From assembly GCA_017512085.1 (NCBI GenBank), contig JAFWHD010000012.1, positions 1 to 37,463 on the forward strand: a stretch of DNA of 37,463 nucleotides, written 5' to 3'. Shown one piece after another: positions 1-37,463 of this stretch (its first letter is position 1; every line of letters begins with the position of its first letter). The position numbers were made by a program, and so were the translations under genes. The notes under the pieces are model-generated. The model was given only the letters and a program-made list of their open reading frames with translations, did no database searches and had not been told where the DNA came from. The stretch comes from Candidatus Saccharimonadota bacterium. Its GTDB lineage: Bacteria > Patescibacteriota > Saccharimonadia > Saccharimonadales > Saccharimonadaceae.

Positions 1-23
1 CTTATCCGTTAAACGACGGCCCC
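1..23 (-). tRNA. tRNA, 5' half only (cut by window edge)
   Basis: On the minus strand the window ends inside a tRNA. A seven-base acceptor strand GGGGCCG is followed by TC and a D arm with stem GTTT, loop AACGGATA and the start of the returning strand AG. The anticodon lies outside the window, so the amino acid cannot be named. Confidence 0.7.
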
Positions 24-53
24 GTATATATAATATATACTATATATTATACA

Positions 54-806
54 CTATTCTTCGGGTTTTCTCAACTTATAATAGATGGAAGGAGCAAAAC
101 GGATGGGGGCAAGGAGCTGTTGGGCCCCGTTTTCCATTTTGACAAGATTATTGGTGCCGAGAAATTTCTTTAAACCACGACTACGAAAATTGGAAACGGA
201 GAGAATTTTTTCGGTCTTGAAACCGACTTTGCTAAAAATATTCTCTACATATTTTGGATGGTAATTATAGAAACCGTCTTTGCTGATTTCTTTGTAATTG
301 GCAACTGACTGGTCAAAAGGATTTATCTTGGAACGACCAGTGACAAAGCGAGCCATTTTTGGGAGAGTGCGCTTATTCGCTACTTCAATAACCGCGGAGC
401 CGCCGGGCTTTAGGACGCGATATAGCTCAGCGATGGCTTTGTCTAAATGCTCAAGATGATGAGTAACACGAACCATCATGAGACCGTCTAATTCGTTGTC
501 TTTAAATGGTAATTTGTAGATGTCACCAGCTCGTGTCTCGATCTTATCTCCGTACATCTCTTTGGCTTGGTCTAGCTCGGTCTTGGAGTAGTCGAAAATG
601 TAAACTTTGCGGGCGCGTTTCAAGTATTCATTCGCAAGGCGACCATAACCGCCACCGATGTCGGCGAATTTTTCCATGCGTTTTGGGAGTAATTTACGAA
701 TAGCCATGCGATCGGCCTGGTCCTCGTAAGCGCGGTCGGTCTTTTCCCAGAATTCCGTTTTGTAATCGTAGCCATTATAGTCGGAGACAACTTTTTCTTT
801 ACTCAT
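54..806 (-). CDS. class I SAM-dependent methyltransferase
   Basis: This 250-residue protein has the order of a class I Rossmann methyltransferase of the Methyltransf_11 type. The SAM-binding glycine motif ADIGGGYGRLA lies near residue 48, an acidic strand end YIFDYS follows, then GDIYKLPF and a post-motif helix ending in YRVLKPGG. The substrate cannot be told from sequence. It could modify a small molecule, a lipid or a quinone-like compound, and no pathway partner is adjacent. The start is set by a TATAAT box (813-818) only six bases before the ATG, with no ribosome binding site, so the mRNA is probably leaderless. It lies downstream of aspS on the same strand, separated by a family A hairpin element. 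The tRNA at the window edge follows it. Confidence 0.85.
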   Translation of the reverse strand: MSKEKVVSDYNGYDYKTEFWEKTDRAYEDQADRMAIRKLLPKRMEKFADIGGGYGRLANEYLKRARKVYIFDYSKTELDQAKEMYGDKIETRAGDIYKLPFKDNELDGLMMVRVTHHLEHLDKAIAELYRVLKPGGSAVIEVANKRTLPKMARFVTGRSKINPFDQSVANYKEISKDGFYNYHPKYVENIFSKVGFKTEKILSVSNFRSRGLKKFLGTNNLVKMENGAQQLLAPIRFAPSIYYKLRKPEE

Positions 807-812
807 ATCTAC

Positions 813-818
813 ATTATA
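813..818 (-). promoter_or_regulatory. leaderless -10 box of the methyltransferase gene
   Basis: Extended box TGTGATATAAT ends six bases before the ATG at 806. No -35 match is seen at the expected distance. Confidence 0.7.
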
Positions 819-865
819 TCACAAGTATCTTTTGATTACCACTCTGTTTGGTAAGTTGATATTTA

Positions 866-1030
866 AAAAATCGAACTCTTAATTCGTTCGCGGTTGTTTT
901 TATATCTCGTTAATTTTTACAACATTTCACCCAATAAAAAATCAAGTCTAAAGTGATTTTTTATGGGGAAATGATGTAAAAATCACTCAGAGATAAAAAC
1001 AAATGCTCACTCATTTAAGAGTTCTATTTT
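866..1030. repeat. family A hairpin element, full copy A1
   Basis: This 165-bp intergenic element is an imperfect palindrome. The outer arm GAACTCTTAA (873-882) pairs with TTAAGAGTTC (1015-1024), with A-runs outside on the left and T-runs outside on the right. Inner arms include GTTTTTAT/ATAAAAAC, TTTTTACA/TGTAAAAA and AATAAAAAATCA/TGATTTTTTAT. It directly follows the aspS stop codon on the minus strand and ends in a T-run in that direction, so it can act as an aspS terminator. The core is repeated almost unchanged at 21.6 kb, but there with a different outer arm. Confidence 0.85.
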
Positions 1031-2833
1031 TTAATCTTCATCAACAATAATTGCGAGGTGGGATTCGTCGAGTTGGGACTGGTCGACTATGGAAGGTGAG
1101 TTCATCATGAGATCAACGCCAGAGCCATTCTTCGGGAAGGCGACAATGTCACGGATGTTTTCAACATCTTCTAGCACCATGAAAATACGGTCAAGTCCAG
1201 GGGCACAGCCAGCGTGGGGAGGAGCGCCGTATTTGAAGGCATTGAGCATACCTCCGAAACGGGCCTCAACGTATTCATTATTGTAGCCTAAGATATTAAA
1301 GACTTTATACATAATGTCGGGATTATAATTACGCACAGCACCAGAACAAACCTCGTAACCATTCATGACCATGTCGTATTGGTCGGCCTTTAATGCTAAT
1401 TTATCGGTGTCAGTTTTTGCTTCTTCTAATGCGGCAAGGCCGCCTTTTGGCATACTGAAGGGATTATGACCGAAGTCAAGTTTGTTTAATTTTTCGTCCC
1501 ATTCGTAGAATGGAAAGTCAACTACCCAGCAATAGGCGACTTCGTCGGGATTTTTTAGGTGGAAATGATTGGCGAAGGAGATACGTAGCTCGCCGAGAAC
1601 TTTGTTTACTAGGGGACGTTCATCGGCGCCAAAGAATACTGCGTCGCCAGGCTGTGCGCTGGTGAGCTTCTGGACGTTTTTTATTTCGGTGTCGGACATG
1701 AATTTCAAGATCGGGGATTTTGGGCCTTCATCGGTATATAATATATAGGCGAGACCGCCAGCGCCGAGTTTTCTGGCTTCGTCGGTAAAAATGTCTATTT
1801 CTTTGCGGGAAAGAGAAGCGCCATTCTTTACACAGACAGCCTTCACGCAGGGGGTCTTGAATACTTTAAAGTCGGTATCTTTGAATACATCGGTAAGGTC
1901 AATGAGTTCCATGCCATAGCGAAGGTCGGGTTTATCTACACCATAAGTATCCATACAGAAATCGTAGGGGAGGCGAGGGATTTTGGAAGATTTGTTTAGG
2001 TAAGCCTTTGCGGGCTCGGAACGGAGGACGAGTTTCTTTTGACCAAAATCAGTAGCGAGATTGATGAATAGTGGCTCAATGGTGGAACGAACAACTTCGC
2101 CATCGTCAACGAAACTCATTTCCATGTCGAGCTGATAAAAATCACCGTAGAGACGATCGGCGCGAGGGTCCTCATCGCGGAAGCATGGAGCAATCTGGAA
2201 ATATCTATCAACTCCGCCAACCATGAGGAGCTGTTTGAATTGTTGAGGGGCTTGAGGGAGAGCGTAAAACTTTCCAGGATGGAGACGCGAGGGAACGAGA
2301 AAATCGCGGGCGCCCTCGGGAGAGGAATTGGCGAGAATCGGTGTGGTAATCTCGGTAAAATTATGATCATACATATAATTACGAATGTAACGATAGAATT
2401 CGGAGCGGCGAGAGAGGACTTGTTGCATGGAGGGACGCCTGAGATCTAGGAAACGATATTTGAGACGCATTTCCTCGGAAGATTTCTCGCCGTCGTCGTG
2501 AGTATTGACGGGGAGGGGAAGGGATTTATTTAGGAGTTTTAGCTCGGAAACGACTAATTCAATCTGCCCGGTGGGGATATTTGGATTAATCAAATCTTTT
2601 TCGCGTTTGCGCATTTTGCCAGTGGCCTCTAGGACGAATTCGTCGCGGACGGACTCAGCGAGATTAAATGCTTTCTCAGTCTCGGGGGTGACGACTAGCT
2701 GGAGGATGCCAGAGTGGTCGCGGAGGTCAATAAAAATCAATCCGCCGTGATCTCGTCGGGAGTTTACCCAGCCAGCAACGGTAATAGTCTTATCTAAAAA
2801 ATTTGCTGATTCATTTGCTAAAACTCTATTCAT
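1031..2833 (-). CDS. aspS: aspartyl-tRNA synthetase, bacterial type, probably non-discriminating
   Basis: The protein charges tRNA-Asp (and probably tRNA-Asn) with aspartate in the cytoplasm. At 600 residues it has the full bacterial architecture: an N-terminal OB-fold anticodon-binding domain (GWVNSRRDHGGLIFIDLRD), class II motif 2 (FRDEDPRADR), the GAD insertion domain, then VVDFPFYEW, GHNPFSMP, and motif 3 near APGLDRIFMVLE. The histidine in RRDHGG, where E. coli has leucine, is a known mark of non-discriminating AspRS, which makes Asp-tRNA-Asn for later amidation by GatCAB. That assignment is an inference. An upstream in-frame ATG would add 15 residues, but it lies before the promoter, so the start at 2833 is preferred. 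The gene is flanked by element C1 upstream and A1 downstream. Confidence 0.96.
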   Translation of the reverse strand: MNRVLANESANFLDKTITVAGWVNSRRDHGGLIFIDLRDHSGILQLVVTPETEKAFNLAESVRDEFVLEATGKMRKREKDLINPNIPTGQIELVVSELKLLNKSLPLPVNTHDDGEKSSEEMRLKYRFLDLRRPSMQQVLSRRSEFYRYIRNYMYDHNFTEITTPILANSSPEGARDFLVPSRLHPGKFYALPQAPQQFKQLLMVGGVDRYFQIAPCFRDEDPRADRLYGDFYQLDMEMSFVDDGEVVRSTIEPLFINLATDFGQKKLVLRSEPAKAYLNKSSKIPRLPYDFCMDTYGVDKPDLRYGMELIDLTDVFKDTDFKVFKTPCVKAVCVKNGASLSRKEIDIFTDEARKLGAGGLAYILYTDEGPKSPILKFMSDTEIKNVQKLTSAQPGDAVFFGADERPLVNKVLGELRISFANHFHLKNPDEVAYCWVVDFPFYEWDEKLNKLDFGHNPFSMPKGGLAALEEAKTDTDKLALKADQYDMVMNGYEVCSGAVRNYNPDIMYKVFNILGYNNEYVEARFGGMLNAFKYGAPPHAGCAPGLDRIFMVLEDVENIRDIVAFPKNGSGVDLMMNSPSIVDQSQLDESHLAIIVDED

Positions 2834-2840
2834 ATCTATT

Positions 2841-2846
2841 ATTATA
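2841..2846 (-). promoter_or_regulatory. leaderless -10 box of aspS
   Basis: GTGATATAAT ends seven bases before the ATG at 2833. The box excludes the longer start at 2878 because that start lies upstream of the expected transcription start. Confidence 0.7.
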
Positions 2847-2863
2847 TCACAAATTATCGTATT

Positions 2864-3004
2864 ATGAGGACATATCACCTTTCTGGGATGCCTCCAAAAC
2901 CGGAAAAGTAAAGTTTAGCTCTGGACTACGTCCTGATATGAAAGTGAACTTGACTTTTCCGGTGTTTTCCGGGAAATTGTCCCAGAAAGGCAATATGTCC
3001 TCAT
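2864..3004. repeat. family C hairpin element, copy C1
   Basis: A 141-bp palindromic element. The outer arm ATGAGGACATAT (2864-2875) pairs perfectly with 2993-3004. A 2x2 internal loop follows, then CCTTTCTGGGA (2878-2888) pairs with 2980-2990. The conserved core begins GCCTCCAAAACCGG and contains the stem CCGGAAAAGT / ACTTTTCCGG, with a small apical GGAC/GTCC hairpin. The right arm contains the TGA stop codon of the CBS gene. The left arm lies where the -35 of aspS would be. Confidence 0.88.
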
Positions 3005-3612
3005 TTACCGAGTAAATAGCTAAGTAACATTTCCGTAGTAAAGAAGCCGGCGAGGTTGTTTTCTTCGTCTAGGACGAGGAAATAATAGCTATTAGTGCGT
3101 TCTATCTCGGAGACTGCGTGAGCGAGAGAGTCGGTGGTGTGGAGATAATGAACGCCGCGATCCATGTATTTGTCGGCGCGTTCGGCTTTTTTTATTTTCA
3201 GGCTATTGAGAGCTTCGGTATGAATGACGCCTTTGATGTGTTCTTTGCTGTCAATGACGGGAAAATTGGTAAAACCAGATTTGTAGAGTCGGTCAAGGAC
3301 GAGAGGGCCGAGAATTTCGGTGTTCTGGACGAAGACGATGCTAGTCTTAGGAGACATGAGGTCGAGAACTTGACGGTCATTAAAACTCATAACGGCGGAA
3401 AGGCGAGCGCGATCGGTGTTGTCTAAAATGTCTCGCGGGGTGCGACTGACGACGCCGATAAAATCCTCCAAAGTGCGAGGTGTGTAGGGAGATGGTGAAG
3501 GGGATTTTGCGGGCTTGGGCTGGGGATTTTCTGGGTGATGAGAGGTGGAACGAAAGCGGTCTAATTTTGGATCGAGCCAACGAGTGAATCTTTGCATTAT
3601 TTTATCAAACAT
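3001..3612 (-). CDS. CBS-domain pair protein
   Basis: The 203-residue protein carries two CBS domains, at roughly residues 75-135 and 140-203. Typical strands are VLDLMSPKTSIVFVQ, FTNFPVIDSKEHIKGVIHTEAL, and YYFLVLDEENNLAGFFTTEMLLSYLL. CBS pairs bind adenine nucleotides and usually regulate an attached enzyme or transporter. None is attached here, and the N-terminal 60 residues are basic and proline/serine-rich with no membrane segment. It resembles the CBS part of CorC/HlyC-type proteins without the transporter part. The start at 3612 is chosen because a TATAAT box lies nine bases upstream; the longer reading to 3654 would cross the promoter and run into the divergent DsbA-like gene. The stop codon forms part of hairpin element C1. 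Confidence 0.85.
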   Translation of the reverse strand: MFDKIMQRFTRWLDPKLDRFRSTSHHPENPQPKPAKSPSPSPYTPRTLEDFIGVVSRTPRDILDNTDRARLSAVMSFNDRQVLDLMSPKTSIVFVQNTEILGPLVLDRLYKSGFTNFPVIDSKEHIKGVIHTEALNSLKIKKAERADKYMDRGVHYLHTTDSLAHAVSEIERTNSYYFLVLDEENNLAGFFTTEMLLSYLLGK

Positions 3613-3621
3613 GATAATATG

Positions 3622-3627
3622 ATTATA
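3622..3627 (-). promoter_or_regulatory. -10 box of the CBS-domain gene
   Basis: TATAAT on the minus strand nine bases before the ATG at 3612, with no Shine-Dalgarno. It sits in the 32-bp gap shared with the divergent DsbA-like gene. Confidence 0.55.
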
Positions 3628-3644
3628 ACATGTAAAGGAGTGAT

Positions 3645-4397
3645 ATGAAAACATCTAAGGGTTGGATTGTCTTATGGTCGGTGATTGGGGTAGCAGTGCT
3701 AGTGCTGCTAGGATTTGCGACTAAAATGATAATTGATAATAATAATAAATACGCAGAGATTGATTTTAATTCGGTGATACCGGCAATGGAAGCAAATGGA
3801 CAGATTGCGGACCATGTAAAGGGCGATGAAAATGCGCCAGTGAAGATAGTGGAATATGCGGATTTTCAATGTCCTGGGTGCGCATCAATTAATCCGCGAG
3901 TGAAAAAAATAATTGATAGTTTAGGTGGAAAATTGGCAATAATATACCGAAGTTATATTCTTTCTTATCATGAGAATGGTACGGCGGCAGCAGCGGCGGC
4001 AGAAGCGGCTGGATTACAAGGATATTGGGAAGAATATGGAGATTTATTATTCGCAAATCAGGCGGAGTGGGAATCGGCGACGGGGGATGAGCGAACAGCA
4101 TTGTTTGAAAAATACTTTGATGAGGTGACGAGGGGGAGAGGCGATAAAGAGAAGTTTGCAGCGGATGTTGCGAGCGCAGAGGTGAAGAAGAAGATTAATT
4201 TTGATACGGGAATCGGGAAGAAGATCGACATTCAAGCGACACCAGCATTCTATATAGATGGACAGTATATCAAGTGGAGTGAGGGGAGTAGTGTAAATGT
4301 GAACGGCAAGGAGATTACTTGGGATTCGGCGCGTAGTGGGGATGCCTTTGAGGAGCTGATAAAAGAAATTGTGGAAACGAAATTAGGACAAAAATAA
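3645..4397 (+). CDS. membrane-anchored DsbA-like thiol-disulfide oxidoreductase
   Basis: A 250-residue thioredoxin-fold protein of the DSBA/Thioredoxin_4 family. Residues about 6-28 form an uncleaved signal anchor (GWIVLWSVIGVAVLVLLGFA), placing the catalytic domain outside the membrane. The active site is CPGC in VEYADFQCPGCASINPRVK, and the cis-proline region is DIQATPAFYIDGQYI. It probably introduces or shuffles disulfides in exported proteins, and the envelope proteins in this window contain many cysteine pairs. The start is supported by AAGGAG five bases upstream. The gene ends at a strong palindromic terminator. It could equally be a sulfhydryl oxidase partner; no DsbB/VKOR-like gene is adjacent. 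Confidence 0.88.
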   Translation: MKTSKGWIVLWSVIGVAVLVLLGFATKMIIDNNNKYAEIDFNSVIPAMEANGQIADHVKGDENAPVKIVEYADFQCPGCASINPRVKKIIDSLGGKLAIIYRSYILSYHENGTAAAAAAEAAGLQGYWEEYGDLLFANQAEWESATGDERTALFEKYFDEVTRGRGDKEKFAADVASAEVKKKINFDTGIGKKIDIQATPAFYIDGQYIKWSEGSSVNVNGKEITWDSARSGDAFEELIKEIVETKLGQK

Positions 4398-4422
4398 ACT
4401 ACTAAAGAATAAATTCCTAAAG

Positions 4423-4448
4423 AATAAACCCCCGTAAGGGGGTTTATT
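4423..4448. terminator. palindromic terminator after the DsbA-like gene
   Basis: AATAAACCCCC (4423-4433), loop GTAA, GGGGGTTTATT (4438-4448): eleven perfect pairs. The symmetric AT flanks allow use from either strand. Confidence 0.8.
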
Positions 4449-4539
4449 AGATTTCGATAAACTTCTGCCATTCGGCGGGAGCTATCTCGGGTTCACGACG
4501 TCTTTTGGTGTGCGTGGACCGAAATTTTTTGATACGCAT
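4447..4539 (-). CDS. possible 30-residue basic peptide
   Basis: A short minus-strand reading frame, MRIKKFRSTHTKRRREPEIA and ten more residues, ends in TAA inside the shared terminator hairpin. An AAGGAG lies at 4552-4557, but twelve bases before the ATG, which is longer than ideal. The product is very basic at its N-terminus. It fills an otherwise empty 250-bp gap between plus-strand genes. No family is recognised and it may not be translated. Confidence 0.35.
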   Translation of the reverse strand: MRIKKFRSTHTKRRREPEIAPAEWQKFIEI

Positions 4540-4637
4540 GTATCCAAAATTCTCCTTAATAGTACCACCCGAATCGACCTAAATAAATTACATAGATGAT
4601 TTTAACAAATGATTTTTTAATATGCAAGCATAAATGA

Positions 4638-4643
4638 TATAAT
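4638..4643 (+). promoter_or_regulatory. leaderless -10 box of the 4650 gene
   Basis: TGATATAAT ends six bases before the ATG at 4650, with no ribosome binding site. Confidence 0.68.
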
Positions 4644-4649
4644 GATAAT

Positions 4650-5345
4650 ATGAAAATACGTGGGCGGGTGAAAGAAAAATTGAAGAAATTAAAATTTCAC
4701 CGAGTGAAAACTTGGCAACTTTTGCTTTTGCTTTTGCCTTTGTTTTTTGTGGATGCTACTCTACTCAGATTAAATCATATCCGGATGACGGAACTGAGAG
4801 ATGCGGTGATGGTGGCGGATGAAGCGGGCGATGATGCAAAAACAAGCGAAGCATTAGAGGAGCTAAAAAATTATGTATATAATAATATGGTGATAAATGT
4901 GGTGGATGATAATGGGGCGCAGCGGGTAACATTTGGGACGGGACCGTTTTATTTGGAACATACATATATTAGAGCGGCAAATAAGGCAATTGAGGAGGCG
5001 GAAGCAAATCTAAAATCGGATGCGAATCCGAACGGGAATATTTATCAAAAGGCGTCTGATACTTGCAGGACGCAAGCGATAGCGAATGGTTGGACTTGGA
5101 GTGATGCGGGATATATAAACTGTATGGTGACGGAAACTTCAAAATATCCAGCGGCGGAGGAAATACAGGATAAAATAACGGCAAGTTTACCATCAACGGA
5201 GCTTTACCGAAAAAATTATGCGTCGCCAGTATGGGCGCCAAGTCTGGCGGGATTCTTTGTTTTGATGACGATTGTGATTATTGTTGTAATTTTTATTAGA
5301 GCAATAATCTGGGTAGTACTTAGGCTTTCCCTGTTATTTATATAA
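4650..5345 (+). CDS. bitopic membrane protein, unrecognised
   Basis: No family is recognised for this 231-residue protein. It has a strongly basic cytoplasmic N-terminus (about residues 1-24), a first membrane helix at about 25-40 (LLLLLLPLFFVDATLL), an external domain of about 150 residues with a helical, charged start, and a second long hydrophobic helix at 200-231 that ends the protein. The external part contains one cysteine pair (DTCRTQAIANG and INCMVTE), so it may carry a disulfide and could be a client of the nearby DsbA-like enzyme. The leaderless promoter fixes the start. The downstream gene has its own strong promoter, so it is probably transcribed alone. Confidence 0.75.
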   Translation: MKIRGRVKEKLKKLKFHRVKTWQLLLLLLPLFFVDATLLRLNHIRMTELRDAVMVADEAGDDAKTSEALEELKNYVYNNMVINVVDDNGAQRVTFGTGPFYLEHTYIRAANKAIEEAEANLKSDANPNGNIYQKASDTCRTQAIANGWTWSDAGYINCMVTETSKYPAAEEIQDKITASLPSTELYRKNYASPVWAPSLAGFFVLMTIVIIVVIFIRAIIWVVLRLSLLFI

Positions 5346-5382
5346 GAGGTGAAAAATATAAGAAAAAATCATAGAAAACCTC

Positions 5383-5411
5383 TTGACTTTTTATCTACTG
5401 GGTCATAAGAT
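5383..5411 (+). promoter_or_regulatory. -35/-10 promoter of the 68-residue protein gene
   Basis: TTGACT (5383-5388), a 17-base spacer and TAAGAT (5406-5411). It gives a leader of about 25 bases with a consensus AAGGAGG before the ATG at 5444. Confidence 0.75.
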
Positions 5412-5443
5412 AAGAATATATTAACTTAAGGAGGAAAGCTTAA

Positions 5444-5650
5444 ATGGCTTACGAACATACTAACGGTAAGGGCGTGAAATACTATCTACACAAGTCTGAG
5501 GTGACTCTACGCGGTGGTAAGCAGCAAACAATTTATTTCTTTACTAAAGATGCAAACGGTGGCAAGGGCACACCATGCGATTTGCCAGAAGATCGAATGG
5601 TTTGTGAGAATCCACGAAATGGATTTTTGACGCTCAAGAAGAAACAATAA
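5444..5650 (+). CDS. small soluble protein, probably highly expressed
   Basis: This 68-residue protein is not assigned to a family. It is a compact beta-type sequence (VKYYLHKSEVTLRGGKQQTIYFF) rich in lysine and glycine, with two cysteines (PCDLPEDRMVCENP) and no signal or membrane segment. High expression is suggested by a near-consensus promoter with a 17-base spacer, a full AAGGAGG Shine-Dalgarno, codons unlike those of its leaderless neighbours (GGT, GGC, CGC) and a perfect 14-bp terminator just downstream. It is a monocistronic unit. Its role is unknown; the basic composition would suit a nucleic-acid or ribosome-associated protein, but that is only a guess. Confidence 0.8.
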   Translation: MAYEHTNGKGVKYYLHKSEVTLRGGKQQTIYFFTKDANGGKGTPCDLPEDRMVCENPRNGFLTLKKKQ

Positions 5651-5681
5651 TTATTCAATTTTGAAAATTTTTATTGGAAAG

Positions 5682-5715
5682 AAATTAAAGTGGAAGAAAG
5701 ATTCCACTTTAATTT
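5682..5715 (+). terminator. terminator after the 68-residue protein gene
   Basis: Perfect 14-bp stem with a six-base loop GAAAGA. The inner stem is AAAGTGGAA/TTCCACTTT and the right arm runs into TTTTG. Confidence 0.85.
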
Positions 5716-5764
5716 TGTTTATATTCGTGAGTAAGGGGAAAAATGTGTTATAATGTAATGAGGC

Positions 5765-5841
5765 GGGGATGTAGCTCAGTTGGTTAGAGCATGCGTCTTA
5801 TACACGCAGTGTCCTAGGTTCGAGTCCTAGCATCCCTACCA
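5765..5841 (+). tRNA. tRNA-Ile(UAU), CCA encoded
   Basis: The full cloverleaf reads: acceptor GGGGATG/CATCCCT, D stem GCTC/GAGC, anticodon stem TGCGT/ACGCA with loop CTTATAC (anticodon TAT), T stem CTAGG/CCTAG, discriminator A and encoded CCA. The anticodon reads AUA directly, instead of the usual bacterial CAU modified to lysidine. A TATAAT box lies just upstream near 5750. A family B repeat begins immediately after the CCA. Confidence 0.93.
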
Positions 5842-5843
5842 AG

Positions 5844-5934
5844 CTATTGGGTTTTTTCTTTAGAAAAGAAAAAGTCCCAACGAAAAAGAAAATAGTTCAA
5901 AAAAGAAGGCGAAAGTGAATTCCGCCTTCTTTTT
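5844..5934 (+). repeat. family B terminator-like repeat, copy B1
   Basis: The copy contains the first hairpin CTTT-AGA-AAAG inside an A/T-rich stem, the linker AACGAAAAAGAAAATAG, and a second hairpin AAGAAGGCG (5903-5911)/CGCCTTCTT (5923-5931) followed by TTT. The second hairpin can terminate the tRNA-Ile transcript. Related copies lie at 9781-9958 (twice) and within 14733-14832. Confidence 0.75.
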
Positions 5935-6045
5935 GGTTTATGACTTTTTTCTGCGAAAAAAGAAAGGCAGAAGTGAATTCCGTTTTGATTTTTGTTTATG
6001 ACATTTATAAAAACAATGCTCTCTCATTTTGGGATTTCTATTTTT
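5935..6045. repeat. decayed B fragment and right-end fragment of family A
   Basis: A second, weaker copy of the B 3' part (AAAGGCAGAAGTGAATTCCG) is followed by ACAATGCTCTCTCATTTTGG, which matches the right end of element A at 14.9 kb. No left half is found nearby. The fragment ends at the promoter of the 6066 gene. Confidence 0.6.
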
Positions 6046-6052
6046 ATTATGC

Positions 6053-6058
6053 TATAAT
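6053..6058 (+). promoter_or_regulatory. leaderless -10 box of the DivIC-like gene
   Basis: TATGCTATAAT ends seven bases before the ATG at 6066. It decides against the 42-residue longer reading. Confidence 0.68.
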
Positions 6059-6065
6059 TATGCTA

Positions 6066-6494
6066 ATGAAAGCTAAGCTTAGGAGACTGAAATATAAGTT
6101 TAGGCATGATTTTTTGACGGTGGAGAACGTGGTGCTGATAATTGCGATAGTGCTGTGTCTGGTGTGGACATATCAGTCGGTGGTGGCGATGAGCCGGAAT
6201 TGGGAACTATCGGAAAAATTGTCGGCGAAAAGGAAGGAATTAGAATTAGCGACACTGGAAGTGGAAACGGCGGAGTTGCAGAATCAATATTATGCAAGTG
6301 AAGAATATCAGGAACTCTTGGCGCGGAAGAATCTAGATAAACAATTGCCTGGTGAACATTTGGTGGTGATGCCGGAAAATTCGGAGGCGGCAAAAAATAA
6401 ACATAAAGAGACGGAGGAAACGAAAGTGGAATCCAGAAAAAGCGATCAGTCTAATTTTGAAAAATGGATGATGTATTTATTTCCTAAATACTAA
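6066..6494 (+). CDS. DivIC/FtsB-like septum formation initiator protein
   Basis: The 142-residue protein has the layout of the FtsB/DivIC family: a short basic cytoplasmic start (KAKLRRLKYKFRHDF), one membrane helix at about 20-40 (VENVVLIIAIVLCLVWTY), a leucine-rich coiled coil (about 50-85, EKLSAKRKELELATLEVETA), then the family signature EYQELLARKNLDKQLPGEHLVV. FtsB/DivIC proteins bridge early and late divisome proteins and help activate septal peptidoglycan synthesis. A polar, charged tail follows (residues 100-142). The 42 extra upstream residues of the open frame are repeat-derived and lie before the promoter, so they are rejected. It is followed closely by the pilin-like cluster, which has its own promoter. 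Confidence 0.85.
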   Translation: MKAKLRRLKYKFRHDFLTVENVVLIIAIVLCLVWTYQSVVAMSRNWELSEKLSAKRKELELATLEVETAELQNQYYASEEYQELLARKNLDKQLPGEHLVVMPENSEAAKNKHKETEETKVESRKSDQSNFEKWMMYLFPKY

Positions 6495-6539
6495 TGAGAT
6501 TAGTTTTTGTAGTTTATAAAATATCTAAAATGCTTATGG

Positions 6540-6545
6540 TATAAT
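6540..6545 (+). promoter_or_regulatory. leaderless -10 box of the first pilin-like gene
   Basis: TATGGTATAAT ends seven bases before the ATG at 6553. Confidence 0.65.
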
Positions 6546-6552
6546 ATAAAGT

Positions 6553-7410
6553 ATGAGGAAGAGTAAACACGGTTTTACTTTGATTGAGGTAGCGTTGTTT
6601 TTGGCGGTTTCGGCGGCATTATTCGTAGGGGTGATGGCAGGAATGCAAGGTGCTATTTCGGAACAAGAAAAAAATGATGCGGTGCAGAATTTTGTGGAGT
6701 TTCTTCGCTCGGCATACTCACAAGCGGAGAATGTGCAGAATTTGGCGACAGGTGGAAGCAGCGAGAAGGCGATTTATGGAAAATTGATTACTTTTGGGGA
6801 AGATTTGAATTTATTAGGAAATGAGAATACTGGTAGGGAGATTTTTATGTATACGGTGGTAGGAAATATAGATAATAAGATGTCGGGGGTAGAATCAACT
6901 TTGAGTTTGTTGGAAAAACTAAAAGTAGGAGTGACGGGTGTGGAGGGTTCAAAATTGCAACTTTTGGGGATTTCGGAAGGATATAAGATGCGGTGGGACA
7001 CGTATTTGCAGCGTAAATGCACGGTGGAAGAAGAAGTGGTAAAGACGTGTGAAGAAGATGCTTACAAACAGTTTGAAGGATCTATATTGATTGTGCGACA
7101 GCCAAATACGGGGACAATTTTTACTTATTACTCGCCGCGTGTAGTGCAGGTAAATAAGACAATAAAGAATTATAAAGATAGCTCTTCGGAGACTAATCCA
7201 TTTATGACTACAGGCGCATTGAATTTGACGGAGGCAAATTATTTAAATGAAAATGGGTTTAGTAATGCAAATCAGGTGGATTTTTGCGTTAATGTGTCGG
7301 GGGTTGAGGAAGGAAAAGAACGGACAGACGTAAGAATAATACAAGGAGCAAGTAATGCATCCGGGATAGAAATAGTAGGGAGCGAGGAAAGTTTATGCAG
7401 TACACATTAG
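6553..7410 (+). CDS. type IV pilin-like protein 1
   Basis: The 285-residue protein starts with a class III prepilin signal: short basic leader MRKSKHG, cleavage before phenylalanine, then FTLIEVALFLAVSAALFVGVM with the conserved glutamate at mature position 5. A PilD-type peptidase would cut after Gly7. The globular part holds a cysteine pair (KCTVEEEVVKTC) and a late FCVNV cysteine. At about 285 residues it is longer than a major pilin and is more like a minor pilin or pseudopilin. It overlaps the next pilin-like gene by 16 bases, so the two are translationally coupled. No pilus ATPase is in the window, so the assembly machinery must be elsewhere. Confidence 0.85.
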   Translation: MRKSKHGFTLIEVALFLAVSAALFVGVMAGMQGAISEQEKNDAVQNFVEFLRSAYSQAENVQNLATGGSSEKAIYGKLITFGEDLNLLGNENTGREIFMYTVVGNIDNKMSGVESTLSLLEKLKVGVTGVEGSKLQLLGISEGYKMRWDTYLQRKCTVEEEVVKTCEEDAYKQFEGSILIVRQPNTGTIFTYYSPRVVQVNKTIKNYKDSSSETNPFMTTGALNLTEANYLNENGFSNANQVDFCVNVSGVEEGKERTDVRIIQGASNASGIEIVGSEESLCSTH

Positions 7411-8351
7411 ATAGAAAGACGAAAAAAGGTTTTACTTTGATTGAATTATCGCTTTCAATGGCGATAATCGGGGTACTGTCGGTTGTAATGATGATGATGA
7501 TTAGTAATGCGGTGTCGGCATACCATAAAGGATTAACATTAAACCAACTGAACACGGTAGGAATGAGTCTAGTGGAAGATATACGAGTGGCAATTCAAAA
7601 TTCACCCGCAAGATCAGTAGCAGATGAGTGCGTGACGATGTATCAAGGAAGCGAGTCGGGGGCGGATGGGGCGCAAATAAAATGCTCGGCTGATAAAGCG
7701 GCGAGTTTTGTGACGCAAGTACGGAAAGGGCAAGTAAAAACGGTGGGTGGAGATGAATATTTTGACATACCATTGGAAGGAGTTTTTTGTACGGGTAAAT
7801 ATACTTATATATGGAATTCGGGATATTTGGTAAACGGGGGAATGGGGGTGGGGATAAGTATGTTGCAATTAAAATATAAAACAAGTGAGGGGGAAGGAAT
7901 AACGGACCCGAAAGCGAGATTACTTAAAATACACGATGAGAATCGGATGATTTGTAAAACGACGGCGGGCTACAAGGCGACGGGTGCGGATGCGGGTAAA
8001 CCTTCGGATTATGTAAAAGTAGCGGAGGATCCTTTGGCAAAATATTCAAGTAGTGTTATAGATATTAGTGGATTGACGGTATTGGATGAGGTTCCGGAGG
8101 ATTTATTAGAAAATAATGGTGGGCTAGCGATTTATGATTTGGAAATAACGCAGCCTGCGACGATAGAGAATCTTGATGTAATGTTTTATTCAGCCTCAAT
8201 GATTTTGGGGACCCTACGAGGCGGACCGGATATTACAGTGGCGAATGATACCTGTAAAACGCCGGAAGGTTTGAATGCGGATTTTGATTATTGCGCGATA
8301 AATAAATTTAATTTTGCGGCGCGTGCGGTAGGTGGGGCGAGCGCAATTTAA
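7395..8351 (+). CDS. type IV pilin-like protein 2
   Basis: A 318-residue prepilin-like protein. The leader MQYTLDRKTKKG is followed by FTLIELSLSMAIIGVLSVVMMMM, with the expected glutamate at mature position 5. The globular domain is large, with several cysteines (ADECVTMY, IKCSADK, FCTGKY, ICKTT, NDTCK, DYCAINK), consistent with disulfide-stabilised minor pilins. The PulG/GspJ class is possible, judging from length and the long internal domain, but no specific assignment is made. The start overlaps the end of the previous gene and is preceded by GAGGAAAG. An 81-bp gap with its own -10 box separates it from the third gene. Confidence 0.85.
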   Translation: MQYTLDRKTKKGFTLIELSLSMAIIGVLSVVMMMMISNAVSAYHKGLTLNQLNTVGMSLVEDIRVAIQNSPARSVADECVTMYQGSESGADGAQIKCSADKAASFVTQVRKGQVKTVGGDEYFDIPLEGVFCTGKYTYIWNSGYLVNGGMGVGISMLQLKYKTSEGEGITDPKARLLKIHDENRMICKTTAGYKATGADAGKPSDYVKVAEDPLAKYSSSVIDISGLTVLDEVPEDLLENNGGLAIYDLEITQPATIENLDVMFYSASMILGTLRGGPDITVANDTCKTPEGLNADFDYCAINKFNFAARAVGGASAI

Positions 8352-8432
8352 AAACGGTGAAAATGAAAAATGTAATATAAGAATGATGGGCGAAAAAGAA
8401 AATAATAATGTATAATAGAAAATAGGAGAAGC

Positions 8433-9746
8433 ATGAGGAAAATAAAAAAAGGTGCAGCATCGTTTTATATCGTAACTATTACGACTATACTTTTGATGGT
8501 ACTTGTGGTGAGTTTTGCTGCGGTGATTTCTTCAGAAATGGAACGGACGACGAATGATGATCTCTCGCAGTCGGCGTATGATTCAGCGTTAGCTGGAGTG
8601 GAGGATGCAAAGATAGCGTATTCTCTTTATAAAAAATGCAAGATGATGCCTGAGAGTGGATGCAATGCCATAAAAGATTGGGTAGAGAATGATAGCAAAA
8701 AAGTTGATTGTAATATGGTGGCGGGGATTTTGAAGAAGGATACGAGTGGGGGTGGAGTGATGATAGAAGAGATAAATAGTTCTAAGGGCGGAGTGTCGAA
8801 TAATATGCAACAGTATTACACTTGTGCAAAAATGGAAACGGAATTAGGTGATTATCGTGCTACTCTATCTTCATCGGTACAGACAAAAGTAATAAAAGCA
8901 TCTTTTGCTGATGGGGTGACCGCAGATATGATTGATAAGATGAAAATTAAATGGTATTCGGGAGAAAAAAACACTTATTCCATGGGGGGGATTGGCAAGT
9001 CGGCGGGTAATTTTATTGGAAATAAAGTGAGGTTTCCGCTAATTGGAAGTCAAAGAGCGGCAACTCCGCCTACTATTTCGGTGGCCATGGTGCAGACGTC
9101 TAGGTATTTTTATTATCGTGATTTTGAGGCATCAACAGCGGACAACCGAACGAATAGAGCTATGGTTTATTTGGTACCGACGAGTAATTCTAAAGATGGT
9201 GGGGAAACTGGGAATTATAGAACGGCAATGTGGGATGGTTCTCAGAATGTATTGTCGGTAGAGCAGGTTGCATCATCAAATAATAAACAAACGGAGAATT
9301 TGCCTTATACAGTGAAGTGCGGGGTGGGGGATCCTGAGTTTGCTTGTTCAACTTTAATTTATTTACCTGAGCCGGTGAATAATTTGACCGATTCTACAAA
9401 TGGGGTACGAAATAATGATACATTCTTGGTGGTGGTGGCTTTGCCATATGGGATGCCGGAAACGGATTTTTCGTTGGAGTTCTTATGTAAGAATGGTAAT
9501 ACGACGTGTATGAATATAAGTGGGGCGGAAGGAATGGAGGGGGGACAAGTGAAGCTTAGCGGGGTCCAAGTAGAAATTGATTCAACGGGGCGGGCGAACG
9601 ATATTTATAGACGAGTGATAACGAGATTGGAGTCGTCGGCGGATAGTTCGTTCCTTTCAATAATGGGGCCGTTGGAACTATATGGCTCTACGAATGGAAC
9701 AAACGAAAAGGCACTAGAAAAAAATATTACGGTAACGACACCGTAA
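8433..9746 (+). CDS. PilX-like minor pilin or adhesin-like protein
   Basis: The 437-residue protein begins MRKIKKGAASFYIVTITTIL with a long hydrophobic helix to about residue 30, then SSEMERTTNDDLSQSAYDSALAGVEDAKIA. This layout is typical of PilX/GspK-like proteins, in which the helix lacks the FTLIE motif but is followed by a conserved helical stretch that packs the pilus core. The remainder is a large globular domain with eight or more cysteines. TATAAT (8411-8416) and AGGAG (8424-8428) precede the start, so this gene has a short leader. It closes the pilin-like cluster; a small inverted repeat ATTACGGT/ACCGTAAT overlaps its stop codon. Confidence 0.78.
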   Translation: MRKIKKGAASFYIVTITTILLMVLVVSFAAVISSEMERTTNDDLSQSAYDSALAGVEDAKIAYSLYKKCKMMPESGCNAIKDWVENDSKKVDCNMVAGILKKDTSGGGVMIEEINSSKGGVSNNMQQYYTCAKMETELGDYRATLSSSVQTKVIKASFADGVTADMIDKMKIKWYSGEKNTYSMGGIGKSAGNFIGNKVRFPLIGSQRAATPPTISVAMVQTSRYFYYRDFEASTADNRTNRAMVYLVPTSNSKDGGETGNYRTAMWDGSQNVLSVEQVASSNNKQTENLPYTVKCGVGDPEFACSTLIYLPEPVNNLTDSTNGVRNNDTFLVVVALPYGMPETDFSLEFLCKNGNTTCMNISGAEGMEGGQVKLSGVQVEIDSTGRANDIYRRVITRLESSADSSFLSIMGPLELYGSTNGTNEKALEKNITVTTP

Positions 9747-9765
9747 TTTCTGCTGGACTTGGTTT

Positions 9766-9780
9766 TGGTTGCGGGGGCTG
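9766..9780 (-). pseudogene. 15-nt 3' end fragment of the initiator tRNA
   Basis: TGGTTGCGGGGGCTG is identical to the complement of the last 15 bases, CCA included, of both initiator-tRNA-like genes downstream. It stops inside the T stem, exactly where the first 89-bp repeat begins. Confidence 0.65.
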
Positions 9781-9958
9781 TTCTAAGCTGGGCTTTTTCT
9801 TTAGAAAAGAAAAAGTCCCAACGAAAAAGAAAATAGGATAAAAAGAAAGGCGGAAGTGAATTCCGCCTTTTCTAAGCTGGGCTTTTTCTTTAGAAAAGAA
9901 AAAGTCCCAACGAAAAAGAAAATAGGATAAAAAGAAAGGCGGAAGTGAATTCCGCCTT
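9781..9958. repeat. perfect 89-bp tandem duplication of family B (B2, B3)
   Basis: Two identical 89-bp units (9781-9869 and 9870-9958). Each contains the A/T hairpin CTTTTTCTTT-AGA-AAAGAAAAAG and the GC hairpin AAAGGCGGAA-GTGAA-TTCCGCCTT. Perfect identity implies a recent duplication. Confidence 0.92.
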
Positions 9959-9965
9959 TCTTTTT
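9931..9965. terminator. bidirectional terminator in the last B unit
   Basis: AAAGAAAGGCGGAA (9931-9944), loop GTGAA, 14 complementary bases (9950-9963), then TT. It can stop both the pilin-like operon (plus) and the initiator tRNA transcript (minus). Confidence 0.8.
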
Positions 9966-9980
9966 GATTAACTATTCAAA

Positions 9981-10070
9981 TGGTTGCGGGGGCTGGATTT
10001 GAACCAGCAATGCCTTCGGCATTGTTATGGGCCGAATAAAAAAAGGAGCTACCATGCTCTCTACCCCGCG
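9981..10070 (-). pseudogene. degenerate second initiator-tRNA copy with altered anticodon arm
   Basis: The acceptor arm (CGCGGGG/CCCCGCA), T arm (GCTGG TTCAAAT CCAGC), encoded CCA and most of the D arm match the intact tRNA-fMet just upstream. The part between D and T arms is 14 bases longer. A run of seven T replaces the 5' side of the anticodon stem, the CCCATAA loop sequence remains, and CAATGCC-GAA-GGCATTG forms its own hairpin. A normal anticodon arm cannot form. It is probably a pseudogene; processing with removal of an insert cannot be excluded. Confidence 0.65.
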
Positions 10071-10079
10071 ACGTATTTT

Positions 10080-10156
10080 TGGTTGCGGGGGCTGGATTTG
10101 AACCAGCGACCTTTTGGTTATGGGCCAAACGAGCTACCAGGCTGCTCTACCCCGCG
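10080..10156 (-). tRNA. initiator tRNA-fMet(CAU), CCA encoded
   Basis: The cloverleaf is complete: acceptor CGCGGGG/CCCCGCA with an unpaired C1-A72, D stem GAGC/GCTC giving A11-U24, anticodon stem TTTGG/CCAAA with loop CCCATAA, T stem GCTGG/CCAGC, and ACCA. The C1-A72 mismatch and A11-U24 pair mark a bacterial initiator. Two departures are seen: position 33 is C instead of the near-universal U, and the three G-C pairs of the anticodon stem are reduced to two. Confidence 0.9.
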
Positions 10157-10167
10157 ATGTAGTATAT

Positions 10168-10196
10168 ATTATATATATTATGTGGGAAAAAGTCAA
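10168..10196 (-). promoter_or_regulatory. promoter of the initiator tRNA
   Basis: On the minus strand TTGACT (10191-10196), a 17-base spacer and TATAAT (10168-10173). The -35 overlaps the stop codon of the flavoprotein gene. Confidence 0.75.
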
Positions 10197-12085
10197 GGTT
10201 TTAGGTTGATATTGATGGAGATGGGGGTGGAGTTATCGGAGATGATGACGGGGATGGACTTGGTGGTAGTGGTGGAGATAGGATGAGGTTGTGGGGTGGG
10301 AATATGATGATTGGGCTTGGGGGTAGGTGTGGGGCGAGAACTGGGGGTAGATTTTTGAGCGGGGGCAGGAGTTGTGGAAGATTTTAGGGTGAGATTATCA
10401 AAGAAGTCAGGATTTTGGTCGTTATCTTGAAGAAGTAGAGGAGTATTGTCGCCTGAAGTAGGAGAGGAGGAACGAGGACGAAGCTTTAGGGGATTAAGTG
10501 GAAGCTTGGGTCTAATCTTGATTTTTTGAGCTAAATGAGGCTCAAGATGTAGGATGGGCTTTTTGGACTTTTGGGGTTTTGTTGATTTTACTGGTTCTAA
10601 AGGTTTTTGAGCTTTTGATTTTGTGGGACGTGGAGATTTAGCGGGTTTTGGAGCTGGGAGTTTGGCGGGGGCAGGAGTAGGGGTTTTCATGACAATGGGT
10701 TTTGGTTGTTTGGCTTTTTTGTTTTGGAGGAGTTCTTTGGTGGCGAGCTTTATTATATAATTATAAGAGTTTTGAGGATGGGGAGTACTGGCAAGCTCGA
10801 GAACGCTGAGATTGTGGCGAATGGCGAGGGCAATTTCTGAGATAATAAGCTCGGCATTAGGGGCGACAATGCTAGCACCAAGTAGATGACCGGTGCGCTC
10901 GGCGAGGAGTTTAATGAAACCATAATCGAAGCGATGGATGGTACTAGCAGGGATGTCGCGGAGAGGAATGAGGGCGCGTTGATATTTGCGACGTTTCTTA
11001 ATAAGACTGGATTCGGAGAGGCCAACTGTGGCTATTTCGGGATAAGTATTTATACTTCTGACGAGACCGCTAGGATTTAATGGGACACGGTTTTTATTGA
11101 TGAGATTAGAAGCGAGACAGAGAGCTTCGAGGGTGGAGCGGTCGGGGGAGGAATTGCGGCCTAGACAATCGCCGATGGCAAAGATATTTTTTGCGGTGGT
11201 TTCAAAGAATTTGTTGACGTGGACGCCTTTTTCATTGTATTTTACCTTAACACTGTCGAGGTTTAGATGCTCTATATTAGGGGCGTTGCCAGTGGCGAGA
11301 ACGATGCAGTCGACGCGAACCATTTTGTTGGTATTTTTATAACTAAAAACGACTTTTTGGCTAAATTCATCTTCTTCGATGGCATGGACTTCACAGTGAC
11401 TTAGAATGGTAATACCTAATTGGTCAATGAAATAGCGAGTAAGGACTTCGCCGACTTCGGGATCTTCGGCGGGGAGGAGATGAGACTCTTTTTCAAAAAG
11501 GAGGACCTTGATACCGAGCTCGGCGTAATACTCGGCGATTTCAACCCCAGAGGGACCGCCACCAACAATAGCGGCGATGCGAGGACGAGTAGTGAGGCGA
11601 ATGCTAGTGGCGGGAGTAAAATGATTTACGAAGGAAACGCCGGTAATATGGTCGTTCTGTGGGCGAGTGCCGGTGGCAAGGATGAAAAAAGCAGAGGTGT
11701 ATTTATGACCGTTAATAGAAATGGTGTGAGAGTCCAGAAAAGTAGCAAAGCCCTCAATGCAGGTGATATTAGCGGATTTGAAATCTTCAACGAGCGAATT
11801 GCTAATCTTCATAATAGTCTGATATTGGCGAGCGGGGATGGCAGGGAGATTATAACGGACTTCTTGGTTTTTTAACTCAGGGAAGCTGAGGATATGGGTA
11901 TAGGTATGAGAAAAATCAAGGGTGGCGCGAAAAGGAATATCACGAGTAGCGACGTTATTACCGCCGAAGAAACGATTTTCAACGATGGCGATGGATTTGC
12001 CGGTTTTTGCGAGCTCCAGAGCGATAGTGCTCCCAGCGGGGCCGCTACCTATAATAATATAGTCGAAATCGTATTTCTTTCCCAT
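10193..12085 (-). CDS. FAD/NAD(P) disulfide-reductase-family protein lacking the redox cysteines
   Basis: The 630-residue protein has the pyridine nucleotide-disulfide oxidoreductase fold. Visible are the FAD motif IIGSGPAGSTIALELAKTG near residue 10, the NAD(P) motif GGGPSGVEIAEYYAELG near 175, the second FAD motif FAIGDCLG near 305, and the dimerisation domain to about 455. The redox-active segment, normally CxxxxC, reads GGNNVATRDIPFRA and has no cysteine, so dihydrolipoamide- or mercury-reductase chemistry is not expected. A transhydrogenase- or diaphorase-like activity is more plausible. Residues about 460-630 are a low-complexity Pro/Lys/Ser/Thr tail with no membrane helix, which is unusual for the family. 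TAGAAT six bases before the ATG gives a leaderless start. Confidence 0.85.
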   Translation of the reverse strand: MGKKYDFDYIIIGSGPAGSTIALELAKTGKSIAIVENRFFGGNNVATRDIPFRATLDFSHTYTHILSFPELKNQEVRYNLPAIPARQYQTIMKISNSLVEDFKSANITCIEGFATFLDSHTISINGHKYTSAFFILATGTRPQNDHITGVSFVNHFTPATSIRLTTRPRIAAIVGGGPSGVEIAEYYAELGIKVLLFEKESHLLPAEDPEVGEVLTRYFIDQLGITILSHCEVHAIEEDEFSQKVVFSYKNTNKMVRVDCIVLATGNAPNIEHLNLDSVKVKYNEKGVHVNKFFETTAKNIFAIGDCLGRNSSPDRSTLEALCLASNLINKNRVPLNPSGLVRSINTYPEIATVGLSESSLIKKRRKYQRALIPLRDIPASTIHRFDYGFIKLLAERTGHLLGASIVAPNAELIISEIALAIRHNLSVLELASTPHPQNSYNYIIKLATKELLQNKKAKQPKPIVMKTPTPAPAKLPAPKPAKSPRPTKSKAQKPLEPVKSTKPQKSKKPILHLEPHLAQKIKIRPKLPLNPLKLRPRSSSPTSGDNTPLLLQDNDQNPDFFDNLTLKSSTTPAPAQKSTPSSRPTPTPKPNHHIPTPQPHPISTTTTKSIPVIISDNSTPISININLKP

Positions 12086-12091
12086 TTATGT

Positions 12092-12097
12092 ATTCTA
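12092..12097 (-). promoter_or_regulatory. leaderless -10 box of the flavoprotein gene
   Basis: TAGAAT on the minus strand ends six bases before the ATG at 12085. Confidence 0.55.
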
Positions 12098-12116
12098 TTC
12101 TACCACGAAATAGAGA

Positions 12117-12160
12117 TAAAAAAATAGAAACTCTTAATTCGTTCGCGGTTGTTTTTATAT
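12117..12160. repeat. left-half fragment of family A
   Basis: ACTCTTAATTCGTTCGCGGT and the next 11 bases match the left end of A1, including its outer arm, but the right half is absent. The fragment includes the stop codon of the 12155 gene and, read on the minus strand, ends in a T-run. Confidence 0.75.
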
Positions 12161-12466
12161 AATCTGGTCACGGTGCTGGAGGTAGAATACAAAATCGGGA
12201 GAGTATTTTTTCATTTCGCGGATGAGGGCGCGATTTACTTCGGACTCGGTGGGAGTGGATTTGGATTTTAGGGATTTAACAACTTCTTTTATCGTATGGT
12301 CAATGAAGACTTCGGCGGAACCCATGGGGATGCCGAGAGCACGAGCATCGCGAGTGAGGGATTTTTTTAGCGCGATGGGATCAAAAGTGTAGGAGGATGG
12401 ACTTTTGGGGGACAGGGGATTTTTTGAACGGGAGGATGTTTTTTTAGTAGGAAAATGAGTTTTCAT
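12155..12466 (-). CDS. small conserved-looking protein, unrecognised
   Basis: A 103-residue protein with a basic, serine/lysine-rich first 30 residues, probably disordered. A helical domain from about residue 34 reads KSLTRDARALGIPMGSAEVF, followed by regular amphipathic segments and a Tyr/Phe-rich end (YSPDFVFYLQHRDQII). It has no signal peptide or membrane helix. The ordered part is reminiscent of ATP-cone or small helical regulatory domains, but the similarity is too weak to name. Its ATG overlaps the TGA of the upstream membrane-protein gene (ATGA), so translation is coupled and the two proteins probably act together. Its stop codon lies in a family A half-element. Confidence 0.72.
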   Translation of the reverse strand: MKTHFPTKKTSSRSKNPLSPKSPSSYTFDPIALKKSLTRDARALGIPMGSAEVFIDHTIKEVVKSLKSKSTPTESEVNRALIREMKKYSPDFVFYLQHRDQII

Positions 12467-13167
12467 AGAATGTTCCTTAAAATTATTAATAACGCGACGA
12501 GGAAATAGAAAAGCGTGACAAGAAAACGGAAGAAGGCCTTATTTTTGAAACGAAAGCGAAGAAGGTCGGCGAGATTACGTCCAGAATTGAAACATAAATG
12601 AAGGAGAAGAAGTGGGAGAATAGAAATAAGAACAAAGATGATTAGAAGGCCGGCACGGGCAGGGGGAGTGGAACCGAGATGCGCGACGGTAAGAACGGAA
12701 ATGATTAAAATTGGTGTGGTAAATAGTAGGTCGGGGAGTAAAGCGGAGAGACCGAGCATAAAAGCATCAGAGCGAGATTTGACGGCATCGGCTTTTACAT
12801 GGTAACGATGGGCGATGGGGCGGGAGATGAAAAGTTTGGTGCCTCGGCTGGGGCGAAAGTAGATAGTGCCATAGAGGATACCGAAGAAGACGAGTAGGCC
12901 AGTAAGAATCCAAGTAAAAATATTGGAATTATAAAAGTTGATAAAACCGAGCGAAACATTAAAAATAGTATAAACGGAAAGAAGAAGGAGGGTGAGGGTG
13001 GTTTCAACGCCAAAAATGAAAAACATGGCAAAATCTGAGGCACGACGACGTGACATGCGTCCAAGCAATGAGTGATAAAGAATGAGAAAAATGCCGGACG
13101 TGAGACCGGAAAAAGCAACAATGAGGCTCCCGAAAAGCAAAATTCCAATAGGGGTGAAAACGCTCAT
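12463..13167 (-). CDS. six-helix integral membrane protein
   Basis: The 234-residue protein has about six membrane helices in two groups of three, separated by a basic loop (residues about 105-145, FRPSRGTKLFISRPIAHRYH). Examples are PIGILLFGSLIVAFSGLTSG at the start and FFRFLVTLFYFLVALLIILR at the end. The 3+3 layout and a proline in the fourth helix (ALLPDLLFTTPILIISVLTV) resemble DsbD/CcdA or LysE-type transporters, but no cysteine pair for electron transfer is present. The function is not assigned. A TATAAT box six bases upstream sets the start at 13167; a 27-residue longer frame would cross it. It forms an operon with the 103-residue protein by a 4-bp overlap. Confidence 0.82.
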   Translation of the reverse strand: MSVFTPIGILLFGSLIVAFSGLTSGIFLILYHSLLGRMSRRRASDFAMFFIFGVETTLTLLLLSVYTIFNVSLGFINFYNSNIFTWILTGLLVFFGILYGTIYFRPSRGTKLFISRPIAHRYHVKADAVKSRSDAFMLGLSALLPDLLFTTPILIISVLTVAHLGSTPPARAGLLIIFVLISILPLLLLHLCFNSGRNLADLLRFRFKNKAFFRFLVTLFYFLVALLIILRNIL

Positions 13168-13173
13168 GTATAT

Positions 13174-13179
13174 ATTATA
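13174..13179 (-). promoter_or_regulatory. leaderless -10 box of the membrane-protein gene
   Basis: ATGCTATAAT ends six bases before the ATG at 13167. Confidence 0.68.
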
Positions 13180-13224
13180 GCATATTTTAAGAAGGTGGGG
13201 GTTGATTTGTAGTAAGAAGTGTGC

Positions 13225-13230
13225 TAGGGT
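13225..13230 (+). promoter_or_regulatory. probable -10 box of the lamin-tail protein gene
   Basis: Extended but weak box GTGCTAGGGT ends seven bases before the ATG at 13238. The spacing matches the other leaderless genes. Confidence 0.5.
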
Positions 13231-13237
13231 AGGCACC

Positions 13238-14644
13238 ATGAAAATCAAGAGAGTGTTATTGGTGATAATGGGAATAAGTTTAATGGTAATGTGGGGATGT
13301 GGATTTGGTGGGAAAATAGAACGAGCTTTGGCGGAAAATCAGGAGGATAGTAGTATTTGGAATCCGCCGGAGTATTATATTAAAGCGGTAAACCCGGGGT
13401 ATAAGATAGATGGCATTTCCAATGTCGGGGAAATGATAGAAATAGGAAGAAAGAAAACCGACGAAATGAGTTCGCTCGCTGGCCTAGAGCTAGGCTATAC
13501 TAATTCAAGCGGGAATTACGCAATTATTTATGAGTTTCCCGAGAATGGCTTCATGGTCGGCGAGACTATCCTTCTTAATTTGGCCGGTTCATCTGGTGCT
13601 GGGCTGGCCGCTCTAGAATATACGAAGACATTGGCGATGAGTGGAGGACTAAGTCTAGTCCGTGGCGAGGAGATACTGGATACGGTGTGCTGGACGGGAA
13701 AGGATGGATGCGAAAAAGCCTTTAACTCTGCGAAACCGACGATACTAGTGAGAAATCTAGAGACGGGAGAGTGGGAGCATAGAGATGATTATGAAACGGG
13801 ATTTCGGGTGGAGGATTATTACGAGGTGCCGGAAGAAAGTGGTAAGGGTGGAGAGGGAATGGGGACGAGCCATTGTGTGGGAATGGAGTTTTCGGAAATA
13901 TTGTCATATTATGAAAGCGCTAAGACGGAGCAATTTATAGAATTTTATAATCCAACTGCTGAGCAGATTTCGCTGGATGGATGTAATGTGAGATATAAAA
14001 ATAAAAACTATGCAGTGATGGGAGTGGTGGAGGCGGAAGGATATTTCGTGTATTATCCGGCGGAGTTTAATTTGACAAAAAATCCAACTAATGTAAATAC
14101 GATAGAGCTAGTAGAGGCGGATGGGACGAAGGTGGATAAAATGGAATATAGGAACGGACAGAGGAAAGGTGCTGCATATGCTCACATCGGCTACGATAAG
14201 GAAGGAGCGGAAATTTGGAAGGTGACTTATGCGCCGACACCCGGGGCGGCGAATAATTATCAAGAGTATAAAACTTGTGAAGATGGGAAAGTAATAAATC
14301 CCGTGACGGGAAATTGTGTAAAGGTGACAGAGGTGAGTGAAAAAACTTGCAAGGAAGGATATTTCCTGAATATACTAACTGGGAGATGTAATAAAATACC
14401 GCTTGCTACGGAGAAAACTTGTAAAGAAGGGTACTATTTAAATCCAGAGACGAATCGGTGTAAGAAAAAACAGGATAATGACGGAGCAAAGTATGGTCTC
14501 GCTGAGGAAAAGTATGAGGAGAATTCGTCTTTCGTGGGGCTCATAGCGGTGATTATCGTGATAATGGTAGGATTAGGCTATTTAATATATGAGTTTAGAG
14601 ATAACATAAGAAAGACAATAAAAAAGTGGATGGGAAGAAAATAA
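13238..14644 (+). CDS. surface protein with two lamin-tail-like domains, cysteine repeats and a C-terminal anchor
   Basis: The 468-residue protein opens with a signal peptide (MKIKRVLLVIMGISLMVMWG) and a possible SPase I site ALAEN. Two lamin-tail-like (LTD) beta domains follow. The first is around IDGISNVGEMIEIG (residues about 55-160). The second is about 225-345, with FIEFYNPTAEQISLDGCNVR and KVTYAPTPGAANNY, the latter a typical LTD ending. Three short repeats of the form C-x-(E/D)-G-x(5)-(N/P)-x-T-x-x-C follow (CEDGKVINPVTGNC, CKEGYFLNILTGRC, CKEGYYLNPETNRC). Last come a membrane helix (about 430-450) and a basic tail. The protein is probably exported and held by its C-terminus. LTD domains occur on bacterial surface proteins and secreted nucleases; no nuclease domain is present. 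Confidence 0.8.
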   Translation: MKIKRVLLVIMGISLMVMWGCGFGGKIERALAENQEDSSIWNPPEYYIKAVNPGYKIDGISNVGEMIEIGRKKTDEMSSLAGLELGYTNSSGNYAIIYEFPENGFMVGETILLNLAGSSGAGLAALEYTKTLAMSGGLSLVRGEEILDTVCWTGKDGCEKAFNSAKPTILVRNLETGEWEHRDDYETGFRVEDYYEVPEESGKGGEGMGTSHCVGMEFSEILSYYESAKTEQFIEFYNPTAEQISLDGCNVRYKNKNYAVMGVVEAEGYFVYYPAEFNLTKNPTNVNTIELVEADGTKVDKMEYRNGQRKGAAYAHIGYDKEGAEIWKVTYAPTPGAANNYQEYKTCEDGKVINPVTGNCVKVTEVSEKTCKEGYFLNILTGRCNKIPLATEKTCKEGYYLNPETNRCKKKQDNDGAKYGLAEEKYEENSSFVGLIAVIIVIMVGLGYLIYEFRDNIRKTIKKWMGRK

Positions 14645-14910
14645 AACCTTCAGTTTGCGCGCGGTTGTTTTTGTATCTCGTTAATTATCACAACGTTTCG
14701 CTTAATAAAAAACAAGGCTAAAGTGATTTTTTCTAAACTGAGCTTTTCTCTTTGAAAAAGAGAAAAGACCCACCTCAAAAGAGAAAATAGTGTAAAGAAA
14801 AAAGCAGAAGTCAATTCCGCTTTTTTCTTGATTATTAATTGAATATGGAAATGTCGTAATAATCACTTTAGGGTAAAATAAATGTTCACTCATTTTGGGA
14901 TTTCTATCTT
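14645..14910. repeat. family A element interrupted by a family B insert (A3/B4)
   Basis: The left half (about 14655-14729, GCGGTTGTTTTTGTATCTCG onwards) and right half (about 14836-14910, ending near TCACTCATTTTGGG) match element A. Between them, roughly 14730-14835, lies a diverged B copy with the hairpin CTTTTCTCTTT/AAAGAGAAAAG and a terminator-like AAGAAAAAAGC/GCTTTTTTCTT. The B copy sits at the apex of the A palindrome. Confidence 0.75.
14795..14829 (+). terminator. terminator-like hairpin in B4
   Basis: AAGAAAAAAGCAGAA and TTCCGCTTTTTTCTT form a stem with one mismatch and loop GTCAA. The right arm is T-rich; it can stop transcription from the lamin-tail gene. Confidence 0.6.
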
Positions 14911-14919
14911 TTTGTATGC

Positions 14920-14925
14920 TATTAT
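14920..14925 (+). promoter_or_regulatory. leaderless -10 box of the adenylate-kinase-like gene
   Basis: TATTAT preceded by TATGC ends six bases before the ATG at 14932. Confidence 0.6.
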
Positions 14926-14931
14926 TAATTT

Positions 14932-15549
14932 ATGGAAGACAAAATTACTACTATTAAGTCATGGCTGGGGACGGGAGCAGTGAATATTTTTGGATTGCCG
15001 ATGTCTGGCAAGGATACTCAGGGTATCAAACTAGCTGAGGCCATAGATGGTAAATTTATTTCTTCGGGTATGATTATTCGCTCAATGGAAAGTGAGAGAC
15101 GAGAGAATTATACAAAGGATGGTTCGCTGATTCCTACGGATATTTTTTATGAATGGGTGCTACCATACCTTTCACGTCCTGACCTCGCGGAATATCCTCT
15201 AGTGCTTTCTTCTATTGGTCGTTGGTTTGGTGAGGAAGATGAGGTGATGGCTACGGCGCGTAATGCTGGACACGAAATAAAGGCTGCGATTGTGCTTAAT
15301 ATTTCTGAGTCTGAGGTGGAACATCGTTATTATGTGGCGAAATCGCTAAATGACCGTGGTTCACGGGCGGATGATAGGGATTTGAATATTTTTCGTCATC
15401 GTTTGGAAGAATTTCGGGATAAAACTCTGCCTGTTATTCGGCATTATCAAAACTTAGGATTACTTGTAGAAGTGCCAGGAAATGTTTCACGGGAGGATGT
15501 TTTTGAAGCTATCGTTAATAGACTTTATATAAAAGCGACAACGTCATAA
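14932..15549 (+). CDS. adenylate-kinase-family nucleoside monophosphate kinase
   Basis: A 205-residue P-loop kinase of the adenylate kinase family. The phosphate-binding loop is FGLPMSGKDTQG near residue 20, the NMP-binding helix follows with SSGMIIRSME, and the short-LID segment is DRGSRADDRDLNIFRHRLEEF near 140-160, whose arginines contact the phosphates. The late strand and ending (HYQNLGLLVEVPGNVSREDV) are typical. The P-loop has Ser-Gly-Lys-Asp where most adenylate kinases have Ala/Ser-Gly-Lys-Gly, and NMP specificity is not certain. Saccharibacteria-type genomes may carry more than one such gene, so it is not named adk. The promoter lies just beyond an A element. Confidence 0.82.
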   Translation: MEDKITTIKSWLGTGAVNIFGLPMSGKDTQGIKLAEAIDGKFISSGMIIRSMESERRENYTKDGSLIPTDIFYEWVLPYLSRPDLAEYPLVLSSIGRWFGEEDEVMATARNAGHEIKAAIVLNISESEVEHRYYVAKSLNDRGSRADDRDLNIFRHRLEEFRDKTLPVIRHYQNLGLLVEVPGNVSREDVFEAIVNRLYIKATTS

Positions 15550-15591
15550 TATTAATATGTGAGCGGTTAAACATTTTAGAATTCTACTTTA

Positions 15592-15618
15592 TTGGCACTC
15601 TTGCAATATGGGTGCTAA
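15592..15618. promoter_or_regulatory. CIRCE operator (HrcA binding site)
   Basis: TTGGCACTC, a nine-base spacer and GGGTGCTAA. This matches the CIRCE consensus TTAGCACTC-N9-GAGTGCTAA with one substitution in each arm. It ends six bases before the hrcA -10 box, so bound HrcA would block RNA polymerase, giving autoregulation of hrcA-grpE. Confidence 0.85.
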
Positions 15619-15623
15619 TTTTG

Positions 15624-15629
15624 TATAAT
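15624..15629 (+). promoter_or_regulatory. leaderless -10 box of hrcA
   Basis: TTGTATAAT ends six bases before the ATG at 15636. This rejects an in-frame GTG at 15612, which lies inside the CIRCE operator. Confidence 0.7.
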
Positions 15630-15635
15630 GAATTT

Positions 15636-16478
15636 ATGGAATACGAGCAACGAAACACTGATTTGAGTGAGAGACAGAGAGAGATACTTTTTTCAATTAT
15701 TGAGGAATTTGCGGAGACAGCATCGCCAGTGGGGAGCGTGACGTTGGCAAAGCTTTTCTCCGTGTCGCCAGCGACGATACGAGCAGAGATGGCGAGATTG
15801 GAGATGGCAGGGTTAATCGCACAGCCACATACTTCGGCGGGACGCGTACCGACGGATGCCGGATATCGTTATTATGTGAATATGTTGAATAATCAGACGA
15901 ATGATATGCCGGGGTTGGAGACGGAAGAAAGCGCGTATGAAATTGCCGATAGTGTTGATAAAAGTTATAATGATGCGAGGAAGGATATCCTTGGACAGAG
16001 ACGAGCACTGGAAAGGCGTTCATTCCAGAGAGGGGCGCACGCATTGACAGTGAGAGTGAATTCACAGTCACGAGCGGATGCGGCGATAAGGGGAGCGGTA
16101 GATGCGTTAGTGGAATTGACGGGAAATTTGGGACTGGCGACGATAGGTGGACAGTTATATCTGGCAGGGATAGCGAAGCTTTTTACTCAGCCGGAATTTG
16201 TAGATACTTCTAGAGTACAGTCAGTGGCGAAGTTACTAGATAATTTAGAACCGTGGCTGCGTGAGGCAGCGCCGGGGGAGGCTTTAAATATATTTATTGG
16301 TCATGAAAACCCGATCGGAAAAAACTCGGAGGTGTCGCTCATTATTTCAAAATTTCGTTCGCCATACTCGGATAGGAGCTATATAGGAGTACTCGGACCG
16401 ACGCGGCAGAATTATCTCAGAGTGATGGGGCTTGTAAAATATGCAGGAAAAAAATTAGAGGAGGTATTGTATGTTTAA
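15636..16478 (+). CDS. hrcA: heat-inducible transcription repressor HrcA
   Basis: HrcA binds CIRCE operators and represses chaperone genes. The 280-residue protein has the N-terminal winged helix (LSERQREILFSIIEEFAETA, then PVGSVTLAKLFSVSPATIRAEM and the wing TSAGRVPTDAGYRYYV). A long C-terminal regulatory domain ends in a GAF-like part (IFIGHENPIGKNSEVSLIIS, SYIGVLGPTRQNYLRVMGLV). It is somewhat shorter than typical HrcA (about 340), because the inserted dimerisation domain is reduced. A CIRCE site overlaps the promoter, as expected for self-control. The gene overlaps grpE by eight bases, so the two are translated together. Confidence 0.93.
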   Translation: MEYEQRNTDLSERQREILFSIIEEFAETASPVGSVTLAKLFSVSPATIRAEMARLEMAGLIAQPHTSAGRVPTDAGYRYYVNMLNNQTNDMPGLETEESAYEIADSVDKSYNDARKDILGQRRALERRSFQRGAHALTVRVNSQSRADAAIRGAVDALVELTGNLGLATIGGQLYLAGIAKLFTQPEFVDTSRVQSVAKLLDNLEPWLREAAPGEALNIFIGHENPIGKNSEVSLIISKFRSPYSDRSYIGVLGPTRQNYLRVMGLVKYAGKKLEEVLYV

Positions 16479-17085
16479 TATGGATGGAATGGGGGCAAAG
16501 GGGGGATTTGGGGCTGCGCAGAAAAAAATAAAAAAGAACGAAGTGGAAATGCAAGGAAGGGGTGAAAAAATGCAGAGTGGGACAATGGAAACTGGAAATG
16601 CTAATGCTAATGCTAATGCTAATGGGGCGCTGGCTTTACAGAAAAAATTGAAAGAAACCGAAGAAACACTTGCGATAACAACTGCAAAAGTGGAGGAGAT
16701 GACAGCGGATGCGCAGAGGGCACGGGCGGACTTGGAGAATTATCGTAAACAGGTAGAGAAGCGACTGGAAAAGGCAGAGAAAGACGAAAGAGACAAAACT
16801 GTAATAAAGATATTACCGCTAGTAGATGATATGGGACGAGCAATAGAAACGTATCCAGATGAACTATCGGCGTTAAAGAAAAATTTCCAGAAGATACTAG
16901 AAAAGTTGGAGCTAGTCCGGATAGTGCCAGAAGTAGGAACGGAATTTGATCCGGAAATACATAATGCTATATCAGTGGAAGATGGGGATGGTGAAAAAGA
17001 AGTGATTGCGGAAACATTACAAGCAGGGTATATGTATGAGGGCGAGATGCTACGTCCGGCAATGGTGAGAGTGAAAAAGATTTAA
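16471..17085 (+). CDS. grpE: GrpE nucleotide exchange factor
   Basis: GrpE is the co-chaperone that releases ADP from DnaK. The 204-residue protein has a variable N-terminus, a long coiled coil (about 52-115, AQRARADLENYRKQVEKRLE is the family signature), then the four-helix/beta-wing part ILPLVDDMGRAIETYP and FDPEIHNAISVED, ending AGYMYEGEMLRPAMVRVKKI. GAGGAGG seven bases upstream supports the start inside hrcA. Residues about 43-51 are an Asn-Ala repeat coded by consecutive AATGCT hexamers, a slippage-prone tract in a non-conserved linker. dnaK and dnaJ are not adjacent, so they must lie elsewhere. Confidence 0.93.
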   Translation: MFNMDGMGAKGGFGAAQKKIKKNEVEMQGRGEKMQSGTMETGNANANANANGALALQKKLKETEETLAITTAKVEEMTADAQRARADLENYRKQVEKRLEKAEKDERDKTVIKILPLVDDMGRAIETYPDELSALKKNFQKILEKLELVRIVPEVGTEFDPEIHNAISVEDGDGEKEVIAETLQAGYMYEGEMLRPAMVRVKKI

Positions 17086-17100
17086 AATTTGTGAGATTTT

Positions 17101-17220
17101 TTACAAAAATAAGCAAAAGTGTGATATACTGAAGGTGCGGTACACTCAATATCGGATTCTTGGTAAGGTCATACTAAGGATAGAGCATTCAAAAAGGCTT
17201 TGCTCAGCCATAAATGAGGT
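17101..17220 (+). promoter_or_regulatory. promoter and structured leader of the secreted protein gene
   Basis: TTACAA (17101-17106) and TATACT (17125-17130) form a likely promoter with an 18-base spacer. The leader of about 95 bases can fold into CTTGGTA/TACTAAG and GGCT/AGCC hairpins before a weak TGAGGT Shine-Dalgarno. No known riboswitch class is recognised. Confidence 0.5.
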
Positions 17221-17229
17221 AAAATAAAA

Positions 17230-17832
17230 ATGCGAAAATATAATTTTTACAAAATATCAGTGCTTGTTGTTGCAGGCTTACTTGGTAGTGCTATGGCAGG
17301 CAAAACAACTTCGGCTGTGACTTATCAGTCTACAGTAACGCCAGAATTTACGATTAACGAATCACTTTCGGTGACGGTGTCAAGTGAAGACATTGCGATT
17401 AGCGGGTTGACGTTTGGCCAAAGTAAGGCGAGTGATGCTGTGAATGTTACTGTGGTTACAAATAATTATTCTGGTTATACGCTTACTTCTACTGCCGGTG
17501 ATGGGAATGCTTATACTGACACAAACCTTATTAATTCGACGGATAGTAGTAGTAATTTTACGAGCTTAGATACAAGTGCGAGCATTGCTGATCCTACTAA
17601 TTTTGAGTACGGTGAATGGGGATATTCTTTCTCTACGGATAGTCAAGCGACTTGGTCAAATTATTCGGGTTTGCCATACTATGATAATACGGGCGCAACT
17701 CTTGTTGATAAGAATACCCAGTCAGCTGCGGATGGCGATGTGGTAAACTTTAGAATTGCAGCCAAGGCTAGCGAGACGCAAACTGCGGGTACATATAATA
17801 ATGTGATTAACTTTGCCGTAGTGGGGAAATAA
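17230..17832 (+). CDS. secreted beta-rich surface protein (WxL-like character)
   Basis: The 200-residue protein has a signal peptide (residues 1-29, VLVVAGLLGSAMAGKTTSA). It is then rich in Ser, Thr, Asn and short beta strands, ending GTYNNVINFAVVGK, the closing strand pattern seen in WxL and related small surface beta proteins. No cell-wall sorting signal or membrane helix follows, so it is released or held non-covalently. No cysteine is present. Codons are biased to GCT, ACT and GGT, unlike the GCG/ACG-rich neighbours, and the gene has its own promoter and leader; both suggest high expression. No exact family is assigned. Confidence 0.75.
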   Translation: MRKYNFYKISVLVVAGLLGSAMAGKTTSAVTYQSTVTPEFTINESLSVTVSSEDIAISGLTFGQSKASDAVNVTVVTNNYSGYTLTSTAGDGNAYTDTNLINSTDSSSNFTSLDTSASIADPTNFEYGEWGYSFSTDSQATWSNYSGLPYYDNTGATLVDKNTQSAADGDVVNFRIAAKASETQTAGTYNNVINFAVVGK

Positions 17833-17914
17833 TTGGTTTTGCTTTGCCATAGAGTAACCTCTTGAAATTTGGAAGAGAAAATGGTAAAATAAGGGGAAGT
17901 AAAAGGAAACTATC

Positions 17915-18595
17915 ATGGTAGAATATAATTTGACGCTCGAAAAACGAGAGGTGGCGGGTAAGAAGGTAAAAGAATTAAGACAAAAGGGTTTGATTCCGTC
18001 TGTGGTTTATGGTGAGGCTAAGGAGCCGATACTCGCGGCGAGTGAGTATAATCCGACTGAGAAGGTATTGAATGGGGCGGGATATCATTCACCAATTAAA
18101 CTAGATATAGCGGGAAAGAAACAATTAGTCATCGTGAAGGATGTGCAGATGGATCCAGTTTCGCGTAAGATTTTGAATGTAGAATTTCAGGCAATTTCGG
18201 CGAAGGAATTAGTGACAGCGACGACGCCAGTTGTATTAAAGAATTTTGCAGAGTCGGAAGCATCAAAGACTTATCACTTTGTATATACGCAGGCGATAGA
18301 TGAGGTAGAGGTAAAAGCGAAGCCAGCGGATTTGCCAAGTGAGTTAGAGATAGATGCGAGCGGATTAGAGTCGGTAGAGGACAAATTAACTATTGCAAAT
18401 ATTGTTCTTCCTGAGGGAGTGGAATTTGCAGACAAAGAACTAGATAAAGAGCAGGTGGTGGCATCGCTCTATGATCCAGCAGCTGAAGCAGAAAAACGTG
18501 AAGCGGAAGAAAAAACAGCTGAAGCGACCGAAGGAGAAACAGAGACAACGGAAGAGGCTACGAGCGAGGAAGCACCGACTGAGGACGCGGAATAG
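17915..18595 (+). CDS. rplY: ribosomal protein bL25, Ctc type
   Basis: bL25 binds 5S rRNA in the large subunit. The 226-residue protein has the N-terminal L25 domain (LEKREVAGKKVKELRQKGLIPSVVYGEAKEP, residues 5-90) and the C-terminal TL5/Ctc beta domain (about 95-190, ending KELDKEQVVASLYDP). A very acidic tail of alternating Glu/Ala/Thr follows (residues 192-226). This two-domain form is the general-stress type in many bacteria. A likely -10 (TAAAAT near 17885) and AAAGGA precede the start. A perfect 11-bp terminator hairpin follows. No 5S-linked genes are adjacent. Confidence 0.93.
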   Translation: MVEYNLTLEKREVAGKKVKELRQKGLIPSVVYGEAKEPILAASEYNPTEKVLNGAGYHSPIKLDIAGKKQLVIVKDVQMDPVSRKILNVEFQAISAKELVTATTPVVLKNFAESEASKTYHFVYTQAIDEVEVKAKPADLPSELEIDASGLESVEDKLTIANIVLPEGVEFADKELDKEQVVASLYDPAAEAEKREAEEKTAEATEGETETTEEATSEEAPTEDAE

Positions 18596-18610
18596 TATTA
18601 TAGTTGGAGA

Positions 18611-18649
18611 AATAAGCGTGAGTGTTTATAGATATTCACGCTTATTTTA
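18611..18649 (+). terminator. terminator after rplY
   Basis: AATAAGCGTGA (18611-18621) pairs perfectly with TCACGCTTATT (18636-18646), followed by TTAT. The -10 of the next gene begins four bases later. Confidence 0.82.
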
Positions 18650-18652
18650 TGC

Positions 18653-18658
18653 TATAAT
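18653..18658 (+). promoter_or_regulatory. leaderless -10 box of the kinase-aldolase fusion gene
   Basis: TATGCTATAAT ends six bases before the ATG at 18665, directly after the rplY terminator. Confidence 0.72.
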
Positions 18659-18664
18659 AAAAAT

Positions 18665-20560
18665 ATGAATGTATTAGTGGTGGGAAGTGTAATAAAAGAT
18701 GTCTATCTAAATATAGATAGTCGGGGGGAGAATTTTGAAGTGGATGCGGAAGGGGTGAAGTGGCTAGACCTTGGTTTCAACGCGTCGGAGCATCATTTTT
18801 TCTCGCAAGTGGATAATTATGGTGGGGCGGCGGTGACGCTGGAAGTACTGCAGAGACTAGGAGTGGAGGCGAAAATCTCGGGGTCAGAGCTTGATTTTTT
18901 GCGTGAAGAAGATGGACGCATGGGGGGAGATGAGCAAATTTCACATAGATATGTACTCATCACGGACGAACAAACGTGTTATTTGGCACCGAGCAGATTC
19001 CAGAAGGCGACATTCTCAATGCCGAAGGAACCAACAGATTATATTTTTCTGGATAGGTCGGCGGTAATGACGGAAGTGGTGGAGAGGCAAATAATCGAGT
19101 ATCTAAATAATTCGCCGCGAACGAAATTGGTAATATATGCGCAAAATTTACTAGATAGGAAATGGGATAGATTACTAAGGCGGGCGAGTCTAATTTTCGT
19201 AGAGAATCAAGATAAGATAGCAGCAAATCCAGATACGCCGGGAAAAAAGACGACGGAGATGAAAAAAACGGAATTTACGCGAAGGTTGGAAGAATTTGAT
19301 AAGAGAAAGCTGGTATTTTTGTCCGATCGGCAAGTATCATATCTGGATATAAGTGAGAAGATTTCAGTGAGACGAGTGGATGTGATGACACATTTATCGG
19401 CATATTCTATCGTGGCGGGAACGGTGTTAGGATGTTTCATCTTGGGACTTAGTGTGGAAGAAAGTTTGAAACTAGCTAGACTAAATGTAGAAAATGCAAA
19501 ACTGGATAGTAGCCTCAGCTTAGCGAGATTAGAAGAAATGATGGAAGCGGAGAAATTGGGGGAAAATCTGGAGTTAACCGCGGCAAGTCTGGTGCATGGA
19601 GAGAAAGGAATACTGGCGGCGGATGAGTCGGGGGGATCGATACACAAGAAATTTGAGGCGATGGAGATACCAGATGATTATGAAACGAGACGAGAATATC
19701 GCGAGATGCTAATTACGACGGAGGGGCTAGGCGAATATGTGAATGGAGTGATATTGTTTGATGAGACAGCGAGACAGAGAGTGGGGACGGGGGAGAATTT
19801 CGTGGATTATTTAACACGGAAGATGATAATGCCAGGTATAAAAGTAGATCAAGGGTTAGAAAAAATGAAGGAGTCGCCGAATGAGACTTATACGAAGGGA
19901 CTAGAAGGGTTAGGAGAGAGATTGACAGAATATCATGAGATGGGGCTAAGGTTTGCGAAATGGCGGGCGGCATTTAATATAACGATGGATGAAAATGGGG
20001 GACTCATGACACCAACTAAGAAAGCGATGGTGCGAAATGCCGAGATATTAGCGGAGTATGCGGATGAATGCCAGAAACATGGTATCGTGCCAATCGTGGA
20101 GCCAGAAGTGGTATATGATGGTGAACATTCAATTGAGACTTGTGCGAGAGTGACAGCTGAGGTGCTAGATGTGCTATTTGATGAGCTAGAAAAGAAAAAG
20201 GTAAAATTAGAAGCATGTATCTTAAAGGTAAATATGGTGCTCGCGGGAAAGAAATATGGTAGGGAATCTACAGCGGAAGAAGTGGGAGAAAAAACAGCGG
20301 AAGTACTAAAAACGCATGTACCGAGAGAATTAGCTGGAGTGGTGTTCCTATCGGGAGGACAAACACCGGAGCAGGCGACGGAAAACTTAGCGGCGGTAGA
20401 GAAAAATGGACCGTTCCCGTGGCCGGTGACATTTTCGTTTGCGAGAGCGCTGCAGGGACCGGCACTAGAAAAGTGGGCAGGAAAGGAAGAAAATGTGGCG
20501 GAAGCACAAGAAGCGTTCCGCGAGAGGCTGATTGCGAATAGTAAAGCGCTGTCTATGTAA
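18665..20560 (+). CDS. fusion of a degenerate PfkB-type sugar kinase and class I fructose-bisphosphate aldolase
   Basis: A 631-residue two-domain protein. Residues about 1-290 have the PfkB/ribokinase fold: N-terminal VLVVGSVIKDVYLNI, the glycine pair region NYGGAAVTLEVLQRLGVEA, and a late helix SIVAGTVLGCFILGLSVEES. The catalytic anion-hole motif, normally DTxGAGD, reads DVMTHLSAYS, so this half is probably inactive or regulatory. Residues about 300-631 are class I aldolase: GEKGILAADESGGSIHKKFE, a Schiff-base lysine in ACILKVNMV near residue 520, then GVVFLSGGQ and FSFARALQGPAL. The aldolase half should cleave fructose 1,6-bisphosphate to two triose phosphates, feeding the triose phosphate isomerase encoded 1.2 kb downstream. 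Element C2 follows the stop codon. Confidence 0.88.
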   Translation: MNVLVVGSVIKDVYLNIDSRGENFEVDAEGVKWLDLGFNASEHHFFSQVDNYGGAAVTLEVLQRLGVEAKISGSELDFLREEDGRMGGDEQISHRYVLITDEQTCYLAPSRFQKATFSMPKEPTDYIFLDRSAVMTEVVERQIIEYLNNSPRTKLVIYAQNLLDRKWDRLLRRASLIFVENQDKIAANPDTPGKKTTEMKKTEFTRRLEEFDKRKLVFLSDRQVSYLDISEKISVRRVDVMTHLSAYSIVAGTVLGCFILGLSVEESLKLARLNVENAKLDSSLSLARLEEMMEAEKLGENLELTAASLVHGEKGILAADESGGSIHKKFEAMEIPDDYETRREYREMLITTEGLGEYVNGVILFDETARQRVGTGENFVDYLTRKMIMPGIKVDQGLEKMKESPNETYTKGLEGLGERLTEYHEMGLRFAKWRAAFNITMDENGGLMTPTKKAMVRNAEILAEYADECQKHGIVPIVEPEVVYDGEHSIETCARVTAEVLDVLFDELEKKKVKLEACILKVNMVLAGKKYGRESTAEEVGEKTAEVLKTHVPRELAGVVFLSGGQTPEQATENLAAVEKNGPFPWPVTFSFARALQGPALEKWAGKEENVAEAQEAFRERLIANSKALSM

Positions 20561-20568
20561 GTGATTTA

Positions 20569-20698
20569 GCTACCACCCCATCTGGGACGCCTCCAAAACC
20601 GGAAAAGTAAAGTTCAGCTCTGGACTGCGTCCTGAAAAGAAAAGTGAACTTGACTTTTCCGGTGTTTTCCGGGATATTGTCCCCGATGGGGCGGTAGC
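20569..20698. repeat. family C hairpin element, copy C2
   Basis: The outer arms GCTACC-a-CCCCATC-t-GGGAC (20569-20588) and GTCCC-c-GATGGGG-c-GGTAGC (20679-20698) pair except for two opposed mismatches. The core GCCTCCAAAACCGG to CCGGTGTTTTCCGGG is nearly identical to C1 and C3. It begins nine bases after the aldolase stop, between convergent genes. Confidence 0.88.
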
Positions 20699-20785
20699 CC
20701 CACACTATAACTCCCCCATGACTATTTTTAAAATTTTTTAGCTTCTCTACGGTTCGCTTAAGGAATAATCCATTTTTGATACTAT

Positions 20786-21544
20786 CTAAATCACACCTAA
20801 GATGCCACGAAGTGCGTAGGCGGTGTCTTCGTGATTCCTGACGGTAATTGTCTCGATGCCCATTTGGACGACTGGGTAATCGTTGCCGCCGGGCTGAGTC
20901 ATGTCGCCGAAGTAGAGGATGTCGTCTTTCTCGACTTTTAACTCCTCCATGAGGTGAGTCATGCCGAAGACTTTATTCTTGCCAGGGACGAAAGCGTTGA
21001 TGGAGGTAGTGCCGCCGATTTCGTAATCAAACTCGGGGGCGAGTTTTTTACATCTTTTGACGATTTGTTCGCGTTTATGATGGTCGGGATCCCAGGCGTA
21101 TTTGGCTTCGGTACCGGCGTGTTGACCGAGGGCGGAAAAAGTGACTTGGCTGAGGCGATTCTCAATGATTTCGTCGCCATCTTTTAGCTTATCTGCTTCC
21201 CAGTAACCGAGCTCTTCGGCGGCGGTCTGAATGGTGCGGGAGATTTTCTGGACTTGTTCGTCGGTCAATGGGTAATTGTAAACTAACTCCCAATCATTAT
21301 TGCGATAGCGATAATATTGAGTACCCTGAGCTACGAACAGATGTAGATGAGATAGTTGCTCGGGAGTAGGATGCGGCAGGCGATTAACTATCTGGATGAG
21401 GAACTGGTCAAATTTTTGGCCAGAAATCGGGCAAATCTCAAAATGGTCCAGACACCTTACCAATAAATCGGCAATCTCGTCTGGAATAGGTGTTTTTGCT
21501 ACGTTTAATGTTTGGTCGATGTCAAATGCTAAAACTTTTTTCAT
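20786..21544 (-). CDS. HAD-IIB phosphatase/mutase related to eukaryotic-type phosphomannomutase
   Basis: The 252-residue protein belongs to the HAD superfamily with a C2b cap. Motif I is AFDIDQTLN near residue 7, the catalytic aspartate pair being Asp9 and Asp11. Motif II is the SGQ in ICPISGQKFDQF. The cap contains ENRLSQVTFSALGQHA and GGTTSINAFVPGKNKVFGM, and motif IV is ILYFGDMTQPGGNDYPVV. The last segment closely resembles the FFGDKT-PGGNDYE region of eukaryotic-type phosphomannomutases (PMM), and the cap pattern also fits. It may interconvert hexose phosphates or act as a sugar phosphatase. An ATG at 21550 touches the -10 box, so the ATG at 21544, six bases after the box, is the more likely start. 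Confidence 0.82.
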   Translation of the reverse strand: MKKVLAFDIDQTLNVAKTPIPDEIADLLVRCLDHFEICPISGQKFDQFLIQIVNRLPHPTPEQLSHLHLFVAQGTQYYRYRNNDWELVYNYPLTDEQVQKISRTIQTAAEELGYWEADKLKDGDEIIENRLSQVTFSALGQHAGTEAKYAWDPDHHKREQIVKRCKKLAPEFDYEIGGTTSINAFVPGKNKVFGMTHLMEELKVEKDDILYFGDMTQPGGNDYPVVQMGIETITVRNHEDTAYALRGILGVI

Positions 21545-21550
21545 ATTCAT

Positions 21551-21556
21551 ATTATA
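21551..21556 (-). promoter_or_regulatory. leaderless -10 box of the HAD gene
   Basis: TATAGTATAAT on the minus strand. The first ATG (21550) abuts the box; the second (21544) is at the standard six-base distance. Confidence 0.65.
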
Positions 21557-21576
21557 CTATAACAATGCATGAGATA

Positions 21577-21742
21577 GATAAAAAACTCCAAAATTCGTTC
21601 GCGGTTGTTTTTATATCTCGTTAATTATTACAACATTTCACCCAATAAAAAATCAAGTCTAAAGTGATTTTTTATGGGGAAATGCTGTAAAAATCACTCA
21701 GAGGTAAAAACAAATGCTCACTCATTTTTGGAGTTTTTTATC
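21577..21742. repeat. family A hairpin element, full copy A2
   Basis: The core is nearly identical to A1 (TTCGCGGTTGTTTTTATATC, TGATTTTTTATGGGGAAATG and so on), but the outer arm is different: GATAAAAAACTCCAAAA (21577-21593) pairs perfectly with 21726-21742 over 17 bp. It lies between the divergent promoters of the HAD gene and tpiA, so a simple terminator role is unlikely here. Confidence 0.87.
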
Positions 21743-21755
21743 TTTCTATGTGTGA

Positions 21756-21761
21756 TATAAT
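21756..21761 (+). promoter_or_regulatory. leaderless -10 box of tpiA
   Basis: TGTGATATAAT ends six bases before the ATG at 21768. Confidence 0.72.
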
Positions 21762-21767
21762 AAAAAC

Positions 21768-22538
21768 ATGAAAACTTATGTCGTGGGCAATTGGAAATTG
21801 AATTTTACAGTGGGGGAAGCATCGATTTATCTACATAAGCTATTGAAGAGACTACCGGTATATCGGGATGTAGAGGTGGTGGTGGCGCCGCCATTTATTG
21901 CTTTACAATCTTTATCATTGCAGATAGATAGACATAAGCTGAAACTGGCATCGCAGGATGGATACTATAAAGATTTTGGGGCCTATACGGGGGAGACGTC
22001 TTTTTCGCAACTTCGTGGGTTAGTGAATTACGCGATAGTGGGGCATTCGGAGAGAAGATATGTTTTTCATGAAGATGATAAGACGATAGCAAAAAAGGTG
22101 GCGGCGGCGGTAAGAAATAAAATCACGCCGATATTATGCGTAGGAGAGACGGAGAGTGAGAGAGCTTTTGGGGAAATGAAGGATTTGATACGCGATCAGG
22201 TGATAGGGGGACTGCGCGAGGTGGCGGATGATAATCTGGATAAGGTAGTGATAGCGTATGAGCCAGTGTGGGCGATTTCGTCAGTGAAGGGAGCAAAATC
22301 AGCTTCGCCAGAAGAAGTGGCGGAAGTAATTAGATTAATAAGGGAGACACTAGTAGATGCTTATGGGCGAAATGCGGCGGAAAAGGTGCCGGTACTATTC
22401 GGTGGGAGTGTGAATAGTGCGAATGTAGGAGGATATCTTACTATACCTGGAGTGAATGGAGTGCTGGTTGGTGGAGCGAGTTTGATTTTACAAGAGTTTA
22501 CTGATATAATAGAGATAGCCAAAAGAGTGCGAGTGTAA
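21768..22538 (+). CDS. tpiA: triose-phosphate isomerase
   Basis: This enzyme interconverts dihydroxyacetone phosphate and glyceraldehyde 3-phosphate in glycolysis. The 256-residue protein is a complete TIM barrel: the catalytic lysine is in VVGNWKLNFT (Lys11), the catalytic histidine in AIVGHSERRY, and the catalytic glutamate in VVIAYEPVWAI. The flexible loop 6 follows, though here it is lengthened by SSVKGAKSAS. The phosphate-binding strands are VLFGGSVNSANVGGYL and GVLVGGASL. Its leaderless promoter abuts element A2. It is near the aldolase fusion gene, placing two consecutive glycolytic steps together, although on separate transcripts. Confidence 0.96.
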   Translation: MKTYVVGNWKLNFTVGEASIYLHKLLKRLPVYRDVEVVVAPPFIALQSLSLQIDRHKLKLASQDGYYKDFGAYTGETSFSQLRGLVNYAIVGHSERRYVFHEDDKTIAKKVAAAVRNKITPILCVGETESERAFGEMKDLIRDQVIGGLREVADDNLDKVVIAYEPVWAISSVKGAKSASPEEVAEVIRLIRETLVDAYGRNAAEKVPVLFGGSVNSANVGGYLTIPGVNGVLVGGASLILQEFTDIIEIAKRVRV

Positions 22539-22569
22539 ACTAATTTGAGGTAAAATAAAAGGCAGAGAC

Positions 22570-23523
22570 ATGAAACAGCGATACATGGATTTTGTGCCAA
22601 CGGCAAAACGTCAAGCTGGACAGATTTCGCCTGCTCGGAGAATGGTGACGACTACGGGGACGGCGCCACTGAAGAGAGTGGCGGGATGCGTGACTTCGAC
22701 CAAGAATGAGCCAGAGGGGGTGAGGCCGATGGTGGCGAGTGCAGAAATGCGGACAAAGAGTGGGGTGGCTAGGGCGTCAGCCTCATCGGCTAGAACGACA
22801 ACTCCATCGTCTAGAGCGCGTGCGGTTAATTCGGTGACGACAAGACAGGCGAAGATAATAAAGCCAGTAGGGACAAAGGTAAAAGCGACAACGAAACCAG
22901 TGGCGGCTAGAGTGACGAGGCCACAGACAGCGACGAGACCGGCAGATGCGGCGACTGGGACAGAGGTGAAGCAAAAAGAAGAAAAAACGAAAAAGACAGA
23001 AGAAAAACCGAAAGGACTGAAGAGGTTTTCGCTTCGGAGGGGTGAGAAAAAGGCGGAAAAGAAACCGATGTTGGGGGAGGTGGAGGATTGGAGTAATCGG
23101 TTCGTAAATACGAATGTGCCAAAACGTCCACTCGCGGATGCAAACCAGACGAAACGAGGGGTAGCGACGACGCAGACTAGACGTGCGGCAGTGAAAGAGA
23201 CGAATCAAATGAGGCGAGGGGCGATTCCGGCGGCATCTGGGCCGATGACTAGGGCAAATAAAATGATGGTGGCAGGAGCAAGTGGGGGGAGAAACTTTGT
23301 TTATCCCCAGAAGATTGAAAAACGTCCACTATCGGGGACGAATGTTTATGGAAAAAAGCCGATGGTAACGAAACCGATGTCCAAGGAGGAGCCAAAAGGT
23401 CCAGTGACAATAATTTCAAAACCAGAAAAGCAGAATCATGTAGGGATTATTGTGGCGATTATTTTGACAATTATTCTAGGGGCGGCGGCAGGAACGGTGG
23501 CTTTTCTTATTTTGCCGAAATAA
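22570..23523 (+). CDS. tail-anchored, highly basic low-complexity protein
   Basis: No family is recognised. The 317-residue protein is almost entirely low-complexity, rich in Lys, Arg, Thr, Ala and Pro. Short degenerate repeats are seen (ARVTRPQTATRPADA; TKRGVATTQTRRAAVKETNQ; MRRGAIPAAS). A single membrane helix at the extreme C-terminus (NHVGIIVAIILTIILGAAAG, about 290-315) ends in PK. It therefore looks like a cytoplasmic, positively charged tether held by a tail anchor; binding to nucleic acid or to the acidic cell surface from within is conceivable but unproven. It lies 31 bp after tpiA, with a TAAAAT box at 22552-22557 in between, so it may be co-transcribed or separately expressed. Confidence 0.75.
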   Translation: MKQRYMDFVPTAKRQAGQISPARRMVTTTGTAPLKRVAGCVTSTKNEPEGVRPMVASAEMRTKSGVARASASSARTTTPSSRARAVNSVTTRQAKIIKPVGTKVKATTKPVAARVTRPQTATRPADAATGTEVKQKEEKTKKTEEKPKGLKRFSLRRGEKKAEKKPMLGEVEDWSNRFVNTNVPKRPLADANQTKRGVATTQTRRAAVKETNQMRRGAIPAASGPMTRANKMMVAGASGGRNFVYPQKIEKRPLSGTNVYGKKPMVTKPMSKEEPKGPVTIISKPEKQNHVGIIVAIILTIILGAAAGTVAFLILPK

Positions 23524-23604
23524 TGTGTTGGGTGATATATTGAAATAATTATTGTAAAACAATATCTACCCAAGTGAGAAAGAATGTGTTATAATGATGT
23601 TATT

Positions 23605-23679
23605 GCGGGTGTCGTACAACGGCTAGTATATAAGTTTTCCAAACTTAGGATAGGGTTTCAACTACCCTCACCCGCACCA
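23605..23679 (+). tRNA. tRNA-Gly(UCC), CCA encoded
   Basis: Acceptor GCGGGTG/CACCCGC, D arm GTAC...GTAT, anticodon stem TAAGT/ACTTA with loop TTTCCAA (anticodon TCC), T stem AGGGT/ACCCT, discriminator A and CCA. A GTGTTATAAT box lies nine bases upstream. An imperfect hairpin at 23529-23571 separates it from the preceding gene. Confidence 0.93.
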
Positions 23680-23751
23680 AGTTAATAGGTGAGATTAGTT
23701 TTGTAGTTTGCTTTGTTTGGTTTTAGTAACAGGGAAACTATAATCTAATAT

Positions 23752-23829
23752 GGTGAGAGTAGCTCAGTTGGTTAGAGCTCCTGATTGTGGTCCAGGAGGT
23801 CGTGGGTTCAAGTCCCATCTCTCACCCCA
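23752..23829 (+). tRNA. tRNA-His(GUG), CCA encoded
   Basis: Acceptor GTGAGAG/CTCTCAC, with the extra encoded G(-1) at 23752 facing discriminator C, the hallmark of tRNA-His. The anticodon loop TTGTGGT contains GTG. The anticodon stem has one A-C mismatch at its loop end. The T stem is GTGGG/CCCAT with a terminal G-T, and the T-loop TTCAAGT is normal. Confidence 0.94.
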
Positions 23830-23842
23830 TGGGATTAAATTC

Positions 23843-23870
23843 GGTCAGTATATGACCTCTTTTTTATTTT
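23843..23870 (+). terminator. weak terminator after tRNA-His
   Basis: GGTCA-GTATA-TGACC followed by TCTTTTTTATTTT. The stem is short but the T-run is long. Confidence 0.6.
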
Positions 23871-23934
23871 TAGAAATGTGATATAATGGTCTTTGGCTTT
23901 TAAAAAGTAGTAAATTAATAAGGAGGGTTATTGA

Positions 23935-24426
23935 ATGGACAAGAAGGTTTGGCTGATTACGGTGGCTGCAGTGGTGGTTATTGTAGCATTAACGATTGTA
24001 GGTAGTAGTACGGCAGTGGCGGCAGAGTATGGTAGTGCTGATACGTGGACGTGTGTCTACATCGACCTCAGTGAACAATGGCTAATGGTGGAACAAGGAG
24101 GGGATGTAGTCTTTGAGGCGCCAGTTGTGACTGGTACAGCGGGGACATCCAGAGCTACACCGACGGGAACTTATAGTATATACAGTAAGGAAACTTGCCA
24201 AGTACTTAGAGGCACTGACTATGCTTCGTATGTAGATTATTGGATGCCATTTAACGGTGGAATAGGGATACATGATGCTACGTGGCTAAGCGACGATGAA
24301 TTCGCCTATGGTGGGGAGACCTATCTGTGGAACGGTAGTCACGGTTGTATAAATATGAGGTATGATGATGCGGCAACTGTGTATAGTTTGGTCTCTGTGG
24401 GGGATAGTGTTTTTGTCACGGAATAG
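23935..24426 (+). CDS. secreted L,D-transpeptidase (YkuD domain)
   Basis: L,D-transpeptidases form 3-3 peptidoglycan cross-links or attach proteins to the wall. The 163-residue protein has a signal peptide (about 1-29, LITVAAVVVIVALTIVGSST) and a single YkuD domain filling the rest. The YkuD segments are IDLSEQWLMVEQGGDVVFEA, TGTAGTSRATPTGTYSIYSK, GGIGIHDATW with the conserved histidine, and the catalytic NGSHGCINMRYDDA with Cys. No peptidoglycan-binding domain is attached. A GTGATATAAT box near 23880 and AAGGAGGG before the ATG give a conventional leader of about 40 bases. It sits at the head of a run of envelope protein genes. Terminator hairpin AAAGCTCACT/AGTGGGCTTT follows. Confidence 0.92.
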   Translation: MDKKVWLITVAAVVVIVALTIVGSSTAVAAEYGSADTWTCVYIDLSEQWLMVEQGGDVVFEAPVVTGTAGTSRATPTGTYSIYSKETCQVLRGTDYASYVDYWMPFNGGIGIHDATWLSDDEFAYGGETYLWNGSHGCINMRYDDAATVYSLVSVGDSVFVTE

Positions 24427-24468
24427 CTTTCTTTAGAAGTGTTTTATTAAAAACAGGCACATTTGTTT

Positions 24469-24500
24469 TAAAGCTCACTAGGTAGTGGGCTTTATTTTAT
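24469..24500 (+). terminator. terminator after the L,D-transpeptidase gene
   Basis: TAAAGCTCACT pairs with AGTGGGCTTTA (one G-T pair), loop AGGT or shorter, then TTTTATT. Confidence 0.8.
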
Positions 24501-24510
24501 TGTATAAACA

Positions 24511-24539
24511 TTGACTTTTTATGTGAAATGTGCTATAAT
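24511..24539 (+). promoter_or_regulatory. consensus promoter of the coiled-coil gene
   Basis: TTGACT (24511-24516), 17-base spacer, TATAAT (24534-24539) preceded by TGC. The leader is about 50 bases and ends in AAGGAGGGG. Confidence 0.8.
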
Positions 24540-24596
24540 TAAAGAAGTAGTTTAACATTTTGTTTTTGTCTATCTACAGATAAGGAGGGGACATAT

Positions 24597-25097
24597 ATGT
24601 CAAAAGAAGCAGTAAGAAAAGAGATGAGTATGGTTGGTCGCGATCGTGTGAAGGAGGAAAAGGAGAAAGAGAATAAACGGAAAGAAAAGGAAGAAAGAGA
24701 GGCGGCCGCGTCATCGCAAAGGAGTCTTACGCGGATATTGAGTGATTTGCGACAGAATAATACCAAGACTGAGCGCCCAGCGAGTCCTAATGATGAGAGA
24801 CAGACTGGTCAAGCGAAGGCTGATCGGGATGTAAAAAAGGCCGGAAATGATACGAAAAACGTAGAATCAATTTATTTTATGTGGGCCAGATATATGAACG
24901 AGAGGGATGCTGAGTTCAGAGAGCTTCGGAGGCAGGTAACAAATTTACAGGAGATTGTCCAGAAGTTGGGAGGGATGGTGACTGGTCTCAAGTCAAGCAA
25001 CGCTGAAATCAAAGAGAAAGTCGCAACCGTGGAAAAAGAGCAGATGGCAGCTTCGGAAGCCCTGGAGATTATTATTAACGCAATAGACAAACTATAA
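24597..25097 (+). CDS. soluble coiled-coil protein
   Basis: No family is recognised. The 166-residue protein is hydrophilic throughout, without signal peptide or membrane helix. Residues about 8-40 are a charged Lys/Glu helix (RDRVKEEKEKENKRKEKEER), then a polar linker follows to about residue 80. The C-terminal 75 residues form a heptad-like coiled coil (FRELRRQVTNLQEIVQKLGG, VATVEKEQMAASEALEIIIN) that probably mediates oligomerisation. It has a strong promoter, a full Shine-Dalgarno and a strong terminator, so it is an independent and probably well expressed unit between envelope genes. A scaffold or cytoskeletal role would fit, but nothing shows it. Confidence 0.8.
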   Translation: MSKEAVRKEMSMVGRDRVKEEKEKENKRKEKEEREAAASSQRSLTRILSDLRQNNTKTERPASPNDERQTGQAKADRDVKKAGNDTKNVESIYFMWARYMNERDAEFRELRRQVTNLQEIVQKLGGMVTGLKSSNAEIKEKVATVEKEQMAASEALEIIINAIDKL

Positions 25098-25114
25098 CTA
25101 CAGAACATTCATGG

Positions 25115-25139
25115 AGGCACGCCCCGGCGTGCCTTTTTT
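25115..25139 (+). terminator. terminator after the coiled-coil gene
   Basis: AGGCACGCC (25115-25123) pairs with GGCGTGCCT (25126-25134), followed by TTTTT. Confidence 0.9.
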
Positions 25140-25178
25140 ATGACGTTTTTGACATAAGCGAGAAATGATGTAAACATA

Positions 25179-25207
25179 TTGACAAAAAAGCGAAAGTGTG
25201 ATAAAAT
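25179..25207 (+). promoter_or_regulatory. consensus promoter of the 25356 operon
   Basis: TTGACA (25179-25184), 17-base spacer, TAAAAT (25202-25207). The resulting leader is about 140 bases. Confidence 0.8.
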
Positions 25208-25213
25208 GTAATT

Positions 25214-25345
25214 AGTCTGAGTTTTGGGAGAAAAAACGGAAGACCATTAACAGTCAAATCATCTCAGGTTTCTAATGGAACCTGAGTTATCTATGCACAA
25301 GAGTCCCGCAACTGAGGGGATAATCCCTCAATATTAAAAAGGAGG
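25214..25345 (+). promoter_or_regulatory. structured 5' leader of the 25356 operon
   Basis: Two stable hairpins are visible: CTCAGGTT (25263-25270)/AACCTGAG (25279-25286), and TGAGGG (25313-25318)/CCCTCA (25325-25330). The first shares bases with a 27-nt segment (25248-25274) that can also pair with 27690-27716. A strong AAAGGAGG lies about 12 bases before the start codon. No known riboswitch is recognised. Confidence 0.5.
25248..25274 (+). repeat. left arm of a 2.4-kb-separated inverted repeat
   Basis: Begins TAACAGTCAAATCATCTCAG. It matches the complement of 27690-27716 at 24 of 27 positions. Confidence 0.75.
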
Positions 25346-25355
25346 TGCTCGTGGA

Positions 25356-25832
25356 ATGAGCATGTTGTTTAGTATTATCATCAGTATTATCCTTGCAGTT
25401 GTAACGGTGGGGGCCGCAGAGGCGGCAATCATCTTGTTTGGTAGAGGAGACATGGTACAGGCTATCTGTGCTGGAGCTATTATTGGGGTGATAAATTTTT
25501 ACTCTCCAATAGTGGAGAAAGGCGCAACATGGCTAGGACCGGTATTCCTACTTGCAATGTTGGGAGTCAGCGTAGTGCTGATAATATGGTGGCACGTAGA
25601 AGGGAGCGATTTTAAGGAAATGATTCCCATACTTGTGCTGACCGTATTGACGTTTTTTGTAACAAAAGCGGCGGCGTCGGCGACATGCGCTCTTATCCCT
25701 AATGATTTTTTTAGATCGGTGATAATGACGATTCCAACGTTGGTGCTGATTGGAACTATCGGGTTTTATTTGTATGATTTATTCCAATTTAGAAATGAAT
25801 TTGGAACAGGGAGGGAAAGAAGATATGAATAA
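25356..25832 (+). CDS. four-helix membrane protein
   Basis: The 158-residue protein consists of about four membrane helices: residues 4-26 (LFSIIISIILAVVTVGAAEA), 55-85 (WLGPVFLLAMLGVSVVLIIW), 90-112 (MIPILVLTVLTFFVTKAAAS) and 125-145 (VIMTIPTLVLIGTIGFYLYD), with a first re-entrant or short helix near 35-50. It ends in a charged cytoplasmic tail. No family is recognised, and there are no charged catalytic motifs. It overlaps the next gene by eight bases, so it is translationally coupled to a large secreted or anchored protein, for which it may be a membrane partner. The start is supported by AAAGGAGG; the leader is long and structured. Confidence 0.75.
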   Translation: MSMLFSIIISIILAVVTVGAAEAAIILFGRGDMVQAICAGAIIGVINFYSPIVEKGATWLGPVFLLAMLGVSVVLIIWWHVEGSDFKEMIPILVLTVLTFFVTKAAASATCALIPNDFFRSVIMTIPTLVLIGTIGFYLYDLFQFRNEFGTGRERRYE

Positions 25833-27597
25833 CAGTAGAAGAATGATTCCAAGGATCGTCGCAATAGCGACGGTCATAGCAATGGTGATTGTGGCAATAT
25901 TTGGTGTGCGGTGGAAGTCAGCAAAAGAGGCTTTCATTGCATCGCCAAAAATTGAGAAGACAGAGGTGGCAGAAGTTGATGAGCAACAAGCGGTGGATAT
26001 CAAAACTCCGGTTGATACTGAAGCGACGACGTCTACCGTACTTGGAGCGACGACTTCTATACCTGAAACGACAGTTGCGACGGCAACGTCTACGGATGTG
26101 GCGACTACGACGCCGGCTGCAACAATTCCTGCACAGACTACGGTGGTGGCGGAAACTTCGGCTTCTACGCCAAATACGGCGACGGCTACAGCGACGACGG
26201 CTGATAATACACCGATTACGGTAGTGGTGCAGATGCCAAATGAAACTGCTGTGCAGCCTGCTATGCAACAGCAAGTGCAACCGCAGACGGAAGCACTTGA
26301 CACAGACGAAGTACTGGCGAAAAAGGCATTGGCTGCGACCTGGATCCATTATTATGATATGGATATCCAGAGTAACGGGCTGGCCGAGGACGATTTTAAT
26401 TTCGGTCCAAACCCCATTACGGACAATCAAGTAAGGGAAGCATCGTATTATGATGCGGTACTTCGCGAACGTCTCAAATGGGATCCAGCACTGGCGGCAG
26501 CTACTACAGCTTGGGTAGATGCAAATGTGGGCACCCGATATCTCGGTGTGTTCTACGAGACCTGCGAGCACAATTGGGCGACGACGATCAATAAGGCGAA
26601 GCTCAAGTTCGCTGCAGATCAGATGGCGTATTACAAGAATCTCGATGCACTTTTTGCATTTATGAACTCTGCAACAAGTGTAGAGGTGAGACCTTGTCAG
26701 GGTGTGACGGATCAGATGTATATGAATCCATACACGCCTGATGGTATTCCCGATGTAATCGTGATGGAGACAACGGATCAGACTGGGTATCAGTTGGTCT
26801 ATAAATTCACCATAAAGGGTGACAGTTCGTTTGAGGTGGCTTTCCGGATTAATTGCGGATTCCAGCCGACGAACGTAGCGAAACTGATGAAAATCGCTCC
26901 TCAGCCGGAACCGGCGAGAACGACAATCCAGCCGACACCGCAGAATACGACTCCAACTCCACAGACGGAGAAGGACACACCGACTCCAACTCCGACTCCG
27001 CAAACGGAGACGGATGCACCGACACCGACACCGACACCGGAACCAGAGCCGACGCCGACACCAGAGCCGACACCGACACCGACACCGGAACCAGAGCCGA
27101 CACCGACACCAGAGCCAGAGCCAACTCCGGAAACTGAGCCGACACCGACACCAGAGCCAGAGCCAACTCCAACTCCGGAGACGGAACCGCAGAAAGATCC
27201 GAGCGAGCAACATGCGAAGAATGCTGAGGCGAATGATAATCCTGGACTTGGTCAGGATACCAATAATGGTGAAGGAGCAACCGAATCAAAGGCGGAGCAG
27301 CCGGAAAATTCTGGTCACTATGAGTCGTATGACGACTATGTAGATACGACACAGAATTTGGAACAGGTGAATGAGGAACAGAAAGTGGGAGGAGACTCGA
27401 ATGAGCCTTCTTATACTCCGGAAGTAGCACCGGGCGAATCTGTAAGTGCGGATAATAATGGAGATGCTGGTAATTCTGATACGGGCGGTGCTCCGATTGA
27501 TAATCAGGCTCCGGTAAGTGATCCGGCTGTTGCGGCTAACACTGATGCACCGATTACTACCGAACCTGGCGTGGCTTGGGACGGCCCACCAGACTAA
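25825..27597 (+). CDS. membrane-anchored surface protein with Pro/Thr/Glu stalk repeats
   Basis: A 590-residue protein. Residues about 8-26 are a signal anchor (IPRIVAIATVIAMVIVAIFG). A Thr/Ala-rich linker follows (about 55-150), then a folded domain of about 200 residues (about 160-355). The folded domain is rich in Trp and Tyr, with TWIHYYDMDIQ, LKWDPALAAATTAWVDANVG, four spaced cysteines and CGFQPTNVAKL. A long stalk of TPTPEPEP-type repeats (about 360-460) and an acidic, Asn/Asp-rich C-terminus come last, with no second membrane helix. The layout is that of a surface-displayed protein held by its N-terminus. The folded domain is not recognised. GGGAGGG upstream and overlap with the preceding gene support the start at 25825. 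Confidence 0.75.
   Translation: MNNSRRMIPRIVAIATVIAMVIVAIFGVRWKSAKEAFIASPKIEKTEVAEVDEQQAVDIKTPVDTEATTSTVLGATTSIPETTVATATSTDVATTTPAATIPAQTTVVAETSASTPNTATATATTADNTPITVVVQMPNETAVQPAMQQQVQPQTEALDTDEVLAKKALAATWIHYYDMDIQSNGLAEDDFNFGPNPITDNQVREASYYDAVLRERLKWDPALAAATTAWVDANVGTRYLGVFYETCEHNWATTINKAKLKFAADQMAYYKNLDALFAFMNSATSVEVRPCQGVTDQMYMNPYTPDGIPDVIVMETTDQTGYQLVYKFTIKGDSSFEVAFRINCGFQPTNVAKLMKIAPQPEPARTTIQPTPQNTTPTPQTEKDTPTPTPTPQTETDAPTPTPTPEPEPTPTPEPTPTPTPEPEPTPTPEPEPTPETEPTPTPEPEPTPTPETEPQKDPSEQHAKNAEANDNPGLGQDTNNGEGATESKAEQPENSGHYESYDDYVDTTQNLEQVNEEQKVGGDSNEPSYTPEVAPGESVSADNNGDAGNSDTGGAPIDNQAPVSDPAVAANTDAPITTEPGVAWDGPPD
26991..27190 (+). repeat. codon-level tandem repeats for the Pro/Thr/Glu stalk
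   Basis: Iterations of six- and twelve-base units such as CCGACACCGACA and CCAGAGCCAGAG. They encode PTPTPEPEP-type repeats and are likely to vary in copy number between strains. Confidence 0.85.
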
Positions 27598-27615
27598 AGC
27601 ATAGATAACTAAAAC

Positions 27616-27679
27616 GGATGAGGTAGGGGGACCTAGCACATTATTTTATGTGGTCCGGCATTTTTGCCGGGCCTCATCC
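27616..27679 (+). terminator. branched stem-loop structure after the surface-protein operon
   Basis: GGATGAGG (27616-27623) pairs with CCTCATCC (27672-27679). Inside, GGACC/GGTCC closes one hairpin and CCGGCA-TTTT-TGCCGG forms another. It may be a terminator or processing structure; a T-run after the outer stem is absent. Confidence 0.5.
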
Positions 27680-27689
27680 CAAGAAATGA

Positions 27690-27716
27690 TAGAAATTTGA
27701 GACGATTTGACTGTTA
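27690..27716 (+). repeat. right arm of the 2.4-kb-separated inverted repeat
   Basis: Ends GACGATTTGACTGTTA. In RNA it can pair with 25248-25274 at 26 of 27 positions, two of them G-U. It contains TTGACT, which could also act as a -35 for the next gene, though the spacing to TATAAA is only 13. Confidence 0.75.
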
Positions 27717-27746
27717 CCAATAATTATAAAGAAAGGAATAATTTAA

Positions 27747-29045
27747 ATGAGTAACGTTTACAAAACATTACTTGGAATGACGGCAGTGGCGGCAGTAGCG
27801 GCTGTGTCGGTAGTTCCTGCTAAGGTGATGGCGTGGGGTGACTCTGCTAATGGTCGTCCTAGCTACACTCTAGACCAAATCAACAAAGATAGGGTACTTG
27901 ACAAAGATAAGGTCATTACCTTCAACTCTATCTCCAATAGTACGATTGGTGATGAGAAAAATTTCGTAGGCGCAAAGGTAGCAAACACGAATGTGAGCAC
28001 CTGGAATGCGGATACGATTAAGGTACAGGATGGTCAGACCTATACGATCCGACTTTATGTACATAACAACAGTCCTCTGGGTGAGGGCGCGATTGCGACT
28101 GGTGTGAAGGCGAACTTTAGCTTGCCAACAACCGTAAGCAAATCGCAGACGATTATTGGCTATATTAATGCTGATAATGCGGCCCCAAAGACGTATTGGG
28201 ATGAGGTAACACTTACTTCTGACGATAATTTCTACCTAGAGTATGTAGGTGGTTCGGCGAAGTATAATAACAATCTTGGTACATTTGCTATCTCTAACGA
28301 TGTGATTACCGCAAATGGTGCTAAGCTTGGTTACGAGAAGATGGATGGTAACATTCCTGGATGTTTCAAATATTCTGGCGTACTTACCATTGACGTAAAG
28401 GTACACAAGTCTGTATCTACAAAACTAACTAAGCAGGTACGTATCAAAGGTACGAAAGATTGGAGCGAAGTAGTAGATGCAAAAATTGGTGATGAGGTAG
28501 AATACCAAATTGCTTATACGAATTTACTAGCGGCTCAGGTTGATAACGTAATGATTCGTGATGTGCTTCCTACGAATGTAACGTATGTAGCTGATTCAAC
28601 TTACCTTTATAATTCGAATTATCAGTCTGGCGTACGTTTAAAGGATAACACCGTAGTGTCAAGTGGCATCAACATTGGTTCTTATGCGACTAATGGTAAC
28701 GCTTATGTACGATTTACTGGTAAGGTAACCGATAAGACTCTTGCTTGTGGTAAGAATCAACTCGTGAACTGGGCAAGTGCTACAGTAAACGGTGAAGTTT
28801 ATAAGGATGACGCAAGTGTAATGGTGGTAAAAGATGGTGATGTATGTAAGGAACAGCCTGTGAATCCACAGCCAACTCCAGATAATCCAACACCAACTCC
28901 AACACCTTCGGTAACCCCAGCTAGTACTCCAACTACGATTGTGAATACTGGTGCTGAGTCAGCAGCTGGCGTGGCCCTTTCGGCTGGTGGGATTACCACT
29001 GCTCTAGGATACGCCGTGAGCGCAATCAGGAAGAAACTTCACTAA
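27747..29045 (+). CDS. exported DUF11-like surface protein with NTG-type C-terminal sorting signal
   Basis: The 432-residue protein has a signal peptide (about 1-29, LLGMTAVAAVAAVSVVPAKV, cut after VMA). A beta-rich N-terminal domain follows (30-215). A DUF11-like repeat (about 215-365) contains KIGDEVEYQIAYTNLLAAQV and VMIRDVLPTNVTYVADSTYL. A Pro/Thr stalk follows (375-400). The C-terminus is sortase-signal-like: TTIVNTGAESAAG, a hydrophobic stretch, then IRKKLH. NTG takes the place of the LPxTG motif. It is probably anchored to the wall or to another surface polymer. Codons favour GGT, GCT and ACT, unlike the leaderless neighbours, indicating high expression. AAAGGAA precedes the ATG. Confidence 0.82.
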   Translation: MSNVYKTLLGMTAVAAVAAVSVVPAKVMAWGDSANGRPSYTLDQINKDRVLDKDKVITFNSISNSTIGDEKNFVGAKVANTNVSTWNADTIKVQDGQTYTIRLYVHNNSPLGEGAIATGVKANFSLPTTVSKSQTIIGYINADNAAPKTYWDEVTLTSDDNFYLEYVGGSAKYNNNLGTFAISNDVITANGAKLGYEKMDGNIPGCFKYSGVLTIDVKVHKSVSTKLTKQVRIKGTKDWSEVVDAKIGDEVEYQIAYTNLLAAQVDNVMIRDVLPTNVTYVADSTYLYNSNYQSGVRLKDNTVVSSGINIGSYATNGNAYVRFTGKVTDKTLACGKNQLVNWASATVNGEVYKDDASVMVVKDGDVCKEQPVNPQPTPDNPTPTPTPSVTPASTPTTIVNTGAESAAGVALSAGGITTALGYAVSAIRKKLH

Positions 29046-29073
29046 ATAGTGAATTGACCGCTTCATAAGTAAG

Positions 29074-29106
29074 AAATCGAGTCGGAAATATTCCGGCTCG
29101 ATTTTG
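29074..29106 (+). terminator. terminator after the DUF11-like gene
   Basis: AAATCGAGTCGGAA pairs with TTCCGGCTCGATTT (one T-G pair), followed by T. The next -10 box starts four bases later. Confidence 0.85.
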
Positions 29107-29109
29107 TGC

Positions 29110-29115
29110 TATAAT
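29110..29115 (+). promoter_or_regulatory. leaderless -10 box of the 29124 gene
   Basis: TGTGCTATAAT ends eight bases before the ATG at 29124. The earlier ATG at 29118 is only two bases away and is rejected. Confidence 0.65.
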
Positions 29116-29123
29116 ATATGTAT

Positions 29124-32100
29124 ATGGATGATGAAACGACGCCAGGGACAAGTAGGAATCCGGGGGTGGAGGATTTGCGTGCTTCGGAAAGGGCGGGGAT
29201 ACGAGGAGATGGTGGTTTTGAGAATCCAAATCAGGTAGAGAATTTGACGGACGACATAGAAAAACCGAGCAGGTCTGAGAAACTAGCGGAGAGAAATGAG
29301 AGTGGGGCGTCATCGCTAAATGATGCGGAAAAAAGCGCATCTAATGGGAGTGGGCTGTATAAAGGTCGTGGTCTTTCGGGGGTGAAGGAGGGGGAAGAAG
29401 CACCGCGAGGATTTTACACTAATAATAGTAAACAAAAAATAACAGGCAAATCAAAAGGTGGAAAGAAGAAAGTGGGGCCGTTTGTGGCAATTATTCTTTC
29501 GATTTTTGGTTTTGGTGGGGTGATGTTTGGAGCGCAGATGTTTCAGCCATTTTCGTTGGTGGCGAATTTTATGCAAGCGTTTAACTCTATGCATATATCC
29601 GCTAATGCGAGATCGTCGTATTGGGTGAGGTGGCAGCTGGGGGGCGTGGATGCTGGGGTGAAAAATCCGGTGAAGGGAAGTATTTTTGGTGAGGCGAAAT
29701 TTAAAATAACGGATAGTCAAAAGGTTAATCTGGCAAAACAGGGAATAGAATATGATGATTCGGCGCGAATATTGAAATATAAGGGGGAGGATATTAGCGC
29801 GGATGAGTTTAAAGCGAAATATGATTCGGATTCAGAATTTCATGAAGCATATAATGCGGGGTCGCAGACTTGGCGAGGACAATTTGCGAACTGGTTTGGT
29901 TCGGCGACGATAGATTTCTTTACGAATAATCGGCTGACGCGGAATATGTTTAAAGATTTTCGGCAAAAGGTGGATGAATCGGGAGATAGTTCAATGGCGG
30001 TGCTGAAGTCAATATTGAAGCAGCGAATAGATGGTGGAGGGGGAGATGGGGGGGTAAGAGCAGTAGGAAAGAAAGAGGCCGAAGAAGATAGTGAGGGTAC
30101 TCATGCTACCCGTACAGATGCTAATGGCAACGTGACTGACACTGATGATAATGGAAATAGAGTAAAAGGTGAGCTGCTGGATAGTGGTGATACGACAAGC
30201 ATAAATAGAACAAACATTGCAAATAAAATAAGCGATATATCATCTAAATTTGGTTCGGCAGCGAATATTTATTGTGCGCTTTCGTCTTTTGCGGGGACGG
30301 TGTCGGCGCTTGTTGCGGCGGCGCAGGCGTTAGAAATAATAAATTTGACAACTGGTATTTTTGAATCTGTAGATAAGGCGAAAGTGGGATATGGTGATGA
30401 TTCGCCGATAAATGATTTTGCGACAGCATTAAATACGAAGACGGAAAATGTAAATATAGTATTAACTGATGATGCGGGGGCAAAATTTGGTAGTGCTGTA
30501 GATAGTGGAGCGGAACAAGTAGATGGTGCAACTGAAGAAGTAAAAACAGAAAAGACGGCGATGGAATCTGAGGGAGTGAACTCTCTTTATGGTGATGGAA
30601 TAGTGAATCCTAATGATCCTAGTGTAAAAAGTTTTAATTTAACTAGTTATTTACCGAAGATTTTTGGTGGGATTGGAATGTCGATGGCATCTTTTACTAG
30701 TTGTGCTGTAGCAAAAATGGCTACAAATGCGATAAGCGCCGTGGCGTCGGCGGCGGAAATTGGTGGATGTATAGCGGGTTTGTTAGGGGCGGCTTTTACA
30801 TTTGGAACTACCGCTGCGGCTGGATGTGCACCTTTAATAACTAGTTTGGCTTTCGGGTTTGCAAAGACTGTAGCAATTGGATTAGCAGTGGCGGCATTGG
30901 CTTCAATAATGACGCCAATAGCAACTAATGCGTTAACTAAGGATTTAATGGGAAAACTTTCGGGTGAGGATTTTGGGAATGCGATAACTTCGGGAGCAAA
31001 TATGTATCAGGGTTCAGTGCATCGGGGGAATGGGGGATCGCTTGCGACGGAGGCTAAATATACGGCTTATGCGGCAGAGCAGCGGCGAATAATAGCGGAT
31101 GATGCGAGGAATGAGAGAGAGTCGCTAAGTCCTTTTGATCCAACATCGGATAATACATTTATGGGAGCATTGCTTAGGAATGTGGCAACGATGACTTCGG
31201 GGACGGGCTCTATCATGGGGACGGTGACTTCGACGAGTTCAATGCTTTCGAATTCTATCACTGCAATGGCGCCGGCGGCAGTAGCGGATGGTATTAGTGT
31301 GAAAAAGACCTTGATAAGTGATTATGAGGATGTGTGTCCGTATCTCGCGTCGATCGGGGCGGTGGGGGATGCCTACTGTAATCCTTATATGATTACGGAT
31401 ACCAATACAATACCATTGACACCGGGAGAAGTGATAGATAAGGTGATTGAGATAGATGCAAATAATTTTGAAGATGAGGAGACCAGTGAAGGAAATGTGA
31501 AAATAAAAGATGGTTCACCGTTGGCAAAATATATTGTTTACTGTGATCAGAGACAGTCACAATTTGGAATTACAGATTATAATATAGCAAATAATGTTGG
31601 GAATTTTGGTAATACAGGATCGACGACGGGAAATGTAATAGTGGGGGCTATCCCAATAATAGGGGATGCACTTGATGTGATAAATTCAAAAGTGCAATTG
31701 GATAATTCTGGCTATATCAGCGGTGAATCATGTGTGGCGGGGAATAATATAGGTACTTTTGTTTCCCCCAATTGGAATACAGGGCAATACTATCAGCGAC
31801 TAATTGAGGATCAATCACTGGCGGAGTCGACGGGACTAATTACGGAGTCGGCGGTAACGGCATATCTCCGGGAGTATTATGAAGAAAATCCTCTAGATAA
31901 TTCATACGAGGGGATGCTGGCAAGATATTCGGGACTTACGACGGAGCAGGTGGCGGACGTAATAGATATGCTGTGGTATGCGGAATATATCCAAAATTAT
32001 GATCCGACGGAACGATATGCATTTGATGGAGCGGAGTTAGTAGATAAAGAAATGGCGCCAGTGGAATTTGATAATGAAAATGTACTGGCGAGTGATGATA

Positions 32101-32156
32101 TGCCTCGTACGTCAATAGTTTATGCGGATGTGAGAAATCGTAGTTTTGCTGCGTAA
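29124..32156 (+). CDS. very large membrane protein of the type IV secretion-like locus
   Basis: The 1010-residue protein is not assigned to a named family. Residues 1-110 are cytoplasmic, charged and disordered. A membrane helix at about 115-138 (GPFVAIILSIFGFGGVMFGA) follows. A long mainly soluble region (140-420) holds a Lys/Gly-rich insertion. A hydrophobic cluster of several helices (about 515-610) includes MASFTSCAVAKMATNAISAV, GGCIAGLLGAAFTFGTTAAA and FAKTVAIGLAVAALASIMTP. About 390 further residues contain cysteines (EDVCPYLASIG, DAYCNPY, VYCDQRQSQ, GESCVAG). It lies directly upstream of the VirB6/TrbL-like gene in the same orientation, which suggests it belongs to the same trans-envelope machine. 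A leaderless promoter fixes the start. Confidence 0.72.
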   Translation: MDDETTPGTSRNPGVEDLRASERAGIRGDGGFENPNQVENLTDDIEKPSRSEKLAERNESGASSLNDAEKSASNGSGLYKGRGLSGVKEGEEAPRGFYTNNSKQKITGKSKGGKKKVGPFVAIILSIFGFGGVMFGAQMFQPFSLVANFMQAFNSMHISANARSSYWVRWQLGGVDAGVKNPVKGSIFGEAKFKITDSQKVNLAKQGIEYDDSARILKYKGEDISADEFKAKYDSDSEFHEAYNAGSQTWRGQFANWFGSATIDFFTNNRLTRNMFKDFRQKVDESGDSSMAVLKSILKQRIDGGGGDGGVRAVGKKEAEEDSEGTHATRTDANGNVTDTDDNGNRVKGELLDSGDTTSINRTNIANKISDISSKFGSAANIYCALSSFAGTVSALVAAAQALEIINLTTGIFESVDKAKVGYGDDSPINDFATALNTKTENVNIVLTDDAGAKFGSAVDSGAEQVDGATEEVKTEKTAMESEGVNSLYGDGIVNPNDPSVKSFNLTSYLPKIFGGIGMSMASFTSCAVAKMATNAISAVASAAEIGGCIAGLLGAAFTFGTTAAAGCAPLITSLAFGFAKTVAIGLAVAALASIMTPIATNALTKDLMGKLSGEDFGNAITSGANMYQGSVHRGNGGSLATEAKYTAYAAEQRRIIADDARNERESLSPFDPTSDNTFMGALLRNVATMTSGTGSIMGTVTSTSSMLSNSITAMAPAAVADGISVKKTLISDYEDVCPYLASIGAVGDAYCNPYMITDTNTIPLTPGEVIDKVIEIDANNFEDEETSEGNVKIKDGSPLAKYIVYCDQRQSQFGITDYNIANNVGNFGNTGSTTGNVIVGAIPIIGDALDVINSKVQLDNSGYISGESCVAGNNIGTFVSPNWNTGQYYQRLIEDQSLAESTGLITESAVTAYLREYYEENPLDNSYEGMLARYSGLTTEQVADVIDMLWYAEYIQNYDPTERYAFDGAELVDKEMAPVEFDNENVLASDDMPRTSIVYADVRNRSFAA

Positions 32157-32195
32157 AGGATGTAATTTATTTTGTGATTTTTGAAATGGTTATGG

Positions 32196-32201
32196 TATAA
32201 T
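32196..32201 (+). promoter_or_regulatory. leaderless -10 box of the VirB6/TrbL-like gene
   Basis: TATGGTATAAT ends eight bases before the ATG at 32210. Confidence 0.65.
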
Positions 32202-32209
32202 GGTCGTAT

Positions 32210-35119
32210 ATGATGCGGTCATGCAGAAATAAAAGGTGGATGGAGAGAATTCTGGTTTGTTTTGTCGGGGTCATTTTTGTGCTTTTGGGGAGTGTAGGTT
32301 TATTGGGAGCATCTAGTGATAATGTTTTTGCAGCTGGAGCGACAGTTCGTGATTGTGCCGAGTGGATTAAGGGAGGGATGGTGGAGGATAGTGTGGCGTA
32401 TTTTGATGGTACATCTTTTGAATACATTAATAAGGAGATTTGTTCTAATAGTAATTTGTTGAAGATTTGTCCTGATGTGACTAATGGATGGACAGAATGC
32501 GCGGAGGAGCATGGTGACGATATAATATCTTCCACTACTGAGAGTGAGAATGGTGAGACAGATGATGGTGGTGAAGGAGGGAAGGAAGCTGCGGATTGTA
32601 TGAATTCGGGGGCGGCAGGGACGCTGGGGTGGATAGTGTGCCCAATACTTAATTGGTTGGGAGATGCTGCTGAAGGGATATATAACGAATATGTAAAGCC
32701 GGCTTTGCAGGTAGAGCCTGTATTATTCACTGGAGGAGATAATGCAACATATAATGGTTGGGAAACTTTTCGGAATATTGGGAATGGGTTAATAATTATT
32801 CTGCTGTTATTCGTAATTTTCTCGCAAGTGACTGGAGTGGGGATAGATAACTATGGGATCAAAAAGGTTTTGCCGAAATTAATAGTGGCGGCGATATTAA
32901 TGAATTTGTTGTATTGGATATGTATCATAGCGGTTGATTTGTCAAATATCCTCGGTAATGGTTTGCAGGCTTTGTTTGATGGGCTTGCTGGACAGGTGGC
33001 GCCTGGGGGTAATGTAGAGGTTAGTAGCATTGGGGCTTCAGTGGGTTCTACTGTAGTGTCTGTGGGGATATTAGCAGCATTTATTGTTTCTACTGGTATG
33101 GCAGCTCTGTCGGCGGCAGGAAGTCCTGGAGCAGTGTTGTTGATGCTATTTGTTGGAGCCATTTCAGTGCTTGTGTCTATCATAACACTATTTATCGTAT
33201 TGTCAGCGAGGCAGGCGGCGATTGTGATATTGGTAGTATTGTCGCCACTGGCGATGGTGTGTTATATGCTGCCGAATACGAAGGGATTGTTTGATAAATG
33301 GGTGAGATTTATGCAGTCATTACTTTTGGTTTATCCGATTGCTGGACTCCTAGTGGGGGGTGGAAATTATGTTTCTGTGTTGCTGCTATCAGCTGGGTTT
33401 GGTAATTCATTATTTGGGGCTTTGACAGCGATGATTGTGGGGATTATACCGATTTTCTTCATTCCGTCGGTGCTAAAGAGGTCGCTTGCGTTTGCTGGGG
33501 ATATTGGCAATAAAGTATCTGGTGTGGGGAGAAATGTGGGGCGGAGATATACTGGGAATCTGGATAGGGGAGTTCGTAGTAGCGAGGCGTTTAAGAGATA
33601 TCAGGAAAGGGCGGCAAATCAGCGGAGAGTGAATAGTGCTAGAAAGGTAAATGCGAGGATGCGAAATAAACAAAATCGAGGACGAACATTGACTGCGAAG
33701 GAACAGGATGCGATGGGGCAGGCGCAAAAGGTTCTTGCAGCGCAAAGGTCGCGTGAGAACGAGAATAGAAATTTGTCCGATGTTTCTTATTTGCAAGCGG
33801 ATAGGCGGAAACAAGATTTACAAAACGAAAATGCAAGGCGAGATGTGTTGATGTATAATAATGCTGATGTGGTAACTTCAACATTAACCAAGGCAGAGAA
33901 TCAGCGTCGTCAACAATTAGTGGAGGCGCATGATTGGTCGAATGTGGCGCATGTGGCGGCGATGGAGAATAAGCAAGATACTCAGCACGAGATTGCAGAG
34001 GGTGAGCTGATGTTGCATTTGAATCCAGTAGTGAATCAGGCGGAAATAAATAAGGCGGGTCAGCAAATCCACCAGAAGTTGAATGAAGCCGGAAATTGGA
34101 CTGATGATAGGTACATACAGGGACAGCAGGCGAAATCAGATCTTGCAACAGAAGATGACTTGAAGAGGACGCGAATGTATAGTCATGATGACTTTGTGGA
34201 AGGCACTAGAAAACAGCAGAGGATGCAGCGTGGCGAAGCGTATGATAATGCCGTACTCTACACTGGAGAGGATGGAAATAAACTGGTTAGAGCTGAAATG
34301 CAAAAGAGCGATAATGCTCGGGCGATGAAGATAGGTGAGGCAAGAGTGGGCGTTAGACCTGTTGATGTGGCAGAGTCTGAGAAACTATTCGGTATTCAAC
34401 GCAATACTCAAATGATGAAAGATTTTCAGTCTAGGTTGCAAACTGGTGGTATAAATGAAGATGGGACAACTGGTGCTATTTCTCCTGCTGCCGTCGCTGC
34501 TGGTATTAAAGTTGTAAATGGTAACGATATGAGTTCGGTGGGTAAATTTTATGAACAAGCCATTAGACGTTATAATGCTGCCACGACGCAAGAACAAAGA
34601 GATACGGCTATGACACAAGTACAGGCTGCGCAAAATATTCTTTCTCAAAATGATAAAGGTCGCACCCAGATTAGTGATGTATTAACAAGATCAGTTACCG
34701 ATGCTGCCGCTTCAGGTACGGCAGGTGCTGATGCTGGCGCAAGAATGGCAGCCAGTCACTTACAGACAAATTATGCTGAAACCTTTAAACAGAAAGATCG
34801 AGGTACTGGTAAGATGATTGAAGAATTGGCTTCTAATGTATCACTAAGTGATATTGATGCGAAGGCAAGAGCTGGTAGCACTGCGCCTGGAAGATATTCT
34901 ACTTTTGGTGTTGAAAAATATTCACCACAGGCTTTGGCCAATGCGGATGATAGGGTGATTGATAGATTTATTGCAAACGTTGGTACTATGAGCGCAGCTG
35001 ATCAGGCTGTATTAAAGGGTACTATCAACGATGCATTTGATGCTCGATCTAAAGGTACATTGCAGATGAAACCTGAGGTTGCTACTAAACTTACTAATTT
35101 GAGAAGCATGTTGCCATAA
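32210..35119 (+). CDS. VirB6/TrbL-like polytopic membrane protein with repeated cytoplasmic tail
   Basis: A 969-residue protein. A signal-like helix (about 13-33) is followed by an external domain with cysteines (ATVRDCAEWIKGG, EICSNSN, LKICPDV). A block of six or more membrane helices between about 190 and 420 includes GLIIILLLFVIFSQVTGVGI, LIVAAILMNLLYWICIIAVD, ARQAAIVILVVLSPLAMVCY and GALTAMIVGIIPIFFIPSVL. This arrangement, with the AAIVILVVLSPLA pattern, resembles VirB6/TrbL, the inner-membrane channel component of type IV secretion systems. The tail (residues 430-969) is hydrophilic, basic and Gln/Asn-rich. Three repeats of about 54 residues begin near 521 (NLSDVSYLQ), 576 (WSNVAHVAA) and 630 (TDDRYIQ). 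Codon choice changes near residue 700. No VirB4 or VirD4 gene is in the window. Confidence 0.78.
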   Translation: MMRSCRNKRWMERILVCFVGVIFVLLGSVGLLGASSDNVFAAGATVRDCAEWIKGGMVEDSVAYFDGTSFEYINKEICSNSNLLKICPDVTNGWTECAEEHGDDIISSTTESENGETDDGGEGGKEAADCMNSGAAGTLGWIVCPILNWLGDAAEGIYNEYVKPALQVEPVLFTGGDNATYNGWETFRNIGNGLIIILLLFVIFSQVTGVGIDNYGIKKVLPKLIVAAILMNLLYWICIIAVDLSNILGNGLQALFDGLAGQVAPGGNVEVSSIGASVGSTVVSVGILAAFIVSTGMAALSAAGSPGAVLLMLFVGAISVLVSIITLFIVLSARQAAIVILVVLSPLAMVCYMLPNTKGLFDKWVRFMQSLLLVYPIAGLLVGGGNYVSVLLLSAGFGNSLFGALTAMIVGIIPIFFIPSVLKRSLAFAGDIGNKVSGVGRNVGRRYTGNLDRGVRSSEAFKRYQERAANQRRVNSARKVNARMRNKQNRGRTLTAKEQDAMGQAQKVLAAQRSRENENRNLSDVSYLQADRRKQDLQNENARRDVLMYNNADVVTSTLTKAENQRRQQLVEAHDWSNVAHVAAMENKQDTQHEIAEGELMLHLNPVVNQAEINKAGQQIHQKLNEAGNWTDDRYIQGQQAKSDLATEDDLKRTRMYSHDDFVEGTRKQQRMQRGEAYDNAVLYTGEDGNKLVRAEMQKSDNARAMKIGEARVGVRPVDVAESEKLFGIQRNTQMMKDFQSRLQTGGINEDGTTGAISPAAVAAGIKVVNGNDMSSVGKFYEQAIRRYNAATTQEQRDTAMTQVQAAQNILSQNDKGRTQISDVLTRSVTDAAASGTAGADAGARMAASHLQTNYAETFKQKDRGTGKMIEELASNVSLSDIDAKARAGSTAPGRYSTFGVEKYSPQALANADDRVIDRFIANVGTMSAADQAVLKGTINDAFDARSKGTLQMKPEVATKLTNLRSMLP

Positions 35120-35139
35120 CATCGTGCTGTCGATTGTTT

Positions 35140-35913
35140 TTACTTACTGGCGGCGGTGATGACGTGGTCGAAGAGACAGGTGATGGTCATGGGGCCGACG
35201 CCGCCGATGATGGGGGTAATGGCGGAGAGATCAGTGCGGGAGCGAATATCTGCGGCAAGGTCGCCTTTCAGGACGCCATCCTCGGAGGCGGTGCCGGCAT
35301 CGACGATGCAAGTGCCTGGGGCAATCATCGCGGAAGTGATGAGACCGGGGATGCCGGTGGCGGTAACGATGAGATTATAATCTCGTAGTTTCATGAGGTT
35401 GTCACCGTGATGAAAAATAGTGACATCATAATGGGAATCTGTCCACATTTTATAGAGTGGGGCGCCGACTAATTTGCCGCGGCCGACGAGGGCGATTTTT
35501 TTCTGGGCGAGATTTATATCGTATCCAGTGAGAAGCCAGTGAATGGCGGTGGCAGTGGCGGAATCAAAAGCGGCGTGCTCGCCGAGGCCGTCAACATCTT
35601 TTGCGGGAGGGATTTGATTGCAAAGTTCATTGGTAAGAGATTTATCTAATAATGGTAATTGAATAATAATCCCATCGGCATCTGTGGTTTGCATTTTTGT
35701 AATGATATCGTCTGTTTTTGAGGCGAGATAATCTTCAACATCTATGCCGATGTTTTCGCCATAACGTTTTTTAAGCTCGACATATTTCGTGATGACGGGA
35801 TTATCGTTATCGCGAATGATTAAAAGCTTTGGTTTTTTTGACATGGAACGGATTTGGTGTGCTTGACGTTCTTTAATAAAACTAGCTAATTCGCGACCAT
35901 TTAACTCTTTCAT
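35140..35913 (-). CDS. folD: bifunctional methylenetetrahydrofolate dehydrogenase/cyclohydrolase
   Basis: FolD interconverts methylene-, methenyl- and 10-formyl-tetrahydrofolate in one-carbon metabolism. The 257-residue protein carries the expected marks: the catalytic Tyr/Lys segment TKYVELKKRYGENIG, GIIIQLPLLDKSLT, the folate loop PPAKDVDGLGEH, the NAD(P) site ALVGRGKLVGAPLYKMW, and the C-terminal signature PIIGGVGPMTITCL. It is slightly shorter than the usual 280-290 residues. The start at 35913 is six bases after a TATAAT box; a 35-residue longer frame runs back into repeat C3 and is rejected. It lies 183 bp downstream of murB, with C3 between them. Confidence 0.95.
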   Translation of the reverse strand: MKELNGRELASFIKERQAHQIRSMSKKPKLLIIRDNDNPVITKYVELKKRYGENIGIDVEDYLASKTDDIITKMQTTDADGIIIQLPLLDKSLTNELCNQIPPAKDVDGLGEHAAFDSATATAIHWLLTGYDINLAQKKIALVGRGKLVGAPLYKMWTDSHYDVTIFHHGDNLMKLRDYNLIVTATGIPGLITSAMIAPGTCIVDAGTASEDGVLKGDLAADIRSRTDLSAITPIIGGVGPMTITCLFDHVITAASK

Positions 35914-35919
35914 AATATA

Positions 35920-35925
35920 ATTATA
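35920..35925 (-). promoter_or_regulatory. leaderless -10 box of folD
   Basis: TATATAAT on the minus strand ends six bases before the ATG at 35913. Confidence 0.68.
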
Positions 35926-35950
35926 TAAGATAAAATATAAAAAGGCAAAT

Positions 35951-36096
35951 GATAATGGATTTATCACCCTATCCAGGACGCCTCCAAAACCGGAAAAGTA
36001 AAGTTCAGTTCGGGACAAAGTCCTGATAAAAAGTGAACTTGACTTTTCCGGTGTTTTCCGGGGAATTGCCCTGGATAGGGGGGTAAATCCATTATT
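35951..36096. repeat. family C hairpin element, copy C3
   Basis: The outer arm GATAATGGATTTA (35951-35963) pairs with 36084-36096, with a terminal G-T. A 3x3 internal loop follows, then CCCTATCCAGG (35967-35977) pairs perfectly with 36070-36080. The core matches C1 and C2. The right arm reaches the last base of the murB stop codon (36096-36098). Confidence 0.88.
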
Positions 36097-37109
36097 TATA
36101 CAATTTCAACAGGCTCTTGCTCTAGCCAGTAACCAAATTTGTCATAGACGGTGCTGATGATTTCGGCGCGGGCGGCGTCAAGGTCTGCGTAGGAAGTGGC
36201 GGATTCGTTTAGGAGGACGAGGGGAGCTTTCGGATTGACACGGAAACCATGGATGAGTTTACCGGAGAGACCACTGTGTTCGATGAGCCAGGCGGAACTA
36301 ATCTTATATCCATCATGACCGCGATAGACGGGGTAACCTTTGTCCTCGGCGAGCTCTATGCCAGCATCGTCAAGATAAACATTTTTGAAGAAGGAACCAG
36401 CACTGGGACGCTCTAAGGGATCGGGAAGTTTGTCGGCGCGGATGGCAGAAATGATGGTGCGAAGTCCCGAGGGGCTGAAATCTTTACAATTATGGTCGTC
36501 AATGTATTGCTCGACGGAATGATAGTAAGGACGCGGCATCTCGCCTGGATGAAGCTCTAGAGTAATAGAAACGACGAAATAACGGTTTTTCTCGGTGGTG
36601 TTTAGGAGACTTTTGCGATAGCCGAAGTTAAACTCGGACTTTACGAGAGTCTTAAACGAGTGGGTAGTGGAATCATAGACATCGGCACTGACAAAAGTGT
36701 CGGCTAGCTCCTGCCCGTAGGCACCAATATTCTGGACGGGGGCGGCGCCAGCGAGACCAGGAATGCGACTGAGTGCTTCAATACCAGTAAGACCACGACT
36801 AGTGGTAAACTCAACGACGCGATCCCAGAGCTCGCCACCCATGACAAGGAGACGGACTTTGCCGCGTTCGGTAGGGATTTCGGAAATGCCACGCATACGA
36901 TTAATAATAATGACGCCCGGGAAACCTTCGTCGCGACCAATGGTATTCGCACCGTAACCGAGAACAAAGGTAGGGAGATGCTGGAGGCCAGCAAAATTGT
37001 AGGCATACTGCAAATCGGCGGGAGACTCAACTTCAATCACATAACGAGCGGGGCCGCCGAGACGCATGGTGGTTAGACTTGATATCAAAATATTTTGATT
37101 CATCCTCAT
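36096..37109 (-). CDS. murB: UDP-N-acetylenolpyruvoylglucosamine reductase
   Basis: MurB reduces UDP-GlcNAc-enolpyruvate to UDP-MurNAc, the second committed step of peptidoglycan synthesis, using FAD and NADPH. The 337-residue protein is type I, as in E. coli. It opens LTTMRLGGPARYVIEVESPA and continues with the FAD-binding FVLGYGANTIG, LSRIPGLAGAAPVQNIGAYG, and FGYRKSLL. The proton-donor serine is in RPSAGSFFKNVYLDDAGIEL, and the last catalytic glutamate is in YWLEQEPVEIV. A TATACT box six bases before the ATG at 37109 supports this start, although a second ATG at 37103 is possible. Element C3 follows directly at the stop codon. Confidence 0.96.
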   Translation of the reverse strand: MRMNQNILISSLTTMRLGGPARYVIEVESPADLQYAYNFAGLQHLPTFVLGYGANTIGRDEGFPGVIIINRMRGISEIPTERGKVRLLVMGGELWDRVVEFTTSRGLTGIEALSRIPGLAGAAPVQNIGAYGQELADTFVSADVYDSTTHSFKTLVKSEFNFGYRKSLLNTTEKNRYFVVSITLELHPGEMPRPYYHSVEQYIDDHNCKDFSPSGLRTIISAIRADKLPDPLERPSAGSFFKNVYLDDAGIELAEDKGYPVYRGHDGYKISSAWLIEHSGLSGKLIHGFRVNPKAPLVLLNESATSYADLDAARAEIISTVYDKFGYWLEQEPVEIV

Positions 37110-37115
37110 AAGATT

Positions 37116-37121
37116 AGTATA
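37116..37121 (-). promoter_or_regulatory. leaderless -10 box of murB
   Basis: TATACT on the minus strand ends six bases before the ATG at 37109. Confidence 0.6.
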
Positions 37122-37463
37122 ACATAGTTTGGGGGATATTTTGATTTTTTGCGGAAGGTTTGAGTGGTGTGTTTTCGGTAATTGTAATATGTGGGGTAAA
37201 AGTTTTGCTCAGGGTAATTTTTGGTAGTTTCGGTATGAGAAAGTAAAAGTTAGGCTGGTGCGCGATATATTACGCAAAACGCTTATGTATGGGTGGCGAA
37301 ACGCTTATGCGTGGGTGGTGAAACGCTTATGTAGAGGTGGGGGGTTGAAATATTTTTCGAGTTGTAGTAAGGGGAGGGGCTGCTTGATTTTAAGAAAGAA
37401 AGCTGCGGCTATAGGTGGGGGTTGATTATTATTTACTGGTATGATAAAAGGGGTGGCAGAAAG
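37122..37463. other. non-coding region at the window end
   Basis: No convincing gene is seen on either strand in about 340 bp. The stretch is G-rich on the plus strand. It contains three 22-bp direct repeats (37277-37342) and a small GCGCGATATATTACGC near-palindrome just before them. Confidence 0.6.
37277..37342. repeat. three 22-bp iteron-like direct repeats
   Basis: Units at 37277, 37299 and 37321 each begin AAACGCTTATG and continue to GGTGG, with variation at the end. They are contiguous with no spacer. Because 22 is not a multiple of three, they are not a peptide repeat. Confidence 0.88.

Follow-up and report, generated by a model that had tools for sequence, protein, structure and literature searches.

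The window, i.e. the whole 37,463-nt stretch analysed here (contig JAFWHD010000012.1, assembly GCA_017512085.1, Candidatus Saccharimonadota bacterium), carries three copies of a hairpin element that we call family C. C1 lies between aspS (1031–2830, minus strand) and a CBS-domain-like gene (3001–3654, minus strand). C2 starts 8 bp past the stop codon of an aldolase-like gene (18665–20560, plus strand), and C3 is located between a folD-like gene (start 35140, minus strand) and a murB-like gene (36096–37109, minus strand). A preliminary description of the window had reported three copies, and a mechanical hairpin scan recovers them at 2864–3004, 20569–20698 and 35952–36095. The features noted there are present, namely the common core, arms that are complementary but differ between copies, the inner stem and, in C1, a T-G in place of a C-G pair. 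The parts of the three copies are as follows.

2864–3004, plus strand: C1, whole hairpin
2864–2888, plus strand: C1 left arm, locus-specific outside and family-like inside (CTGGGA), pairing with 2980–3004
2889–2979, plus strand: C1 core, with conserved internal-loop strands, core stem, inner hairpin and terminal loop (from the alignment and pair counts)
2980–3004, plus strand: C1 right arm, its end overlapping the stop codon of the neighbouring CBS-domain-like gene
20569–20698, plus strand: C2, whole hairpin
20569–20588, plus strand: C2 left arm, GCTACCACCCCATCTGGGAC (from arm-pairing scores)
20598–20663, plus strand: C2 core stem, accggaaaagtaaagttca/tgaacttgacttttccggt, with the inner hairpin in its loop
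20679–20698, plus strand: C2 right arm, GTCCCCGATGGGGCGGTAGC (from arm-pairing scores)
35952–36095, plus strand: C3, whole hairpin
35952–35977, plus strand: C3 left arm, ATAATGGATTTATCACCCTATCCAGG (from the mechanical hairpin scan)
35978–36069, plus strand: C3 core (from the alignment and the hairpin scan)
36070–36095, plus strand: C3 right arm, CCTGGATAGGGGGGTAAATCCATTAT (from the mechanical hairpin scan)

The genome that holds the window (G000; contig:position coordinates such as C21:3670 refer to it, other G numbers to relatives) was searched over 696,564 bases in 42 contigs, 92% complete. C1 has 44 matches there, which leave 43 loci after removal of duplicates; the three copies of the preliminary description are thus real members of a family with 43 loci. 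Both core halves are present at 38 of these (one of them cut by a contig end), the remaining five are partial, and about 37 are full hairpins. The copies are dispersed and form no array. According to the ORF call nearly all of them are intergenic, and the rare ORFs running across a copy are either short or antisense to it. Copies often start within a few bases of stop codons; the surrounding genes are in tandem with the element in 11 cases, convergent in eight, in tandem against it in seven and divergent in six.

Family C elements consist of about 105 nt of their own sequence plus outer arms of 15–25 bp. From the outside inwards, locus-specific outer arms of about 10–15 bp are followed by family-like inner arms (CATCTGGGAC/GTCCCAGATG), an asymmetric internal loop with the conserved strands GCCTCC-AAAA and TTTT-CCGGGAAATTG, the core stem (ACCGGAAAAGT-AAAGTTCA/TGAACTT-GACTTTTCCGGT), and a four-pair inner hairpin (GGAC/GTCC) with a variable terminal stretch. 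The parts of the core conserved in sequence are the loop strands GCCTYC and CCGGGAAATTG and the stem AAAGTAAAG/CTTGACTTT. Between-copy column identity is 0.93–0.96 in the core, 0.78–0.80 in the inner arms, 0.61 in the terminal loop and 0.35 in the flanks. At 0.43–0.46 the outer arms do not form terminal inverted repeats of fixed sequence, as would be usual for a MITE. The arms had previously been called completely different from copy to copy. They are indeed locus-specific and self-complementary, but their identity of 43–46% exceeds the 35% of the outside flanks, a weak family consensus is visible in the arms within each genome, and small groups of copies share arms, for example C1, C21:3670 and C40:15342.

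The left arm of a copy pairs with its own right arm with a mean score of 34.2, as compared to 12.7 with the right arms of other copies. Across the alignment of 34 copies, pairing holds in 95.5% of cells overall and in 91.3% of those in the outer helix. In the same alignment 24 of 44 pairs have changed on both sides (equalled by none of 500 shuffles and no slid version), compensatory cells number 148 versus 40 in shuffles (none of 500 reaching 148), and covariation is 0.300 versus 0.126 when shuffled; since the structure used was derived from the same alignment, these pair counts lean towards the structure. The comparison of own and cross arm scores is free of this bias because it is independent of the alignment-derived structure. 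The core stem and inner hairpin covary as well, e.g. GGAC/GTCC is replaced by GGGC/GCCC. Base-pair conservation, as suggested in the preliminary description, is therefore borne out by compensatory changes in the arms, core stem and inner hairpin, and also across species. Our results show that the arms of family C are conserved mainly as pairing.

Covariation of this kind would be expected if selection acted on an RNA, i.e. if the element were transcribed and the folded RNA had a role in mRNA stability, processing or regulation. All helices covary, the unpaired strands are conserved, and the frequent starts close to stop codons would fit such a role. In the orientation used, arm mismatches are more often of the A-C type than of the G-T type (34 versus 20), which could weakly hint at a minus-strand RNA and is unconfirmed by fold energy: over 75 copies fold energy has no strand preference (p 0.33 and 0.54). 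Moreover, gene orientation shows no preference, and no match to Rfam exceeds the gathering score; the nearest hits are generic microRNA hairpins that score well under it. The element is missing from nearly all relatives and has decayed at one locus. A transcribed structured RNA is not favoured because there is no strand or gene-orientation preference and no Rfam family, and we regard it as improbable. An intrinsic terminator was rejected for this genome, as copies occur in all gene orientations and T tracts are absent (TTTT in 6 and AAAA in 5 of 36 right flanks).

Within the genome the core and the arms have had histories of their own. When all copies are compared, outer-arm distance cannot be predicted from core distance (Mantel r 0.10, p 0.12), whereas r is 0.66 between the two core halves and 0.56 between the two arms. 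In two pairs of copies the cores are 2–3% apart and the arms are near the random level (0.53 vs 0.49). The nearest neighbour by core is also the nearest by arm in just 4 of 34 copies. C1, C21:3670 and C40:15342 have an arm identity of 0.78, yet they are not nearest to each other in the core.

Such unlinked histories would also arise if the core alone moved and had inserted into older palindromes, such as terminators or hairpins of other kinds, whose stems are now its arms, as the preliminary description had considered. At C29:1130 a family C copy lies within the arms of another hairpin family, and about 130 short-loop hairpins in the genome could serve as targets. Short perfect inverted repeats that differ from locus to locus, e.g. 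GCAAAGCG/CGCTTTGC and CTTGAAATG/CATTTCAAG, flank the element ends in two sheep-jejunum genomes, and the outermost repeats look target-derived. If this were the case, the empty site should be a bare hairpin. The nearest genome by aspS is G057, with 76% identity. In its aspS/CBS spacer, the C1 site, 15 bp separate the aligned flanks (158 in the window). At the C3 site the stop codon of murB overlaps the start of folD. Core, arms and bare hairpin are missing from both sites. The sites of C41:23024, C10:13690, C21:3670, C10:6818 and C12:12689 are likewise without the element in G057. Among the relatives, G109 and G076 are 82% identical at one locus, and at several G076 element sites checked in G109 core and arms are both absent. 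Empty sites without arms or hairpin point to insertion of the hairpin as one complete unit, with the reservation that at 76–82% identity between nearest genomes a single "empty" site may reflect loss, or the bare hairpin may have arisen in a later ancestor. The weak arm consensus in each genome and the lack of A/T tracts around the arms here also speak against insertion of a core into an existing hairpin, and it is unlikely that family C arose in this way in the window; elsewhere, as in the two sheep-jejunum genomes, it may have. At one G076 locus a decayed half element remains in G109, so some copies predate the split of these two genomes.

A covariance model built from this genome, a check proposed in the preliminary description, finds family C in eight further genomes, i.e. 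carriers are 9 of the 147 genomes of the genus. There are 14 matches in G076, six in G118, three in G036 and one or two in the others. An exact pattern run against 84,980 species genomes matches almost exclusively Saccharibacteria MAGs, nearly all of them from goat, sheep and buffalo gut; one match in Flavobacterium was judged to be due to chance. In the genomes found by the pattern GCC, AAAGTAAAG, TTGACTTT and CGGGAWA are invariant (the last three being fixed by the search pattern), and covariation extends over the arms and some of the core stem. A pattern scan of viral contigs found no family C. The aldolase-like gene next to C2, used as a protein query against the genome contigs, gave no match. 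In G076 (L094, 1501–1619) a SpoU-like methylase gene has lost its own end to the element, which encodes a new C-terminus for it.

Taken as a whole, the family is multi-copy, intergenic, missing from orthologous sites of relatives and strongly base-paired, and for these reasons we think that it is, by a little more than even chances, a mobile, non-autonomous DNA hairpin with a core constrained in sequence and arms constrained in shape. An enzyme supplied in trans would spread the element through the intergenic DNA of a few, mostly ruminant-gut, Saccharibacteria. The folded form, either a single-strand hairpin or a cruciform, may be what is recognised, the core by its sequence and the arms by their shape, and the arms could then diverge freely as long as pairing holds. 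The unlinking of core and arms might come from ectopic gene conversion that homogenises the cores and leaves the arms local; alternatively, the arms may be replaced at copying.

Regarding the enzyme, three transposase families were covered. Y1_Tnp (PF01797) is absent from this genome (the assembly being 92% complete) and from G076, and rve (PF00665) and IS1595 DDE (PF12762) domains are absent from the eight carriers examined, this genome included (G128 left out). An autonomous parent, in which the two halves of the element would enclose a gene, was not seen. A tyrosine recombinase was rejected as a partner: it is present in a single copy here and has counterparts in non-carriers. A reverse transcriptase was rejected too, as it is present or missing in carriers and non-carriers alike. 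The reverse transcriptase of this genome (C24:15383–16000, within the region C24:15145–17700) adjoins repeated gene ends, TTTTCGGTCCGTTGYGTGGCGGTCTRA, with about 15 more such ends elsewhere, which suggests that the two are part of a diversity-generating retroelement with many targets. Family B hairpins directly follow several gene ends of the TTTTCGGTCCGTTGYGTGGCGGTCTRA type. General target-site duplication was not found, as direct flank similarity is 14.9 for own and 14.0 for cross comparisons. The sole case resembling a target duplication is C10:13690 (L018), where an imperfect direct repeat of about 23 nt flanks the copy and matches the end of the upstream gene.

The best reading of these data is that family C works like REPINs and palindromic MITEs. 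It is short, multi-copy and non-coding with inverted-repeat ends, and empty sites are found in relatives, all of which are traits of MITEs. We file it under neither heading because fixed ends, a RAYT and general target duplications are all missing. REPINs are REP doublets that form hairpins and are linked to RAYT transposases, and compensatory changes have been reported on both sides of their hairpins (PMC3116915). Both kinds of element are extragenic, non-autonomous, present in many copies and able to form a single-strand hairpin. However, the ends of a REPIN are conserved and its middle varies, whereas in family C the middle is conserved and the ends vary, and this genome lacks the Y1 transposase. 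ERIC/IRU, YPAL, Correia/NEMIS and other small MITE-like repeats (PMC2229807) share the length of 100–200 bp, the long stem-loop and the intergenic position, some being near or overlapping stop codons; several of them have fixed terminal inverted repeats and target duplications, in contrast to the locus-specific arms of family C. The Borrelia plasmid repeat "Sequence #2" (PMC2674063) is also found downstream of genes and has many double changes that keep the stem, but at about 34 nt it lacks a long conserved core framed by variable arms. Rickettsia palindromic elements (RPEs) are palindromic mobile repeats of 105–146 bp in a reduced genome, and the altered C-terminus of the SpoU-like protein in G076 is a further likeness. 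RPEs are known for in-frame insertion within genes; family C copies differ in being intergenic or at gene ends. Integron attC sites are recognised as folded hairpins that have variable stems and fixed unpaired bases. Family C differs from them in lacking cassette arrays, and the single tyrosine recombinase here has counterparts in non-carriers. In the literature searched we found no element of this plan described in Saccharibacteria. Descriptions of small palindromic repeats usually give them fixed ends; in family C, the reverse of a REPIN in this respect, the inside is fixed and the ends can vary almost at will while pairing is kept. With it one can put to the test an old question about what maintains such repeats, be it the shape of the DNA, an RNA or repair between the arms.

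Several unrelated hairpin families in the genome follow the plan of family C. Long-armed hairpins number 129, versus two in a Markov control, and fall into core families of 34 (C), 20 (B), 9 (A), 7, 6, 3, 3 and 3 members. In family A and in cluster 5 cores with 86–92% identity lie inside arms with 50–68% identity; one cluster of 11 hairpins with shared arms is a plain repeat. G057 and G109 hold only 12 and 8 such hairpins, some of which form small groups by related cores while their arms differ. More than 100 long hairpins can thus be present in a genome of about 0.7 Mb, about ten times as many as in two relatives of the same genus. In three stretches of G000 (L038, C11:1299–1619; L039, C4:10978–11220; L040, C35:8530–8828) the left half of a family C element is fused to fragments from other families of hairpins, which means that hairpin elements nest in or recombine with one another. 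There is a small chance that the process is more general and that conserved cores of several unrelated families pass between locus-specific paired arms by structure-directed exchange. In this case placement would be determined by the surrounding shape and not by sequence, and the enzyme would act on folded single strands and be no known transposase.

The shared plan would also fit a by-product of DNA replication, in which hairpin-templated arm-to-arm correction keeps the pairing and gene conversion homogenises the cores, with no selection on the arms in a genome that tolerates palindromes. The absence of strand bias agrees with this, and SbcC- and SbcD-like proteins were not seen in a crude motif search. 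Correction running past the palindrome should, however, mirror the flanking genes, and the arms reach at least 3 nt into conserved coding sequence at only 2 of 64 gene ends. That hairpin ends so rarely enter conserved coding sequence argues against arms made by copying of flanks in general. Arms as mirror copies of flanks were suggested by single cases (G157 at the C1 locus; L121 and L136), and a systematic test was negative. In addition, the low numbers of such hairpins in G057 and G109 mean that an abundance of long palindromes is no general trait of the genus. We consider such a by-product quite unlikely, and a mobile DNA hairpin is still the reading that we prefer.

Other hairpins were seen as well. 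In G157 the spacer upstream of aspS, i.e. the C1 locus, contains a different hairpin (L116) with a core around ATAAAAATTACAACAG; the CBS gene ends inside one of its arms, which takes in the final codon and the stop, and a mirrored copy lies opposite. Within the window a second hairpin family has two copies, at 863–1034 and 21572–21747, in which 136 nt of core are 98% identical. As in family C, their outer arms are mutually unrelated yet self-complementary. At 5837–5993, 9778–9978 and 14778–14843 and elsewhere in the genome there are short hairpins whose apex is fixed, being GGAAGTGAATTCC or the complement of it, and whose arms are locus-specific with A and T tracts; they look like terminators sharing one loop.
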